Below, piece after piece: positions 1-64,000 of a DNA stretch of 64,000 nucleotides. Position numbers and translations under genes: made by a program. The stretch comes from Terriglobia bacterium (GTDB lineage: Bacteria; Acidobacteriota; Terriglobia; Terriglobales; Acidobacteriaceae). The stretch covers positions 186,001 to 250,000 of the forward strand of contig JAVUPY010000025.1 in the NCBI GenBank assembly GCA_032252755.1, in the 5' to 3' direction. Each line of letters opens with the position of its first letter. Position 1 is the stretch's first letter. Below the pieces are notes generated by a model that searched no databases, was not told the origin of the DNA, and was given only the letters and a program-made list of their open reading frames with translations.

Positions 1-576
1 CGCCCTCCACCAATGCACGCACCATGCAACCAGCAGCGCAAACAGTCCAAGCGCCAGACCTGGGCCTGCGGCGGAAAATTCCACTCGGTCGGCGTGCCAC
101 ATGAACGAGTAGAGGTACAGCATGACGGCTACGCGGTCTATGATCGTCAGCGGTTTCTTCCAAAGCCTCAGCATCAACACAACTGATGCCACAGCAAAAA
201 CCAACAACTCGACCGCCTCTAGGCGGGTAAGGGTGGCTTGGGAAGCAAACACATCGCCCCCTCCGAGTAGGACGATCACACATTTGACAGACCCCAGCAC
301 CATGCATCCCGCAAGCAACATCCACCATCCTCCAGCCGTGGATAGCAGGATCGCCGTGGCTAAAGTAAGTTCCAGCCAGCCTATCGGCTCGGGCCAAACC
401 ACATAGTGCGGGGAAGACGCCGACCACACCACCCTCCCCATTCCGCTGCTGAGCAACATCCCAGCGATCAGAAACAGTCCCAAGCCGATTCCCAAGCGGA
501 GCCCGCTCTTGGCCTGTTCCTTTGCCGTCCCACGTGTGCCTACGTTGCTGGACAGATAGCTATCGATGAAACGCAC
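1..576 (-). CDS. Multi-spanning membrane protein, 3' end beyond the window
   Basis: The reverse strand is open from a GTG at 576 to the left edge of the window, giving 192 residues and no stop. A GGAGG lies nine bases before the GTG, which supports this start. The product is very hydrophobic, with about five membrane segments (roughly residues 27-45, 66-104 as two, 122-137, 145-160 and 172-190). Its start overlaps the last 17 bases of the RHS fragment in another frame, so the two are probably co-transcribed. I do not recognise the family. Position right behind an RHS tail would fit an accessory or immunity role, but nothing in the sequence proves that. Confidence 0.7.
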   Translation of the reverse strand, partial: MRFIDSYLSSNVGTRGTAKEQAKSGLRLGIGLGLFLIAGMLLSSGMGRVVWSASSPHYVVWPEPIGWLELTLATAILLSTAGGWWMLLAGCMVLGSVKCVIVLLGGGDVFASQATLTRLEAVELLVFAVASVVLMLRLWKKPLTIIDRVAVMLYLYSFMWHADRVEFSAAGPGLALGLFALLVAWCVHWWRA

Positions 577-1942
577 AGCCGATTGCCTCCGCGCCCGTAA
601 GGCCAACGTCTATTGCGAACTTAATTTCCGCAATCCCAGAGAGCACGCCTGCGACTTCCTCAGCCCCAGTCTTGCCGAGAATCGTCGGCGCGGGTCCGGT
701 TGTTCCAGAAAGATTGAGATCGAAGATTGACGCGGTTCTTCTTCCGAAGGTTCCCGCTGTGCCGACCCCAGCAGATACAGCGGTCGCTCCTCCGTGCGAC
801 AGCAAAAGTCCCGCCTGTCCCTTGCTAGCATCCCCGAAGAGGAGATTGCCCGCGTCGTTCCCAGCCAAGAACTTTCCGGCACTGTTCTGGATGTTGAAGA
901 CACCGGCGATACTGTAGTTCCCAGTATTTGAGGCCAGGCATTGACTGTACGTTTGTCCGGGGGCACGGATGCCGATGGTGAAGCCGTTGTTTGCAGTGTT
1001 AGTAGGTTTAGCATCTCCGGTTGACTGTGACGCTTGTTGCTGTCTTCCGCCACAGGTATTTCCCACGTAATTTCCGTCGGAGTAGATATCCTGGCATCCG
1101 CCTGCGGACCAGGTGTCGGGTACCCATCCCCCGACGAAACCGCTGCCGGACACAAAGATTTCACAAGAAGCGTAACTGTAACAGTCCCACGATGGAGCCG
1201 CCTCATCAAGTCCGAGGAGATCAACGAACCTCAATGGGGTATTTTGCACATAGCCGTACCTGTTCCAACTCTGAGGGGCAGTGGGATCGACGGCTCCTAG
1301 TCCCGCAGGATCCGGCGAAATCCACCGTCCCTGCGTCTGGCTCAAGCGCCGGAACAGGAAATCGTACAATCCCGCAGCCGTGTCTGGCTGCTGGCCCGTG
1401 AAGTTCTGGTCGTTGGTGCCAGCTTTGGCGTACTGCTCGCCGAACGGAGCGTAGGCCGAACTGGAATACATCGCGCGCCCGGTGGTCGAGGCAAAGCGCG
1501 AACTGCCCAGCCAATCGGCGTGACGATAGTAGAGCAGTCCGGTAGGAACATAGACCGCCGTTCCAGAGGGAGTCGCAACAAAGGCATTCTTGAGCGTTTG
1601 CCCATTCATCAGCGCCAGTTTCTCACCCGCCAGCCCGTAAACGGTCTCGGTGTAAGTTCCCGAGCTGTTCAGCTCCACCATGCGTCCGAGAGCATCATAG
1701 ATCGCTGAGAAACTGTCAATCCCCAGTTGCTTGCCTTCAGCATCCCAGGTGTAGGTATGGGTCGTTCCGTCATTGATGGTCAGCAGATTGCCGTTGGCAT
1801 CGTAGCTCTGAGAGTAACCGCCGCCGTTGATCTGATTCGTCGAGTTGCTGTAGGTCGGCGTGAAGCTTTGGCTGCCTGTCTTGTTGATGTTCCCGAATGG
1901 ATCGAAGCCGAAGCTCTGGGACCAGATGGAGCCGCAATTCAC
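560..1942 (-). CDS. RHS repeat-associated core domain protein, 5'-truncated fragment
   Basis: The 460 residues match the C-terminal part of an RHS/YD-repeat protein. YD-repeat motifs (YDANGN at 48, YDALGR at 82), the HADWLGSSR motif (141-149) and the core motif GRWISPDPAG (205-214) are visible. A Gly/Ser/Thr-rich variable tail follows from about residue 247. Complete RHS proteins usually exceed 1000 residues. Here the first usable start is a GTG at 1942, and an in-frame TGA lies a few codons upstream, after a short stretch that still reads like RHS. The 5' part was probably lost next to the repeat-rich DNA that follows. The tail is hydrophobic and shows no toxin domain I can name. Confidence 0.8.
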   Translation of the reverse strand: MNCGSIWSQSFGFDPFGNINKTGSQSFTPTYSNSTNQINGGGYSQSYDANGNLLTINDGTTHTYTWDAEGKQLGIDSFSAIYDALGRMVELNSSGTYTETVYGLAGEKLALMNGQTLKNAFVATPSGTAVYVPTGLLYYRHADWLGSSRFASTTGRAMYSSSAYAPFGEQYAKAGTNDQNFTGQQPDTAAGLYDFLFRRLSQTQGRWISPDPAGLGAVDPTAPQSWNRYGYVQNTPLRFVDLLGLDEAAPSWDCYSYASCEIFVSGSGFVGGWVPDTWSAGGCQDIYSDGNYVGNTCGGRQQQASQSTGDAKPTNTANNGFTIGIRAPGQTYSQCLASNTGNYSIAGVFNIQNSAGKFLAGNDAGNLLFGDASKGQAGLLLSHGGATAVSAGVGTAGTFGRRTASIFDLNLSGTTGPAPTILGKTGAEEVAGVLSGIAEIKFAIDVGLTGAEAIGCAFHR

Positions 1943-2541
1943 GAAGTCGCGGTTCTTCGTCGTTCAAGGGAGAGTTGGGAGTTTAGACGGGGTTGAACTG
2001 CCCCACCCTCTCGCCCAATCACCCCAGCAAGCTGACGCTTGCCGGGGGCCCCGATCGCGCGAGAAGGGTAGGGCACGAGCGAAAAGGGGCACCATCAGCC
2101 ATGAGGGAAGGGGTGCGCCACCAGCCACGAAGAAGAACGAACCGTAAACGTTGAGTGTCGGCCCACGTTTGCGTCCAACAGCGGGACGCGATACGTGGAC
2201 CACCAGCCACAGAAGGTCATGAGATACCTGGGCCACCAGCCCACCCGGGCAACTGAGAATATCGTGCTGACCAAATGCAGGTCCCTCCACTCCTGAACCC
2301 ACATCTGCTAACTGCGGCAGATGTGGGGCACCGACCGCAGCGCGGCTCCGCTCGGGATGACGGTCATGGGAAGTGATCGGGGAAGTGTGGGCGAGACGTG
2401 AGATTCCGGGCCAGGCTGAGTTCGCCAGAGAGCCAGAAATTTTGAAGAAATTTAACAGGGCTGGTCACCCGAGAACGGTGGCGCCGGTGTATTCTTTCGG
2501 ACGCCATTCGCGCCGGACGGAAGACTGTTCGCTGCGAACCC
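1943..2541. other. Repeat-rich stretch with no supported gene
   Basis: No reading frame here resembles a protein family. The stretch holds a clean palindrome at 2298-2327, and a weaker imperfect one near 2166-2203 with CCCACGTTTGCG facing a CGCGATACGTGG arm. Between them are low-complexity pieces rich in CACCAGCCAC-like words. It separates the truncated RHS gene from the next gene and looks like accumulated repeat debris. The promoter of the gene at 2566 should lie at its right end, but I see no convincing -35/-10 pair. Confidence 0.55.
2298..2332. repeat. Dispersed palindrome, family A (copy 1)
   Basis: Perfect 11-base arms CCCACATCTGC (2298-2308) and GCAGATGTGGG (2317-2327) enclose an 8-base loop and are followed by GCACC. 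Near-identical units occur at 7248 and 55770, with diverged ones at 28488, 56348 and 18596. There is no T-run, so this is not a plain terminator. Confidence 0.85.
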
Positions 2542-2565
2542 GTGCAAATAATGGAGGATGTGTTT

Positions 2566-3033
2566 ATGAGCAGCAAGCCCACGCATGAACAAGCGCAACT
2601 TCATCTCCAGGTTTTTGAGCAGCGCCGCGAAGCACGCTTGCGGCAGGCACGCGACTGGTTCATGAGGAACTATTTCGCTGAGAGTTTGGACGAGGCCATG
2701 CGGATTGCCGGACCGGGCACCGAGCACGGCATATTCGTAAACATGGTTTCCGGCTACTGGGAGCAGACCTGCGCGTTGCTCAACTACGGGTTGCTGCACG
2801 AAGACCTGTTCTTTGAGACGACGGGCGAGTTCTGGGTAGTGTGGGAGCGGGTGAAGCCGGGGATCGAGCAGGCACGACAGGTTTTCAAGAACCCTCACTT
2901 CCTCTCGCACATTGAGCGCGCAGCGAAACGGTTCGAGGAATGGAGTGAAGCCCGCACGCCTGGACATGTCGCGACGATGCGTCAGTGGATGCAGCAAATG
3001 CGTTCGCAAATGCAGTCGGCGAAAGCAGCATAA
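2566..3033 (+). CDS. Conserved hypothetical protein, 155 residues
   Basis: I chose the ATG at 2566 because GGAGG lies eight bases upstream; an ATG at 2551 would add five residues but has no such site. The product is soluble, acidic to neutral and mostly helical. It is rich in Trp and aromatic residues in the middle (YWEQTCALLNYGLL, then FWVVWERV) and Gln/Met-rich at the C-terminus. No signal peptide or membrane segment is seen. The pattern is loosely reminiscent of DUF4760-type proteins, but I cannot assign a function. It stands alone, facing the 3' end of the histidine kinase gene. Confidence 0.75.
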   Translation: MSSKPTHEQAQLHLQVFEQRREARLRQARDWFMRNYFAESLDEAMRIAGPGTEHGIFVNMVSGYWEQTCALLNYGLLHEDLFFETTGEFWVVWERVKPGIEQARQVFKNPHFLSHIERAAKRFEEWSEARTPGHVATMRQWMQQMRSQMQSAKAA

Positions 3034-3102
3034 CGGAAAGGCGGGCAGGCGCGGGCGCCTGCCCGGCATCATGCATGCCGGGAAGTGCCGGCGCTGCGAC
3101 GT

Positions 3103-4902
3103 CTAGCTTGCCGCCGAGGAGGCTTCGTTCTCGGGTTCCAAGTGATCGGCGACTTCCAGCGGCAGGAAGACAGTCACGGTGGTGCCGCGCCTCTGGACCT
3201 GGGAGTTGCTGGTGATGTGGATTGTTCCGCCGTGTTTTTCGACTATGGACTGACTGACCCAGAGTCCGAGGCCGCTGCCGTTAGTTTCTTTCGACGTAGC
3301 GAATGGACTGAAGAGCCGCGATTTCATCTCCTCCGGGATGCCGGAACCGTCGTCGACGACATGCACGAGGACGCCAGCGTGTTTGTCCTGCGTGCCTGGA
3401 ACGGTGAAGACGCGGATGCTGCCGCCTTCCGAGGTCGCTTCCACGGCATTCTTGATGATGTTGGTGAAGACCTGGCGGAGTTCGGCTGGGAAGCCCTGGA
3501 TCTCGCCGTCGAAACCGTGTTCTATCCAGAAGCGCCGCTTGCCCTTGGCAATGGTTTCGTCGATCAGGCTGACGACACTGTCGAGCATTTCGCTGATTCT
3601 CACGGGCGAAGGAGAGCGCGAATCGCGATGGAGGCTCAGCATGTTCTTGCTGATCTGCGCCACGCGATAAACCTCGGTTTGCGCGGTTCCGACCAGTTGC
3701 TGCAATTCGGGCCTGTTGTCGGCTTTCTGGCCGATCAGGAAGAGGATGTTCCCGATCGTGTCGAGAGGGTTGTGAATCTCGTGGGCAATGGAAGCGGAGA
3801 GACGTCCGGCAACCGCGAGGCGTTCGTTAGACTGCAGCGCGGTTTCGAGCTTCCGCTGCTGAGTGACGTCGCGGAAGACCAGCACGATCCCGATGATGGA
3901 TCCGTGATCGCCGCGGATTGGAGCGCCACTGTCGTCGATGGCGAACTCCTTTCCGTCCTTGCTGATGAGAATGGTGTGATTGGCGAGCCCGACGACCTTG
4001 TTGAGGCGCCGGACCTTGTCGACAGGATTCTCCACCAGTTCGCGCGTGTATTCGTTGAAGATGCGGAAGACTTCAGGGAGCGGTTTGCCGGCCGCTTCGG
4101 GGACGGTCCAGCCAGTGAGGTTCTCGGCGACCGGATTCATGAAGGTGATCGCGCCTTCGGCGTCGGTAGCGATGACGGCATCGCCGATGCTGCGCAAGGT
4201 GGTCTGCAGCCACTCTTTCTGCGCCTGGGCTTCGCGGGTACTCGCTTCCGCCTTGTCCAGCGCGGCGCCGAAGTTCTGGGAGAGGACCACGAGCTGGCGG
4301 CGGCCGAAAGCGGCGAGAGCAGCGCCGATAGCAATGCATAGGGCGATGATGGTGGAGTTAACCCAGTGCAGGGCATTACGCGAGTGACCCAGTTGCGCGT
4401 CGCGGAGATGCTGCTCAGCCGTGATGAACGACATGCGCGCGTCGCGGTATTTGTCCATCAAGTCCTTGCCCTGGAGCTGAAATGGGACGTCGGTGACTTC
4501 CTGGCCGACCTTCGCCCGGGCAATGGCTACTTGAGCCCAAGCGGACCACCGCTGGAAGGCCTCAAGAGCTGTCTTATTGCGCTCCTGCTGTTGAGGGTTA
4601 CCGGAGATCATCTGGCTCAGCTGTACCTCGATTTCGCGGTCCTGAGTGAGTCCGTCGAGGAAAGGCTGAAGAAAACGGTTGTCTTTGGTGAGCAGGAAAG
4701 CGCGAAGTCCGGTCTCCTGGTCGACCCGTCCGCGATAGATGCGTTGGGCGAGACTGATGACCTGATCGCTGTGTTCCACGCGTGCAGAGATAGTCATCAA
4801 ATAGCGAACTTCGAGGACCAGAGTAATCGCGAGGAAAAGGGCGATGGTGACAGGAACGAGAATCACGCGCCGGAGTATCTGCTGAAATCGAATCTTATCC
4901 AT
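3103..4902 (-). CDS. Membrane sensor histidine kinase (CHASE3-like, PAS, HisKA, HATPase)
   Basis: The 599-residue kinase has one membrane segment at 13-33, a helical periplasmic region of CHASE3 type (about 40-180) and a second segment at 182-200. A short coiled coil follows, then a PAS domain (about 230-348, with the PAC-like ending FRDVTQQRK). The dimerisation/phosphoacceptor motif AHEIHNPL puts the phosphorylated His at 374. The N, G1 and G2 boxes (NIIKNAVEA, DDGSGIPEE, GSGLGLWVS) are intact, so it should be active. The response regulator gene lies immediately upstream with only seven bases between them, so the pair is probably one operon. The signal is unknown. Confidence 0.93.
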   Translation of the reverse strand: MDKIRFQQILRRVILVPVTIALFLAITLVLEVRYLMTISARVEHSDQVISLAQRIYRGRVDQETGLRAFLLTKDNRFLQPFLDGLTQDREIEVQLSQMISGNPQQQERNKTALEAFQRWSAWAQVAIARAKVGQEVTDVPFQLQGKDLMDKYRDARMSFITAEQHLRDAQLGHSRNALHWVNSTIIALCIAIGAALAAFGRRQLVVLSQNFGAALDKAEASTREAQAQKEWLQTTLRSIGDAVIATDAEGAITFMNPVAENLTGWTVPEAAGKPLPEVFRIFNEYTRELVENPVDKVRRLNKVVGLANHTILISKDGKEFAIDDSGAPIRGDHGSIIGIVLVFRDVTQQRKLETALQSNERLAVAGRLSASIAHEIHNPLDTIGNILFLIGQKADNRPELQQLVGTAQTEVYRVAQISKNMLSLHRDSRSPSPVRISEMLDSVVSLIDETIAKGKRRFWIEHGFDGEIQGFPAELRQVFTNIIKNAVEATSEGGSIRVFTVPGTQDKHAGVLVHVVDDGSGIPEEMKSRLFSPFATSKETNGSGLGLWVSQSIVEKHGGTIHITSNSQVQRRGTTVTVFLPLEVADHLEPENEASSAAS

Positions 4903-4909
4903 GCTCTAG

Positions 4910-5314
4910 CTAAGCGACAGAGGTGGTTTTGGAATTGACGAAACGATGCTCTCTCAGGAGTTGCGCGACAGTGTCAAGCAACACGGGAGGGGGTTCGCCC
5001 TTGGTGAGATACCTGTCGACGAGGGCGAGCGTTTCCTGGGGTAAATCGACATAAGCGGATAGCAGGATTATGGGAACGGCAGGATTGATGGTTCGCATCG
5101 CCTGAGCCACGGCGCCGCCATCCATTCCCGGCATTTTGTAATCGAGTACCACCACGTCGATTCTGCGAGAGGAGAAGAGTTGCAAGGCATCGGGTCCGTT
5201 TTCTGCCGCGAGAACGGAGTAGCCTTGTGACTCAAGAATCAGCTTCCGAATAGATAGGCCAACAGCTTCGTCGTCTACGCAAAGAACAACAAAAGGCTTC
5301 CGGTCACGGTTCAT
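4910..5314 (-). CDS. Single-domain response regulator
   Basis: The 134 residues are one receiver (CheY-like) domain and nothing else. The acidic pocket is CVDDE (12-16), the phosphoacceptor is Asp58 in VLDYKMPGMDG, and the switch Ser (LLSAY) and conserved Lys (LTKGEPP) are present. With no output domain it must act by protein contact or as part of a phosphorelay. It is followed after seven bases by the PAS histidine kinase on the same strand, its likely partner. The start ATG at 5314 is the natural domain start. Confidence 0.92.
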   Translation of the reverse strand: MNRDRKPFVVLCVDDEAVGLSIRKLILESQGYSVLAAENGPDALQLFSSRRIDVVVLDYKMPGMDGGAVAQAMRTINPAVPIILLSAYVDLPQETLALVDRYLTKGEPPPVLLDTVAQLLREHRFVNSKTTSVA

Positions 5315-5540
5315 GGGTCAGTAGCTTTGGGTGCTGTTCAGAAAGCAAAATCCCCACACTCTGAAAGCATTATAGGCATGAATACAAGGAAGTGAATTCC
5401 GCCAAAGTGCGCCCGGCGGAATCACCTGATGCTTCGGCTGGCCAGAGCAGATCATGAAAGTGCCGGGTGGGAATGGCACGGACGAGCAGCCTCACAACGA
5501 TTCTGCTGCAATATGATTCTCAGTAGTGTAGGTATCTGAG

Positions 5541-6530
5541 ATGAAAAGCAGGCTTGTTGTTCTGGTCGCTCTAACATTCGTCCTTTCCCCGATTCTGCTT
5601 AGCGCTACGGCGAAGCAGTATCACGACGGCGGTATCCGCGACATTTCGGCGATCGGCAACCGCAACGTCGGCTGCGGAAAAGGGCTGGGGAACTGGTACA
5701 GCCTGGATAAGCAGATCGCGATGGGCAAAACCTATGCCGCGCAGGTCGACCAGGAATCGAAGATCATCAACGATCCGGTAATCAGCGAATACATCAACCG
5801 GTTAGGTCAGAATCTGGTCCGCAATTCCGATGCCCGCGTGCCGTTCACGATCAAGGTGATCGACTCGGACGACATCAATGCGTTTGCGCTGCCCGGGGGA
5901 TTCTTCTACGTGAACTCGGGGCTGATTCTTGCGGCCGATAATGAAGCCGAGCTTGCGGGAGTCATGTCGCACGAGATTGCGCACGTGGCGGCGTGTCACG
6001 CGGCTCGGGAGCAGACGCGCGGTGAATTGGCGAACCTCGCGACAATACCGCTGATCTTCGTCGGAGGCCCCGTTGGTTACGCCGCGGAGAACGCCGCCGG
6101 GCTTGTAGTGCCGATGGGCTTCCTCAAGTTCTCGCGTACGTTCGAGGCGCAGGCCGATTATCTTGGCATCCAGTACATGTACAAAGCGGGCTATGACCCG
6201 AACGAGTTCATAACCTTTTTTGAGAAGATTGAAGCCAAGGAAAAGAAGAAACCTGGATTCATCTCCAAGGCGTTCTCGACGCACCCACCGACGCCCTCGC
6301 GAGTGGCAGCGGCGCAAAAAGAGATCGATACATTGTTGCCGCCGCGGCCGGAGTACATCGTTGACACGTCGGAGTTCGAACACGTGAAGGCGCGACTCGC
6401 GGCACTAGAGAACCGACGGAAGCTGCAGAGCCCGAAGGACCATCGTCCGACGCTGCGGAGAGCGAAACATGACCAAAATAGCGGGCCGCCAGTGCTGAAG
6501 CGCCGTGACGACGAAGGCCAGGGAAACTAG
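5541..6530 (+). CDS. M48 family metalloprotease, secreted
   Basis: The 329-residue product begins with a signal peptide (hydrophobic 5-22). The zinc-binding HExxH is SHEIAHVAACH (His144, Glu145, His148), and the third ligand is probably the Glu of FEAQADYLG near residue 200. This is the layout of periplasmic BepA/LoiP-type M48 peptidases, which degrade misfolded envelope proteins. The N-terminus lacks the membrane helices of HtpX. The C-terminal 40 residues are basic and low in complexity, and there is no TPR domain like that of BepA. It stands alone, convergent with the methyltransferase-like gene that follows. Confidence 0.9.
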   Translation: MKSRLVVLVALTFVLSPILLSATAKQYHDGGIRDISAIGNRNVGCGKGLGNWYSLDKQIAMGKTYAAQVDQESKIINDPVISEYINRLGQNLVRNSDARVPFTIKVIDSDDINAFALPGGFFYVNSGLILAADNEAELAGVMSHEIAHVAACHAAREQTRGELANLATIPLIFVGGPVGYAAENAAGLVVPMGFLKFSRTFEAQADYLGIQYMYKAGYDPNEFITFFEKIEAKEKKKPGFISKAFSTHPPTPSRVAAAQKEIDTLLPPRPEYIVDTSEFEHVKARLAALENRRKLQSPKDHRPTLRRAKHDQNSGPPVLKRRDDEGQGN

Positions 6531-6563
6531 AAAAGGCGCCGGCAAAACGACAAAGATTTCCTT

Positions 6564-7175
6564 CTAAATTCTTGGGATCACCGCGGGGACGCGTTTGCGA
6601 TACTCGTGGAAGGGCTTGCCGAAGCGGCGTTCGAGTTCGGCGTCTTCGGCGCGGATCATGAACGCTCCCGTGATTACCGCCCAAACCAGGAGACCGAGCA
6701 CGGCGCGGGTCTGGGCTAGAGCCAGCCAGCCGAGCATGGTGCAGAGGTGTCCGAAGTAAAGTGGGTGGCGGATACGGGCGTGGAGTCCGGTAGTGACGAG
6801 CCGCTGTTCGCGGTCGGATTCGAGTTCGGTGCGGCCGATGACCTGGTCGAGGGAAAAGTGTCGCTTGCCGCCGAAATAGATGAAAACAGTAAGAGACCAG
6901 AAGGGGATTGCGGCGAGCGAAAGCCAGTTGAGTCCCGAATTACCCCACCCTATTGCTGTGCGATAAGGGGCGGAGACGAGGGCTACCTGGTACCAGGGAT
7001 AGCTCGCGCCCCAGGCCAGGATCCAGATGAGGATCCAAATGGGCGTGACTACTTTCAGTGGGGCGCGGAAGTGTTTGCGCCAGAAGTCCGCGAATGGATG
7101 AACGATGAGCCAGAAAATAGGGATAGTGGCGTAAACGCCGCAAGCGAGCCAGGCGAGAATACGGATATAAATCAT
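6564..7175 (-). CDS. Isoprenylcysteine carboxyl methyltransferase-like membrane protein
   Basis: Starting from the ATG at 7175 gives 203 residues with about five membrane segments. The C-terminal signature RHPLYFG, followed by EDAELERRFG and FHEYRKRVP, is typical of the ICMT/PEMT-like family, whose members methylate small or lipid-linked substrates with SAM at the membrane. The frame stays open upstream to 7406, but that part runs across a cluster of dispersed palindromes and gives no family-like sequence, so I reject it. No clear ribosome binding site precedes 7175. The substrate is unknown. Confidence 0.82.
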   Translation of the reverse strand: MIYIRILAWLACGVYATIPIFWLIVHPFADFWRKHFRAPLKVVTPIWILIWILAWGASYPWYQVALVSAPYRTAIGWGNSGLNWLSLAAIPFWSLTVFIYFGGKRHFSLDQVIGRTELESDREQRLVTTGLHARIRHPLYFGHLCTMLGWLALAQTRAVLGLLVWAVITGAFMIRAEDAELERRFGKPFHEYRKRVPAVIPRI

Positions 7176-7188
7176 CGCAGAAGGAAAG

Positions 7189-7332
7189 CCCCACATATGC
7201 TCGCACGCGCGAGCATATGTAGGCCACAAAACCAGCAAGTGAACGGGCCCACATCTGCTAACTACCGGCAGATGTGGGGCACGAAGCCACGGGGCGAGCA
7301 CATTTGGGCTACGCTGGCGTGAACATATGTGG
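7189..7332. repeat. Cluster of three palindromes, family A and variants
   Basis: Three units lie in tandem. The first has perfect 12-base arms ACATATGCTCGC (7193-7204) and GCGAGCATATGT (7209-7220) with a 4-base loop. The second is a canonical copy, CCCACATCTGC (7248-7258) and GCAGATGTGGG (7268-7278). The third, about 7299-7331, is imperfect. They fill the divergent gap between the methyltransferase-like gene and the next small gene, so they may influence either promoter. Confidence 0.82.
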
Positions 7333-7367
7333 GTCACAAGTACGTCGGAAAGGGCCATAATAGAGGC

Positions 7368-7616
7368 ATGGCCAAAGGTTGGGAAAGCAAGTCTGTAGAG
7401 GAACAACAGAGTCTCGCCAGTCAGGTCCCCTTAACAGAAGAAGAACGGGAGCGGCTCTCCCGGGAGCGCGTTGACAAACTGCAGCAAGTGCACGCGCTGG
7501 AGATGAACCGGACGCGTGTTTTGCAGCAGATGGATAAGTGCACAAACGAGCGGTATCGCGGGATATTGCAGCAGGAACTGGATTATCTCCAGGGGGAGAT
7601 TGAGAAGCTGGGGTAG
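7368..7616 (+). CDS. Small coiled-coil protein, 82 residues
   Basis: The ATG at 7368 is preferred because the 13 codons before it come from palindromic repeat DNA. The product is highly charged, with alternating Glu, Arg, Lys and Leu/Gln, and should form a long helix or coiled coil from about residue 17 to the end. No signal peptide or membrane segment is present. It is followed 31 bases later by another small gene on the same strand. I do not recognise the family and infer no function. Confidence 0.6.
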   Translation: MAKGWESKSVEEQQSLASQVPLTEEERERLSRERVDKLQQVHALEMNRTRVLQQMDKCTNERYRGILQQELDYLQGEIEKLG

Positions 7617-7647
7617 ACCGAAAAACCGAAGATCGGAAGATTAATGC

Positions 7648-8010
7648 ATGGTCGATCTGTCAATTGCTGACGGGAAACTACAACTGCATGTGCGCGGAAT
7701 GGATGTGCTTTGGGCGCTGAAGAGTTCGCTGGAGATTCCGCTGCAGCACGTTGCCGGCATTCGTGCGGATCCGTCGGTCGCGCATAGCTGGTTTCATGGC
7801 GTGCGAATGCCCGGGACGAACATCCCCGGCGTGATTACGGCTGGAACGTTTTACCAGGATGGAAAGCGCGTTTTCTGGGACGTGCATAACCCCGACAACA
7901 CTGTTGTCATCGAGTTGCACGACGAGCGCTACAACGAATTAATTGTCGAGGTGGCGGACCCAATCCTGACGGTGATGGCGGTGCAGGATACGTTGAAGCA
8001 GGGGTTGTGA
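7648..8010 (+). CDS. Conserved hypothetical protein, possible PH-like fold
   Basis: This 120-residue soluble protein has short alternating beta-like stretches, a central Gly/Pro-rich segment (GVRMPGTNIPGVITAG) and the motif FWDVHNPDNTVVIEL, then a C-terminal helix (DPILTVMAVQDTLKQ). That layout resembles bacterial pleckstrin-homology-like domains of unknown role, though the assignment is tentative. It has no signal peptide or membrane segment. It lies downstream of the small coiled-coil gene and ends facing thiC, with a hairpin between them. Confidence 0.7.
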   Translation: MVDLSIADGKLQLHVRGMDVLWALKSSLEIPLQHVAGIRADPSVAHSWFHGVRMPGTNIPGVITAGTFYQDGKRVFWDVHNPDNTVVIELHDERYNELIVEVADPILTVMAVQDTLKQGL

Positions 8011-8080
8011 TGCCGAAGGGCAAAACGGCGCCGAAATAAAGCGGCAAAGGGCAAAACGAAAATCAACCTGAACGGAAAAA

Positions 8081-8117
8081 CGGCAAAACTGAAAGCAATA
8101 TTGTTTCAGTTCTGCCG
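8081..8117 (-). terminator. Hairpin terminator for thiC
   Basis: Arms of 14 bases (8081-8094 and 8104-8117), with one mismatch, flank a 9-base loop. Read on the minus strand the hairpin is followed by TTTTT, as expected of a rho-independent terminator just after the thiC stop. It may also slow transcription from the convergent gene. Confidence 0.65.
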
Positions 8118-8141
8118 TTCGCTTCTGCGGGAAGTTCAGCG

Positions 8142-9638
<1,497 letters not shown>

Positions 9639-9698
9639 CTAATTATACGACTCGGGGCGAGGGCGCAGAGTGGCGACAGAAGCGGAAATCGGCGCGAT

Positions 9699-10397
9699 TC
9701 AGCCAGACCAGGTTTTCACCGCCTGCAGGAGTAGCAGGACGCCGACGACCGCCAGCCCCATGTAGACATATTTCAGGAAAAGTTCTCCACTGAGGCGATG
9801 ATTGATGGCCCTACCGAGCAATACGGCCGGGATCATAACGGGGATGGAAAATAAGTAGTAGCGAGTGACGGCCGGAACCCAAAGTCCAGCGAAGAGAAAG
9901 CCCGTCATTCCGAGAATACTCGCGGGAAGGAAGTAGGCCTGCAGGGTCGCGCGGAATTGTTGTGCCGACCAACGACGCATAGAGCCATAAATGACCAGCG
10001 GGGGCCCGTTCATCCCATAGGCGCCGCCGAGTACCCCAGCAGACAGACCACAAAGAAACAGCCACCAGCGGTTGTCGCGACGCAATTCGAGCTGAGCACG
10101 CCCGAGAAGCGAGTAACAGGAGAAGAGGATGATGATGACCGCTAGAGTTCCCTTTACGAGATGCTGGTGGCCGCGGGTCAACAACAACAGGCCAAGGGGA
10201 ATGCCGGGAAGGGTGGAGATAACCAGCCATCCGGCACTGCTCAAGTGGATTTTCTTCCAGTCCTGGACGACGACAATGGAGGCAATCGTGATGGAAACGA
10301 GCACGGCGAGAGGAGCAGCTTCCTTGAGGGGAATGCAGAAGGCGAGCAGAGGGACGGCGATTAGCGCCTCGCCGAAGCCGAAGGCAGAACGGATCAC
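9699..10397 (-). CDS. TauE/SafE family membrane permease
   Basis: TauE/SafE proteins export small anions such as sulfite or organosulfonates. This product (232 residues from the GTG at 10397) shows the family motif RSAFGFGEAL near its N-terminus, the internal repeat motif GGAYGMNGPPLVIYG and about seven membrane segments. The start is odd: the frame reads on upstream with a plausible first helix (EVLLVIFLAT) but meets only an ATA at 10430 before a TGA. The true start may therefore be non-canonical, or the 5' end may carry a small mutation. It is divergent from ccmE and precedes thiC on the same strand. Confidence 0.83.
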   Translation of the reverse strand: MIRSAFGFGEALIAVPLLAFCIPLKEAAPLAVLVSITIASIVVVQDWKKIHLSSAGWLVISTLPGIPLGLLLLTRGHQHLVKGTLAVIIILFSCYSLLGRAQLELRRDNRWWLFLCGLSAGVLGGAYGMNGPPLVIYGSMRRWSAQQFRATLQAYFLPASILGMTGFLFAGLWVPAVTRYYLFSIPVMIPAVLLGRAINHRLSGELFLKYVYMGLAVVGVLLLLQAVKTWSG

Positions 10398-10728
10398 GGT
10401 AGCGAGAAAGATTACGAGGAGAACTTCTATGGTCGATATTCCGATTGGGAACTCCGTCGGTGGAAATTCGGCAGGGGGGCCATCGTCAGAAGGTACAGGT
10501 CAGCGGCTCCATTGTGAATAGTATCTTGAGGGCTCTATAAGACAAAACAGTGCACAATTCAGGATCGGTACTCACCGGAAAATGGAAAACGGGAGCACGG
10601 ACAGGGTCGTGTCGGAAGCCATGCACTTCGGGTACCCTAAAGCGTCCATTGACCGTCAACTCGGAACAGGGGTAACCTTCTGGCAAGAGTTTTGTGTCCG
10701 GGGATGGCAAGCGGGCATCAACTCACGT

Positions 10729-11202
10729 ATGTCTATGTCGCAACAGACTAAGAAATACCTCCAGTTCGGCGCCGCAATCACCGTCATTGTGCTTGCTCTT
10801 GGATACCTTGCTTTCACCGGAGCGCAGGAGAGCAAGAGCTATTACAAGACCATCAAGGAACTGAACGCGATGGGCGATAAGGCCCACACGATCCGTTTGC
10901 GTGTGGCGGGGAACGTTCAGCCGGGATCGATCAAGCGGCATGGGCAGCACGTTGACTTCAACCTGATAGAAGAGGGCCAGGTCCTGCCTGTTGACTACGT
11001 TGGGACGGAAGCGCCGCCCGACACATTCAAGGATAATTCGCAGGCAATGGCCGAGGGCACCTATGGGCGCGACGGCATTTTCCATGCGCAGAAACTGCAG
11101 GCGAAATGTGCCTCGAAGTACGCGCCGCAGCAAGAGCAACAGAACTCGCCTTCGGCAACCACCCAGAAGGCTGAGGTCAGTCCACAAAGCTATTCCAAGT
11201 GA
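10729..11202 (+). CDS. ccmE: Cytochrome c maturation heme chaperone CcmE, CxxxY type
   Basis: CcmE receives heme from CcmABCD and carries it to the ligation step of c-type cytochrome assembly. This 157-residue protein has an N-terminal membrane anchor (13-31) and the OB-fold sequence LRVAGNVQPGSIKR, then PVDYVGTEAPDTF-like and AEGTYGRDGIF motifs. Classical CcmE binds heme through a His in an HxxxY motif; here the equivalent is KCASKYAP, with Cys127 and Tyr131. That Cys form is known from archaea and some bacteria with a variant System I. A Gln/Ser-rich tail follows. It starts the operon, and its stop overlaps the ccmA start (GTGA). An ATG at 10735 is an alternative start. Confidence 0.9.
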   Translation: MSMSQQTKKYLQFGAAITVIVLALGYLAFTGAQESKSYYKTIKELNAMGDKAHTIRLRVAGNVQPGSIKRHGQHVDFNLIEEGQVLPVDYVGTEAPPDTFKDNSQAMAEGTYGRDGIFHAQKLQAKCASKYAPQQEQQNSPSATTQKAEVSPQSYSK

Positions 11203-11978
11203 GCTCCACCCACAGCACGGGATCTGTTCAAGACCCACGTCTGCCAAAAGAAGGCAGAATTGGGGCGCCGAAGCTTCCCGATAATCCCAGTAACGAGCCG
11301 GCAATCCGACTTTCGGAAATCGCGAAACATTTTGGACGATTTGCTGCGCTGCGCGGGATTACAGCAGATTTTGCGCCGGGGAAACTGTATGTCATTCTCG
11401 GCGAAAATGGAGCGGGGAAGAGCACGCTGCTGAGGATTGTCACAGGGCTGCTGGCCCCGACGCGAGGTAAGGTTTCGGTGCTGAGGTCGGAGGATCTGCG
11501 TTCGGTCGCGATGCGCGTGGGGTACATGGGGCATGCGCCGCTGCTCTACGACGAAATGGACGCGATAGAAAACATGCGCTATTTCGCGGGGCTCTATGGG
11601 ATCTGTGACGATGGGCGCTGCGCCGACGCTTTGCGGCGAGTGGGACTGGATCCGAAATTGACGCGGCGTGTGGGACAGTACTCTCAAGGAATGCGGCAGA
11701 GGACGTCACTGGCGCGAGCGATTGTTCATGACCCGGAACTGCTGCTGCTGGATGAGCCGTTTTCGAATGTGGACGTGGCGTCTGCGCGGGAGATGTCGCG
11801 GCTGCTGGGCGTTATGCGCGATGGCGGCAAGACGATCTTCGTGGTGACGCACCAGGCGCCGGTGATGGAACCGGTGTGCGATGAGGCTGTGCTGATCTCG
11901 GCCGGGCGGATTGCGGCGCGGGAGAAAGGTATTCCACCGTACCTGCTTTCGCCATACGCGCAGGAGGTGGCAAAGTGA
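11199..11978 (+). CDS. ccmA: Heme exporter ATPase CcmA
   Basis: CcmA is the ATPase of the CcmABCD complex, which releases heme-loaded CcmE. Walker A is GENGAGKST, the signature is YSQGMRQR and Walker B is LLLLDEP, with the switch His in VVTHQ. The 259 residues exceed many CcmA proteins because of a roughly 30-residue N-terminal leader before the ABC domain. The GTG start overlaps the ccmE stop by four bases and the stop overlaps ccmB by four, so translation is probably coupled. Clustering with ccmB and ccmC distinguishes it from generic ABC ATPases. Confidence 0.93.
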   Translation: MSSTHSTGSVQDPRLPKEGRIGAPKLPDNPSNEPAIRLSEIAKHFGRFAALRGITADFAPGKLYVILGENGAGKSTLLRIVTGLLAPTRGKVSVLRSEDLRSVAMRVGYMGHAPLLYDEMDAIENMRYFAGLYGICDDGRCADALRRVGLDPKLTRRVGQYSQGMRQRTSLARAIVHDPELLLLDEPFSNVDVASAREMSRLLGVMRDGGKTIFVVTHQAPVMEPVCDEAVLISAGRIAAREKGIPPYLLSPYAQEVAK

Positions 11979-12679
11979 CCTCCCCGACGCTGACGGCAAT
12001 TACCCGCGCTACGCTGGCAAAAGACTTGCGGCTGGAGTGGCGGTCGAAGGACGCCATCAACTCCATGCTGTTTTTCGCGCTGCTGGTGGTCGTGATCTTC
12101 GCGTTTGCGTTCGATCCCACGGCGGAGCAGTCGCGGCAGATAGCAGGAGGCTTGATATGGACGGCGCTGCTGTTTGCGACGGTGGTGGCGCTGAACCAGA
12201 CATGGGCACGCGAACTCAGGAACAACGTGCTGGATGCGTACCGGGTTTCGCCGGCGCCGCCGAACGCGATGTTCCTGGCGAAGTCGATTGCGAATTTCAT
12301 TTTTGTTGCCTTGTTGCAGGCGGTGATGACACCGCTGTTCGTGGTCTTCTACAGCCTGCGATCGATCGGGCCGGTATGGCAGTTGGTAGTGATCGGATTG
12401 CTGGCGAACTGGGCGCTGGTCGTGAACGGGACGTTTTTCGCGGCAATGTCGATTCGGACGCGCAATCGCGAGATCATGCTGCCGTTGATCCTGTTCCCGC
12501 TATCAATTCCGGCGCTGCTGGCAATGGTCGAAGCGACGACGCAAGTGCTGACGGGAACCTCGCAGGTACTGACCGGTGCGTCGTGGCCGCGGTTCTGGGT
12601 GCAGTTCTTGGGAGTTTACGATGTGGTGTTTACTGTCGTGTGTCTCGTACTATTTGAAACCGTGTTAAACGCCGAATGA
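11975..12679 (+). CDS. ccmB: Heme exporter membrane protein CcmB
   Basis: The 234-residue product has six predicted membrane segments and a CcmB-like N-terminus (KDLRLEWRSKDAINSMLFFALLV). It also has the internal motif RNNVLDAYRVSP, close to the ATPase-coupling region of the family. It pairs with CcmA in the membrane. The start overlaps the ccmA stop and its own stop overlaps ccmC, both by four bases. A direct repeat near the C-terminus (VLTGTSQVLTGAS) is a small local duplication. Confidence 0.92.
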   Translation: MTSPTLTAITRATLAKDLRLEWRSKDAINSMLFFALLVVVIFAFAFDPTAEQSRQIAGGLIWTALLFATVVALNQTWARELRNNVLDAYRVSPAPPNAMFLAKSIANFIFVALLQAVMTPLFVVFYSLRSIGPVWQLVVIGLLANWALVVNGTFFAAMSIRTRNREIMLPLILFPLSIPALLAMVEATTQVLTGTSQVLTGASWPRFWVQFLGVYDVVFTVVCLVLFETVLNAE

Positions 12680-13362
12680 AAAAGTCATTCATTATTTTCG
12701 CGATCGGTACATTTGTGTTGCTGTCGTATGCGCTGTACATGGCGCTGGTGGTTGCGCCGACAGAGGCGACGATGGGCGACGTGCAACGTATCTTCTATTA
12801 CCACGTTCCCAATGCGTGGTGCGCCTTCCTTTGCTTCCTGGTGAACGCAATTGCCTCCGTCTGGTACCTGGTGAAGCGCGGGGTTAAATCCGATGCGCTG
12901 GCCTTGGCATCGGCGGAAGTTGGTGTCGTTTTTTGCAGCGTTGTGCTGGTGACAGGGCCGATCTGGGCGCGGCCGGTATGGGGGATCTGGTGGACGTGGG
13001 ATGCGCGGCTTACCAGCACACTGGTGCTCTGGCTGATTTATGTTGCGTACCTGATGCTGCGCCGGTTCTCGGGAACTGGAAGAGCGCCGGTGTTGGCAGC
13101 GACGCTGGCGATATTCGGCTTCTTCGACGTGCCATTTGTCTACCTTTCGATCCGGATCTTCCGGACGCAACACCCGCAACCGGTGATGGGCGGCGGGCAG
13201 AATTCTGGGCTCGACCCGACGATGGCACATGCCTTTCTCTGGAACCTGCTGGCGTTCACGTGTTACTGCGCGCTGCTGATCTGGCTGCGGTACCGGATGC
13301 AGGTTGCGGAGCAGGCGATCGAAGAAGCGCACGCGGAACGCGCACTTGGGGAGGGAGCATGA
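12676..13362 (+). CDS. ccmC: Heme-handling protein CcmC
   Basis: CcmC presents heme to CcmE on the outer face of the membrane. The tryptophan-rich motif VWGIWWTWDARLT (101-113) is intact, and the two flanking histidines that hold heme are visible: His43 in YYHVPNAW and His166 in RTQHPQPV. Six membrane segments are predicted in 228 residues, the usual family length. The stop overlaps the start of the small ccmD-like gene (ATGA). Confidence 0.95.
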   Translation: MKKSFIIFAIGTFVLLSYALYMALVVAPTEATMGDVQRIFYYHVPNAWCAFLCFLVNAIASVWYLVKRGVKSDALALASAEVGVVFCSVVLVTGPIWARPVWGIWWTWDARLTSTLVLWLIYVAYLMLRRFSGTGRAPVLAATLAIFGFFDVPFVYLSIRIFRTQHPQPVMGGGQNSGLDPTMAHAFLWNLLAFTCYCALLIWLRYRMQVAEQAIEEAHAERALGEGA

Positions 13363-13484
13363 TCAAGTTTCTGTGGGCAGCGTATATCGCGACGTGGGCG
13401 ATTCACATTGGGTATCTGCTCTATTTGAGTGCGCGGGCGAAACGGATTCGGCAGGAAGCGGAAGAGTTGAGAAGAAGCAATTAG
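13359..13484 (+). CDS. ccmD: CcmD-like small membrane protein
   Basis: This 41-residue protein starts at an ATG overlapping the ccmC stop and has GGGAG upstream. It has one membrane helix (about 4-25) and a charged C-terminal helix rich in Arg and Glu (SARAKRIRQEAEEL). That is the size and topology of CcmD, which holds CcmABC and CcmE together. Identification rests on position and topology, since sequence conservation in this family is weak. It closes the operon; ccmF and ccmH are not in the window. Confidence 0.8.
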   Translation: MIKFLWAAYIATWAIHIGYLLYLSARAKRIRQEAEELRRSN

Positions 13485-13600
13485 CCAGTAGCAACTAGCG
13501 AAGGCAAAGACGACATGCTGACTTAGCTATACCGGCGGCGAAAAGCAGCTTCGCTCGTGGTGACAAAGGGCTTTGCTCGTGGTTACAAGGCCAGGTATCG

Positions 13601-14101
13601 TTATTCATCGGCCACGACGAGCGGGTCACCGGTTTTGTGCTCGTTGATTTCGAATTTCATGAACTCCTGGATTGCCTCCCGCGCCTGCTCGTTGACTGTG
13701 AACATCCGGAGCACCGCGCCGTGTTCACTCTTCACCGCGAAAAAGGTTATCTCGTTGCGGAGCTTCTTGAGTCGCGGAAGACCGTCAGGAACTTTTCCGT
13801 GCACATCTGCATCGGCGTCGGTCTTCCCCTTCTCAAACAAATCCCTCTGAGCTTCGAGATATTTCTGGATAGCGGCGATGCTGGCGTTGTCGGTGGGGTC
13901 CTTAACGGTAAATTCGATGACTCCGCCGTTCTTCATCAGATAGTAGTGCTGAACGATTTTGTCAGCGTCCGTGCCGAGAGCCTTGCTGAAACGGGCGTCC
14001 AGGTCGTTGTCGGTGAGTGCTGGCGATTGCGACCATGCCGCCGAAGTTAGCGCGAGTAGAAGGAAGAAAACAGGCGAAACGCGCACCATAATTCTGTTCA
14101 T
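13601..14101 (-). CDS. Secreted hypothetical protein
   Basis: The 166 residues open with a clear signal peptide (hydrophobic 8-22, cleavage likely after AWS). The mature part is charged and mixed helix/strand, without cysteines or a motif I recognise. AGGAGG lies five bases before the ATG at 14101, a strong start. The gene is convergent with the ccm operon and probably monocistronic. Confidence 0.75.
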   Translation of the reverse strand: MNRIMVRVSPVFFLLLALTSAAWSQSPALTDNDLDARFSKALGTDADKIVQHYYLMKNGGVIEFTVKDPTDNASIAAIQKYLEAQRDLFEKGKTDADADVHGKVPDGLPRLKKLRNEITFFAVKSEHGAVLRMFTVNEQAREAIQEFMKFEINEHKTGDPLVVADE

Positions 14102-14284
14102 GGCCGCCTCCTGTGCGTCTGACTGCGGGATGCCCTTTTAGTTTGCGAATGTTAGCGCGGGGAGCGACTGCAAGCAAGGGGTTCCAAGAGAAAGAGTGCC
14201 AAGGGGGACGTCGGCGGGCGTGAAGCACGCGAAGGCGCTGGGTCTGCTAGAATCGGGCATTCGTACGGCAAAACGGAGCAGAGG

Positions 14285-14512
14285 ATGGCATTGAAAAGAT
14301 TCCTGATCTTCGCTTTCGACCCGGCTGGGGCGGCAGGCGGCTGGCGCGATTTCAAGGGCGACGCAGATAGCAGGGAAGAGGCGGAGAGAATGGCGGAGAG
14401 GCTGCACGGCCAGATCCAGATAGTGGATACAAGCCACGACGAGAAACTGGGCGGTTCGAAGGTGCACCTTGTCTATTCGTTGTACAGGCCGTTCGAATAT
14501 CACGACCATTGA
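14285..14512 (+). CDS. Small hypothetical protein, 75 residues
   Basis: GGAG lies six bases before the ATG. The protein looks like a small alpha/beta domain: a strand (RFLIFAFDP), a Gly-rich turn, a helix with Glu/Arg (REEAERMAERLHG), then strands (IQIVDTS, HLVYSLYR). No signal peptide or membrane helix is present. A terminator-like hairpin follows. Function unknown. Confidence 0.62.
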   Translation: MALKRFLIFAFDPAGAAGGWRDFKGDADSREEAERMAERLHGQIQIVDTSHDEKLGGSKVHLVYSLYRPFEYHDH

Positions 14513-14537
14513 ACAGTCTGGATGGCGGAGTGAAAGG

Positions 14538-14567
14538 AGCTGCGGGTTTCCGCAGCTTTCTTATTTT
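14538..14567. terminator. Hairpin terminator between convergent genes
   Basis: An 8-base perfect stem, AGCTGCGG and CCGCAGCT, with loop GTTT is followed on the plus strand by a T-rich run (TTCTTATTTT). It can end transcription of the small gene at 14285. On the minus strand it lies right after the DUF2127 stop. Confidence 0.75.
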
Positions 14568-15049
14568 GGCGGAGCTTTCTCTTCAGCCCTGCCGAAGAAG
14601 ACTTCGAAGCGCAGTTCCATCATGTAAAGGACGATGAAGACGTTGACGATGAGAATGCCCCAGCGCAGCCAATCGGAGTGGCGGAAGATGGCGAGGATCT
14701 CCCAGGGCAGGTAGAGGGCGCCTGAGAGAAGTGCGAACCACTCGGCCCAGTCGCGTTCGTGCCAGAGACCGTATGCTTCGGTGAAACGGACAGCCGCATA
14801 AGCGATGACTCCAAGCGCGAAGATCCACAATCCATTCTGCGTGGCGCGGTAGGCTGCGGTGAACAAGAGGCCGGAAAGGCGCCCTTCGGGATCAATGTGC
14901 AGGGCGTCAGTGAGATGCTCGGCGACTTCGTAGAGATCCTTGTGGACAAGGGTGAAGAGAACAATCGCGACGGCAACGGCCAGAACACCCTTCGATGCTT
15001 CGATGGTTGCGACAGTTCGGAGGCCGTACTTGTGCTGGCGAAGTTTCAT
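14561..15049 (-). CDS. DUF2127 family membrane protein
   Basis: The 162-residue protein has four predicted membrane helices. It also has the family-like sequences GLRTVATIEASKG near the N-terminus and YGLWHERDWAEWFALLSGALYLPWE in the third segment (residues about 94-118). DUF2127 proteins are small bacterial membrane proteins of unknown role. The C-terminus is short, charged and Pro/Lys-rich. No functional context is visible in the neighbours. Confidence 0.85.
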   Translation of the reverse strand: MKLRQHKYGLRTVATIEASKGVLAVAVAIVLFTLVHKDLYEVAEHLTDALHIDPEGRLSGLLFTAAYRATQNGLWIFALGVIAYAAVRFTEAYGLWHERDWAEWFALLSGALYLPWEILAIFRHSDWLRWGILIVNVFIVLYMMELRFEVFFGRAEEKAPPK

Positions 15050-15137
15050 CTTCTTCTAGGGAATCGGACGTGCCTCCATCCAACAGGAGACTAGGTAGGA
15101 GGTAGTTTCGTCAAGGAAAACGAGTGGCGAAAGAGTG

Positions 15138-15626
15138 CTAACGTGCGCGAAAGACTGACAGATTTCGAACAGCGTTGGTGGTCGCAGCACGGGAGGAATC
15201 AATAGCGGGACGGTTCTGCTCAACCCAGTTGCCGATCATTGTGCGCTGCTTGTCATTGACATCGAAACGAATGCCGAAGCATTGACCCACAGTCCGGCAA
15301 ACGACAGCGGGAATGTCAATCGCAGAGCCACCAGGGAGTGAGAAAGAGATGTGGATGGGTTGGCCGATGGCGAGCGGCCTATCGGGCTTCAACTGCATCC
15401 CGCCAATCGAGAGATCGCGGCTTTCGGCAGTAATATTGTCGGCTCGCGAATGGCTGTGTATCAGCACAGGGGCACGGAAAGGAATACGCGGCGGACGGCG
15501 GATCTCACGACAGAGTTGAAGTTGAGCCTCGGCGGATACCCACTTTTCGGGCACCGGAGCGCGGCGGAGAACGGCGATCAGCACGACGGCTGCGACAACT
15601 CCGGTCGAAATAAGAAAGCTCAACAT
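15138..15626 (-). CDS. Membrane-anchored PilZ domain protein
   Basis: I chose the ATG at 15626, preceded by GAGG; a TTG seven codons upstream is possible. An N-terminal membrane helix (about 3-20) is followed by a PilZ domain. RxxxR-like arginines (RRPPRIPFR) and the (D/N)xSxxG motif, DLSIGGM, are the two parts that bind cyclic-di-GMP. The domain ends in a typical GIRFD strand. It may sense cyclic-di-GMP at the membrane. No partner gene is adjacent. Confidence 0.83.
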   Translation of the reverse strand: MLSFLISTGVVAAVVLIAVLRRAPVPEKWVSAEAQLQLCREIRRPPRIPFRAPVLIHSHSRADNITAESRDLSIGGMQLKPDRPLAIGQPIHISFSLPGGSAIDIPAVVCRTVGQCFGIRFDVNDKQRTMIGNWVEQNRPAIDSSRAATTNAVRNLSVFRAR

Positions 15627-15936
15627 GTAACCTCGCTGACGGCTCAAATGAGCACAGCGGGGGAGGATGCGAGATCAAGAATAGCTCAGGTTCGCAAAGT
15701 AGCTAATTACTTTAGGGTTACGACCCCAAGGGAACCACCTGGCCGTGACCTGCTGTATGCGCGGCGCAGGTGGCGCTTTAGGGGCGCAACTCGGGGCGCG
15801 AAAGACTCATCCGAAGTTGCATCGAGGGCTAAGGTGCTCGCGGTTGCGAGGGATTTTCCTGGAGTCGCTTTTCAACTCTGTCTGACCGCCACCTCGAATA
15901 GCAGATTTCAGGTGGGAAGGGAAATTTCCGCGGGCC

Positions 15937-16408
15937 ATGGCCACTACAACTCCCCAGGCGCTTGGACGTTCCTCGTCCGTGAAAAGCTGGTTCAGCCGTT
16001 TCAACGACTCGGTAGAAGTAATCAACGAAAATCCCCGGCGGGTTCTGTTCGCAGTCGCGGTGGTCTACGTGGTCCTGGTTGTGCCCCTGGCAATGATCAA
16101 GCTGCTGTGGGCGGACGAATTCATCACGTACTACATTGCAAAACTTAACAGGGTTCACGCGATCTGGAGTTCGGCGACAGCGAACTGGCGCTACGACTGC
16201 CGGTTGTTCTGGCTTGCCTGCTGGGCGTGGCGACTCACAGCCGCGATATTGGCGGATTTACACCACTGTCCCACGGGGCAACTTACTTCTTCGAAGTTGG
16301 GAATGCGTTGCCATGGGATATGCAGTACGCGGCAACTCAGCAGACCCTGGTGTCGAACTGGAACCGCGGAGCGAGTGGGCGAGCAGGCGGTCACGGGTCG
16401 CAGCAGTA
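15937..16408 (+). pseudogene. Decayed membrane glycosyltransferase (GT39/ArnT-like)
   Basis: From the ATG at 15937 the frame gives a plausible N-terminus: a charged leader, a membrane helix (about 37-58) and then WADEFITYYIAKL, the catalytic DE motif region of ArnT/PMT-type glycosyltransferases. After that the reading shifts: the next recognisable piece, FGDSELALRLPVVLACLLGV, lies in another frame starting near 16170. It continues through GATYFFE and ends at 16408. The long first loop and the bulk of the protein (normally about 500 residues or more) are missing. I read this as a deletion plus frameshift remnant. What remains is too short to work. Confidence 0.68.
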
Positions 16409-16498
16409 GTGGAAACCTCGGGGGCGAAAGCCCCGTCATCAATGCGGATGTTCGACACTGCCAAGGCCGAACTCTTCCCAACGCGGTTCCGGCGCTTT

Positions 16499-17077
16499 TC
16501 ACTCCTGAGAGAAAATTTGAGCGAGGTGCGAATTGGCCTCGCTCTCGGTAGAAACGATTCCTGACGGAAGGAAGCCGCCGTTGTATTCCGCCATCCGGTT
16601 TTTCCATTTCAGAAAGTCGGTGATGGTCTTAGGTTCGATACGGACTTCTACGCGTCGCAGGCTGGCGAGAAGCAAGTTCATTTCTTTCATCAGACCGACA
16701 GTAGTCCGCTGATCGGTGCGCCTGGGCTTTACGATGAGGCGCACTTCGCGACGGGCAAATTCGAGCAGGCCCCAGCCTTTGGGGAGTTCTTCCGCCTTGA
16801 TGATTCCGGCAGGCGCGAGATAGAGACGCTCGGCGCCGAGACCCTCCTCTGGTTTGAGGCGGAAAGGCTTGCCGGCATCGGCGAGGAAGTCGGCGCGCGA
16901 AACCTTGCACTCAACAACGACAGAATGGCAAAAACCCTTCCAGCCGATGGCGTCGGGAATCTCCCCGGTTGCGCAATATTGCTCCGACAGAATGATGCCG
17001 CATCCGTAGCTACTGCGCAGCCAGTCGACCGCGACCGACACGAGTTTGGAGTGCTTCAGCGAGGCCGATTTGCTCAT
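16499..17077 (-). CDS. MmcB-like PD-(D/E)xK nuclease-fold protein
   Basis: The 192 residues show a nuclease-fold core: an acidic Asp in IPDAIGW followed by VVVECKVSRADFLAD, the ExK pattern of PD-(D/E)xK enzymes. This arrangement resembles MmcB family DNA-repair proteins. Towards the C-terminus the protein is basic (VKPRRTDQR) with a helical tail. It has no signal peptide. Whether it cuts DNA cannot be judged from sequence alone. It stands alone, convergent with the decayed glycosyltransferase. Confidence 0.65.
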   Translation of the reverse strand: MSKSASLKHSKLVSVAVDWLRSSYGCGIILSEQYCATGEIPDAIGWKGFCHSVVVECKVSRADFLADAGKPFRLKPEEGLGAERLYLAPAGIIKAEELPKGWGLLEFARREVRLIVKPRRTDQRTTVGLMKEMNLLLASLRRVEVRIEPKTITDFLKWKNRMAEYNGGFLPSGIVSTESEANSHLAQIFSQE

Positions 17078-17205
17078 GCTTTCTTCTACCGCGAATTGAA
17101 GGTTGCGAAAAGTGACTTGGGAAGTGCACGGAAGTAAAGATGGTCATATAAGGCGAACTGGCATCTATGACTATCGAGTAACCAGTCGGGGATGAAGGGG
17201 GAGTT

Positions 17206-17697
17206 ATGGCGGATCAAATCGATAAGCTTCGGAAGGAGCTCATTTTTCAACTTAAAGGTGGGCATGCTCACGCGAAGTTCGATGACGTGGTGAAGAATTT
17301 TCCGGAGAAGCTGCGAGGGACGGTGCCGGAGGGAATGCCGTATTCGGCGTGGCAACTGCTGGAGCATATACGGATCGCCCAGGACGACATCCTAAGCTAT
17401 TGCAAGAACTCGGATGGGAGTTACAAGGAAAAGAAGTGGCCTGATGATTACTGGCCGAAGGATCCGAATCCCGAGAGCGCGAAGGCGTGGACGGATTCGA
17501 TCAAGAGTTATCACGCGGACCTGGACGAGTTCGTTGAACTGATCGGCGATCCGAAGTCGGAACTGTTTGAAGCGTTTCGGTGGGGAGATGGTCAGACGCT
17601 GTTCCATGAGGCGATGCTGCTGGTGGATCACGCGGCTTATCACCTCGGCGAGATTGTTGCGGTGCGAAGAATCCTCAAGAGCTGGCCCGCAAGGTGA
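17206..17697 (+). CDS. DinB family protein
   Basis: The 163-residue protein is a four-helix-bundle DinB-like domain. The putative metal ligands sit at LLEHIRIAQDD (His) and DHAAYHLGEI (two His), the usual triad positions. Such proteins are often metal-dependent thiol transferases (bacillithiol or mycothiol S-transferase-like), but the substrate cannot be told here. GGGGGAG precedes the ATG. Its 3' end overlaps the convergent membrane gene by 23 bases. Confidence 0.85.
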   Translation: MADQIDKLRKELIFQLKGGHAHAKFDDVVKNFPEKLRGTVPEGMPYSAWQLLEHIRIAQDDILSYCKNSDGSYKEKKWPDDYWPKDPNPESAKAWTDSIKSYHADLDEFVELIGDPKSELFEAFRWGDGQTLFHEAMLLVDHAAYHLGEIVAVRRILKSWPAR

Positions 17698-18172
17698 GCT
17701 TCCGTTGGGCGCGATTCGAATAGCGGCTAACCATGAACGCAATCGGCAGTCCGACGCAAAAGATGTGGGTGACGATAGCGACGACTGTGTTGAAGATGGA
17801 ACGGGAAGCCCCGTGGAAGCGCGAGAGAGGCATCACGACCCAGTACATCACCAGGTAGACAAGGATGCCATAGAGTGGCCCAAACAATAGAGGCCGGCGG
17901 GTAAGGACGGGAAACGAACGGCTCGCGAGGTAAAAGACGGTCGCCCAGGAAAAAGCGATAAAGAAGTGCAGGAACAGGCCGAGCGCCATAGTTGGCGTCC
18001 CTTCATGGAAAGCAGACGGACCGAGGAGGGCGCTGGCGATGCCTTGCAGAATGATGCGTGGCGAGACGCCTCGGGGCATCCAGGTAACGAAAGCGGCGGA
18101 GATATCCATGCAGCCGCAGAGCGTGCCGGCGGCGACGATGGCGGCAAGTTGGCGCGAAGCATTCTGGTTCAC
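17675..18172 (-). CDS. Membrane protein of unknown function, 165 residues
   Basis: About four to five membrane segments are spread over the whole length, with the motifs GCMDISAAF near the start and FLHFFIAFSWATVFYLASRSFP in the middle (residues about 67-88). It resembles the YagU/DUF1440-type membrane proteins seen in acidobacterial genomes, but I cannot fix the family. The GTG start at 18172 overlaps the stop of the preceding small gene by four bases (GTGA), which suggests coupled translation. Confidence 0.72.
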   Translation of the reverse strand: MNQNASRQLAAIVAAGTLCGCMDISAAFVTWMPRGVSPRIILQGIASALLGPSAFHEGTPTMALGLFLHFFIAFSWATVFYLASRSFPVLTRRPLLFGPLYGILVYLVMYWVVMPLSRFHGASRSIFNTVVAIVTHIFCVGLPIAFMVSRYSNRAQRKLTLRASS

Positions 18173-18330
18173 GAAAAGTGCTCCTGCCCATGAGGTGCGC
18201 GCGGTAAATCAATGCCACAGGGGCGTTCGCCATTCGGGGTAAAAACGATGAGCGTCAGCAAGGTGGCAGGGAAGCCGAAGATAAAAGTCACGACCTTCCA
18301 GAAGAGAAGGCCTCGGTCCTGGGCCCGCAT
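18169..18330 (-). CDS. Possible small membrane protein upstream of the 17675 gene
   Basis: From an ATG at 18330 this frame gives 53 residues: a basic start, one membrane helix (about LLFWKVVTFIFGFPATLL) and a polar tail. Its stop overlaps the GTG of the next gene by four bases, the main argument that it is real. No clear ribosome binding site is visible. The frame also stays open to 18393, so the start is uncertain. Confidence 0.42.
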   Translation of the reverse strand: MRAQDRGLLFWKVVTFIFGFPATLLTLIVFTPNGERPCGIDLPRAPHGQEHFS

Positions 18331-18595
18331 AGCGGTGAAAGACAGATTCGAAAATGTCCAAAGGGCGGAAATGCCGCCTTCGGTGCCGGGCATCTCAGGC
18401 CTCCCAAAGTGGGGAGGAATTCTAACGCAGCGGTAGGCCTGATTAAATGGTCCAGATTCAACAACATCGTTGAAAAGTCCTGCAACTCTGTGCAGGGCGT
18501 GCTCATCTGGTTAAGTGTTGGTAGAATAACCAGTTCCGTCGTGTGTGGCGGCGGAGACAGAGGATGGCATTCAGGGGACACTCCCTTGAACCTAC

Positions 18596-18632
18596 CCCAC
18601 TCAGGCCAACAGAGGGCTTGAATGGGGCACCC
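18596..18632. repeat. Degenerate family A palindrome at the ctaA start
   Basis: CCCACTCAGGCC faces GGGCTTGAATGGGG and ends in GCACC, the same 3' end as the clean copies at 2298 and 7248. It overlaps the ctaA start codon, so the first codons of ctaA (Met-Gly-His-Pro) come from the repeat. Confidence 0.5.
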
Positions 18633-19593
18633 AGCGAACAACAGAACTCAGGAGATTTCTACGACCTCGGCGACACCTTTCAATAAAGGTCATCACAGGT
18701 TTGCTGTGCTGACTGCCTGTTGGGTATTCGGTCTAATCATTTTTGGAGCGCTCGTTACCAGCAACGACGCGGGACTTTCGGTTCCGGATTGGCCCACTTC
18801 TTTCGGATCGCTCTATCGCATTCCTCCGCTGAACGGCGGCGTCTTCTACGAACACATCCATCGCATGATTGCGCAGGGCGCGGGATTGCTCACGATTATC
18901 CTGGCGGTTTGGACGCAGAAGGTAGACCGGCGCGGATGGATGCGGAAGCTGGGATGGACGGCACTTGGACTTGTGATTGCGCAGGGGATTCTGGGCGGTT
19001 TGACGGTGCTGTTCTATCTGCCGCCGTGGATTTCGGCGGCGCACGCAACACTCGGGCAGACGTATTTCTGCGTAATGGTGAGCCTGGCGCTGTTCACGAG
19101 TCGAGGATTCATTGAGCGCGCGCCGTTGCACCTGCCGCAGAACGAGCGTCCGCAATTGACGACCCTGGCATACGCTTCGGTGGCGGCGGTGTGGCTGCAG
19201 TTGGTGTTCGGTGCGGCCTTCCGGCACAACGGTATGAAGATCATGTGGCACCTGGCGTGGTTCGTCGTGGTGTTCACGGTGCTGATGTGGACGATGATGC
19301 GCGTACTTCGCGGCTATCGCGAGGTGGTGGAACTGCGGCGTCCGGCGTTCTGGCTGATGGGATTACTGACACTGCAGATCCTGTTGGGCTTCGGCGCGTT
19401 CGTTACGCGCGTGGTATTGAGTCCGAATTCGCCGGAACCGATGACGAGCCTGGTGATCACGACCGTGGCACACGTCGCGGTTGGAGCGCTGGTGCTGGCG
19501 AACACGGTAGTGCTGGCAGTCGAGGCAAGACGGCATTTAGCGGTGACCAAAGAAGAAGCTGTAGAGACCACGGGGAAGGCACTGGTGGCATGA
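18622..19593 (+). CDS. ctaA: Heme A synthase CtaA/COX15
   Basis: CtaA oxidises the methyl group of heme O to give heme A for cytochrome oxidases. The 323 residues hold eight predicted membrane segments in two halves. Heme-ligand motifs are FYEHIHRMIAQGAG and AAHATLGQ in the first half, with His pairs (RHNGMKIMWHLAWF, TTVAHVAVG) in the second. An in-frame stop sits immediately before the ATG, so 18622 is the earliest possible start. The stop overlaps the ctaB start by four bases. Confidence 0.92.
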   Translation: MGHPANNRTQEISTTSATPFNKGHHRFAVLTACWVFGLIIFGALVTSNDAGLSVPDWPTSFGSLYRIPPLNGGVFYEHIHRMIAQGAGLLTIILAVWTQKVDRRGWMRKLGWTALGLVIAQGILGGLTVLFYLPPWISAAHATLGQTYFCVMVSLALFTSRGFIERAPLHLPQNERPQLTTLAYASVAAVWLQLVFGAAFRHNGMKIMWHLAWFVVVFTVLMWTMMRVLRGYREVVELRRPAFWLMGLLTLQILLGFGAFVTRVVLSPNSPEPMTSLVITTVAHVAVGALVLANTVVLAVEARRHLAVTKEEAVETTGKALVA

Positions 19594-20519
19594 GCAGCAT
19601 TTCGCAAGCTATTGTTGTTTCGCGCGGCGGCATGGCGCTGCTGCGCGACTATTCCGAACTCGTAAAGGCTCGTATCACGATGTTGATTGTGATCAGCGCG
19701 TGGTGCGGATTTTACTGTGGGGCCGCGCGGTCAGAAGTCAGTTCGCTTTCGTGGACGCTGGTGAACGCACTGCTGGGAATCGCACTGGTTTCGGCGGGCA
19801 CGGCCGGAATGAACGAGGTCATGGAGCGCGACATCGATGCGCGGATGCAACGTACTGCGCGCCGTCCGCTGGTGACGCAGACGATGAGCGTTCAACATGC
19901 CGCGCTGGTGTCGATCGCGATGATTGTGGGCGGGACGGTTTATCTCGGGTTCACCTGCAACATTCTCACGGCGGCCCTGACGTTTGCGACGTCATTCGTC
20001 TATCTTGGCTTTTACACGCCTCTGAAAACGGTGTCGCCTATCTGTACGTTCATTGGGGCGATTCCGGGGGCAATGCCGCCGGTGCTGGGGTGGGCAGCGG
20101 TTCGAGGGCGACTGGACTGGGAAGCGTTCGTACTCTTCGCGATCCTGTTCTTCTGGCAGTTCCCGCACTTCCACTCAATCGCATTGCTGTATCGGGACGA
20201 TTACCGGCGCGCGGGTATTCGGATGCTCCCGGTGGTGGAGCGATCCGGACGGACGACGGCCGATGCCATCGTCTTCTACTCTCTTGCGCTGCTGGCGGTG
20301 ACGCTGGCTCCGACCCTGCTGGGAATGACTGGCTACACCTATTTCTTTAGCGCCTTGGTGCTGGGTTTATGGGTGCTGATGGCGGGCCTGAAAATTTGGC
20401 GCGCTAGGCTCGATCCGGATCTTCCAGAGGCGAAAGTGTTGGCCCGCAACCTGTTAAAGACGACGGTGTTTTACCTGCCGCTGCTGTTTGCCATCATGAT
20501 GCTGAACATAGTGAGCTAG
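19590..20519 (+). CDS. ctaB: Protoheme IX farnesyltransferase CtaB
   Basis: CtaB prenylates heme B to heme O, the step before CtaA. From the ATG that overlaps the ctaA stop, the 309-residue protein carries the prenyltransferase motifs NEVMERDIDARMQRT (first Asp-rich motif) and YRDDYRRAGIRMLP (second). Nine membrane segments are predicted. The frame is open for another 130 codons upstream inside ctaA, but that part is a frame shadow. With ctaA it forms a heme A operon. Confidence 0.95.
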   Translation: MSSISQAIVVSRGGMALLRDYSELVKARITMLIVISAWCGFYCGAARSEVSSLSWTLVNALLGIALVSAGTAGMNEVMERDIDARMQRTARRPLVTQTMSVQHAALVSIAMIVGGTVYLGFTCNILTAALTFATSFVYLGFYTPLKTVSPICTFIGAIPGAMPPVLGWAAVRGRLDWEAFVLFAILFFWQFPHFHSIALLYRDDYRRAGIRMLPVVERSGRTTADAIVFYSLALLAVTLAPTLLGMTGYTYFFSALVLGLWVLMAGLKIWRARLDPDLPEAKVLARNLLKTTVFYLPLLFAIMMLNIVS

Positions 20520-20539
20520 CAGCAGTTTAGAATCGATAC

Positions 20540-21565
20540 GTGACTACGAAAATGCAAGTACCCGAAGCAGTAGCAGCTTCGACGGAAGCCAGCCCGGCTG
20601 CGGTGGCGGTAATCCAGGTAGAAAATCTGCGGCACCTATATGAGACGCGCGTCGCGCTCGACGGCGTTAGCTTCGAGGTGCGTGCGGGTGAAATCTTCGG
20701 GCTCCTCGGGCCGAATGGCAGCGGTAAGACGACGATGTTCCGCATTCTTTCGACGCTGATGCTGCCGAGTGGCGGGCGAGCGATGATCTGCGGGCTTGAT
20801 GTGGCGAGGTACCCGAACCAGGTTCGCCGCGAAATCGGGGTCGTGTTCCAGGCGCCGAGCATCGACGTGAAACTTACGGCGGAAGAGAACCTGCGGCACA
20901 TCGGTCATCTCTATGGGCTACGCGGAGCGGTGCTCGACCAGCGGGTGAAAGAAATGCTGGGGCGCGTGGCGCTCTCGGACCGCGCGCATGACAATGCCGA
21001 GACCTTCTCGGGCGGGATGCAGAGACGGCTGGAAATCGCGAAGGGACTTCTGCACCGGCCATCGGTGCTGCTGCTGGATGAACCGACAACCGGACTAGAT
21101 CCGGGCGCACGGCGTGACCTCTGGCAGTATCTGAATACTCTGCGCGAGCAGGGAATCACGATCATTGTGACGACGCACCTGATGGAAGAAGCGGAGCGGT
21201 GCGACAGGCTGGCGATCCTCAGCGAAGGACACCTAGTTGCGCTGGGCACTCCGACGGAGTTGAAGCATGAGATTGGCGGAGATGTAATTTTGCTCGAAAC
21301 GCGCGATCCGGAATCGCTCGCACAACGGATTCATCAGCGGTACGGACTCGAGGCCGGTGTGCTCGATAACAAAGTTCGGCTGGAGCGTGAGGCCGGGCAC
21401 AGGTTCGTAACCGACGTAGTCGAGGCTTTTCCGGGAGAGATCGATGCGATCTCGATTTCGAAGCCGACGCTGGAAGATGTGTTTATTCATCGGACAGGGC
21501 ATCGGTTCTGGACGGAAGAGCAGAAGACGGAAGAGAAGACTTCAAAGAAGAAGAAAAGGCATTGA
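20540..21565 (+). CDS. ABC transporter ATPase, drug-exporter (DrrA-like) type
   Basis: The 341 residues contain a full ABC domain: Walker A GPNGSGKTT, signature FSGGMQRRLEIAKG, Walker B LLLDEPTTGLD and the switch His in TTHLMEEAERC. An extra C-terminal domain follows, ending in a Lys-rich tail, as in DrrA/NodI-like exporters. The start is a GTG at 20540; an ATG four codons later is possible. Only 20 bases separate it from ctaB, and the matching permease follows after a repeat. The neighbours suggest a link to cytochrome oxidase assembly, but the substrate is unknown. Confidence 0.9.
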   Translation: MTTKMQVPEAVAASTEASPAAVAVIQVENLRHLYETRVALDGVSFEVRAGEIFGLLGPNGSGKTTMFRILSTLMLPSGGRAMICGLDVARYPNQVRREIGVVFQAPSIDVKLTAEENLRHIGHLYGLRGAVLDQRVKEMLGRVALSDRAHDNAETFSGGMQRRLEIAKGLLHRPSVLLLDEPTTGLDPGARRDLWQYLNTLREQGITIIVTTHLMEEAERCDRLAILSEGHLVALGTPTELKHEIGGDVILLETRDPESLAQRIHQRYGLEAGVLDNKVRLEREAGHRFVTDVVEAFPGEIDAISISKPTLEDVFIHRTGHRFWTEEQKTEEKTSKKKKRH

Positions 21566-21637
21566 GGTTCAAGGCGCAAGGTACAAGGTGCAAGAAATTA
21601 GATATCCTCTTGTACCTTGCACTTTGAGCCTTGTGCC
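21565..21637. repeat. Dispersed palindrome, family B (copy 1)
   Basis: GCAAGGTACAAG (21576-21587) and CTTGTACCTTGC (21609-21620) form a perfect 12-base stem, flanked by further CAAGG/CCTTG words. A similar unit lies at 36323-36395. It sits between the ABC ATPase and permease genes and may form an RNA hairpin within the transcript. Confidence 0.8.
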
Positions 21638-21653
21638 CGAGTGGTACTGACCT

Positions 21654-22475
21654 ATGGCAACGAATACTACAGTTTTACCTCGGGCGCGGGATGGCGCCAC
21701 GTTTTCATTCACGCCGGCGCTTTCGTTGTGGAAGCGCGAGGTGGTCCGGTTTTATCGGAATAAGTCGCGTGTGGTCGGCGTGATCGCGTCACCACTGTTG
21801 TTCTGGATCGTGATTGGCTCGGGCTTCGGGACGTCATTTCAGTCGCATAACGCGAAGGGCGGCCAGAATTATTTGGAGTTCTTCTTTCCCGGCGCGCTGA
21901 TCATGATCGTGCTGTTCACGGCTATTTTTACGATGATGTCGGTGATCGAGGATCGCAAGGAAGGATTCCTGCTGTCCGTGATGGTTGCGCCGGTACACCG
22001 CACGGCGATCGTGCTGGGCAAGGTACTGGGCGGGGCGACGCTGGCGGCGGCCCAGGGTGTGCTGTTTCTTGTGGCGGCGCCGTTCATCGGCGTGCACTTC
22101 AGCATCGAATCATTCCTGCTGATGCTGCTGGTGATTTTCCTGGTATCGTTTTCGCTGACGGCACTTGGATTCGCGATCGCGTGGCCGATGGATTCGACGC
22201 AGGCGTTCCATGCGATCATCAACCTGTTCCTGATGCCATTATGGATGCTGAGCGGGTCGCTGTTCCCGATTAAGGGAGCGTCGTTCTGGATTGCGTGGAT
22301 CATGCGGGTGAATCCGCTGACCTACGGGACGGAAGGATTGCGGGCGCTGCTGTTCCCAGAGACGGCAACGTTCTCACTGACGCTGTGCCTTGCGGTTCTG
22401 ATCGCGTTTACGGCGGTGATGTTCACGCTGTCGTTTGTGATGGCGAACCGGAGAACGACGAAGCCAGCCGCTTAG
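21654..22475 (+). CDS. ABC-2 type transporter permease
   Basis: The 273-residue membrane protein has six predicted segments. It shows the ABC-2 features FFFPGALIMIVLFTAIF and MSVIEDRKEGFLLSVMVAP (the coupling region), then NLFLMPLWMLSGSLFP near the end. It is the partner of the ATPase at 20540, together forming a DrrAB-like exporter. The start ATG follows a family B repeat by about 20 bases. Confidence 0.92.
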   Translation: MATNTTVLPRARDGATFSFTPALSLWKREVVRFYRNKSRVVGVIASPLLFWIVIGSGFGTSFQSHNAKGGQNYLEFFFPGALIMIVLFTAIFTMMSVIEDRKEGFLLSVMVAPVHRTAIVLGKVLGGATLAAAQGVLFLVAAPFIGVHFSIESFLLMLLVIFLVSFSLTALGFAIAWPMDSTQAFHAIINLFLMPLWMLSGSLFPIKGASFWIAWIMRVNPLTYGTEGLRALLFPETATFSLTLCLAVLIAFTAVMFTLSFVMANRRTTKPAA

Positions 22476-22565
22476 AACCAATTCACCACAGAGGCGCAGA
22501 GAACCTTATTCATCTTTTCTGTCGAGGCCAGTCCTTGAGTCGAATCTTCTTACTTTCACATTAGA

Positions 22566-22991
22566 ATGCCTTCCTACATCGAAATCGCCCCCACGCTCGA
22601 TGCCTTGCTCAATGGCACGGCGGCGGTGCTGCTTCTTACGGCAAGGTATTTCATCGGGCGCAAGAGAGTTCAGGTGCACAAGTGGGTAATGGTCGGGGCA
22701 GTCGGGATGTCGGCGCTATTCCTCGTGAATTACCTCACCTACCATGCGCTCATTCACGGGCCGAAGCATTTCACGGGGCAGGGCTGGATCCGACCGGTGT
22801 ATTTCGGGATTCTTACCTCGCACACGATCCTGGCGGCGACAATTGTGCCGCTGGTGCTGATCACGCTGGGCCGCGGCTTGAAGCGCAGTGATCTGCGGCA
22901 TCGGGCGATCGCACGGTGGACGTTTCCGCTGTGGTTGTATGTGTCGGTGACGGGCGTAGTGATCTACTTTATGCTGTATCGCCTTACATGA
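22566..22991 (+). CDS. DUF420 family membrane protein (CtaM-like)
   Basis: The 141 residues have four membrane segments with conserved histidines in NYLTYHALIHGPKHF and GILTSHTILA, as in DUF420. Family members such as CtaM of Gram-positive bacteria are needed for active heme-copper oxidase. Location just after ctaA, ctaB and an ABC exporter fits such a role. Two further His lie in the HRAIARWTFPLWLYVSVTG region. No ribosome binding site is obvious. Confidence 0.87.
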   Translation: MPSYIEIAPTLDALLNGTAAVLLLTARYFIGRKRVQVHKWVMVGAVGMSALFLVNYLTYHALIHGPKHFTGQGWIRPVYFGILTSHTILAATIVPLVLITLGRGLKRSDLRHRAIARWTFPLWLYVSVTGVVIYFMLYRLT

Positions 22992-23037
22992 CATCGGCAA
23001 ATCGGGAAATCTGACAATCGGGAAAACGGCAACTGTA

Positions 23038-23985
23038 ATGAAGCTTGACTGGGCGGATATCCAACACGCGCGTGCTTTTGTCAGGGAGAGTTTCCCGCCC
23101 ACTCCGTTACAAGCGGCGGATTCCCTGAGCGACAATGCGAAACGGGTTTACCTGAAGAATGAGACAGGACTGCCGACCGGGTCCTTTAAGGTTCGCGGGG
23201 CACTGTTTGCGCTGCATGCGGAGACGAAGGTGCGGCCGGTGAAAGAAGTGGTCGCGGCGAGTACGGGAAATCATGGTGCGGCGGTGGCGTGGGCCGCACA
23301 TCGCTCCGAAATACCGGCGGTAATCTTCCTTCCGAAGAACCCGAATCCGGTTAAACGCGGGCGGATTGCCGACCTCGGGGCGCGCATTGTCGAGGCCGGG
23401 GCAGACATCAGCGATGCGCTTGCTGCCGCGAGGGAGTACACGCTCAAAACGGGAGCCTTCATGCTGGATGACTCGACGAGTCCAGAGGTTCCGGCGGGTG
23501 CGGCAACGATTGGATATGAAATAGTCGAGCAACTGCCGAATGTCGCGGAGATATGGGTGCCGATGGGGGATACGGCATTGATCCGCGGCGTGGCAGCGGC
23601 GGCAAAGCATCTTCGTCCGAGCGTGCGCATGGTTGGCGTACAGGCGAAAAATGCTCCGTCGTATTACCTGTCGTGGAAAAAGGGCGAAGTCGTCGTCACG
23701 GAAACGTGCGACACCATCGCCGATGGACTCGCCACGCGCAGCCCGGTGAAGGAGAACGTGCTTGCGATCCGCGAACTGGTGGATGATGTTTGCCTGGTCA
23801 GCGAGGAGCAACTCCTTCAGGGAATCCGACATTTGCGGGAGCGCGAAGGCGTTCTCGCGGAACCGGCTGGAGCCGCTACAACGGCGGCATGGTTGGCGCA
23901 TGCGGGGCAGTCGAGAACAGTAGAGTCCGTGCTGGTTGTAACCGGCGGAAACATCGCAGAAGAAGTTCTACGACAAGTCTCCTGA
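23038..23985 (+). CDS. PLP-dependent threonine dehydratase-like enzyme
   Basis: The 315 residues belong to fold-type II PLP enzymes. The lysine that binds PLP is Lys51 in TGSFKVRGA, the substrate loop is ASTGNHG, and the phosphate-binding Gly-rich region is in the middle third. The C-terminal regulatory (ACT-like) domain of biosynthetic IlvA is absent, so a catabolic threonine/serine dehydratase or racemase role is more likely. The second signature VVTGGNI is near the C-terminus. It is the last gene of the 18.6-24 kb plus-strand run. Confidence 0.88.
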   Translation: MKLDWADIQHARAFVRESFPPTPLQAADSLSDNAKRVYLKNETGLPTGSFKVRGALFALHAETKVRPVKEVVAASTGNHGAAVAWAAHRSEIPAVIFLPKNPNPVKRGRIADLGARIVEAGADISDALAAAREYTLKTGAFMLDDSTSPEVPAGAATIGYEIVEQLPNVAEIWVPMGDTALIRGVAAAAKHLRPSVRMVGVQAKNAPSYYLSWKKGEVVVTETCDTIADGLATRSPVKENVLAIRELVDDVCLVSEEQLLQGIRHLREREGVLAEPAGAATTAAWLAHAGQSRTVESVLVVTGGNIAEEVLRQVS

Positions 23986-24008
23986 CCCCTATTCCCCTGA
24001 GCCAAGTT

Positions 24009-25505
24009 TCAGTGCGCCTGGATTGCGGGCGTACCGCTGTTGAATCCGAACGGTGCTGCAAACAATTCCTGCCGCGGCAGCAGAGCGACATTTTCTCGTA
24101 ATAATTTCATGGCCTCCTCGGCCGTCAGCGGTTTCCGGAAATAATAGCCCTGGATGTGGTCGCATTCTTGCTGTTGGAGGAAGTCGGCTTGTGCATCGGT
24201 TTCGACGCCTTCGGCGGTTACCTGCAAGTGTAGCCGCTTTGCGATGCTGATGATCGCTGAGGTGATTGCGGCGTCGTCGGCATTTTCGGGGACGTTGCGA
24301 ATGAACGAGCGGTCGATCTTGAGTTTGCCGACGGGGAACTGCCGCAGGTAGCTGAGGCTGGAGTAACCGGTCCCAAAATCATCGATGGTGAGCCCGAGCC
24401 CCATCTGCTTGAGGTTGTAGAGCGTGCGAGAGATGGCATCGGTTTCGGAGAGCAATACGCTCTCGGTGAGTTCGAGTTCAAGGAACTGCGGGGCTAAGCC
24501 GGATTCAGCCAGAATCCGTTCGATCACGTATTGAAATCCTTTCTGACGGAACTGCACGGCCGAGACGTTGACGGCGACGGGGACGGGAATACCTTCGGAT
24601 TGCCAGCGTCGGGCTTCCTTGCAGGCGGCGCGGAGTACCCATTCTCCGAGTGGCATGATGAGACCGGAGTTTTCCGCGATTCGTATGAACTTATCCGGGG
24701 GGATGAGACCCATGATGGGGTGCATCCAGCGAACGAGCGCCTCGAACCCGATGATCCGGCCGGTGGCGATATCAACTTGAGGCTGATACATCAGGAAGAA
24801 CTGATTTGTCTCAAAGGCCTGGCCCAGGAACCGCTCCAGGGTCATGCGTTCAACGACCTGGGCATTCATTTCGTCGGTGAATATACGGAAGGTGTTGCGT
24901 CCGCTTTCTTTCGCCGAATACATTGCCTCTTCGGCGTTCTTGATGAGAGTGTCGATGTCTCGTCCCTGGTCGGGGAAGATGCTGATGCCGATGCTGCAAC
25001 TCGTGGTGAGGACGTGGCCGTCGATGTTGAATTCGGATGAAAGCGCGCGCACCAGGCGACCGGCGACGATAGCCGCATCGGAAAATTCGCGAACGGCGGA
25101 GAGCGCGATCAGGAACTCATCTCCGCCAACGCGAGCGACGGTATCCTGTTCGCGGCTCCATTGATTGAGGCGTTCGGCCACTTGTTGCAGGAGATGATCA
25201 CCAACGGTGTGACCTAGCGAGTCGTTGATTATCCTAAAGCGGTCGAGATCGATAAAAAAAACGGCGACTTTCTCGTGCCGCCGGCGGGCCGAGGCCAGCG
25301 CGACATTGAGACGATCGCGGAGCAGCATGCGGTTAGGCAAGCCGGTCAGGACATCGTAGTAGGCCAGGTATTGCGCCTGCTGCAAGGCCAGTTTGCGATC
25401 GGTGATGTCTTTCACGGTGCCTTCCAGATATTCAGTGTTTCCATCGTTGGCGGGGTCGGCAGAACGTTCTTCGAGTCGACACACAATGGAATTCATCGGT
25501 TGCAT
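24009..25505 (-). CDS. GGDEF/EAL domain protein with truncated PAS remnant
   Basis: The GGDEF domain (motif VGGDEF) should make cyclic-di-GMP, and the EAL domain (GFEALVRW, then LELTESVLL and DDFGTGYSSL) should break it down; both appear intact. The N-terminus begins inside the end of a PAS domain (EYLEGTVKDITDRK), so most of the sensor is missing. The ATG at 25505 is a guess. The frame is open to a TTG at 25634, but the extra residues do not look like protein sequence and run into the ssb promoter. The upstream part was probably lost. Confidence 0.8.
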   Translation of the reverse strand: MQPMNSIVCRLEERSADPANDGNTEYLEGTVKDITDRKLALQQAQYLAYYDVLTGLPNRMLLRDRLNVALASARRRHEKVAVFFIDLDRFRIINDSLGHTVGDHLLQQVAERLNQWSREQDTVARVGGDEFLIALSAVREFSDAAIVAGRLVRALSSEFNIDGHVLTTSCSIGISIFPDQGRDIDTLIKNAEEAMYSAKESGRNTFRIFTDEMNAQVVERMTLERFLGQAFETNQFFLMYQPQVDIATGRIIGFEALVRWMHPIMGLIPPDKFIRIAENSGLIMPLGEWVLRAACKEARRWQSEGIPVPVAVNVSAVQFRQKGFQYVIERILAESGLAPQFLELELTESVLLSETDAISRTLYNLKQMGLGLTIDDFGTGYSSLSYLRQFPVGKLKIDRSFIRNVPENADDAAITSAIISIAKRLHLQVTAEGVETDAQADFLQQQECDHIQGYYFRKPLTAEEAMKLLRENVALLPRQELFAAPFGFNSGTPAIQAH

Positions 25506-25645
25506 CGGGTTCGAACTTGAGGCGGAGGAACTCGTTGCGCAGGCGGGGAAGGTTTTTCCTGTTTTGAAAATCGGGCGGTTTTTTCCACGGGGTATCGCCT
25601 TTATTGCTCTGTTATAGTTGTGCTTCCGAAGCAAGGAGCTCCGAT

Positions 25646-26122
25646 ATGGCCAAAAGCGTCAATAAAGTCATTCTCGTAGGAAATCTGGGCAAAGATCCGG
25701 AAGTGAAGTACACGCCACAGGGAACAGCGGTGGCGAAGATCACTGTCGCGACCTCGAGTTCGTATAAGGACAAAACCAGCGGTGAGTGGCAGGAAACCAC
25801 CGAATGGCACAACGTGGTGCTGTGGCAGCGCCTCGCGGAAATCGCCGGCGAGTACCTGAAGAAGGGCAATAAAGTCTACATCGAAGGCCGACTGCAGACG
25901 CGCTCCTGGGACGACAAGACGTCGGGCCAGAAACGATATATGACCGAGGTTGTGGCGAATGAACTGGTGCTGTTGGGCGGGCCGGGCGGCGGTCAGGGCT
26001 CGGGCGGCGGTGGCTTCCAGAAGCGGGGCGCCAACAACGACTTCGACCAGCGCGCGCCGGAGCCGGAGCACGCACCGGCGGGAGACAACACCGGGATTAC
26101 GGACGAAGATATACCGTTCTAA
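25646..26122 (+). CDS. ssb: Single-stranded DNA-binding protein
   Basis: SSB coats single-stranded DNA and recruits replication and repair enzymes through its acidic tip. The 158 residues start with an OB fold ([19 protein letters not shown], with aromatic residues in [12 protein letters not shown]). A Gly-rich linker follows, then the conserved tip DEDIPF at the end. AGGAG lies eight bases before the ATG at 25646. The frame is open 14 codons further up but shows no signal there. A strong terminator follows. Confidence 0.96.
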
Positions 26123-26155
26123 CCGCAAAACCTCCCCCACTGGTTGACCGAGCTT

Positions 26156-26187
26156 CACAAGCCCACTTCACGTGGGCTTGTGTTTTT
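26156..26187 (+). terminator. Rho-independent terminator of ssb
   Basis: Perfect 11-base arms CACAAGCCCAC and GTGGGCTTGTG enclose the loop TTCAC and are followed by five T. This is the cleanest terminator in the window and ends the ssb transcript before the small regulator gene. Confidence 0.95.
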
Positions 26188-26195
26188 ACAGAAGC

Positions 26196-26414
26196 ATGGC
26201 TTCAGTTGACATTCGTGTCTGCCTCGGCAACGGTGTTCGCGCCCTGCGGCTCGAGCGCGGCTGGAAGCAGGTTGAAATGGCAGAGTTGCTTGGGGTTGAT
26301 CGAAGTTACCTTTCGGAGATTGAAAACGGAAAGAAGGATCCCAGTTTAAGGGTCCTCAAGACAATCGCCGACGGCTTCAGCCTCTCGTTGTCGCAACTAC
26401 TGCGCGGCCTGTAA
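26196..26414 (+). CDS. XRE family small DNA-binding regulator
   Basis: The 72 residues are one lambda-repressor-like helix-turn-helix, with the recognition region LLGVDRSYLSEIENGKKDPS typical of Cro/C1-type proteins. It lacks any other domain. The ATG at 26196 lies directly behind the ssb terminator, so it needs its own promoter, which I cannot place. Its targets are unknown, and no restriction or toxin gene that it might control lies next to it. Confidence 0.88.
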   Translation: MASVDIRVCLGNGVRALRLERGWKQVEMAELLGVDRSYLSEIENGKKDPSLRVLKTIADGFSLSLSQLLRGL

Positions 26415-26453
26415 GTTGGAACAACAGCAGCAGTTCCGGGTTCTAAGCAGACT

Positions 26454-26954
26454 ATGGGCTTCTCGAAGTGGTTCCCAGCAACCGCCTGGGTTTGGCGAAA
26501 GATCAGAAGCCGAGGCTTTCGCAGAGGGGCAGTAGCGTTCGCATTGGTTGTTGGAACTATTGCCATCGCCTTTCGTGTCGAAGCCATCATCTTCCAAGTT
26601 CGAGTACATCGGACCCTCGCTGCACTCAAGACAGTTGGGTACGCCAGACCACTCGAAAAGAGTTACTGGCGCGAATCCCCTCGCTACGCAAGGGTGACAA
26701 CCTCTTCCAAGTCGGGCCGGCTGGTGAGGATCATCCTTGGGCAGGCAGAGACGGAAATTTCCGACAAGTTCGTGCAGGCTGCGGCCGCATATAAGGAGAA
26801 TCCGACGGCGCTGCATCTGCGGGCGATGAACATGCTGTATGAGGCCATCAAGGAACGAGGATCGATGGTGATTGTGCCGTCGTCGGCGGTGGAGACGATG
26901 GGACTGGGTGGAACACTGGCTACAGCGTCGCTCGGCGGCGCGAAGGCGGAATAG
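26454..26954 (+). pseudogene. Chimeric remnant: unknown membrane N-terminus fused to a slipin/SPFH C-terminus
   Basis: Residues from about 100 onwards (DKFVQAAAAYKENPTALHLR, then SAVETMGLGGTLATA) match the C-terminal helical region of slipin/stomatin proteins. The SPFH domain that should precede it is absent. In its place is a basic, membrane-spanning segment of unknown origin (residues 1-60). Another frame next to it gives TTRKELLARIPSLRKGDNLF, which looks like the shifted continuation of that first part. I infer a rearrangement joining two broken genes. The frame is open, so a 166-residue protein could still be made. No good ribosome binding site precedes 26454. Confidence 0.55.
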
Positions 26955-27000
26955 TTCCCCTTAAATAGTTCCCCTAAAAGTGTCGAAAGGAGTGGAAGTC

Positions 27001-27411
27001 ATGAAACTTACGCTTGGAGTGTGCCTGCTCGTATTAGCTGCGACGACGATTGCGTTCGCTCAAGATGCAACCAAACCAGTGCTGCGGCCAGGGATTTCGG
27101 TGCAGATGTTAGAGGACAGTCATGCCGTACAGGTGCCCGAGGCGGATGCCGAAGACGCTAACGTTGTGACCATCATGAGAGATGGGAGGCTGGTTCTCGG
27201 AACCAATCAGGTGGACACGCCTGCACTAAATCACCTCAGGGCGGGCACCGTATATGTGAAAGCGGATGCCCGTGCGCCATTTCAGAGCGTGCTGGCGGTG
27301 CTGGATGCTTTGCGTGGACGGTCCGTGATATTGCTAACCGCACCTCTGTCGCGCCCGGAAAAAGGAAAGATCACGCCGCCTTATGGCGTCAAGGTAAGCC
27401 TGGGTGAGTGA
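27001..27411 (+). CDS. Secreted ExbD/TolR-like domain protein
   Basis: AAAGGAG lies eight bases before the ATG at 27001. The 136 residues begin with a signal peptide (hydrophobic 3-19, cleavage after AFA). The rest looks like the periplasmic domain of ExbD/TolR: VQVPEADAEDANVVTIMRDG, then YVKADARAPFQSVLAVLDAL. ExbD normally has a single membrane helix bearing the proton-carrying Asp; here a cleavable signal takes its place. It cannot act as a proton channel, so a binding role is more likely. No exbB or tonB is nearby. Confidence 0.6.
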   Translation: MKLTLGVCLLVLAATTIAFAQDATKPVLRPGISVQMLEDSHAVQVPEADAEDANVVTIMRDGRLVLGTNQVDTPALNHLRAGTVYVKADARAPFQSVLAVLDALRGRSVILLTAPLSRPEKGKITPPYGVKVSLGE

Positions 27412-27520
27412 TCAGGCACCACTCTTGCAACTACAACTTGCGGGTGAGGATCCGGCGCGAGCCCATGCTAGTTTCGCAGAAATCTGATACAAATTTGACA
27501 CCGCTGTTTGCAAGAGCTCC

Positions 27521-27871
27521 ATGTCGAAACAGAAATTCAACGAAAGCCCTCGGCCCGTCCGCCGGTACATTCGGCGCAAACTCGATATGCGTGTACGGAT
27601 CCTCACGCAGGCGGAAGGAGTCGACGTTGTGCATGGGCGCTGTATCACGATCAGCGAGGGCGGGTTCGGGGCCATTCTGACCCAGGAACTGCCAGAGCAG
27701 AAGGAAGTCTGGGTCGAGTTTCGTTCTCCTAATCTGGTGCAACAGAACCAGATACGGGCCGAAGTTCGGCAGGCCAAGGGGTTTCACTACGGCTTCCAAT
27801 TTGTTTCTCCGGACCAGCAGGCGCGGTCTTTCATTCGTCGCCTTGTGGCGCAGGGAACTGATTCGGCCTAA
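27521..27871 (+). CDS. PilZ domain protein
   Basis: The 116-residue protein is a PilZ domain alone. The cyclic-di-GMP motifs are RRYIRRKLDMRVR (Arg-rich switch) and TISEGGFGAIL (a variant of the D/NxSxxG motif with Glu before Gly). A typical YGFQFV strand ends the domain. It has no membrane segment and would work in the cytoplasm. It precedes the ergothioneine genes but shows no sequence link to them. Confidence 0.85.
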   Translation: MSKQKFNESPRPVRRYIRRKLDMRVRILTQAEGVDVVHGRCITISEGGFGAILTQELPEQKEVWVEFRSPNLVQQNQIRAEVRQAKGFHYGFQFVSPDQQARSFIRRLVAQGTDSA

Positions 27872-27922
27872 CGCAAATACGCGCCAATTTCCCCAAAACT
27901 AACGAATCACTCGACCCCTCAC

Positions 27923-29251
27923 GTGCATCTTTTACTGACAGTTGAGGATGGCCGGGGTGTTTCTTTGTCTAGTGCCGCAGAGATTCTGAAATCGCGGGGC
28001 AATCTACTCGCCGACTACGAACGCGTTCGTCGCTGGAGTTGTACTTTGGTCGAGCCGCTTTCGGCAGAGGACCAGATGGTTCAGTCCATGCCGGATGCGA
28101 GTCCGACCAAGTGGCACCTGGCGCATACAACCTGGTTCTTCGAGACGTTTCTGCTAAGCGAATACCTTCCGAGCTATAAACCCTTTAACCCCGAGTTCCG
28201 AACCGTTTTCAATTCCTACTACAAGCAGGTGGGGAAGCATCCGGCACGTGATTCGCGGGGCACGTTCTCGCGGCCGTCGCTGGAGAAAGTGTGGGATTTC
28301 CGGCGCGCGGTCGATGAGGGAGTGAGGGAACTGCTGGAATCAGATTTGCGACCCGAGGCAGCGCAACTGGTTGAACTCGGGTTGAACCATGAACAGCAGC
28401 ACCAGGAACTCATTGTCACGGACATCAAGCATGCCTTCTGGTCGCAGCCGCTGAAACCGAGTTACCGCTCGAAGAAGAAGGAAAGAGCCACGTCAGCTGA
28501 GAACGGCAGACGTGGGGCACCCGCGCGGACCTGGCATGAGTTCCCGGGTGGCATTGTTGAAATCGGGCATTCGGGCGATGGGTTCGCGTTCGATAACGAG
28601 TCACCGCGGCATGAACTTTTATTGCAGCCGTTCAAAATTGCATCGCGGTTGATCACCAATAGCGAGTATCTGGATTTCATGAACGACGGCGGATACCGCC
28701 GACCCGAACTCTGGCTGTCCGACGGGTGGGATACAGTCTGCCGCCTTGGATGGGAGGCGCCGCTGTATTGGGAGCGCGAGGGAGACGAGTGGCAGGTCTT
28801 TACCAGTTCAGGAACTCATTCGGTCATTCTCGATGATCCCGTTTGCCATGTGAGTTATTACGAGGCGGACGCGTTTGCGCGCTGGGCCGGAGCGCGGCTT
28901 CCGCTTGAGGCTGAGTGGGAATTGGTGGCAGAGAGAGTGCCGGTCGAGGGGCACTTCGCCGAATCGCTCGATTTCGAACCGCAGATGACAGCGTCGGAGA
29001 GCGGAGTGAGTGATCTGTTCGGATCTGTCTGGGAGTGGACCGCGAGCCCGTATACGGCATATCCCAGGTTCCGTCCTGCTGCAGGTGCTGTGGGCGAGTA
29101 CAACGGAAAGTTCATGTGCAACCAGTTCGTGCTGCGTGGAGGCTCGTGCGCGACGCCGCAATCGCATATTCGAGCTTCGTATCGGAATTTCTTCCCGCCA
29201 CATGCGCGCTGGCAATTCATGGGAATAAGGTTGGTCGCCGATGCGTGCTGA
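27923..29251 (+). CDS. egtB: Ergothioneine biosynthesis sulfoxide synthase EgtB
   Basis: EgtB is an iron enzyme that joins a thiol to trimethylhistidine (hercynine) with oxygen. The 442-residue protein has an N-terminal DinB-like domain with the iron ligands His68 (WHLAHTTWF) and the HxxxHxE motif at 156-162 (HEQQHQE). The C-terminal FGE-sulfatase domain (about 205-440) includes WEWTASPY and RGGSCATP. Residues 189-200, in the linker between domains, are encoded by a dispersed palindrome. The GTG at 27923 is the likely start, with no strong ribosome binding site. The 3' end overlaps egtD by 11 bases. Confidence 0.94.
   Translation: MHLLLTVEDGRGVSLSSAAEILKSRGNLLADYERVRRWSCTLVEPLSAEDQMVQSMPDASPTKWHLAHTTWFFETFLLSEYLPSYKPFNPEFRTVFNSYYKQVGKHPARDSRGTFSRPSLEKVWDFRRAVDEGVRELLESDLRPEAAQLVELGLNHEQQHQELIVTDIKHAFWSQPLKPSYRSKKKERATSAENGRRGAPARTWHEFPGGIVEIGHSGDGFAFDNESPRHELLLQPFKIASRLITNSEYLDFMNDGGYRRPELWLSDGWDTVCRLGWEAPLYWEREGDEWQVFTSSGTHSVILDDPVCHVSYYEADAFARWAGARLPLEAEWELVAERVPVEGHFAESLDFEPQMTASESGVSDLFGSVWEWTASPYTAYPRFRPAAGAVGEYNGKFMCNQFVLRGGSCATPQSHIRASYRNFFPPHARWQFMGIRLVADAC
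28488..28522. repeat. Family A palindrome inside egtB
   Basis: CCACGTCAGCTGAGAAC faces GGCAGACGTGGGGCACC, a diverged copy of the repeat at 2298. It lies in frame within egtB and encodes residues 189-200 (ATSAENGRRGAP) between the two enzyme domains. Confidence 0.75.
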
Positions 29252-30224
29252 TCGAGCGCAGCAAATTCTTTCGCCGATGGCGATGGACGTCGCCGCCGGA
29301 TTGCTCGCCAAGCCGAAGAGGTTGTCGCCGAAGTATTTTTACGACGCGGCAGGGTCGGTTCTGTTCGAGGAGATCACTCGGCTGCCCGAGTACTACCTGA
29401 CGGCGACGGAACACTCGATCCTGACGTCGTATGCACGCGACATTTTGCAAACCTCCGCGAATGGCCACCCGGCGCCGGCTCCGCCGGAAAAGCTCATCGT
29501 TCTGGAACTCGGTGCCGGGAGTGCAGCAAAGACGCTGGTATTGCTGCGGGAACTTCAAACCATGCAGGAACAAGTTCGGTTTGTGCCGATCGATGTTTCG
29601 CACTCGGCGCTGGAAGATGCTGTTCAGCGGATCAACGAGGCTTTACCTGCGGTTGAAGTGTGTCCCGAAGTTCTCGATTACACGGAGTCGCTGGCCGGGT
29701 TGGAGCAGGTGGACGGACGGAAACTGGTTCTCTACATCGGTTCAAGCATTGGAAACTTTGAGCCGTTTTATGCGGGGTCGTTGCTGCGGAATGTGGCGCT
29801 CTCGCTCAAGAAGGGCGATGCCGTTCTGCTGGGCACTGACATGTGTAAGCCGAAAGACGTTCTGCTGCGTGCCTACAACGATTCGCGTGGGGTCACTGCC
29901 GCGTTCAACAAGAACATTCTGCGGCACATCAACCGCGAGCTTCGCGCGAACTTCGACGTGGATTCGTTCCGGCATCGAGCTATCTGGAACGCGAATGAGT
30001 CTCGAATCGAGATGCACCTGGAGAGCGTGCGCGAGCAGACGGTGTTCATCGCCGCGCTCAGCCTGAATATACATTTTGAGCGCGGCGAGACCATTCATAC
30101 CGAAAACAGCTACAAGTTCACGATGACGATGATCCGCGCTATTGCCGAAAACGGCGGGTTTCAGCTGGAGCGGACATGGAGCGATCCGCAGGGATGGTTC
30201 ACGGTACACCTGCTGCGGGTGTGA
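29241..30224 (+). CDS. egtD: L-histidine N-alpha-methyltransferase EgtD
   Basis: EgtD trimethylates histidine to hercynine with SAM, the first step of ergothioneine synthesis. The 327 residues show the family N-terminus (LSPKYFYDAAGSVLFEEITRLPEYYLT, residues 28-54) and the SAM motif LELGAGSAAKT. Further family sequences are YIGSSIGNF and LLGTDMCKP. The start overlaps the egtB stop, so the two are translated together. EgtB and EgtD suffice for the core pathway if a C-S lyase is available elsewhere; no egtA, egtC or egtE is seen here. Confidence 0.94.
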   Translation: MRADRAQQILSPMAMDVAAGLLAKPKRLSPKYFYDAAGSVLFEEITRLPEYYLTATEHSILTSYARDILQTSANGHPAPAPPEKLIVLELGAGSAAKTLVLLRELQTMQEQVRFVPIDVSHSALEDAVQRINEALPAVEVCPEVLDYTESLAGLEQVDGRKLVLYIGSSIGNFEPFYAGSLLRNVALSLKKGDAVLLGTDMCKPKDVLLRAYNDSRGVTAAFNKNILRHINRELRANFDVDSFRHRAIWNANESRIEMHLESVREQTVFIAALSLNIHFERGETIHTENSYKFTMTMIRAIAENGGFQLERTWSDPQGWFTVHLLRV

Positions 30225-30875
30225 TTACGCGACCTGCTTCATTACCTTTTTGGCAGATTTCTTTACCTTTGAGAACTTTCTTCGGACCTCTCCCCGGGTT
30301 GGAACCTCCCAGTGGATAGCCGCGTTCTTCGCTTGCTTCGCCGTGGACTTGATCCCTTCGGTGCTCAGATGCTCGTTTCCGAGCGCCGCACGCATTCCGC
30401 GGCGTACCGACTCTGTACTCACGCCATAAACGAGGTGCGACGCAAGCGCCTCCAGATGAGAGGACAGAGGAACCTCTTTGGCTGATCTGCTCAGTTTGAG
30501 AGCAGGAACGGCACCTTCATCGGCGACCAGAAACAGGCCAGTCGCGAACGCGGTTCCGAAGCCCGACCTGGCGGAAGGGAACTCTTCGGAGAGAATGCCG
30601 TAGAGAGTGCCCATCAGGGTGCCGAATCCGTAATGGAAATACGGAGCGGCCTTCTTCTTTTCCTCTTTCGAGAGTTCGCGATGCAGCGTCTTTTCCGCAG
30701 CGAGATTCGCGGCTTTCATCGTGGCATCTTCATCCTCACCTGGCTGACTCTGACCACTCTCCTTCTTCTCGATTTTGCTCCACAACGACTCAAACTGATT
30801 CATGGTCCACGACGCCGCTAAACCCGCGACCGCTCCCGACACTGCGCCTTTCCAGAGCTTCTGTCCGTTCTGCAT
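30225..30875 (-). CDS. DUF1440-like inner membrane protein
   Basis: From the ATG at 30875 (GAGG eight bases before it) the protein has 216 residues. An N-terminal Gly/Ala-rich membrane segment (GAVSGAVAGLAASWTMN) and further hydrophobic stretches (YGFGTLMGTLYGIL, FGTAFATGLFLVADEG) match DUF1440 (YagU-like). A Lys/Arg-rich tail closes the protein. The frame stays open to 30995 but adds no protein-like sequence. It is convergent with egtD, touching its stop directly. Function unknown. Confidence 0.75.
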   Translation of the reverse strand: MQNGQKLWKGAVSGAVAGLAASWTMNQFESLWSKIEKKESGQSQPGEDEDATMKAANLAAEKTLHRELSKEEKKKAAPYFHYGFGTLMGTLYGILSEEFPSARSGFGTAFATGLFLVADEGAVPALKLSRSAKEVPLSSHLEALASHLVYGVSTESVRRGMRAALGNEHLSTEGIKSTAKQAKNAAIHWEVPTRGEVRRKFSKVKKSAKKVMKQVA

Positions 30876-30994
30876 ATTGGCCACCTCGTCCGAATGGATG
30901 CGGTGCGTGGACCCGAAGTTCGCCGTCACTTCGCGCTTCGTTCTGAACCAGCTATACTGGCCTGCCTTCAGAAAAATCTTGTTCCGGAGATCCA

Positions 30995-33076
30995 ATGCGG
31001 GTGGCCCAATTCCTGCTCATCGCATTTGTCCTTTCGTCCTGCTTTTGTGTAGCCCAGTCGTCCCTTGAGTACCGGCACAATCTCATGCCGGTTCCGGCTC
31101 ATCTTGCGTTTCATTCGGGCAAGATGCTGATTGATAGAAGCTTTGCCGTATCTACGGATAGTCAACCGGGTACTGTCTTGAAAGATGGTGTGCAGCGGAT
31201 GGTGCATCGGTTGGAAGGCCGCACTGGGTACACGATCGCGACGGATTTGGGAAGTGGCACGACGGCGCGCTTGCTCATTCACTGCAAGCGACCAAGCCCG
31301 GCGATCCCCCAGTTCGGCGAGGACGAATCCTACACGCTGGAGATCACGCCGACACAGGCCGTACTGAGCGCGAATGAAAGCGTTGGTGTGCTCCGGGGGC
31401 TCGAAACTTTCCTGCAACTCGTCGATAGCGATTCGAAAGGCTACTACGTTCCGGCGGTCAGCATTCAGGACGCACCGCGGTTCCCGTGGAGAGGATTACT
31501 GGTCGATGTGGGACGGCACTTTGAGCCTGTTGAGGAGATCAAGCGGACGCTCGATGGCATGGCGGCCGTCAAGATGAACGTGCTGCACTGGCATCTCACC
31601 GAGGACCAGGGATTCCGCATTGAGAGCAAGAAATTTCCGAAGCTCGCCCAAATGGGCAGCGACGGACAGTTCTATACGCAGGAGCAGGTGAAGGATGTGA
31701 TCGCGTACGCGGCCGAGCGCGGGATACGGGTCATGCCTGAATTCGATATGCCTGCCCACTCGACGTCCTGGTTCGTTGCATATCCGCAGTATGCCAGCGC
31801 GCCGGGGCCGTACCAGATTGAGCGGGAGTGGGGAGTATTTGATCCGACGTTCAATCCCGCCGATGAGCACGTCTACAAATTTCTGGATGCTTTTCTCCGG
31901 GAAATGGCGAAGCTCTTTCCGGACGAATACATCCACATCGGCGGTGACGAAAGCACCGGGAGACAGTGGGACGCAAATCCGGCGATCCAGGCTTTCAAGA
32001 AAAAACATGACCTGAAGGACAATGCCGCGCTCCAGGCGTACTTCAATAAGCGCATAGAGAAAATTCTCAAGAAGCATGGAAAGAAGATGGTCGGGTGGGA
32101 TGAGATTTTCCATCCCGATCTGCCGAAGGATGTAGTGGTGGAGTCTTGGCGCGGGCAGGAGTCGCTGAATACGGGCGCGAAGCAAGGGTACAGGGGAATC
32201 CTCGCCAAGCCGTATTACCTCGACCTGATCAAGCCTGCGTCAGAGCATTACCTGGGCGATCCGCTGCCGCCGGATTCAGACCTTACGCCGGAGCAGGCGA
32301 AGCTTGTACTGGGTGGGGAAGCGTGCATGTGGTCCGAGCAGGTAACACCAGAGACAATCGACTCGCGCATCTGGCCGCGACTGGCCGCGGTTGCGGAGCG
32401 GCTGTGGTCCCCGGGCAGTGTGCGGGATGTTCCTGACATGTATCGCCGGCTGGCGCGCATGAGTATTGAACTCGAGGAGTTGGGACTGCAGCATGAGGAA
32501 AATACGGCACGGATGTTGCGGCGCATGGTGCAGGATCGCGATATCGGACCGATGATGGTTTTTGCCTCAACTCTGCAACCCGGCACCACCGGCCAGCGCC
32601 ATCACGCTCAGAAGGTGAACCAACTGTTTCCCTACGTTCGTATGGCGGATGCGGTGGTTCCGGACCCGCCCGCCGGCCGTGAACTGCAGGCAGCGGTGGA
32701 TACGTTCCTTGTCGATCCCGCGCACAATGGAGAGCAGTTAGCAGCGATTCTGAATCGCTGGAAGGCCGCGGTGCCGGAAGTGAAGGCGACTGTGGATACC
32801 CATCCGGTATTGGCGGAGGTTGCGCCGCGAGTCCAGGAATTCGATTGGCTCGCGAATGCGGGACTAGAGGCGGTGAACTACATTCAGACCCAAACGACGC
32901 CACCACAGGGTTGGTTGACCACGAGCCTTGCGGCTCTGGATGAAGCCGCTAAACCCCAGGGAGCTGTACGCTTCGTGGTGCTGGAGCCTCTTCGGCAACT
33001 GGTGCAGGCTGCCGGTGGAGTACCGACCACACCAGCAGTTGGCGGAGGGCCCAAGGCTAGTCCTCCGGATCTGTAA
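30995..33076 (+). CDS. GH20 beta-N-acetylhexosaminidase, secreted
   Basis: The 693 residues begin with a signal peptide (4-20). A GH20b N-terminal domain (about 25-155) is followed by the catalytic barrel from about 160. The catalytic pair is Asp318-Glu319 in HIGGDES, and earlier barrel motifs are RGLLVDVGRHF and MNVLHWHLTEDQGFR. It removes terminal N-acetylglucosamine or N-acetylgalactosamine from glycans such as chitin fragments. The C-terminal 180 residues are extra to the barrel, Pro-rich at the end and of unknown role. It stands alone. Confidence 0.93.
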   Translation: MRVAQFLLIAFVLSSCFCVAQSSLEYRHNLMPVPAHLAFHSGKMLIDRSFAVSTDSQPGTVLKDGVQRMVHRLEGRTGYTIATDLGSGTTARLLIHCKRPSPAIPQFGEDESYTLEITPTQAVLSANESVGVLRGLETFLQLVDSDSKGYYVPAVSIQDAPRFPWRGLLVDVGRHFEPVEEIKRTLDGMAAVKMNVLHWHLTEDQGFRIESKKFPKLAQMGSDGQFYTQEQVKDVIAYAAERGIRVMPEFDMPAHSTSWFVAYPQYASAPGPYQIEREWGVFDPTFNPADEHVYKFLDAFLREMAKLFPDEYIHIGGDESTGRQWDANPAIQAFKKKHDLKDNAALQAYFNKRIEKILKKHGKKMVGWDEIFHPDLPKDVVVESWRGQESLNTGAKQGYRGILAKPYYLDLIKPASEHYLGDPLPPDSDLTPEQAKLVLGGEACMWSEQVTPETIDSRIWPRLAAVAERLWSPGSVRDVPDMYRRLARMSIELEELGLQHEENTARMLRRMVQDRDIGPMMVFASTLQPGTTGQRHHAQKVNQLFPYVRMADAVVPDPPAGRELQAAVDTFLVDPAHNGEQLAAILNRWKAAVPEVKATVDTHPVLAEVAPRVQEFDWLANAGLEAVNYIQTQTTPPQGWLTTSLAALDEAAKPQGAVRFVVLEPLRQLVQAAGGVPTTPAVGGGPKASPPDL

Positions 33077-33226
33077 GCGGAGTTAGAGGTTCAGAGTTGT
33101 TGCTGAACTCGGTTACTGGGCGATTACTGGCGTAAGCTGGTGGCCTGGGTGGCCTATGATAGTGTTCAAGGTAAGCGAACTCCCCCAGCGCTAAGCCAAC
33201 TTGGTTCCCATTTGCGAGGAGAAGGC

Positions 33227-33616
33227 ATGCCGATTCGGGTGGACGATTTTGCGGATTCTGGAAAGGCATACGCGGACCAGCTCAATTCGCAGATCGAGCA
33301 GGTATCCCGCTCGTTGACGCACCTGGATAAGTTGCTTGTGGCGGGACTGGTTGACCGGCGAGTGCTGTCGTCATTCCGGGAAGCGGTGGACCGCGTGCGC
33401 ACGACAGGTTATGTGGTACAACAGGCGATCGATGGGAGCGGCCCTGGCGCGCAAATCACGGATGCGGTCCTTCGGGAACGCATTGGCGCGGCAACGCGCA
33501 CGCTGAAATATCTCACGGCAGATCTCAAGTCCTCGCGGCCCGCTGGTCCTATTGCCGGCGCGGACGAACTCCAAGCCGCGCTCCGTCAACTGCTCGAAAT
33601 CCTTCAGGAGAAGTAG
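33227..33616 (+). CDS. Hypothetical helical protein, 129 residues
   Basis: GAGGAGAAGG lies just before the ATG at 33227, the best start in a frame open from 33140. The product is soluble and almost wholly helical, with heptad-like spacing of Leu/Val from residue 15 on, and a short Pro/Gly-rich break near 105. I do not recognise a family. No neighbouring gene suggests a role. Confidence 0.65.
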   Translation: MPIRVDDFADSGKAYADQLNSQIEQVSRSLTHLDKLLVAGLVDRRVLSSFREAVDRVRTTGYVVQQAIDGSGPGAQITDAVLRERIGAATRTLKYLTADLKSSRPAGPIAGADELQAALRQLLEILQEK

Positions 33617-34236
33617 TTCGCGGAACATCCGAAAGCGCATTTGCGTAATATCGATCAGCGGTTCTGCCAGATGCTCGCTAAACGGCACAGCGTCGGCGGA
33701 CGCACTACCTATAAGTTCGAGAGGCGCTGGTGATGCACGTCGGCTACTTGATGCCGCCAAACGGTCGCGAACTCCGGCTGGTTCGTGCCGCCGCACTCAC
33801 CTTTTGCCCCGACCGGTCCGCCTGGTAAATACCGGGAGGGCCGCCCTTTTGTGAACCGCAGATCTACGCGGTCAAAAACAAGAAATACCTCGGCGAAAAG
33901 ATCACGTGCCTGTATAGAGTCACGGCCGCATGCGGTATGTGGCTTTTTCATGGGGTGGGTGGCGCGTAATGACGTGTTCCGGATTTTCCGACCTGCTTCT
34001 CTGAAAAACAACTCAGGTGCAGAAATCATGCATCTGGAGGTATGTCAGGGTGCCTTCCTGTTGCGAAGGAAGAGTTGTGGATGACTTGTGGAAGGCGTGC
34101 AAGAACGGGTGATTCAACGATCGAAGGTCAGTTTAGACACAGGTAGCATCGCTGGAGCTGGATCGATTTCCAGCGTGGAAATCACGTCCTGATCGCGAAA
34201 CATGCGGCGCTCGCTTGTTTGCCTAACGGAGTGACC
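33617..34236. other. Stretch of 620 bases with no supported gene
   Basis: Short frames exist on both strands (the longest about 100 codons), but none has a family-like sequence, a ribosome binding site or sensible codon use. I find no tRNA fold, terminator or repeat copy. It could hold an RNA or decayed gene that I cannot recognise. The promoter of the small gene at 34237 should lie at its right end. Confidence 0.5.
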
Positions 34237-34464
34237 ATGGTTAGTCAGTGTGCCAATCCTGGTTGCACGGAAAAGTTCAGATATCTTGGAGAAGGGAAGC
34301 TGTTCCTCGCGAATCCCGCCTCGGGATTGCAGATGACGCAGCAACAGCTCTTCGAACAGTGTTACTGGCTTTGCAAGGAATGTTCGAAACATTTCCGCGT
34401 GGGATTCGAACAGGGATTGCCAAAATTAGTTCCTTTGAGCCTTAAGAAGGCGGCGAACCTGTAA
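34237..34464 (+). CDS. Small zinc-ribbon-like protein, 75 residues
   Basis: GGAG sits five bases before the ATG. Two cysteine pairs, SQCANPGCTEKF near the N-terminus and WLCKECSKHF in the middle, could bind one zinc. The rest is basic, with no signal peptide. Such small zinc-ribbon proteins are common in soil bacteria, often without known function. The gene is followed after 25 bases by another small gene on the same strand, and the two may be co-transcribed. Confidence 0.72.
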   Translation: MVSQCANPGCTEKFRYLGEGKLFLANPASGLQMTQQQLFEQCYWLCKECSKHFRVGFEQGLPKLVPLSLKKAANL

Positions 34465-34489
34465 CGCACAATTCAGTTGAGGTGTCGAA

Positions 34490-34696
34490 ATGATCTACAG
34501 CTACAACGGATATTCTGCGGTGATTACGCCCGTACGTGACCCGAAAAGCCACAGGGCTCTTCGCTGGAAATACGAGATCTACGACGAAGACACGCTGCTG
34601 CTTGACGGACATGATGTCGATAGCCAGGCTGCCCGCATAACGGTCGAAGCACACATCGACTGGTTGATTGCGGAGAACCACCATCTCGCGGCCTGA
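34490..34696 (+). CDS. Small hypothetical protein, 68 residues
   Basis: GAGG lies seven bases before the ATG. Alternating strands (YSAVITPVRD, WKYEIYDEDTLLLDG) are followed by one helix (RITVEAHIDWLIAEN). This is a compact small domain with no cysteine, signal or membrane segment. It lies behind the zinc-ribbon gene and ends seven bases before the convergent esterase gene. Function unknown. Confidence 0.62.
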   Translation: MIYSYNGYSAVITPVRDPKSHRALRWKYEIYDEDTLLLDGHDVDSQAARITVEAHIDWLIAENHHLAA

Positions 34697-34702
34697 CGGA
34701 AG

Positions 34703-36271
34703 TTACTTAGCCAATTCTGTGGCGGCAGATGGAGCCTTCGACGGTTTCCAGTGATTGCCCGGCCGGGCGACGTCGTACATCTGCTCCGCAATCCGCGTTT
34801 CCAAGCCTCCCTTGTACAAATCAAAGTGCGTGCGTCCCGGAAGATACGTGAACTTGGCGCTGTAGCCGAGACCGGCGATCCGCTTCTGCAGAAGGTGAAT
34901 GGCACCGTCAAGGTAAAACGTGTCAGCGGTGCCGACGATGATGTGGATTTTGTTTTTCAGTTCCGGCGCCAGTTGCTTCGAGTTATCGGCAAGGATGCGG
35001 GCGATATCGTAATGCTTTAGCCAGTAGTCGGCGACGTTGTGATGTATCTCGCCGGTCGAACGGTCGAACATGGGCTCAGGCCGCCCGTCCTTTCCGCGCG
35101 GGCTGAAGACCCAGTCAAACGACGAGATCTGTCCGCCATAAGCACCAAGAACCGCTTCTTCCTTCGAGTATTGCTCGAAGCTTTCGACCTCTTTGCCATC
35201 CATGCGGACGAGCGGCGTGGACGTGCCATCGGGACGGGTATAGACGTTAGAGTCTTTCGTCAGATCGATGTTGGTGAAATCGCGAAAATCGACGGGGTCG
35301 GGTGAAGTCGACCAGGTTCCGCCAAAGACTTTCGGGTATGCGACCTGCATCCACATCGTCGCCCAGCCGCCGGAAGAGTGGCCAGTGAGGAAGCGTCCGC
35401 TTGGGCGGGCGTCCATCCGATATTTGTGCTCGAGGTATGGGATCAGTTCGGTGGTGAGCGCGTGGCCCCATGGGCCATTGTTCACGGAGTCTGCGAACTC
35501 GTGCGTGCCACCGGGGCAGGATTCATCGAGAAGCACATAGATCATTGGCGGCAATTCGCCATCCGCCATTTCTTTCGGGAGGCTTTCGCCGAATTCCTTT
35601 GCCAGGTAGTTGATGTTTGCGCCGAACCCATGAGTCAGGTAAACGGTGGGATAGCGCCCCTTAGAGGTTGCGTACTTGGGTGGGAGTACCACGATGCCGC
35701 GCATGTGAATCGGCCGCCCCCAGAACTTAGTAAGCGAGGGGCTGACGAAATCGATCATCTCGTCACCCTTCGGGAGATCAATGGCGGCCATCTGTGGAAC
35801 GTGCAGGCTGAGCTTCAGATCGACCGGGCCTGCTTGGGCAGGATTCAGCGCCTTGAGTTGTACTACGGCGCTGCGAAGATCGGCATCGGTGAAGAGGTTG
35901 TAAGCCGCATTGTGATCGACGTCGAGCAGCGCCATCACCTGGTAGTTGCCTGCGGGCACCTTGGCGAAAGCTTCGGGATAGGCGATCTCGTTGGGATCGA
36001 GTTCGACGGTTTCGCCCGGGGCGAGGTGCGGGACTTCGCGGGCGGTGACCCACGTTTTCACGGTTTCCGGCTCGCCGAAATGTTGGCCGATAACCTGTCT
36101 CGGCATCGGGTCATTTGTCATGAATACGATCAAGCGGCCAGAAGTTGCCGACGAACTTAGCGCCGGATCGAGCGAGACCTCGAAGCGCAGCGGCCCAGAG
36201 GTTTGGGCCAGCAGATTGACGGAAAATAGAAGAGAGAGAATTACGCTGAGGCGGCGCAGGCGTCTGGACAT
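34703..36271 (-). CDS. Secreted esterase of the alpha/beta-hydrolase (Esterase D-like) type
   Basis: The ATG at 36271 opens a signal peptide (basic MSRRLRRL, hydrophobic 9-22), giving 522 residues. The frame is open further up, but that part overlaps the family B repeat region. An N-terminal beta domain (about 25-190) precedes the hydrolase domain. The nucleophile elbow is GHSSGG, typical of Esterase D-like enzymes such as enterochelin esterase relatives. The C-terminal His lies in PGRTHFDLY. The substrate is unknown. Confidence 0.85.
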   Translation of the reverse strand: MSRRLRRLSVILSLLFSVNLLAQTSGPLRFEVSLDPALSSSATSGRLIVFMTNDPMPRQVIGQHFGEPETVKTWVTAREVPHLAPGETVELDPNEIAYPEAFAKVPAGNYQVMALLDVDHNAAYNLFTDADLRSAVVQLKALNPAQAGPVDLKLSLHVPQMAAIDLPKGDEMIDFVSPSLTKFWGRPIHMRGIVVLPPKYATSKGRYPTVYLTHGFGANINYLAKEFGESLPKEMADGELPPMIYVLLDESCPGGTHEFADSVNNGPWGHALTTELIPYLEHKYRMDARPSGRFLTGHSSGGWATMWMQVAYPKVFGGTWSTSPDPVDFRDFTNIDLTKDSNVYTRPDGTSTPLVRMDGKEVESFEQYSKEEAVLGAYGGQISSFDWVFSPRGKDGRPEPMFDRSTGEIHHNVADYWLKHYDIARILADNSKQLAPELKNKIHIIVGTADTFYLDGAIHLLQKRIAGLGYSAKFTYLPGRTHFDLYKGGLETRIAEQMYDVARPGNHWKPSKAPSAATELAK

Positions 36272-36322
36272 GCGGAAGATAGTAAATGGAAGGCGCCTCG
36301 GAAGGGAATGGCACGGGCCGGA

Positions 36323-36395
36323 GGTGCAAGGTTCAAGGTACAAGGTCCAAGAAAAACTTTAACGACCTGCCCTTGTGCCTTGCGCCTTGTACCTT
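36323..36395. repeat. Dispersed palindrome, family B (copy 2)
   Basis: AAGGTACAAGG (36335-36345) and CCTTGTACCTT (36385-36395) form an 11-base stem, with further CAAGG/CCTTG words on both arms and a loop of about 40 bases. It lies in the divergent gap between the esterase and dienelactone hydrolase genes. Confidence 0.8.
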
Positions 36396-36460
36396 ATCCC
36401 CACGTTTTCAATGTTTGAATCCGGCAACCTGCAATCGCATCTCATTTCGCGGAGGTACGA

Positions 36461-37204
36461 ATGAGGAAACTGATCCTTTGCCTATTCGTTCTTGTGCTCA
36501 GTGGGGCCAGTTTTGCTGCCACGGAGAAGAACGTTTCGTATAAGAGTGGCAATGAAACCGTCAATGCGGTTCTATACACGCCCAACGGGAATGGTCCGTT
36601 TCCGGCGCTGGTTGTAATCCATGAGTGGTGGGGATTGAACGACTGGGTCAAGGAGCAAGCGAGGAAACTGGCGGACCAGGGATATGAGACGCTTGCGATC
36701 GATCTCTATCGTGGCAAAGTAGCGACGACGCCCGAGGAAGCGCACGAGTTGATGCGCGGCGTGCCGGAGGACCGAGCCCAAAGTGACCTGCTGGCAGCCT
36801 ATGACTACCTAGCCTCGCAACCGAACGTAAAAAAGAACAGGATTGGTGCGATTGGTTGGTGCATGGGCGGCGGGTATGCGCTCGATCTCGCTGTACTGCA
36901 GCCGAAACTCGCTGTGGACGTAATCAACTACGGGCACCTCGCAACCGAAGATTCGACCCTCAAGAAGATCAACGCAAAGGTGCTTGGGATATTCGGCGGG
37001 CAGGATCGCGGAATCACGCCGGACTCGGTCCACACGTTCGAGCAACAGATGAGGAAGCTCGGGAAAGTCATTGAAATAAAAATCTATCCCGATGCGGGAC
37101 ACGCGTTTGAGAATCCAAACAATAAAGGCGGGTACAAGCCGGAAGACGCTAAGGACGCGTGGAACCGTACGCTGAAATTCTTAAACGAAAACTTGAAGTC
37201 ATGA
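36461..37204 (+). CDS. Dienelactone hydrolase family protein, secreted
   Basis: GGAGG lies five bases before the ATG. The 247 residues open with a signal peptide (hydrophobic 4-18). The catalytic Cys is in GWCMGGGYA, as in dienelactone hydrolase; the triad Asp is likely in FGGQDRG and the His in DAGHAFENP. Most family members are cytoplasmic; export suggests use of outside substrates. It is not linked by sequence to the hut genes that follow. Confidence 0.9.
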   Translation: MRKLILCLFVLVLSGASFAATEKNVSYKSGNETVNAVLYTPNGNGPFPALVVIHEWWGLNDWVKEQARKLADQGYETLAIDLYRGKVATTPEEAHELMRGVPEDRAQSDLLAAYDYLASQPNVKKNRIGAIGWCMGGGYALDLAVLQPKLAVDVINYGHLATEDSTLKKINAKVLGIFGGQDRGITPDSVHTFEQQMRKLGKVIEIKIYPDAGHAFENPNNKGGYKPEDAKDAWNRTLKFLNENLKS

Positions 37205-37379
37205 AGTGGGCCGCCGAGGACTGGACGCTGATCGAAGAAGGCTTGAGCCAGCGTCCCATGTTCCAGCGTTGTTTGGAGTTGTACCTGGAGTGAGAGTTGT
37301 TGGCGTTGCTCCCGCAGTTTGCTTCCGCTCTCCCAAAACAATAAGATTCTCGGTTAAATAATTCCTTTAGAGGCGCACT

Positions 37380-39056
<1,677 letters not shown>

Positions 39057-39103
39057 TCCCGTTTTGGGTATGGTGGCAAAGTCTCCACTCGTGATGACAA
39101 ATC

Positions 39104-40390
39104 ATGAAACCTACAGCACAGAAGATCGCCGCTCCCGTCCTCCTTCACAGCATCGCGCAACTAGTGACGCTGCAACTGCCCGCGTATTTTGGGCCGCGGC
39201 GAGGCAAAGCGCTCGGCGAGATTGGTCTTATACGCGACGGCGCGGTGCTCATCAGCGGCGGGAAAATTGCCTCTGTGGGAACAACCCGCGAGATGCATCG
39301 CGACGCCTGGCTCAAGAAGCACAGTAAGGAAGTCGTTGAAGTCGATTGCCGGGGCAAGATAGTGATCCCCGGTTTTGTCGATTCGCACACGCATCCCGTA
39401 TTCGTGGCGCCGCGACTGGTTGATTTTGAGAAACGCATCGAGGGCGCGACATACGCGGAGATCGCGGAAGCGGGCGGCGGGATTCGCTCCAGTATTGAAG
39501 GGGTAAGGAGCGCATCAAAAAAGGAATTGTGCAAAAAGGTGCTCGACGCATTTCGCGAGATGGCCGCCTATGGGACCACGACGATTGAGGCGAAGTCCGG
39601 ATACGGGCTCAGTCACGAGTCGGAGATCAAGTCACTGGAAGCGATACACGATGCCGCAAAGCAGTGGCCGGGAACTGTGGTTTCCACGTTTCTGGGGGCG
39701 CACGTGCCCCCGCCCGAGCATAAAGCAGATCCGGATCGATATGTCGAAGAGCTGATCGAAAAGACAATTCCGGAAGTTGCGAGACGCAAGCTCGCGAAGT
39801 ACGCCGATGTTTTTTGCGAGCACAATGCGTTTACGCTGGCGCAGACGGAGCGAATTCTCGAAGCGGCGGTTAAGCATGGGCTTGAGGTTCGTGCGCATGT
39901 CTGCCAACTTACGAGGTCGGAGCTTGAGCCGTTCCTGCGGTTCCGGCCGGCATCTTTCGATCACATGGATTTCGTGAGTGACGACGATGTCGCGATCCTG
40001 GCGAAGCAGGATACGATTGCGACGTTAGTGCCGGGAGCCAACTACTTTCTTGCCACAGGGCAATACCCGCCGGCGCGGAAGTTGATTGACTCAGGGGTGC
40101 CGGTGGCGCTGGCGACTGACTACAATCCCGGAACTTCGCCAACGGCGAGCATGCCGATGGTGCTCTCGATCGCCTGCACCCAGATGAAGATGACGCCCGC
40201 TGAAACGTTGGCGGCGGCCGGCATCAATGGGGCTTATGCGCTCGGACTGGGTGATCGTAAGGGCAGTATTGAACCCGGTAAAGACGCCGATTTAGCGATC
40301 TTTCAACTCGACGACTACCGCGAGATAGCCTATTGGTTTGGCGCCAATCACTGCGTCGGGACCATGATTTCCGGGCTTTGGAGCGATTAA
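39104..40390 (+). CDS. hutI: Imidazolonepropionase HutI
   Basis: HutI opens the imidazolone ring, the third step of histidine degradation. The 428-residue amidohydrolase has the metal motif DSHTHPVF near residue 90 and the conserved sequence TTTIEAKSGYGL. Later His residues are in CEHNAFTL and RAHVCQL, and ALATDYNPGTSP is a family signature. No strong ribosome binding site is seen, so expression may depend on coupling with hutU, 47 bases upstream. Confidence 0.95.
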   Translation: MKPTAQKIAAPVLLHSIAQLVTLQLPAYFGPRRGKALGEIGLIRDGAVLISGGKIASVGTTREMHRDAWLKKHSKEVVEVDCRGKIVIPGFVDSHTHPVFVAPRLVDFEKRIEGATYAEIAEAGGGIRSSIEGVRSASKKELCKKVLDAFREMAAYGTTTIEAKSGYGLSHESEIKSLEAIHDAAKQWPGTVVSTFLGAHVPPPEHKADPDRYVEELIEKTIPEVARRKLAKYADVFCEHNAFTLAQTERILEAAVKHGLEVRAHVCQLTRSELEPFLRFRPASFDHMDFVSDDDVAILAKQDTIATLVPGANYFLATGQYPPARKLIDSGVPVALATDYNPGTSPTASMPMVLSIACTQMKMTPAETLAAAGINGAYALGLGDRKGSIEPGKDADLAIFQLDDYREIAYWFGANHCVGTMISGLWSD

Positions 40391-40619
40391 CAGGCTACTG
40401 CAAAAGCTCTGGTGTGCATCCCACTGACGGAAACGGCTCAAGCCACGGAACTTCGCGCTCGCGACTAACGTATTGCGTTTCAGGCCGTCCAACCGGAGAC
40501 CCTTGTGTGCATGCGCACCGCGTCACTTGGGACGGCATAGAGCACTCGCCCACTTTCTGGGTTGAGCAAATCCTCGCGAGGAAGCAGGGCACGAAAGACC
40601 TTCTGGATTCTAAAAAAAC

Positions 40620-43250
40620 ATGAAAAAGACGATTGTGTGTTTCCTGGTTGTCCTTGGGCTGGCGGCGGTTGGCCAGGCCCAGCGTCTGCCGCATACGGCA
40701 GTCCCCAATTCCTACAAGCTCACTTTTTCGCCGGACTTCACAAACGATACGTTTGGCGGTGATGAAATCATCCAGGTGAATGTTCCTCAACCGATGTCGA
40801 AAATTGTTCTGAATGCCGCCGAAATCAAGTTCGAGGACGTAACGATTGATGCCGGAGGAAAATCGCAGAAGGCGACTGTCACGACCGATGAGAAGAACGA
40901 AATGGCGACGCTCACGGTTCCGAAGGAGATTCCCGCGGGCGCTGCGACCATTCATATCAAGTACACCGGAATCCTGAACAACAAACTCCGTGGGTTTTAC
41001 CTCAGCAAGTCAGGCGGGCGGAAGTACGCGGTGACGCAATTCGAAGCGACGGACGCGAGGCGCGCTTTCCCGTCCTGGGACGAACCGGATTACAAGGCTA
41101 CGTTCGACATCACGATCATCGCTCCCAAGGAAGATACGGCGATCTCGAACGGCAAAATGATATCGGATACGCCGGGGCCGGGCGCAAATTCGCACACCAT
41201 GAAGTTTGCGCAGACGCCTAAGCTCTCCAGCTATCTGGTTGCCATGCTCGTGGGCGAGTGGAAGTGCATTTCGGACCAGGAAGATGGGATTCCGCTGCGG
41301 GTATGTTCTGTTCCGGGCAAGGAACAGATGGGTGCCTTCGCCATGGAAGCGACCAAGCACATCCTGCACTATTACGACCAGTACTTCGCGATCAAGTATC
41401 CGTTCCACAAACTGGACCAGATTGCGGTCCCCGATTTTGAAGCGGGCGCAATGGAAAATGCAGGCGCGATCACCTACCGGGAGTCGCTGTTGCTGGCCGA
41501 TCCCAAGACGGTGTCTGAGGACCAGAAGATCAACATCGCAGGTGTGATCGCCCACGAAATGGCGCACCAGTGGTTCGGCGACTTGGTGACCATGAAGTGG
41601 TGGGATGACATCTGGCTGAACGAGGGCTTCGCAACGTGGATGACCGCCAAGCCGCTGGAAGCGTGGAAGCCGGAGTGGAAGCAGAACGAACAAGTAGTGG
41701 CGGAAGCAAACAGTGCGATGAACGGCGACTCTGTCGTCGCGACGCGCCCAATCCACCAGGAAGCGGAGACACCGGCGCAGATCAACGCGCTCTTCGATGG
41801 AATTGCATACGGAAAGTCCGCTGCCGTATTGCGCATGGTCGAATCGTATCTCGGGCCGGCAACATTCCGCGCTGGCGTGAATCGCTACCTGGAGCAGCAT
41901 CAATACGGCAATGCGACGGCGCAGGATTTCTGGAATACGCAAGCGGCAGTCTCAAAGAAACCAGCGGACAAGATCATGGAAAGCTTCGTGATGCAACCCG
42001 GCGTTCCTTTCGTCGATGCTTCGGTGAAGCAGGCGAATGGTAAGACGGAAGTCACGCTTTCACAGAAGCGCTACTACTACGATCCGAACCTGTTTGCGAA
42101 GGGTGGGAACGAGACCTGGACCATCCCGGTGTGCCTGGAAGGATTAAATACCGGCTCGAAGCCCGGCGGCATGCAATGCGAACTGCTCAGTTCCAAGCAG
42201 CAGACATTCACCTTGTCCAACAGCAGCACTCGGATTTTCCCTGACGCGGGCGGCGCGGGTTACTACCGCTACGGCTTCGACGCACAGGCAGTGAAAGGGA
42301 CATCGCTCGAGACGGAACTCAAACCCGAAGAGCGCATTTCGCTGGTCGCAGACGATTGGGCGCTGGTGCGTGCGGGACGGCACACCGTGCCGCAATTCCT
42401 CTCCCTTGTCGATAGTCTGAAGGGTGACCGGAACACTTTCGTGCTTTCCGAGATCATTCGACCGGTACAGTACATCGGGCGCCATTTGATCAGCCAGAAT
42501 GACCGGCCGGAATTTCAGAAATGGGTTCGCGGCTACTTCAAACCTGTGCTGAACGATATCGGGATGCTGCCGAAGCCGGGAGAATCGGATTCAGTTGCCG
42601 CATTGAGGCCAAGGCTGTACGGGATACTCGGCGGTCGGACCGGTGAGGATCCGGAGATTATTGCTGAGTGCCAGAAACTGACGCAGGAGTACATGAAAGA
42701 CCCGACGAGCGTTTCGCCAAATCTTTCGGGAGTTGCCATAGAGGTAGCGGCGCTGCATGGGAACGCGGACCTGTATGACCAGTTCATGGCGAAGCTGAAA
42801 GAGGCGAAGACGCCGCAGGAGTATTACAAGTACTTCTACGCGCTAGCCGATTTCCAGCAGCCGCAATTGTTGGAGAGGACGCTTGAGTTTGCTTTGTCGC
42901 CCGCGGTGCGCAACCAGGACTTGTATATCATTCCGATGGTGATGGAGAACCATGCGGGCGGCGACCTGGCATGGAACTTCGTCAAGACGCACTGGAATGA
43001 CCTGGCGAAGAAAGCTGGGGGCGGGATAGAGGGAGCAGCTCCGGTTGCCTTCGGCGGAACGGGGAGTTTCTGCGATGCTCAGAAACGAGACGACGTGAAA
43101 AATTTCTACGATGCGCACCCGATTCCAGGGGCGGAGCGACAGTTCAAGGGCATTCAGGAATCCATCAACTACTGTATCGAACTGAAGCAGCGGCAAGAGC
43201 AACCGCTGGCCGAATGGCTTCAGAAGAACACCGTAGCCGAATCGCGGTAG
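40620..43250 (+). CDS. M1 family aminopeptidase, secreted
   Basis: The 876 residues begin with a signal peptide (MKKTIVCFLVVLGLAAVGQA). The M1 exopeptidase motif is GAMEN, and the zinc site is HEMAHQWFGD, with the third ligand Glu 19 residues later in NEGFATW. The C-terminal half is the helical ERAP1-like domain of the family. It clips N-terminal residues from peptides in the periplasm or outside. A terminator follows. It stands alone, behind hutI by about 230 bases that hold no gene. Confidence 0.95.
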   Translation: MKKTIVCFLVVLGLAAVGQAQRLPHTAVPNSYKLTFSPDFTNDTFGGDEIIQVNVPQPMSKIVLNAAEIKFEDVTIDAGGKSQKATVTTDEKNEMATLTVPKEIPAGAATIHIKYTGILNNKLRGFYLSKSGGRKYAVTQFEATDARRAFPSWDEPDYKATFDITIIAPKEDTAISNGKMISDTPGPGANSHTMKFAQTPKLSSYLVAMLVGEWKCISDQEDGIPLRVCSVPGKEQMGAFAMEATKHILHYYDQYFAIKYPFHKLDQIAVPDFEAGAMENAGAITYRESLLLADPKTVSEDQKINIAGVIAHEMAHQWFGDLVTMKWWDDIWLNEGFATWMTAKPLEAWKPEWKQNEQVVAEANSAMNGDSVVATRPIHQEAETPAQINALFDGIAYGKSAAVLRMVESYLGPATFRAGVNRYLEQHQYGNATAQDFWNTQAAVSKKPADKIMESFVMQPGVPFVDASVKQANGKTEVTLSQKRYYYDPNLFAKGGNETWTIPVCLEGLNTGSKPGGMQCELLSSKQQTFTLSNSSTRIFPDAGGAGYYRYGFDAQAVKGTSLETELKPEERISLVADDWALVRAGRHTVPQFLSLVDSLKGDRNTFVLSEIIRPVQYIGRHLISQNDRPEFQKWVRGYFKPVLNDIGMLPKPGESDSVAALRPRLYGILGGRTGEDPEIIAECQKLTQEYMKDPTSVSPNLSGVAIEVAALHGNADLYDQFMAKLKEAKTPQEYYKYFYALADFQQPQLLERTLEFALSPAVRNQDLYIIPMVMENHAGGDLAWNFVKTHWNDLAKKAGGGIEGAAPVAFGGTGSFCDAQKRDDVKNFYDAHPIPGAERQFKGIQESINYCIELKQRQEQPLAEWLQKNTVAESR

Positions 43251-43266
43251 GTTCGACGTGCAGCAG

Positions 43267-43294
43267 AGCGGCGGAAAATTCCGCCGCTTTTTTT
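43267..43294 (+). terminator. Rho-independent terminator of the aminopeptidase gene
   Basis: A ten-base stem, AGCGGCGGAA with TTCCGCCGCT (43267-43276 and 43279-43288), is closed by a 2-base loop and followed by a run of T. It begins about 15 bases after the aminopeptidase stop. Confidence 0.93.
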
Positions 43295-43439
43295 CGTCTG
43301 CTTTTGACCAGCTTCAATCCGTAATCAGCCCGCCTTTGATTTCTTGACATTGGCCTTGACACAGCTAATCCTAATTGGTTGATTTATCTTTAGTCGGCGC
43401 TGTGAACATTCATTGTGGCTTTTAAACATCGGAGCACTT

Positions 43440-44525
43440 ATGGCTTTCTCCAAGTTCCTAATGCCGGCCGCGTGCACGATCGCACTTCTTTTTTTCTTTA
43501 GTGCCTGCGATCACGACAAAGGCAAACCTGCGGGGCCGGTCATGTCCGGATTGCCGGTAAAAACTGAGACGGTTCAGACGAAGAAGGTTCCCGAGTATAC
43601 GGAATATATCGCGACCCTGGAAGCACGCGGTTCGGCCATTCTCCAACCTGAAGTTGAGGGGCAGATCACTAAAATCCTCGTGCACTCTGGCCAGCAAGTG
43701 ACCGCCGGACAGCCGCTGATGGTGATAGATCCGAGACTCCAGGAGGCCACGTTGAGGTCGCAGGAAGCGTCGCTAAAGAACAAACAGGCGACGCTGGAAT
43801 ATGATCGTGTGGACCTCGAGCGCAAAAAGAACCTGTACGCCGCCGGAGTGATCCCGAAGCAGGAACTCGACCAGGCGCAGACCGCCTATGACGCGGCCCG
43901 AGCAGATGTGGCCGCAACCGAAGCGACTGTTCGGCAGCAGAGCGTCCAACTGCGCTACCACACGGTTTCCGCACCGGATAACGGGACGATTGGGGATATT
44001 CCGGTTCGAGTTGGCGATCGCGTACAGACTTCGACAGCGCTGACGACCATCGACCACGGTGGTCCGCTTGAGGCCTATATCTCGATTCCTGCCGGGGATG
44101 CCGGACGGGCTAAGATCGGCACGCCGGTGGATGTACTGGTAAATGGCCAGGTTGCGTTGCGCACGAAGGTCTACTTCATATCGCCGCGAGTCGACAACGC
44201 GAACCAACTGCTGCTGATCAAGGCTCCGGTCCCGAACGCCGAAGGTAGGTTCCGGAACTACGAACTCGTGCACGTTCGGGTCATCTGGAACGAGCAGGAC
44301 CGTGTGGTGGTTCCTGTTACGGCGGTTGCGCACCTGGGGAATATGGCGTTCGCATTCCTGGTGCAGAAGACCGATAAGGGTTACGTAGCGAAGCAACAGG
44401 CGATCAATACAAGCGGGATTAGCGGAAACGATTACGTTGTGGTGAGCGGGCTGGAACAGGGAAATCAACTGATAACCACGGGCGTGCAGAATCTTGTCGA
44501 CGGCATGCCGGTGCAACCGGAATAG
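43440..44525 (+). CDS. RND efflux periplasmic adaptor (AcrA-like lipoprotein)
   Basis: The ATG at 43440 has GGAG five bases before it. The signal sequence ends in the lipobox FSAC, so the 361-residue protein should be lipid-anchored. Domains follow the AcrA order: barrel-sandwich halves (PEVEGQITKILVHSGQQVTAGQPL and PDNGTIGDIPVRVGDRV) with a coiled coil between them, then a beta-barrel (about 210-300). It links the RND pump downstream to an outer-membrane channel, which is not encoded here. Confidence 0.93.
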   Translation: MAFSKFLMPAACTIALLFFFSACDHDKGKPAGPVMSGLPVKTETVQTKKVPEYTEYIATLEARGSAILQPEVEGQITKILVHSGQQVTAGQPLMVIDPRLQEATLRSQEASLKNKQATLEYDRVDLERKKNLYAAGVIPKQELDQAQTAYDAARADVAATEATVRQQSVQLRYHTVSAPDNGTIGDIPVRVGDRVQTSTALTTIDHGGPLEAYISIPAGDAGRAKIGTPVDVLVNGQVALRTKVYFISPRVDNANQLLLIKAPVPNAEGRFRNYELVHVRVIWNEQDRVVVPVTAVAHLGNMAFAFLVQKTDKGYVAKQQAINTSGISGNDYVVVSGLEQGNQLITTGVQNLVDGMPVQPE

Positions 44526-44538
44526 CGGAGGACACCCT

Positions 44539-47500
44539 GTGGTTAACTTTTTTATTCGACGACCGGTCTTTGCGACCGTGTGTTCTCTGCTCATCGTGCT
44601 CGCGGGTGCAGTCTCGATTCCAACCTTGCCGATCGCGCAGTTTCCGAGTCTTGCGCCGCCGACGGTGACCGTCAGTTCCTACTACACCGGTGCGAACTCG
44701 CAAACCGTGGAAACGAGCGTCACGACCCTTCTCGAGCGCGCCATCAATGGCGCCGAGGGCATGCGGTACATCAGTTCCAGCAGCGGTAATGACGGATCGA
44801 GCAGTGTAACCGCGGTCTTCGACCTGAATCGGAACCTCGACATCGCAGCCGTGGACGTCAATAACCGTACCTCGACGGTAATGGGTCGCCTTCCGGGTGT
44901 GGTCCAGCAAACGGGAGTCACGATCAACAAGAACTCCGGTTCGTTCGTGATGGTGCTGGGTTTTTACGCCGACAAGGGTCAATACGACACGCTATTCATC
45001 AGCAACTATCTCGATATCTATGTGCGTGATGCCCTGAAGCGCGTAAAGGGCGTCGGCGATGTGATGATTTTTGGCGAACGAAAATATGCAATGCGGATCT
45101 GGCTCGACCCGGCAAAGCTCGCCCAGAGAGGTCTGACTGCGGATGACGTCGTCAATGCGCTTCGCGCCCAGAATTTGCAAGTCGCGGCGGGACAGGTAGG
45201 ACAGCCACCGGCACTACCGAACCAGGAATATCAGATCAGCGTCCGGGCAATCGGCCGTCTTACGACACCCGAACAGTTCGGCGCCGTTGTCGTGAAACGG
45301 GCGGTGGATGGTTCCATAATTCAGCTTCGTGACGTGGGCCGCACCGAATTGGGTGCCGAAAGCTATGGCACACAGCTGCGGTTCAACGGCCACGATGCCA
45401 TGGGCATCGGTATACAGCAGCTTTCCACGGCCAACGCGCTGGAGGTTTCGAGAGGCGTAGTTAGTGAACTGCAGCGGCTGCAGAAGAGTTTTCCGCCGGG
45501 ACTCAAGTATGCGGTCGGATTCGACGTCACGGCCGCCGTGGATCAGTCGATCAAGGAAGTTCTCAAGACACTGGCGGAAGCGATCATCATCGTGATCCTC
45601 GTGATCTTCATCTTTCTGCAGACAACGAGGAGTACGTTAATCCCAGCGATCACGATCCCGGTGTCATTGGTCGGCACGTTCATGTTCGCGAAACTGTTTG
45701 GCTTCTCGATCAACACGTTGACACTGTTTGGAATAACCCTGGCTACGGGTCTTGTCGTTGACGATGCGATCGTTGTGATCGAGAACGTGGAGCGGCACAT
45801 ACAGGAGGGAGAGCACGACGCCACCAAGGCGACTCAGGTTGCGATGGGGGAGGTCACCAGCGCGGTTGTCGCGACGTCTCTCGTGCTGATCGCCGTGTTC
45901 GTTCCTGTCGGTCTGTTCCCGGGCACCACGGGCCGCATGTACCAGCAGTTCGCGCTGACCATCGCATTTTCCATCGCGCTTTCCGCGTTCAACGCTTTGA
46001 CACTGTCTCCTGCACTGGCGGCATTGCTGCTGAAAAAGGAACACCGTGCTCCGAATGCGATGTTCAGAGCGTTTAACCGTGGACTTGCGGCAGTGACCGC
46101 GTGGTACATCTCAACCCTGCCAAAATTGGAGAGGGCGCGATACGCGGTTTTGGCGGTGTTCCTGGTGCTGTTCGGGGCCACCTATTGGGTCTACCGAAGT
46201 GTTCCCACCAGCTTCGTTCCCAATGAGGACTCGGGTTATTTCATGGTGGTGGTGCAAGCGCCCGAGGGAGCCTCTCTGCAGTACACGAGAGAAGTATGCG
46301 ATCGCGCTTCGCAGATACTCGCTCAAAACAAAGACATAATCGCGATCTTCTCAGTTCCAGGTTTCAGTTTCGGGGGAGCGGCTCCAAATCACGGAATCAT
46401 CTTTATTAACCTCAAAGATATTCGAGAACGCGAGGGCAAAGGGCATTCGCTGGAAGCGATTGTGAACAGCCTGCGTGGACCGCTGGGATCGATTAAGGAG
46501 GCGTTCGTCATTCCGTTCATCCCGGCTCCTATTGAGGGATTGAGCGAATTCGGTGGTTTCCAGTTCGAACTTCAGCAGACAGGCGCGGGGAGTTTGGAAA
46601 ATCTAGAAGGGGTGATGCGCAAGTTCGTGGGCGAAGCGGCGAAACAACCTGCGATTCAGCCTCAATCGCTTTTCGCGACCTACAGCGCGCGCACACCGCA
46701 GTTCCTGATCGAAATCGATCGCGAAAAGGCAGAATCGCTGGGAGTTTCGTTCACAGAAATTGCGAACGCCCTGGAAGTATTCATGGGTTCGGTGTACGTA
46801 AACGATTTCGATTACGACAACCGTGCGTATCGTGTCTACGTGCAAGCCGAAAGCGAATTCCGCGAGTCTCCGCGCGACTTGCGCGAGTACTATGTGCGTG
46901 CCAGCACCGGCCAGATGATTCCGCTGGATAACCTGGTGAAAGTGCAGGAGACCACCACCGCAAGCGTCATCAGCCACTACGACCTGTTCCGCTCTGCGGA
47001 GATCGACGGCAGCGCCGCACCGGGATTTAGCTCGGGACAAGCGTTGGACGCGATGGAGCAGACAGCTGCTCGGGCATTGCCACCCGGGTATTCGTTCTCG
47101 TGGACTGGCCTGTCGCTGGAAGAACGGCAGTCGGGCGGGACGACCATCCTTCTTTTCGGTCTCGGCTTGTTGGTCGTGTATCTGACCCTTTCTGCACAGT
47201 ATGAGAGCTTCGTGCTGCCGTTCATCATTTTGCTATCGGTTCCCTTGGCAGTGTTGGGCGCGCTTTCGGCGCAGTGGATACGCGGACTTCAAAACGATGT
47301 CTACTGCCAGGTAGGGCTGGTGATGCTGATTGGTCTCGCGAGCAAAAACGCCATTCTCATTGTCGAATTCGCCGAACAGTTACAGCATAGAGGACTGCCG
47401 CTCTTCGAGTCAGCGGTCGAGGCCGCGCGCCTGCGCCTGCGGCCCATCCTGATGACCTCTGTGGCATTCATTCTCGGTGTTCTGCCGCTGGTATTTGCGA

Positions 47501-47664
47501 CCGGTGCCGGTGCTGCGGGACGGCATTCGGTGGGCACCACGGTGTTTGGCGGAATGATCGTCTCGACGGCGCTAAACCTGTTCGTCATCCCGATTCTCTA
47601 CGTGCTGGTCCGAGGCTGGTTGCCGATGAACCGGGAGACGGTGCCGACCGAACAGGAATCGTAA
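44539..47664 (+). CDS. RND efflux transporter, HAE1/AcrB type
   Basis: The GTG at 44539 has GGAGG seven bases before it; an earlier TTG in this frame is not supported. The 1041 residues and twelve membrane segments match AcrB. The proton-relay Asp pair is Asp408-Asp409 in GLVVDDAIVVIENVERH. The N-terminus (FFIRRPVFATV) and the last segments (FGGMIVSTALNLFVIPILY) are typical. With the adaptor 13 bases upstream it forms a drug or solvent export system; the substrate cannot be told. Confidence 0.96.
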   Translation: MVNFFIRRPVFATVCSLLIVLAGAVSIPTLPIAQFPSLAPPTVTVSSYYTGANSQTVETSVTTLLERAINGAEGMRYISSSSGNDGSSSVTAVFDLNRNLDIAAVDVNNRTSTVMGRLPGVVQQTGVTINKNSGSFVMVLGFYADKGQYDTLFISNYLDIYVRDALKRVKGVGDVMIFGERKYAMRIWLDPAKLAQRGLTADDVVNALRAQNLQVAAGQVGQPPALPNQEYQISVRAIGRLTTPEQFGAVVVKRAVDGSIIQLRDVGRTELGAESYGTQLRFNGHDAMGIGIQQLSTANALEVSRGVVSELQRLQKSFPPGLKYAVGFDVTAAVDQSIKEVLKTLAEAIIIVILVIFIFLQTTRSTLIPAITIPVSLVGTFMFAKLFGFSINTLTLFGITLATGLVVDDAIVVIENVERHIQEGEHDATKATQVAMGEVTSAVVATSLVLIAVFVPVGLFPGTTGRMYQQFALTIAFSIALSAFNALTLSPALAALLLKKEHRAPNAMFRAFNRGLAAVTAWYISTLPKLERARYAVLAVFLVLFGATYWVYRSVPTSFVPNEDSGYFMVVVQAPEGASLQYTREVCDRASQILAQNKDIIAIFSVPGFSFGGAAPNHGIIFINLKDIREREGKGHSLEAIVNSLRGPLGSIKEAFVIPFIPAPIEGLSEFGGFQFELQQTGAGSLENLEGVMRKFVGEAAKQPAIQPQSLFATYSARTPQFLIEIDREKAESLGVSFTEIANALEVFMGSVYVNDFDYDNRAYRVYVQAESEFRESPRDLREYYVRASTGQMIPLDNLVKVQETTTASVISHYDLFRSAEIDGSAAPGFSSGQALDAMEQTAARALPPGYSFSWTGLSLEERQSGGTTILLFGLGLLVVYLTLSAQYESFVLPFIILLSVPLAVLGALSAQWIRGLQNDVYCQVGLVMLIGLASKNAILIVEFAEQLQHRGLPLFESAVEAARLRLRPILMTSVAFILGVLPLVFATGAGAAGRHSVGTTVFGGMIVSTALNLFVIPILYVLVRGWLPMNRETVPTEQES

Positions 47665-47691
47665 GAAGTCGAAACTCTAAAGCTGAAAGTT

Positions 47692-47722
47692 GAAGGCCGG
47701 GTCACAAGGAGGCCCGGCCTTC
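47692..47722. terminator. Strong hairpin after the RND operon
   Basis: Ten-base perfect arms GAAGGCCGGG and CCCGGCCTTC with an 11-base loop lie 27 bases after the RND pump stop. No T-run follows, so this may be a rho-assisted or RNA-stabilising hairpin. Confidence 0.6.
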
Positions 47723-47840
47723 GAATTATGCATGCACTCATTGCTTGCGGGTGTGGTTTGAGACGATATACTTATCGGCCCAAGGTTTTCGCCGCGGGAG
47801 CAGCACGTCATTCTCAAACTGCAAGTCCTACGAGGCCCTG

Positions 47841-50800
47841 ATGAAGCGCGCTCTTTGGCTGTTCGTGATTCTTACCGTTTCGTGCGCAGCTTTCGCCCAG
47901 AAGTATCCAACCGTCGCTCCTAATCCCTACAAGACAACGCTCGACCGAATTCGCCTGGCGGTCGAGGTTCCCGTCACCGGCTGGCGCGGACACATCGCCG
48001 ACTCTCCACACCCCGAAGATGTCGCTTTGGATGACTCAAAGTGGTCGCCCGTGGAGGTGAAACAACCGTGGAGCATGCCTGCCTACTGGCTTCGCAAAAC
48101 GATTGAAGTCCCGCAGCAGTTCAATGGCTACGATCCGAAGGGCGCGCGCCTTCAACTGGACCTCTACGTCACCAGCAAGCAGACGATCAATGTCTCCGTT
48201 TTCGCAAACGGGAACATGGTGGGGCGAAATGAGGAGGAGACACAGCTTCCGATCACGCTGACCGAAAACGCTCAGCCCGGGCAGAAGTTTGTTATCGCTG
48301 TCCGCGTGCTTGGTTCCGGTGACAAGACGCAGATCTGGCGCTCGACGCTGCTGGTAACGCCGCCGGACAGCCGTCCCGATCCGGCGATGATTGCGGACGA
48401 GATCGACTCCGTTTACCCGCTCATCAATGCTTGTGAAGACGGAAAGCAGCAGCGCGACCAGTTGATGGACGAGGCGGTAAAGGCAATCGACACAAGTGCG
48501 CTCGACAAGGGAGAGCAGGCGGCATTCGATGCTTCGCTGCGGAAATCGCAAGAAACGCTCGAGCAGCTTCGGCCATACGTCAAGAAGTTCAGCATTCACG
48601 CCAGTGGCAATTCTCATATCGACATGGCGTGGTTGTGGCCGTGGACGGAGACGGTCGAGGTGACGCGCAATACGTTCGGCAGCGTGCTGCAACTGATGCG
48701 GGAATATCCGCAGCTCACATTCACGATGGCGACGGCGCAGACCTACAAGTGGATGGAAGATAAGTATCCGGAGATGTTCAAGGAAATCCAGCAGCGAGTG
48801 AAGGAAGGACGCTGGGAGATCGTCGGCGGAATGTGGGTGGAACCCGACCTGAACCTCCCGGATGGAGAATCGCTGGTACGGCAGTTGCTTTACGGCAAAC
48901 GCTACTTCCAGCAGAAGTTCGGTGTTGACGTCAAGATCGGCTGGAACCCGGATTCTTTCGGCTATAACTGGCAGTTGCCGCAGATTTACAAGCGCGCCGG
49001 AATCGATTATTTCGTCACTCAGAAAATTTATTGGAACGATACTACGGCCTTCCCATACAAGCTTTTCCGCTGGGAGGCGCCGGATGGCAGCAGTCTGCTC
49101 ACTTACTTCCCGCATGACTACGCGAACCCTATCGACCCGGCGAGAATGGCTAACGACCTGAGTCACTATGCGCCGGCGATGTGGAAGGAGGACCCGAGTT
49201 CACCAAGCACGCCCGACGGCGCACTGAACATGATGTTCCTGTTCGGCGTGGGAGACCACGGCGGAGGCCCGACCCGGCAGGATCTCGACACCGGCCTGCG
49301 CTGGCAGAAGAAAGATGTGGTCTTTCCCGAACTGCACTTCGACACGGCAGGGAATTACTTTGCCGAATTGCAGAAGAGCCAGGCCGACTTGAAAATTCCG
49401 ACATGGGATGACGAACTCTATCTTGAATATCATCGCGGAGTTCAAACAACGCAGGCGGAAGAGAAGAAGCATAACCGCAAGAGCGAAGTTCTGATCCTGA
49501 ATGCCGAGAAACTGGCGGCCATCGATTCGCTCTTCGGCGCGACTTACCCGAAGGCTCAGTTCGAGAGGGCGTGGAAGAATATTCTGTTCAACCAATTTCA
49601 CGACATCCTTCCGGGCAGCGGAATCCACATCAATTATGTCGATGCTGCGCGAAAGTACGCCGAAGCAGACAACATCACGAAAGATATTGCGCACAAAGCG
49701 ATCGAGGACATCGCGGCGAACGTGAAGACAAGTGGAACATCCATCCTGGTCTTCAATCAGCTCTCGTGGCCGAGGACCGAGGTGATCGAGACTGAGGTTC
49801 AGATGCCGGCGGCATTCACTTCATTGCGCGCGAGGGATTCGAGTGGGAAGAACGTCCCGATCGAGGTGCTGGGCAAAGATCCGGCTACAAATCGGGCTCA
49901 TCTGCGACTGTTCGTGAGTGATGTTCCGCCGCTTGGCTACGAAACCATTACGCTCGCCAGCGGGGCAAACGGCTCGCCGGCGAAAGGACCTGCCCTCACC
50001 GCCCGGGTGGATCACCTGGAAAACGAGTTTCTGCGCGTCGACATCGATCCGCAAACCGGGTGCATCACCAGCCTCTTCGATAAGCGCAGCAACACCGAGT
50101 CGCTCGCTCTGGCGGTCGAGAGCGAAGGCTCGCCGGCCAACCTGAAGGGAAAACCCTGCGGCAACCTTCTCCAGACTTTTGTAGACAAGCCGAAGGAGTG
50201 GGATGCGTGGAACATCGACGCCGACTTCACGAAGCAACATACGGACCTGATGCAGGCCGACAGTGTAAAACTCGTCGAGAACACGCCGCTCAAGGCCGTG
50301 GTTCGTGTCGAAAAGCACACGGCGAATTCGAAGTTCGTCCAGGACATCACAATGTATGCGGGCGTGCCGCGATTGGACGTGAAGATGAACGTCGACTGGC
50401 ACGAGAAGCACGTTCTGCTTAAGGTCGCGTTCCCGGTGAGCGTGACAGCCGACAAGGCGACGTTTGAAATTCCGTATGGCTCGATCGAGCGGCCGACGAC
50501 GCGGCGCACTCCTGCGGAGAAAGCGAAGTTCGAGGTTCCGGCGTTGCGCTGGGCAGACCTGTCCGACGCAAAGCACGGGCTTAGCCTTCTGAACGATTGC
50601 AAGTACGGATATGACGCCAAGGACAACGTGCTACGGTTATCGTTGCTGCGATCTCCGACGTATCCGGACCCACATGCGGACGAAGGGCATCACGAGTTCA
50701 CCTACTCGGTTTATCCGCACGGAGGAACGTGGAAAGACGCGCTGACGGTTCGCGAGGGTTACGACCTGAACGATCCGCTCATCGCGATTTCCATGCCGCT

Positions 50801-51098
50801 ACATTCGGGACCGCTACCCGCGCAGAAATCGTTCATCTCCACGGATGCCGACAACGTCGTCATCAGTGACGTGAAGCAGGCGGAAGACGATCAGAGCATG
50901 ATCATTCGGTATTACGAGTGGGCGGGGAAGACAGGGAACGTCGGGATTCATCTTCCGCGACCAGCGAAAGCCGCGTATGACGTCAATCTGATGGAAAAGG
51001 GTGAGCAATTGCTCGCATTAACCGCGAATGGAAGCGAAGTAAAGGTCCCGACCAAGCCGTATGAAATTCGGACCGTGCGAGTGGAGTTCGCGAAGTGA
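47841..51098 (+). CDS. GH38 alpha-mannosidase, secreted
   Basis: The ATG at 47841 gives 1085 residues with a signal peptide (MKRALWLFVILTVSCAAFA). The metal-binding motif SHIDMAWLWPW and the nucleophile region GWNPDSFGYNWQLPQI are those of GH38 enzymes, which release mannose from glycans with retention. C-terminal beta domains complete the usual layout. An N-terminal region of about 230 residues precedes the barrel and may be an extra domain. It is followed by a GH13 gene in the same direction, about 140 bases away. Confidence 0.94.
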   Translation: MKRALWLFVILTVSCAAFAQKYPTVAPNPYKTTLDRIRLAVEVPVTGWRGHIADSPHPEDVALDDSKWSPVEVKQPWSMPAYWLRKTIEVPQQFNGYDPKGARLQLDLYVTSKQTINVSVFANGNMVGRNEEETQLPITLTENAQPGQKFVIAVRVLGSGDKTQIWRSTLLVTPPDSRPDPAMIADEIDSVYPLINACEDGKQQRDQLMDEAVKAIDTSALDKGEQAAFDASLRKSQETLEQLRPYVKKFSIHASGNSHIDMAWLWPWTETVEVTRNTFGSVLQLMREYPQLTFTMATAQTYKWMEDKYPEMFKEIQQRVKEGRWEIVGGMWVEPDLNLPDGESLVRQLLYGKRYFQQKFGVDVKIGWNPDSFGYNWQLPQIYKRAGIDYFVTQKIYWNDTTAFPYKLFRWEAPDGSSLLTYFPHDYANPIDPARMANDLSHYAPAMWKEDPSSPSTPDGALNMMFLFGVGDHGGGPTRQDLDTGLRWQKKDVVFPELHFDTAGNYFAELQKSQADLKIPTWDDELYLEYHRGVQTTQAEEKKHNRKSEVLILNAEKLAAIDSLFGATYPKAQFERAWKNILFNQFHDILPGSGIHINYVDAARKYAEADNITKDIAHKAIEDIAANVKTSGTSILVFNQLSWPRTEVIETEVQMPAAFTSLRARDSSGKNVPIEVLGKDPATNRAHLRLFVSDVPPLGYETITLASGANGSPAKGPALTARVDHLENEFLRVDIDPQTGCITSLFDKRSNTESLALAVESEGSPANLKGKPCGNLLQTFVDKPKEWDAWNIDADFTKQHTDLMQADSVKLVENTPLKAVVRVEKHTANSKFVQDITMYAGVPRLDVKMNVDWHEKHVLLKVAFPVSVTADKATFEIPYGSIERPTTRRTPAEKAKFEVPALRWADLSDAKHGLSLLNDCKYGYDAKDNVLRLSLLRSPTYPDPHADEGHHEFTYSVYPHGGTWKDALTVREGYDLNDPLIAISMPLHSGPLPAQKSFISTDADNVVISDVKQAEDDQSMIIRYYEWAGKTGNVGIHLPRPAKAAYDVNLMEKGEQLLALTANGSEVKVPTKPYEIRTVRVEFAK

Positions 51099-51238
51099 AA
51101 TAATCACAGGTTGCGGGTCCAGGTCTCAGGTGCAGCGGGAGTGCAGCTTTGCTTCTGCGACTTATGACCTGTGACGAAACTTCTCAAGGGATTACAACGT
51201 GCCCGTTCGCCTCTGTGTCTTATGATAGTCGAGACCCA

Positions 51239-54200
51239 ATGAGCCGCCTGCCCACATTCGAGTTCCATGTTTCTCGCGACGCGCGGGAAAGATACGGCTT
51301 TGCCGACGCGCTGTTCACGATTAGCGGTAATGTGGTTTTTGCCGACCTGAATGCGGCTCGCGAGTTCGCGCATCGCGTGAACGTGATCCGCGATGCCGAG
51401 CGGAATCCGGAAAAAGCGATGCATCCGGGCGCGCTCAACGCCATGGGGCTCATCGACGAGGCGCTGCACGCGGTGTTGCACGTTTATCGGGAGCAACTCG
51501 ACCCGGGCGTGATGGTGGATGCTCTTTCCTTTTTCCAGTCTCGGCTTGGCGAGGAGCAACTCGATCGAACTCTGCTCGCCTTCGCGGACCATTTCCCGAC
51601 AGTCGACGTATTTCGCGGCAAGATATCGGTGCGGGAGTGGTTGAACGCTAGCACGGGGCGGACGCCGCATCGGGCCATCGCCCTGGAAGAGTTGGCGATG
51701 CTTTGGCTGGCCAACCAAAATCCGGCATTCAAGCCGTTTGACGAGCTTTTCAAGGACGACCAGTTGGCGCAGACCACCAGTTACAAGGAACTGACGTCGA
51801 CGCTGCGCTCATATTTCGATACGCGGCCGAAGTTCGAGCAACAAAACCTCCTCGATGTCCTCCGCGCGCCGGCATTGGCATCGCCGGATTCATTGGCCGG
51901 ACAACTGGCGTTCATCCAGGAGAAGTGGAAGAACATGCTTGGCGAGTCGCTTCGCCGGTTCCTCACGGCGCTCGATGTTCTCCAGGAAGAAGAGAAAGCG
52001 ATATGGATGCGTTTCCATCCGCCATCGCATGAACATTTCGGCGGCGGTGTGACGTTGGGAGGCGATTCCAGCGCGGCGGCTATACCACGTTTAGGCATGG
52101 GCGGCGATCACGAGTACGAGGCCTTCAGCCCGGACGTCGACTGGATGCCGAAGACCGTGATGATGGCGAAGACGGTGTACGTCTGGCTAGACCAATTGTC
52201 GCGGCAGTATCAGCGCGGAATTCATCGACTTGACGAAATTCCCGACGAAGAACTCGATCTGCTCGCGCGCCGAGGATTCAACGCGCTATGGCTGATCGGA
52301 CTTTGGGAGCGCAGCAAGGCGTCGCGCAATATTAAGGTGATGTGCGGGAATCCCGAAGCCGCGGCATCGGCCTATTCTCTCGCCGATTATGTGATTGCGG
52401 CGGATCTCGGCGGTGACGGTGCCTACCACTCCCTGCGCGAGCGGGCCACCCGACGCGGCATTCGCCTGGCCAGCGACATGGTTCCGAACCATATGGGTAT
52501 CGATTCGCGCTGGGTGATCCAGCATCCCGACTGGTTCCTTTCTCTGCCGCACTCACCCTACCCGGGCTACCGGTTCGAGGGGCCGGATCTCTCAAGCGAT
52601 GGGCGCGTCGAGATCAAGATTGAAGATCATTATTACAACCGTACCGACGCGGCCGTTGTCTTCCGCCGCATCGATCGATGGACTGGCGATACCCGCTACG
52701 TGTACCACGGGAACGACGGCACCAGCTTTCCGTGGAATGACACCGCGCAACTGAACTATCTCGATCCTGCGGTGCGCGAGGCTGTCATCCAGACGATCCT
52801 GCACGTCGCGCGAATGTTCCCGATCATTCGTTTCGACGCAGCCATGACGCTGGCGAAGAAACACTACCAGCGGTTATGGTTTCCGGAACCGGGCACGGGT
52901 GGTGCGATTCCTTCCCGCGCCGAGCACGGAATGACGAGGGCGGAGTTCGACGCCACTTTTCCCCAGGAGTTCTGGCGTGAAGTGGTGGATCGAGTTGCGC
53001 AAGAGGTTCCCGGAACTTTGTTGCTCGCCGAAGCGTTCTGGCTGATGGAGGGATATTTCGTTCGCACCCTGGGAATGCATCGCGTATATAACAGCGCGTT
53101 CATGAATATGCTTCGCGATGAAGAGAACGCGAACTACCGCAGCGTGATCAAGAACACGCTCGAATTCGACCCCGACGTGCTGAAGCGTTACGTCAACTTC
53201 ATGAACAATCCCGACGAGAAGACTGCCGTCGAACAATTCGGGAAGGGCGACAAGTATTTTGGCGTGTGCACGCTCATGGCAACTCTGCCCGGTTTGCCGA
53301 TGTTCGGGCACGGCCAGATGGAGGGGTACGGCGAGAAGTACGGCATGGAGTATCGTCGTGCCTATTACGACGAGCGGCCGGATTCGTGGCTGGTGGCGAG
53401 GCACGAGCGCGAAATTTCGCCCCTGCTGCACCGGCGGGCGTTGTTCGCGGAAGTCCGCGATTTCCTATTCTACGATTTCTACACCGACGACGGGTGGGTG
53501 GACGAAAACGTGTTCGCGTACTCGAACCGGCTTGGCGACGAACGAGCGCTGGTTGTCTACCACAACAAGTTCTCCTCGACGCGCGGATGGGTGCGCATCT
53601 CCTGCGGCTACGCGGAAAAAACCGGTGACGGTGGAAAGCGTACTCGGCAGAAGACTCTCGGCGAGTGTTTCGGGCTCTCAGGCGATGGCGCGATGTATGT
53701 CGCATTTCGCGATGCGGCAAGTGGCCTGGAATTTCTTCATCGACAGCGAGATCTCACGGAACGTGGCCTGCACCTGAGCCTGGATGCCTACAAGACACAC
53801 GTCTTCCTCGAGTGGCGCGATATTCGCGACGACGGTACGCGGCCGTGGGGGCTGTTGTGTGAGTCGTTGAACGGTCGCGGCGTTTCCAGCCTTGACGACG
53901 CGTTGCGTGCGCTCGAACTGAAACCAGTACACGACGCAGTCGTTGCCATGCTGGATTCCCGGCTGGTGCGGTCATTTGCAGAATGTGCTGTTAAAGTACC
54001 GGTTCCGAAGGAGATTCCAAAGTCGGGCAAGCGAACTAAAGAGCTGGTCACGCCGCCCACGGACGGAAATCGTGAACAAACATTCTCCGCGTTGCAGCAT
54101 CTGTTCGGCGTTTTCCTTGCCGAGGTGAAGCGGCTCGCAGCCACGCCGACTGGCGAATCGGCGGGACTGAAGCTGGCGAGAGAGTGGAGCGATGGGAAGG

Positions 54201-54880
54201 TACAGCCGGCGGAGCTCTTTATTGAGCAGATTACTGCAGCGTTACGACTGCCATCCGTAATCGCGGGCATTGACAGCTCGCTATCATCGCAAGCGAAGGT
54301 CGTGCTACCTGCCGCGGGAGAATCTATCGAGCAGGCGCTACCCAGGTGGGGCGCAGTGCTGGCGTGGGCGGCGTTGGAAATCATTGGCACCGCACAAAAT
54401 GCGGAGTCTCCCTGCGTCAGTGCGGTCGCTGTCTTTGACGCATTGCGATTGCGCGAGCCGATTGCCGAAGCACTCGCAAAGATGGGCATGCAGGGCGAGG
54501 ATCGTTGGCGTTCGGCGGCGCGCATTCGAGCCAGCTTCGCGCATGAAGCCTGGTGTCCTGCTCCGGTGAAAACGTCAGGGATGCCACCGGCAACTCTAAG
54601 CTGGGAGCACGATCCCGATGTCGCGTGGCTGCTCGGTGTGCACGAGTATGAGGGTGTGCGCTACTTCAATAAAGAATCATTCGAGCAACTGACATGGTGG
54701 AGCACTCTGCCGAAACTGCTCGAAATCGCCGCCGGAGAGAGCGCCGTACCGGAACTTGCCAAATTGGAAGAGCAGGTACGGGAGCGCTTCAGAGCGGCGT
54801 CCGAAGGCGGCTACCGGGTCGAATCTCTGCTTGACAGCGCGCGGCAGTCCACCGACTCCGACGCTCCGCGAAAGCTCTGA
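51239..54880 (+). CDS. Large GH13 (alpha-amylase family) protein with unusual flanking domains
   Basis: The ATG at 51239 gives 1213 residues, about twice a typical amylase. The N-terminal 290 residues are helical and unlike any glycosidase domain I know. The barrel follows: region I DMVPNHMG, nucleophile Asp533 in IIRFDAAMTL, acid/base Glu598 in LLLAEAF, and region IV FMNNPDEKT. In region IV the usual His before the catalytic Asp659 is replaced by Pro658. The C-terminal 400 residues are also unassigned. No signal peptide is seen, so it acts inside the cell, perhaps on glycogen or maltodextrins. An in-frame extension to 51149 is unlikely. Confidence 0.88.
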   Translation: MSRLPTFEFHVSRDARERYGFADALFTISGNVVFADLNAAREFAHRVNVIRDAERNPEKAMHPGALNAMGLIDEALHAVLHVYREQLDPGVMVDALSFFQSRLGEEQLDRTLLAFADHFPTVDVFRGKISVREWLNASTGRTPHRAIALEELAMLWLANQNPAFKPFDELFKDDQLAQTTSYKELTSTLRSYFDTRPKFEQQNLLDVLRAPALASPDSLAGQLAFIQEKWKNMLGESLRRFLTALDVLQEEEKAIWMRFHPPSHEHFGGGVTLGGDSSAAAIPRLGMGGDHEYEAFSPDVDWMPKTVMMAKTVYVWLDQLSRQYQRGIHRLDEIPDEELDLLARRGFNALWLIGLWERSKASRNIKVMCGNPEAAASAYSLADYVIAADLGGDGAYHSLRERATRRGIRLASDMVPNHMGIDSRWVIQHPDWFLSLPHSPYPGYRFEGPDLSSDGRVEIKIEDHYYNRTDAAVVFRRIDRWTGDTRYVYHGNDGTSFPWNDTAQLNYLDPAVREAVIQTILHVARMFPIIRFDAAMTLAKKHYQRLWFPEPGTGGAIPSRAEHGMTRAEFDATFPQEFWREVVDRVAQEVPGTLLLAEAFWLMEGYFVRTLGMHRVYNSAFMNMLRDEENANYRSVIKNTLEFDPDVLKRYVNFMNNPDEKTAVEQFGKGDKYFGVCTLMATLPGLPMFGHGQMEGYGEKYGMEYRRAYYDERPDSWLVARHEREISPLLHRRALFAEVRDFLFYDFYTDDGWVDENVFAYSNRLGDERALVVYHNKFSSTRGWVRISCGYAEKTGDGGKRTRQKTLGECFGLSGDGAMYVAFRDAASGLEFLHRQRDLTERGLHLSLDAYKTHVFLEWRDIRDDGTRPWGLLCESLNGRGVSSLDDALRALELKPVHDAVVAMLDSRLVRSFAECAVKVPVPKEIPKSGKRTKELVTPPTDGNREQTFSALQHLFGVFLAEVKRLAATPTGESAGLKLAREWSDGKVQPAELFIEQITAALRLPSVIAGIDSSLSSQAKVVLPAAGESIEQALPRWGAVLAWAALEIIGTAQNAESPCVSAVAVFDALRLREPIAEALAKMGMQGEDRWRSAARIRASFAHEAWCPAPVKTSGMPPATLSWEHDPDVAWLLGVHEYEGVRYFNKESFEQLTWWSTLPKLLEIAAGESAVPELAKLEEQVRERFRAASEGGYRVESLLDSARQSTDSDAPRKL

Positions 54881-54910
54881 TCGCACGGTGTTCGAGGTTA
54901 CACTAAAGGC

Positions 54911-55765
54911 GTGCCAACCTCCTATCGCGGACGCATAGCGCCGTCTCCCACCGGATACCTTCATCTCGGCCATGCCACAACGTTCTGGGTGGCATTCCAG
55001 CGCGCGCGTTCTGCCGGCGGCACACTCGTGTTTCGCAATGAAGACCTCGACCCGTACCGGTCGCGACCCGAATTCGCAAAGGCGATGTTCGAAGACCTGC
55101 GATGGTTCGGGATCGAGTGGGAGGAGGGCCCTGACATCGGCGGGCCGTACGCGCCCTACGAGCAGAGTAGGCGCCGATCCTTCTATTTGGACGCCTGGCG
55201 ACAACTCCGGAGAAGCGGTGCCATCTATCCGTGCTCCTGCTCACGCAGGGACCTGGTGCAGTCAGCGCAGGCGCCTCACGAGGGACTGCTTCACGCGGCC
55301 GACGACGAACCCCTCTATCCGGGTACGTGCCGGGACAAAACATCTTCCGCCGATGATCCAGCCGGAATGAATTGGCGATTCCGTGTTCCGGACGGGGAGA
55401 ACGTCACTTTCGACGATGCACATTTTGGACCTCAGAAGTTTGTTGCTGGTCGCGATTTCGGTGACTTCGTTGTGTGGCGCCGCGACGACGTTCCGTCCTA
55501 TCAACTGGCAGTTGTTGTCGATGACGCGGGAATGAAGATTACCGAGGTAGTTCGTGGCGCGGACCTCTTACGTTCGACGGCGCGACAAATTCTACTGCAG
55601 CGCGCGTTGAGATTACCGCAACCTGCGTACTATCACTGCGATCTCGTTACGGACGAGTCGGGGGAGCGCCTCGCGAAGCGGCATGATGCGTTGAGTTTGA
55701 GAGCGTTGCGGGAGTCCGGGAGAGCGCCGGAAGAGATTCGGGCGGAATGGCAGCGAGATATTTAG
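54911..55765 (+). CDS. gluQ: Glutamyl-Q tRNA(Asp) synthetase
   Basis: GluQ attaches glutamate to the queuosine base of tRNA(Asp). The 284 residues correspond to the catalytic half of a glutamyl-tRNA synthetase without the anticodon domain. The HIGH motif is HLGH (in GYLHLGHAT), the KMSKS-like motif is RLAKRHDA, and a zinc site is formed by CSCSRRD and YPGTC. The start is a GTG at 54911. A family A palindrome lies four bases after the stop. Confidence 0.94.
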   Translation: MPTSYRGRIAPSPTGYLHLGHATTFWVAFQRARSAGGTLVFRNEDLDPYRSRPEFAKAMFEDLRWFGIEWEEGPDIGGPYAPYEQSRRRSFYLDAWRQLRRSGAIYPCSCSRRDLVQSAQAPHEGLLHAADDEPLYPGTCRDKTSSADDPAGMNWRFRVPDGENVTFDDAHFGPQKFVAGRDFGDFVVWRRDDVPSYQLAVVVDDAGMKITEVVRGADLLRSTARQILLQRALRLPQPAYYHCDLVTDESGERLAKRHDALSLRALRESGRAPEEIRAEWQRDI

Positions 55766-55769
55766 GATA

Positions 55770-55800
55770 CCCACATCTGCGAAAAGAGCGCAGATGTGGG
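55770..55800. repeat. Family A palindrome after gluQ
   Basis: CCCACATCTGC (55770-55780) and GCAGATGTGGG (55790-55800) are perfect 11-base arms around a 9-base loop, the same arms as at 2298 and 7248. It begins four bases after the gluQ stop and may affect the end of that transcript. Confidence 0.85.
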
Positions 55801-55821
55801 GCTCCGAGAGCGTGAGAATGC

Positions 55822-55858
55822 AAAAAAAACAGCGCCCGGGGGGAGATGGGCGCTGTTT
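55822..55858 (-). terminator. Rho-independent terminator of the ferredoxin gene
   Basis: ACAGCGCCC (55829-55837) and GGGCGCTGT (55848-55856) form a stem; on the minus strand it is followed by a run of eight T. It lies about 90 bases after the ferredoxin stop. It may also stop transcription coming from gluQ. Confidence 0.9.
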
Positions 55859-55948
55859 CTGCAAGGGCGGAGACGGTGGTGGGGATGGAGAAGGTGGGAA
55901 CTCCGTGCATTGCGCCCGGAGAACGCCGTCCCCGCCCAAGATCAAAAT

Positions 55949-56203
55949 CTACTTGCCGTAAAATGCGGCGTTTTTCGCGACGGCGTCCTGCTTGTCCTCT
56001 GGGAGTTCTTCCACTGGGAAAATGGAATTTGTCGGGCACGTCGCAACGCACGCTCCACAGTCCATGCAATCCTCAGGATTTATGTACATCTGTGTCTCGG
56101 CTTCCCACTGTGGTTCATCCGCCTTGGGATGAATGGCATCGCTGGGACAGGAGTCCACACAGAGTTGATCTTTTGCGCAGGAATCAGTGATTACATAGGC
56201 CAT
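55949..56203 (-). CDS. Ferredoxin with two iron-sulfur clusters (7Fe/8Fe type)
   Basis: From the ATG at 56203 (GGAG eleven bases before) the protein has 84 residues. The first site is CAKDQLCVDSCP, with a five-residue spacing between its first two cysteines as in 3Fe/7Fe ferredoxins. The second, CMDCGACVATCP, is a classical CxxCxxCxxxCP 4Fe-4S motif. It carries electrons in the cytoplasm; the partner enzyme cannot be inferred from neighbours. The frame is open 18 codons further up. Confidence 0.93.
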   Translation of the reverse strand: MAYVITDSCAKDQLCVDSCPSDAIHPKADEPQWEAETQMYINPEDCMDCGACVATCPTNSIFPVEELPEDKQDAVAKNAAFYGK

Positions 56204-56347
56204 GAGTGCTTTTTCTCCAGTTCTCTCGGACGCCTCCATCGCTGCGTCCAGACTCATCCACAGTAAAACCTCATGACGTATGGGTCGGTGATTCGAATCA
56301 CTCCCCTGTTGTGACGACCTTCACAGAGCTAAACTGCTGAAAAAATA

Positions 56348-56378
56348 CCCACATCCGCGAATAGTGTGCGGATGTGGG
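56348..56378. repeat. Family A palindrome, variant
   Basis: CCCACATCCGC (56348-56358) and GCGGATGTGGG (56368-56378): the same unit as elsewhere with one compensating base change in both arms (T-A replaced by C-G). It lies 25 bases after the stop of the aminotransferase gene. The paired change suggests selection for the stem. Confidence 0.85.
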
Positions 56379-56403
56379 CAGGGTTCCGAGCGCAGATGAG
56401 TCG

Positions 56404-57660
56404 CTAGACCATCGCAGCTTCGTGCTGCAGTTTGTGCTCCTCCATCTGAAAGCGAATTGCGGTAGACAGCCGGCGGATGCCTTCGCGAATTTGCTCAGGA
56501 CGCGATGCCGAGAAGTTGAGCCGCAGGTTGCGGTAACCGTCAGCCTCCTCGGGGTAGAAGCAATAGCCGGGAACGAACGCAACGTTCTGGTCGACGGCCG
56601 CTTTGAACAGACGATCGCAATCGAGCCCTTCGGGCAGCGTGACCCAGAGGAAGAGTCCGCCTTGGGGTCGCGTGTAGTGGACTTCTTTCGGGAAGAACTC
56701 ATCCATGGCGGCGAGCATCACGTCGCGACGCTCGCGGTAAACCCGCCGAATCATGTGCACATGTTCGTCAATGAAGCCGTCGCGCGCGACCTCATAAGCG
56801 ATGACCTGGTTGAACGTGCTTGTGTGCAGATCGGATCCCTGCTTTAGTTGCACAAGCTTTCCGATTACATCCGGCGGCGCAACCATCCAGCCGAGGCGCA
56901 GTCCGGGTGCCAGCGTCTTGGAGAACGTGCTGAGATAAATGATGTTGCCCAACTGGTAGGTCGGGTCATTGCTCATGTTCTGACGATCGAGGAGCACCAG
57001 CGGTGGCTGATGTTCGCCTTCAAAGCGCAACTGACCGTACGGATCATCTTCAATAATGGGTACGCCGTGGTGGTTCGACAGGCGGACCAGTTCCTTGCGG
57101 CGCTCCAGCGACATGGTTACGCCGCCTGGGTTCTGGAAGTTGGGGAGCAAGTACATGAATTTCGGACCACTACGCAGCGCCTCTTCGAGCACATCGGTCC
57201 GAATGCCGTCGTCGTCAACCGGGACGGTGACGTAGCGGGCGCCAAAAACGTTGAAGGCCTGCAAAGCGCCGAGGTACGTAGGCGCCTCGCAGAGGACCTG
57301 GTCGCCACGGTTAATCAATAGTTTGGCAATGAGATCGAGAGCTTGCTGCGACCCTGAGGTGATAAGGACGTTATCGGGCGAAGCCGGAATTCCATAACGA
57401 TTCAGGTTCTGCGCGATCATCTCGCGCAGCGGGCCGTATCCCTCGGTCGGACCGTATTGCAGGGCTGCCTGCGGTTTGTCGAGAAGGACCTTGCGGCAGG
57501 CTTCGGCGAATCGTTCGGTGGGGAAGAGTTCGCCCGCCGGGAGGCCGCCGGCAAAAGATATGATCTCGGGCCTCTGCGTCAGTTTCAGCAACTCGCGAAT
57601 AGCAGAGCTTTTTACCTTCGCGGTACGAAACGCGTACCGCTGGGACCACGGAGTAGACAT
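56404..57660 (-). CDS. PLP-dependent aminotransferase (2-aminoadipate/aromatic type)
   Basis: GGAG lies six bases before the ATG at 57660, and 418 residues follow. This is a fold-type I enzyme: the PLP-binding Lys is in STFSKTLAPGLRLGW, the cofactor phosphate motif is SGSQQALD, and the Asp that contacts the pyridine N is in IIEDDPYG. The closest known group is the LysN/aromatic aminotransferase group related to the C-terminal half of MocR regulators, but there is no DNA-binding domain. The N-terminal sequence FAGGLPAGELFP is characteristic. The natural substrate is uncertain. Confidence 0.92.
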   Translation of the reverse strand: MSTPWSQRYAFRTAKVKSSAIRELLKLTQRPEIISFAGGLPAGELFPTERFAEACRKVLLDKPQAALQYGPTEGYGPLREMIAQNLNRYGIPASPDNVLITSGSQQALDLIAKLLINRGDQVLCEAPTYLGALQAFNVFGARYVTVPVDDDGIRTDVLEEALRSGPKFMYLLPNFQNPGGVTMSLERRKELVRLSNHHGVPIIEDDPYGQLRFEGEHQPPLVLLDRQNMSNDPTYQLGNIIYLSTFSKTLAPGLRLGWMVAPPDVIGKLVQLKQGSDLHTSTFNQVIAYEVARDGFIDEHVHMIRRVYRERRDVMLAAMDEFFPKEVHYTRPQGGLFLWVTLPEGLDCDRLFKAAVDQNVAFVPGYCFYPEEADGYRNLRLNFSASRPEQIREGIRRLSTAIRFQMEEHKLQHEAAMV

Positions 57661-57880
57661 GCGAATCTCCTGGAGGGGAACTACGGTCCCCCTGGAACCT
57701 AGCCTTACTCTCGTGTATGCCTGGTTGCGGTGACTCTTATCACTCGCCGGAGTGAGGACCGAGTCCGAACTTAGTTCCGGAAAAATCGTTCGGGAGCGCT
57801 TCTTTCGCGCCTCTGGTTCCCATACAATCAAATGTGCACTCATCTTCTCCAATAGGACGCCAGGCGCGCATGGAGGCCCC

Positions 57881-59425
57881 ATGAACTATCCGGTCTGGCA
57901 ACCGGGATTCCCCGGCGGCCTCCTCATCGCCATTGTGGCGGTCACCCATGTTTTCGTCTCGCATTTTGCCATTGGAGGTGGGGCTTTTCTCGTCATCACT
58001 GAGCGCCGCGCCTATGCGCGCTCCGATGACGCCCTGCTCGGCTACGTCCGGCGTCACTCGAAGTTCTTCGCCTTGCTCACCCTGGTCTACGGCGCCATCA
58101 GCGGAGTCGGCATCTGGTTCACAATCGGACTGGTGGCACCCGAAGCGACCTCGTCGCTGATTCATACGTTCGTCTGGGCATGGGCAATCGAGTGGGTGTT
58201 TTTCTTTGTCGAGATCACGGCGGCCATCATCTACGCCTCAAACTGGGATCGCCTGGACCGCGCCACGCATATGGCGATCGGCTGGATTTATTTCGTCGCC
58301 GCGTGGATGAGCCTGTTCGTCATTAACGGAATCATTACCTACCAACTCACGCCGGGGCGCTGGCTGCAAACGCATTCAATCTGGGATGGGCTCTTCAATC
58401 CCACGTACTGGCCTTCGTTGTTCCTGCGAACCTCAGTAGCGGTATTGCTCGCGGGCGTCTTCGGCCTGGTGACCGGAAGGCGCGAGCAGGGCGAAGTTCG
58501 TGAACGCGTCTATCGCTGGGCGGGGCAGTGGATGGTCGCGGGTTCGATTTTGCTGCCGTTGCTGGCGTGGTGGTACTACTCGCGCTTTCCGGAGTTTTCG
58601 CGTGCGCTGCTCGGCGGAGATATCCCGGCGGCGAAGCATCCGATCCGAATGGGACTGCTCTCGGCTGTGCTGGTGTTCGTCCTTGGACTGATCTTCGCGG
58701 TCTGGAAGCCGCGAGCGATGAGAACACCAGTGATCGTGTTGCTTGTCTTTTTCGCATTCTCCCTGATGGCGAGCGGTGAGTACCTGCGCGAGTTCGTTCG
58801 AAAACCCTGGGTCATCAATGGCTATATCTATGCCAATGGGGTGCGAGCTTCGGATATACCAAGGCTGCAGCAAACCGGATTTGCCCCAGGGCCGGCGTTC
58901 ACAACCACGGATGACAGATCCAGCATTGAGTATGGGCGCGACCTGTTCGTTGACCAATGCGGAAGCTGTCACACCGTCAACGGATACCGGTCGATGAGTA
59001 AGAGGGTATATGGCTGGGATCCGGCGTTTGCCGCTGCAATGCTCTCGCACATCCAGTTGCTGCGCGGCGCCATGCCGCAATTCGCAGGGAACGAACAGGA
59101 CCGCGAGGCGCTCGGAAAGTATCTTGCTTCTCTGAATCCTCTTCCGGATTACACACACGTCAGCGATCGCATGGCGGCGGGGAAGCAATCGTTCGACAAT
59201 CGTTGCGGGCATTGCCACACCATCGACGGCAAGATGAGGCCGTTGAAAGCAGCGTTCGCCGGCGGTGGGCCTGACCAGGTGCAAGGATTGCTTCCCGTGC
59301 TGGACTCCATGAGTTCAAATATGCCGCCGTTCACGGGGGACCCTGAGGAGGCTCAAGTACTGGCAGAGTACATCGCGCGAATGTCAAATCCGCAACCGGC
59401 CGGAGCCGCAAAAGGAGGGGAGTGA
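57881..59425 (+). CDS. Cytochrome bd-like oxidase subunit with two C-terminal c-type heme domains
   Basis: GGAGG lies four bases before the ATG. The first 315 of 514 residues hold about eight membrane segments. TM1 has HVFVSH (His23, His28), where CydA has its heme ligand. The sequence EFVRKPWVI (304-312) matches the CydA motif EYGRQPWAI, putting Glu304 on the conserved heme-ligand Glu. Two cytochrome c domains follow: CGSCH (360-364) with Met398 in AMPQFAG, and CGHCH (442-446) with Met481 in NMPPFTG. This fits an oxidase taking electrons through heme c rather than only from quinol. Its stop overlaps the next gene. Confidence 0.85.
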   Translation: MNYPVWQPGFPGGLLIAIVAVTHVFVSHFAIGGGAFLVITERRAYARSDDALLGYVRRHSKFFALLTLVYGAISGVGIWFTIGLVAPEATSSLIHTFVWAWAIEWVFFFVEITAAIIYASNWDRLDRATHMAIGWIYFVAAWMSLFVINGIITYQLTPGRWLQTHSIWDGLFNPTYWPSLFLRTSVAVLLAGVFGLVTGRREQGEVRERVYRWAGQWMVAGSILLPLLAWWYYSRFPEFSRALLGGDIPAAKHPIRMGLLSAVLVFVLGLIFAVWKPRAMRTPVIVLLVFFAFSLMASGEYLREFVRKPWVINGYIYANGVRASDIPRLQQTGFAPGPAFTTTDDRSSIEYGRDLFVDQCGSCHTVNGYRSMSKRVYGWDPAFAAAMLSHIQLLRGAMPQFAGNEQDREALGKYLASLNPLPDYTHVSDRMAAGKQSFDNRCGHCHTIDGKMRPLKAAFAGGGPDQVQGLLPVLDSMSSNMPPFTGDPEEAQVLAEYIARMSNPQPAGAAKGGE

Positions 59426-60561
59426 TGCTGCAGCCAAACAACATCCCGATTCCCGTAGCCGATCCGATGCCGCTCCCTGCTCCGGTGTGGTTGCTGAAGA
59501 CTCTGCTGCTCGTTCTTTTCTTCCTGCATGTCCTGTTCATGAATTGCACTCTGGCTGGCGGATTGACCGCGCTCTTCAATGCCATTCGCGGGCGAAGTGA
59601 CCGGCACCCGCTCTCCCGCCGGTTATCGTCCGAACTCGGGCGCGTGTTGCCGGTATTCGTTGCTTTCACCGTGACACTGGGCGTTGCAGCATTGCTGTTT
59701 GTCCAGGTGCTCTATGGCAATCTGCTTTACACAAGTTCGATTCTCATCGGCGCATACTGGATCAGCGTTATCGTCCTCGTGATTCTGGGATACTACGGGT
59801 ATTACTACTACAACTCACACAGTGGCGAGCGGGCGTCGACGGCATCGATCGCGGTTCTCGGGGTTTCGGTGGCGTGCTTCCTGACGATCGGGTTCATCTT
59901 CACCAACAACATCACGCTGATGTGGTCGCCCGAGAAGTGGCTGGCAATGTATCGCGCACACACCAACGGGGCGCAGTTGAATCTAGGAGATCGATCGATC
60001 TGGCCACGCTACCTGCATACCATCATCGGTTCATTCGGTGTGTTCGCAGCGGTGCTGGCGCATTATGGAACCCTGCAGTTCAAGAAGGACAGAGAGTACG
60101 GCGCCTGGCTGGTGCGTCGGGCGTCGGTCGCCTTTGCTGGAACCACGATTCTGCAATTCCTTATAGGGATGTGGTTCCTGATGGCCTTGCCGAAGAACGT
60201 TGCGATGATCTTCTTCCGCGATGGACTCGGAGTCTCGATATTCGCAATGGCTCTGCTTACAACCCTTGCCGCAACGATTCTCCTTCTGGTCGGCGGTACG
60301 GCCAGGGAGCCCTCGCCGCTGATTCATGCGGGTTTCGGCATGGTATTAGTCACAGTCGCGCTGATGGTGGTCATGCGGGACATGGTTCGGACGGCATCGT
60401 TGAATCCCTACTTTCAACTCTCGCGCTTGCAGGTATCTCCGCAGACAGGTGTGATTATCGTTTTCCTGCTGACATTTGCCGGAGGTCTGGCTACGCTGGT
60501 GTGGATGCTGAGGAAAGTTGCGCAGAGCCGCGGTCGCAGTGCGGCCGCTTCCGCAAAGTGA
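59425..60561 (+). CDS. Second CydA-like membrane subunit of the bd-type oxidase
   Basis: The ATG at 59425 overlaps the preceding stop; a GTG one codon earlier is also possible, and GGAGG lies six to seven bases upstream. The 378 residues have about nine membrane segments. TM1 carries His35 (FFLHVLFMN) and a following Gly-Gly, laid out as in the first subunit, so the two look like diverged copies. No CxxCH motif is present. It probably forms a heterodimer with the first subunit, in the place taken by CydB in classical bd oxidases. Confidence 0.8.
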   Translation: MLQPNNIPIPVADPMPLPAPVWLLKTLLLVLFFLHVLFMNCTLAGGLTALFNAIRGRSDRHPLSRRLSSELGRVLPVFVAFTVTLGVAALLFVQVLYGNLLYTSSILIGAYWISVIVLVILGYYGYYYYNSHSGERASTASIAVLGVSVACFLTIGFIFTNNITLMWSPEKWLAMYRAHTNGAQLNLGDRSIWPRYLHTIIGSFGVFAAVLAHYGTLQFKKDREYGAWLVRRASVAFAGTTILQFLIGMWFLMALPKNVAMIFFRDGLGVSIFAMALLTTLAATILLLVGGTAREPSPLIHAGFGMVLVTVALMVVMRDMVRTASLNPYFQLSRLQVSPQTGVIIVFLLTFAGGLATLVWMLRKVAQSRGRSAAASAK

Positions 60562-60562
60562 C

Positions 60563-61006
60563 ATGTCAAAACGAACCCGTCAGAACTCGCTACTGGAGAT
60601 CATTCAACAGCAGCCCTATCGTAACCAGGAAGAGTTGCGCCGGGCGCTGGTGCGTCGTGGTTTCGACGTCACCCAGGCGACGCTCTCTCGCGACATTCAC
60701 GAACTGGGCCTGGTAAAGACCTCGGAAGGCTACGCCTTGCAGGAAGGCGATCAGTCGGCGGAGCCCGCATTGCCGCCGGCCATTCGTCTCGTGCGCGAAT
60801 TCGTGCAGGAGGTTCGCGAAGCCCAAAACCTGCTTGTTCTGAAAACCGCTCCCGGATCAGCGCAGCCTGTCGCCGCCGCACTCGATGCCGAAGGTTGGGT
60901 GGAAGTGGTCGGAACAGTCGCAGGCGACGACACGATTCTCATCATTTCACAGAGCCGCAAGACCGCGCAGAAAATGGCCGCGCGCATCCGCACGATGCTT
61001 AGCTAG
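60563..61006 (+). CDS. argR: ArgR family arginine repressor
   Basis: The 147 residues have an N-terminal winged helix with the recognition motif QATLSRDIHELGL. The C-terminal domain holds the arginine-binding and hexamer motif GTVAGDDTILI. In arginine-rich cells such repressors shut down arginine synthesis and activate catabolism. It starts two bases after the oxidase gene, so it may share that transcript; no arg gene or ARG box is evident here. A long inverted repeat follows the stop. Confidence 0.92.
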   Translation: MSKRTRQNSLLEIIQQQPYRNQEELRRALVRRGFDVTQATLSRDIHELGLVKTSEGYALQEGDQSAEPALPPAIRLVREFVQEVREAQNLLVLKTAPGSAQPVAAALDAEGWVEVVGTVAGDDTILIISQSRKTAQKMAARIRTMLS

Positions 61007-61009
61007 ACA

Positions 61010-61077
61010 ACAGCGCAGGTTCGCCCGGGCGCAGAAGCCGTCTGGTTGAGCGGCCGCAAAGGCAGAACCTGCGCTGT
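61010..61077. repeat. Long-armed inverted repeat after argR
   Basis: Perfect 13-base arms ACAGCGCAGGTTC (61010-61022) and GAACCTGCGCTGT (61065-61077) enclose 42 bases. It sits between the stop codons of the convergent argR and cheW genes. It may end both transcripts, but lacks a T-run, and the large loop leaves room for another role. Confidence 0.75.
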
Positions 61078-61126
61078 CTCTCGAACGACGAGTCAGCATG
61101 TTCGAGCCACTTTGCCACAACAAGAG

Positions 61127-61627
61127 CTACATCAGTTTCCGCGTGATCTTCTCGAACTCCGCATCACTCATCAGCCGCTCGAGATCAATCAGCAGGAGCA
61201 GGCGCGAATCGAGCTTCCCGACTCCGGAGATGTAGTCGCGTTCCAACTTGCCCAACCGCGGCGTCGGTTCCACCGTGTCGCTGTGGATGCGCAGTACCTC
61301 CGAGACGGAGTCAACGACAAACCCCAACGTTTGGCTGTGGACGTCGACTACGACGATGCGGGTGTGCTTGTTCGCGGACTGCTTATCCAGTCCCAGACGC
61401 TTTCGTAAACCGATTACGGGGATGACTTTGCCCCGCAGATTGAATACCCCGTCGATGTAGTCCGGCAGGTTGGGCACCCGTGTTAGCGGCTGGATTCGGA
61501 TAATCTCCTGCACTCGCAGGATATCCAGTCCAAACTCTTCATCCCCGACATGGAAACTTACCAACTGCAACAGTTCTCCGCCGATGGGGCCTTCCTGGCG
61601 CGTACCGCTTTCCTCGACTGTGTTCAT
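61127..61627 (-). CDS. cheW: Chemotaxis coupling protein CheW
   Basis: CheW ties chemoreceptors to the CheA kinase. GGAGG is just before the ATG. The 166 residues form one CheW domain: LLQLVSFHVGDEEFGLDILRV at the start, then GVFNLRGKVIPVIGLRKRLG and VVVDVHSQTLGFVVDSVSEV. It follows the chemoreceptor gene by 28 bases on the same strand, so the two are one operon. cheA, cheR and cheB are not in the window. Confidence 0.96.
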   Translation of the reverse strand: MNTVEESGTRQEGPIGGELLQLVSFHVGDEEFGLDILRVQEIIRIQPLTRVPNLPDYIDGVFNLRGKVIPVIGLRKRLGLDKQSANKHTRIVVVDVHSQTLGFVVDSVSEVLRIHSDTVEPTPRLGKLERDYISGVGKLDSRLLLLIDLERLMSDAEFEKITRKLM

Positions 61628-61655
61628 GCGCTCCTCCTTTCGTCAGCGGTTACGC

Positions 61656-63398
61656 TCACTGGACTCTCAAGGATGTTTGTTCGGTGAAGTCATGCTGCAC
61701 TGGCATTTCGGCGTCAGGCCTCCTTGTGCGCCGGACATTGCGCTGCTGGACGCGCATTGTGCTTTCGTTGCCCAACTTGAAGCGGCCCACCAGCTTCTGC
61801 AGATCGAGTGCAAGGTCGGAGAGGTCGGTGCATGCTTTGGCCGATTGCTCCGCCCCCATCGCGGACTCCTGCACCAGGCTGGAGATCTGTTCCATGTTGG
61901 CGTTTACCTGCTGCGTGGCGGTGGATTGCTCGGTCGAGGCGGTTGCGATATGCGTAATCATGTCGTTCACCTGCTCTGAAGACTGGATAATCTCTTTCAG
62001 CGAATTTCCGGCCTTGGTCGCGCTCTCGACGCCGTGTTCTACGACCGAAGTGCTCGCCTCCATGGCCTCAACCGCACGGGCCGTCTCTTCCTGGATCGTC
62101 TTGATCATCTGCGCGATTTCTTTGGTGGCTTGCGTGGTGCGCTCAGCCAGCTTGCGAACTTCGTCTGCGACCACCGCGAATCCGCGACCCTGCTCACCTG
62201 CGCGGGCTGCTTCAATGGCGGCATTCAGCGCGAGAAGGTTGGTTTGGTCAGCGATGTCGTCGATCACGCCGATGATCTGGCCGATCTGATCGGAACTCTT
62301 GCCCAGTTCTTCAATCTTCGCAGACGTGTTCCGCGTGGAATTGGCGAGGTTTTGAATGACATCGACCGTCTCGCTGACGATGGCGCCGCCGGAACGTGCC
62401 GTTTCACCGGCACGGCGCGCGCTCTCGGCAGCCTTGCTGGCGTTTTCGCTGACCTGCAGCACGGTCGAGGACATCTCCTGCATGGCCGTCGCGACCTGCG
62501 TAGTCTGATCTTTTTGCGTGATGGCGGAGCGCGAAGTCTGCGTCGCCGTAGACGAGATCTCTTCCGCCGCACTGGCAATGTGTTCGGTGCTCTGCGCCAC
62601 CTGGATGATGATCTGCTGAAGTTTGTCCATGAAGGTATTGAACCAGCGGCTCAATTCGCCAAGTTCATCGTCGTTCTGTACCTCGATACGCTTGGTCAGG
62701 TCGCCTTCGCCCTGGGCCACGTCCTTGATGCGGTCGACAACGAGCGCGATTCCTTTCACGACGTGGGTAACGATGAAGTAGGCGAGGACACCACAGGCAC
62801 CAAGCGCCAGCAAGGTGATACCGACCATCCAATTACGTGTTTGGGCGTAGAGGACGTCCGTTTCTGTTGCCTGCTGCTGCATGGCGTCTTCAGTTAACTT
62901 TCGACCTTCATCGAATGCCACGCGGAGTCTATCCGCGATCCTGTTCGCTTCCCCGTTTGAAAGTTCGCGAGCTTTTCCTTCCTGCTTCGCACGGCTGAGC
63001 GCAAGGATGCGATCGTTCTCACGCTTGAAATCCGCAAACCCTGAGCGAATGGATGACACTTCCCGCTTGCCCTCCTCAGAAGCGACTTTCTCCCACTCGC
63101 CCAATGCTGCATTGAGGTCGGTTTCGGCGGCTGCCTGCTGTTCTTCCCATCTCTGCTTGGCGGTAGGATCCGTTTCGAGAATTTGGTTCTTCTGGAAACG
63201 GTAGTATGCGAGGAATGCTTCGTAACCACGATTGGCATAAACGTTGCGCTTGCTGACAACCAGCGTCACGAAGTTGATCCGGTTATTGAATTCGTTGACC
63301 TCGTAAATGCCAAATGCCGCCAGACCTGCCGCGACTAGTGCCAGTGCGCCAATTGCAATCATCAGTTTGGCTCGAATTGTCTTCACTAAATTCGTCAT
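61656..63398 (-). CDS. Methyl-accepting chemotaxis protein
   Basis: The 580-residue receptor has a first membrane segment at 10-28, then a helical periplasmic domain of four-helix-bundle type (about 30-185), and a second membrane segment (190-210). A HAMP domain (about 212-265) and a long cytoplasmic coiled coil follow. The hairpin tip is the conserved [46 protein letters not shown] region (residues about 368-413). AGGAG precedes the ATG. No CheR-binding pentapeptide is seen at the C-terminus. The ligand is unknown. It is co-transcribed with cheW. Confidence 0.94.
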
Positions 63399-63453
63399 GT
63401 CCTACTCCTATCCGGCTCGTTTTTTGCTCGCGGTACTTGAATCGCGGGTCCAG

Positions 63454-63618
63454 CTAACGGCGCCCTGTTTTCGCCGACGCCGATCTGCCTACGCCAGTTC
63501 CGTCGCCGGGGACCTGCGAACAGCTCTGCGCCGTTCCGGTCACGATTGCGAGCAGCAGGATGATGGCGAGCGAACCAGGGAGTCCGAACGGGAATCTCAA
63601 TACCGATCGAGTAAACAT
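63454..63618 (-). CDS. Possible small secreted peptide, 54 residues
   Basis: Between the chemoreceptor and tatA genes lies about 390 bases with little else. From an ATG at 63618 the minus strand gives a basic start, a hydrophobic segment (GSLAIILLLAIVTGTAQ) and a polar tail, a signal-peptide-like layout. The ribosome binding site is weak (AAGGG at a short distance) and the frame also stays open to 63690. I give this low weight. Confidence 0.33.
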   Translation of the reverse strand: MFTRSVLRFPFGLPGSLAIILLLAIVTGTAQSCSQVPGDGTGVGRSASAKTGRR

Positions 63619-63788
63619 CTGCCCTTCCATCCGGATACTTCGGCAGGAATTCAGAATGACTTGATCGGTTTTCCCGGGGATTTGCGGCACGATACCTAAG
63701 TGCCAGTGCCAATAGGTAGCCAGTACCGTATAGTTAAATAAGGTTTTTCCGGGCGATTGAGATCGCTCCGCTGGAGGGCAACACCAAT

Positions 63789-63995
63789 ATGGGTGATATT
63801 GGCATCCCAGAATTACTTTTGATCTTTGGTATCGCGTTGCTGATTTTTGGGCCCAGGAAGATCGGCGAACTTGGAAAGGGACTAGGCGAAGGCATTCGCC
63901 ACTTCAAAGCAGGATTGCGTGAGCCCTCGGAAGAGCCCGCTGCTCCAGTCGCTTCGGCGCCCATCGCCGCTCCGACTCCCGATGAGAAGCACTAA
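63789..63995 (+). CDS. tatA: Sec-independent translocase subunit TatA/TatE
   Basis: TatA forms the pore-like part of the twin-arginine export machinery. The 68-residue protein has one membrane helix (about 6-22) with the conserved FG hinge (IFGPRKIGELGKGLGEGIRHFK) and an amphipathic helix, then an Ala/Pro-rich tail. No ribosome binding site is clear. tatB and tatC do not follow within the window, which ends five bases later, so an adjacent tat gene cannot be excluded. Confidence 0.95.
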   Translation: MGDIGIPELLLIFGIALLIFGPRKIGELGKGLGEGIRHFKAGLREPSEEPAAPVASAPIAAPTPDEKH

Positions 63996-64000
63996 GCTTC

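Follow-up and report, generated by a model that had tools for sequence, protein, structure and literature searches.

The two adjacent genes described here, gene 1 and gene 2, probably specify a heterodimeric oxygen reductase of the cytochrome bd type that receives its electrons from cytochrome c. They are carried by the window, i.e. the whole stretch of 64,000 nucleotides of Terriglobia bacterium DNA that was analysed, and are organised as follows:

57881..59425, + strand: gene 1, predicted bd-type catalytic subunit, 514 amino acids, eight long predicted membrane helices in residues 12-307
Within residues 12-307 of gene 1: key residues H23, E104, E111, E304 and R183, placed by alignment and model
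58925..59131, + strand: first cytochrome c domain (residues 349-417), CxxCH at 360-364, Met 398, PF13442 match at 350-415
59165..59395, + strand: second cytochrome c domain (residues 429-505), CxxCH at 442-446, Met 481
59425..60561, + strand: gene 2, partner subunit, 378 amino acids, nine long predicted membrane helices

Gene 1 starts at the ATG at 57881, with a GGAGG a few bases 5' of it, and the ATG of gene 2 at 59425 has one base in common with the gene 1 stop codon. The codon just before this ATG is an in-frame GTG. The two CxxCH motifs, their two methionines and E304, in the motif EFVRKPWVI, had been pointed out in an initial annotation of this DNA and are found exactly at these places. 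That annotation had also assigned the pair to the bd superfamily, which agrees with the match of gene 1 to Cyt_bd_oxida_I (PF01654; residues 16-194, E 7e-12, 45.1 bits for a cut-off of 26.2) and with the CydA fold of the models of both subunits. All 30 members of the gene 1 alignment match PF01654 and Cytochrome_CBB3. Searched as a single sequence, gene 1 has 9r2g_A as its sole PDB match (E 1.4e-5), and the best bd chain found with a profile is 5doq_A from Geobacillus (E 1.9e-8). The AlphaFold2 model of gene 1 (30 sequences, monomer; pLDDT 89.0, pTM 0.84) superposes on CydA of E. coli bd-II (7ose_A) with Z 33.0 and rmsd 2.9 over 313 residues.

Alignment with E. coli CydA pairs H23 with H19, E104 with E99, E111 with E107 and H130 with H126 (also aligned to 5doq_A), and E304 aligns, via 5doq_A, with the E445 motif EYGRQPW. 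H19 of E. coli CydA is a ligand in the high-spin heme site. According to PMC6853902, His186 and Met393 hold heme b558 in E. coli, and the model described there has Glu445 on heme b595 and Glu99 on heme d. The pocket residues are highly conserved in the 103 loci that we compared (the window's own included, duplicates L137, L171 and L195 dropped): H23 in 101/102, E104 in 102/103, E111 in 99/103, H130 in 97/103 and E304 in 100/103. For these residue counts, the protein of the window replaced the piece in L083, and gene 1 frames below 330 residues and gene 2 frames below 250 residues were left out. Since two loci (L160 and L161) have an alanine at the E304 place and H23 and E104 are both missing from a third (L191) as aligned, this high-spin pocket is not universal. 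A copper site formed by additional histidines of gene 1 was also considered and was set aside; H28 (94/102) and H95 (66/103) are both variable.

The bd fold might serve a reaction other than oxygen reduction, such as the reduction of NO or an exchange of electrons that links the membrane with periplasmic c-type cytochromes. This fold is indeed more widely used, as subunits of alternative complex III and polysulfide reductase match the gene 1 model with Z 16.1-18.4, and the genome already possesses a canonical CydAB and a CtaD-type cytochrome c oxidase. However, the Z values of the bd CydA chains (30.5-33.0) are well above those of these other subunits, and the equivalents of H19, E99, E107 and E445, which form the high-spin O2 site, are nearly invariant. 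We therefore consider such a function unlikely, and O2 would be the substrate of the pair.

Whereas the high-spin pocket is retained, the elements through which canonical CydA receives electrons from quinol are lost from gene 1. An arginine, R183, occupies the place of the b558 histidine H186 of CydA in all 103 rows. Near the place of M393, gene 1 has Met 257 in an unconserved column whose most frequent residues are L, V and A, the gene 1/CydA alignment being gappy in TM7 and this place hence less certain than that of H186. Furthermore, we did not find a periplasmic Q-loop in gene 1: the TM6-TM7 loop has a median length of 15 residues (range 13-37) and the alignment shows a gap there. In E. 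coli, the Q-loop and its linkers comprise 136 residues (PMC6853902).

The gene 1 protein carries heme c domains instead. It matches Cytochrome_CBB3 (E 6.6e-15), and the cytochrome c domain is matched twice. In the first domain, C360, C363 and H364 are each present in 102/102 rows and M398 in 101/101. The model of the second domain has the fold of cytochrome c6 (Z 9.4, rmsd 2.9, 76 residues). At least two CxxCH motifs are found in 51 of the 103 gene 1 rows and one in 51 others; a truncated row has none. On the gene 1 tree, which like that of gene 2 is of the quick kind without bootstrap, the second domain requires at least six changes (three truncated rows left out). Since it is present in about half of the rows and changed so often, the second domain is a recurrent variant and the first one is the constant one. 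Both C-terminal domains would be located on the periplasmic side, as attachment of heme c needs, given the eight helices and a CydA-like topology at the start of the protein.

Gene 2 accompanies gene 1 in 96 of the 103 loci, downstream in 81 and upstream in 15. Among the seven loci without it, four (L031, L042, L088 and L192) are cut off at the gene or close to it, and gene 2 of the L031 and L033 genomes was found elsewhere in those genomes; L176 and L177 have no gene 2 in the stretch examined. Relatives of gene 1 were detected in 66 of the 297 genomes sampled from its phylum, the nearest named ones being acidobacterial MAGs (63%, 58% and 55% identity). At E 1e-20, the gene 2 profile matched 36 of 392 genomes in the phylum sample of a Phycisphaerae MAG and 39 of 395 in that of a Nitrospirae MAG, where some of the weakest matches may be gene 1-like frames. 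A gene 1-like frame is present in 51 of the 58 loci first taken from these two phylum samples, and in 59 of 69 with the further loci. Some named relatives are carried by plasmids, in Thermus thermophilus (two), Agrobacterium tumefaciens and Methylosinus.

Moreover, nine of the 103 loci show the order gene 2 - Rieske - cytochrome b - gene 1. A Pfam check of these nine operons confirmed the cytochrome b in the four cases examined and the Rieske protein in the three cases examined. No other credible c-type cytochrome was found on the same strand in the stretches examined of the Rieske-linked loci, a motif match in L090 being a likely shadow frame. This suggests that the c domain of gene 1 replaces cytochrome c1 in these Rieske/cytochrome b operons. 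The loci concerned belong to a single supported clade; it comprises 16 rows, and in six of them the pair occurs with no bc genes. A tenth locus with this arrangement (L088) has its cytochrome b cut by the contig end. The Rieske link concerns only nine of the 103 loci, all with a single CxxCH in gene 1 (two in the window), and eight of these nine lack the H198/M314 pair of gene 2 that is presented below. A wider conserved operon was searched for in the 103 loci and rejected: apart from gene 2, a fixed place beside the pair is seen for Rieske and cytochrome b, and this in one clade. The remaining recurrent clusters among those listed resemble shadow or antisense frames, paralogues scattered over the loci, or local synteny within one genus.

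Since gene 1 has lost both its Q-loop and its b558 histidine and since nine relatives have a Rieske/cytochrome b operon without any other credible c-type cytochrome nearby, electrons most likely enter through heme c. The initial annotation had proposed cytochrome c as the donor, and these two observations, together with the invariance of the first c domain, argue for this proposal. Its further suggestion that the pair combines this route with that of quinol is unsupported, because gene 1 lacks the quinol module found in CydA. A pair that still is a quinol oxidase or accepts both donors, its c domains acting as an electron store or as a second entrance, would be in line with the statement of PMC8509429, a 2021 review, that all bd cytochromes characterised biochemically by then are quinol oxidases. 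It could also be reconciled with the mycobacterial bd enzyme, whose quinol site is described as displaced to near heme b595 (PMC8951039). However, the missing Q-loop, the arginine found in 103/103 rows, the constant c domain and the separate Rieske and cytochrome b encoded in the same operon by nine relatives make it quite unlikely.

The initial annotation had proposed, as a check that would support its reading, that both subunits match the CydA profile. This does not hold for gene 2, which matched no Pfam or NCBIfam family above the cut-off in a plain HMM search; an alignment of 26 homologues did no better in Pfam, and the Pfam search gave no match to PF02322 (CydB). Matches to a papillomavirus helicase and to DUFs (E 0.012 or weaker, below the cut-off) and the one match of the gene 2 profile to PDB sequences (E 1.4) were taken as chance. 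Hence, as no curated family is matched, the kinship of gene 2 is visible only by profile-profile comparison and by fold. Profile-profile comparison related gene 2 to gene 1 at 97.8% (E 1.2e-12) and, in local mode and more weakly, to canonical CydA at 82.0% (E 1.1e-5); a local value of 14.6% for CydB, represented by the E. coli protein and 35 matches to it in the loci (including a few duplicates), led us to reject gene 2 as a CydB. Single-frame searches agree: other loci yield their gene 2 to the gene 1 profile (best E 3.7e-6) and their gene 1 to the gene 2 profile (best E 1.7e-10). In global mode, gene 1 is far ahead (98.8-99.1%) and CydB comes before CydA (38.9% versus 15.3%, and 65.0% versus 3.0% with a larger set).

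The AlphaFold2 model of gene 2 (26 sequences, monomer; pLDDT 90.8, pTM 0.89) superposes on CydA 6rx4_A with Z 29.1 and rmsd 4.0 over 349 residues. CydA chains match it with Z 26.0-29.1 in a comparison that lists one row per entry and leaves CydB chains unranked. CydA chains also lead in Foldseek, where the top match is 9r2g for the gene 1 and gene 2 models alike. As judged from profiles and predicted fold, gene 2 is thus a distant paralogue of gene 1. It had been reported to repeat the TM1 histidines of gene 1, which is correct for the first of them, H35 corresponding to H23; the second is missing, with N40 at the place of H28. H35, which aligns with H19, is present in 150/150 rows, and three arginines are nearly invariant: R195 (152/154), R318 (152/154) and R322 (151/154). 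Position 319, at the place of the b595 ligand, is by contrast variable, being D in 56, H in 43, E in 31, Y in 14 and Q in six of the 154 rows.

Gene 2 possesses another histidine, H198, that aligns with the b558 histidine H186 of CydA and occurs together with a methionine, M314. Both residues are present in 78 of 91 rows and both are absent from the 13 others, without any mixed row. With more phyla, 123 of 154 rows have both, 29 neither, two only the Met and none only the His. The corresponding figures are 120, 28, two and none in the 150 distinct rows obtained by removing three double entries and one near-copy (at least 98% identity), and 103, 27, two and none in the 132 rows that are less than 80% alike. 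Among the 39 comparable columns tested as partners of H198 in the 91 rows, M314 shows 0 discordant cases and the next best column seven. In the larger set, its correlation with H198 is 0.96, that of the next column being 0.75. The state of the pair changed at least four times on the gene 1 tree and six times on the gene 2 tree, where three changes are forced by well-supported branches. Because these events are few and the sign tests on them do not reach significance (p 0.125 and 0.25), the support lies in the near lack of mixed rows and not in a p-value; the Fisher p for the 91 rows was computed without regard to relatedness.

The simplest reading of these sequence patterns is that H198 and M314 would be the ligands of a low-spin heme b in subunit 2. 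M393 of E. coli CydA is located in TM7. As the gene 2 model has M314 in its eighth long helix, such a heme site would have been rebuilt and would not be the old one. A purely structural, CydB-like role of gene 2, with H198 and M314 as a packing pair or as copper ligands, is nevertheless a serious alternative, although less likely than not. PMC8951039 and PMC6853902 describe CydB as having the same fold, the heme places of CydA being taken in it by a quinone or by aromatic side chains, and the variability of position 319, the small number of independent changes and the global alignments point in the same direction. However, H198 aligns with a b558 ligand and M314 is its best partner by a wide margin; moreover, the constancy of H35 and of the three arginines, and the local alignments, in which CydA precedes CydB and gene 1 comes best, are not expected of such a role. 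H198 and M314 are both absent from the eight Rieske-linked proteins mentioned above, from those of Thermus and Methylosinus and from L158 and L178, which would fit a changed electron route. This natural presence and absence among relatives provides a ready-made comparison for the putative heme of subunit 2. We found no description of such a site in the accessible literature, and it would be new.

Taken as a cytochrome c-fed oxygen reductase, the pair could function as follows, in an assumed heterodimeric stoichiometry. The heme c domains of subunit 1 would be reduced by a c-type cytochrome of the periplasm or, in some relatives, by the Rieske protein without such an intermediate. Electrons would then pass, possibly via the low-spin heme b proposed between His198 and Met314 of subunit 2, to the pair of high-spin hemes for which H23, E104 and E304 of subunit 1 are the proposed ligands, and reduction of O2 to water would take place there. 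A more specific proposal, which we advance tentatively and regard as quite conceivable, is that of a bd-fold cytochrome c oxidase whose low-spin heme b was lost from subunit 1 (Arg for His) and has moved to subunit 2 (His198 and a TM8 methionine, Met314, instead of one in TM7). In one acidobacterial lineage, this enzyme would join Rieske and cytochrome b in a quinol-to-oxygen supercomplex with the c domain in place of c1. We know of no biochemistry of this gene 1/gene 2 pair.

The OR-C family of Murali et al. 2021 reportedly has a CydA-like subunit with a cytochrome c domain and without quinol site. The pair resembles this family by the heme c domain on its CydA-like subunit, and is probably a new member of this named branch of the bd superfamily. 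It shares with canonical CydAB (qOR) the fold of both subunits, the H19/E99/E107/E445 pocket residues and the two-subunit operon. It differs from it by the absence of the Q-loop, the arginine at the place of the b558 histidine, a partner outside the CydB families and the added heme c. We therefore place it outside the canonical quinol oxidases, since it has neither the Q-loop nor the b558 ligands nor a CydB-family partner. Its structural matches 9r2g (Mycobacterium smegmatis, qOR-2 type) and 5doq (Geobacillus) concern the membrane part only and are named menaquinol or quinol oxidases, unlike the proposed cytochrome c-fed pair.

The pair is also similar to the OR-N/CydAA'-type proteins of Nitrospira and Nitrospinota, CydA-like pairs that are thought to use cytochrome c and some of which cluster with complex III or alternative complex III, as described in PMC6606698, PMC12342949 and PMC10839748. 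As in the CydAA' type, the partner is a paralogue of CydA, here shown by the profile-profile match of gene 2 to gene 1. PMC12342949 and PMC10839748 place CydAA'-type partners in OR-N families, and we set them beside our pair by description only. Since PMC6606698 reports a comparable neighbourhood of complex III and bd-like oxidases in Nitrospira moscoviensis, the idea of a supercomplex is not new. According to PMC8509429, the bd superfamily comprises three families, one with a quinol site and two using cytochrome c or possibly another donor; the names qOR, OR-C and OR-N are those used in PMC13189123, PMC11707229 and PMC10839748. Among the matches listed from the open-licence literature for such a fusion or operon, none is a description of this pair. 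The interest of the pair is thus twofold: the donor of its branch is predicted but unmeasured in the accessible literature, and its partner subunit seems to carry an undescribed heme site. It makes the question of cytochrome c versus quinol as donor in the bd superfamily directly testable.

The ccm genes that had been noticed in the window are indeed present at 10582-13362 (CcmE, an ABC ATPase, CcmB and a cytochrome c assembly protein), but 44 kb away from the pair. The source genome (5.39 Mb, 99.98% complete, 3.03% contaminated) carries its canonical CydAB, with its sole PF02322 match, on another contig. It also encodes the CtaD-type cytochrome c oxidase, with an NrfD-family gene about 5 kb away, a second COX1-family protein, two cytochrome b matches and seven NrfD matches. 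Since the genome has these other terminal oxidases, the pair need not be the main oxidase and may be one among several. Furthermore, the CtaD-type oxidase, the second COX1-family protein and the cytochrome b and NrfD matches make a supply of reduced c-type cytochromes plausible in this bacterium.

Several relatives differ in some respect from the pair of the window, in which gene 1 encodes a CydA-fold subunit with two C-terminal cytochrome c domains and gene 2 its partner. Three CxxCH motifs occur in the gene 1 frames of L147, L155 and L159, and one is found in the gene 2 frames of L169 and L188. Furthermore, residues of the predicted high-spin heme pocket vary: Ala takes the place of E304 of gene 1 in L160 and L161, and both H23 and E104 are missing from the alignment in L191. 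The proteins of these last three loci are possibly not oxygen reductases. In L176 and L177, gene 1 has no recognisable gene 2 anywhere in the 13 kb stretches examined.

Two relatives are carried by plasmids, from Methylosinus (L051) and Agrobacterium (L048). Downstream of the pair, both plasmids have a small gene, then genes for an ATP-binding protein and for a response regulator. The Methylosinus plasmid also encodes methanobactin synthesis a few kb further along, which hints at copper-linked control.

The following genes of the window and of another contig (C27, locus L085) of the same genome were also considered:

Window 10582-13362 (+): cytochrome c maturation genes (CcmE, ABC ATPase, CcmB, cytochrome c assembly protein)
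Window 18622-20519 (+): COX15/CtaA-like gene and UbiA-family gene, beyond the maturation genes
Window 60563-61006 (+): gene for an arginine repressor of the ArgR type (matches to PF01316 and PF02863)
L085 5627-8092 (-): COX1-family protein, 821 aa

The first two entries together suggest a supply of c-type heme and heme A/O. The COX1-family protein, which had no match in an NCBIfam search at 1e-10, is perhaps a quinol-type nitric oxide reductase; a gene encoding an iron-sulfur repair di-iron protein (RIC) is located nearby.

In the window, the ArgR-type gene starts one base after the gene 2 stop. In the closest relatives (L012-L014), an argC-like gene, judged by eye, is located 1.7-1.9 kb downstream of gene 1. 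Hence, arginine genes adjoin the pair.
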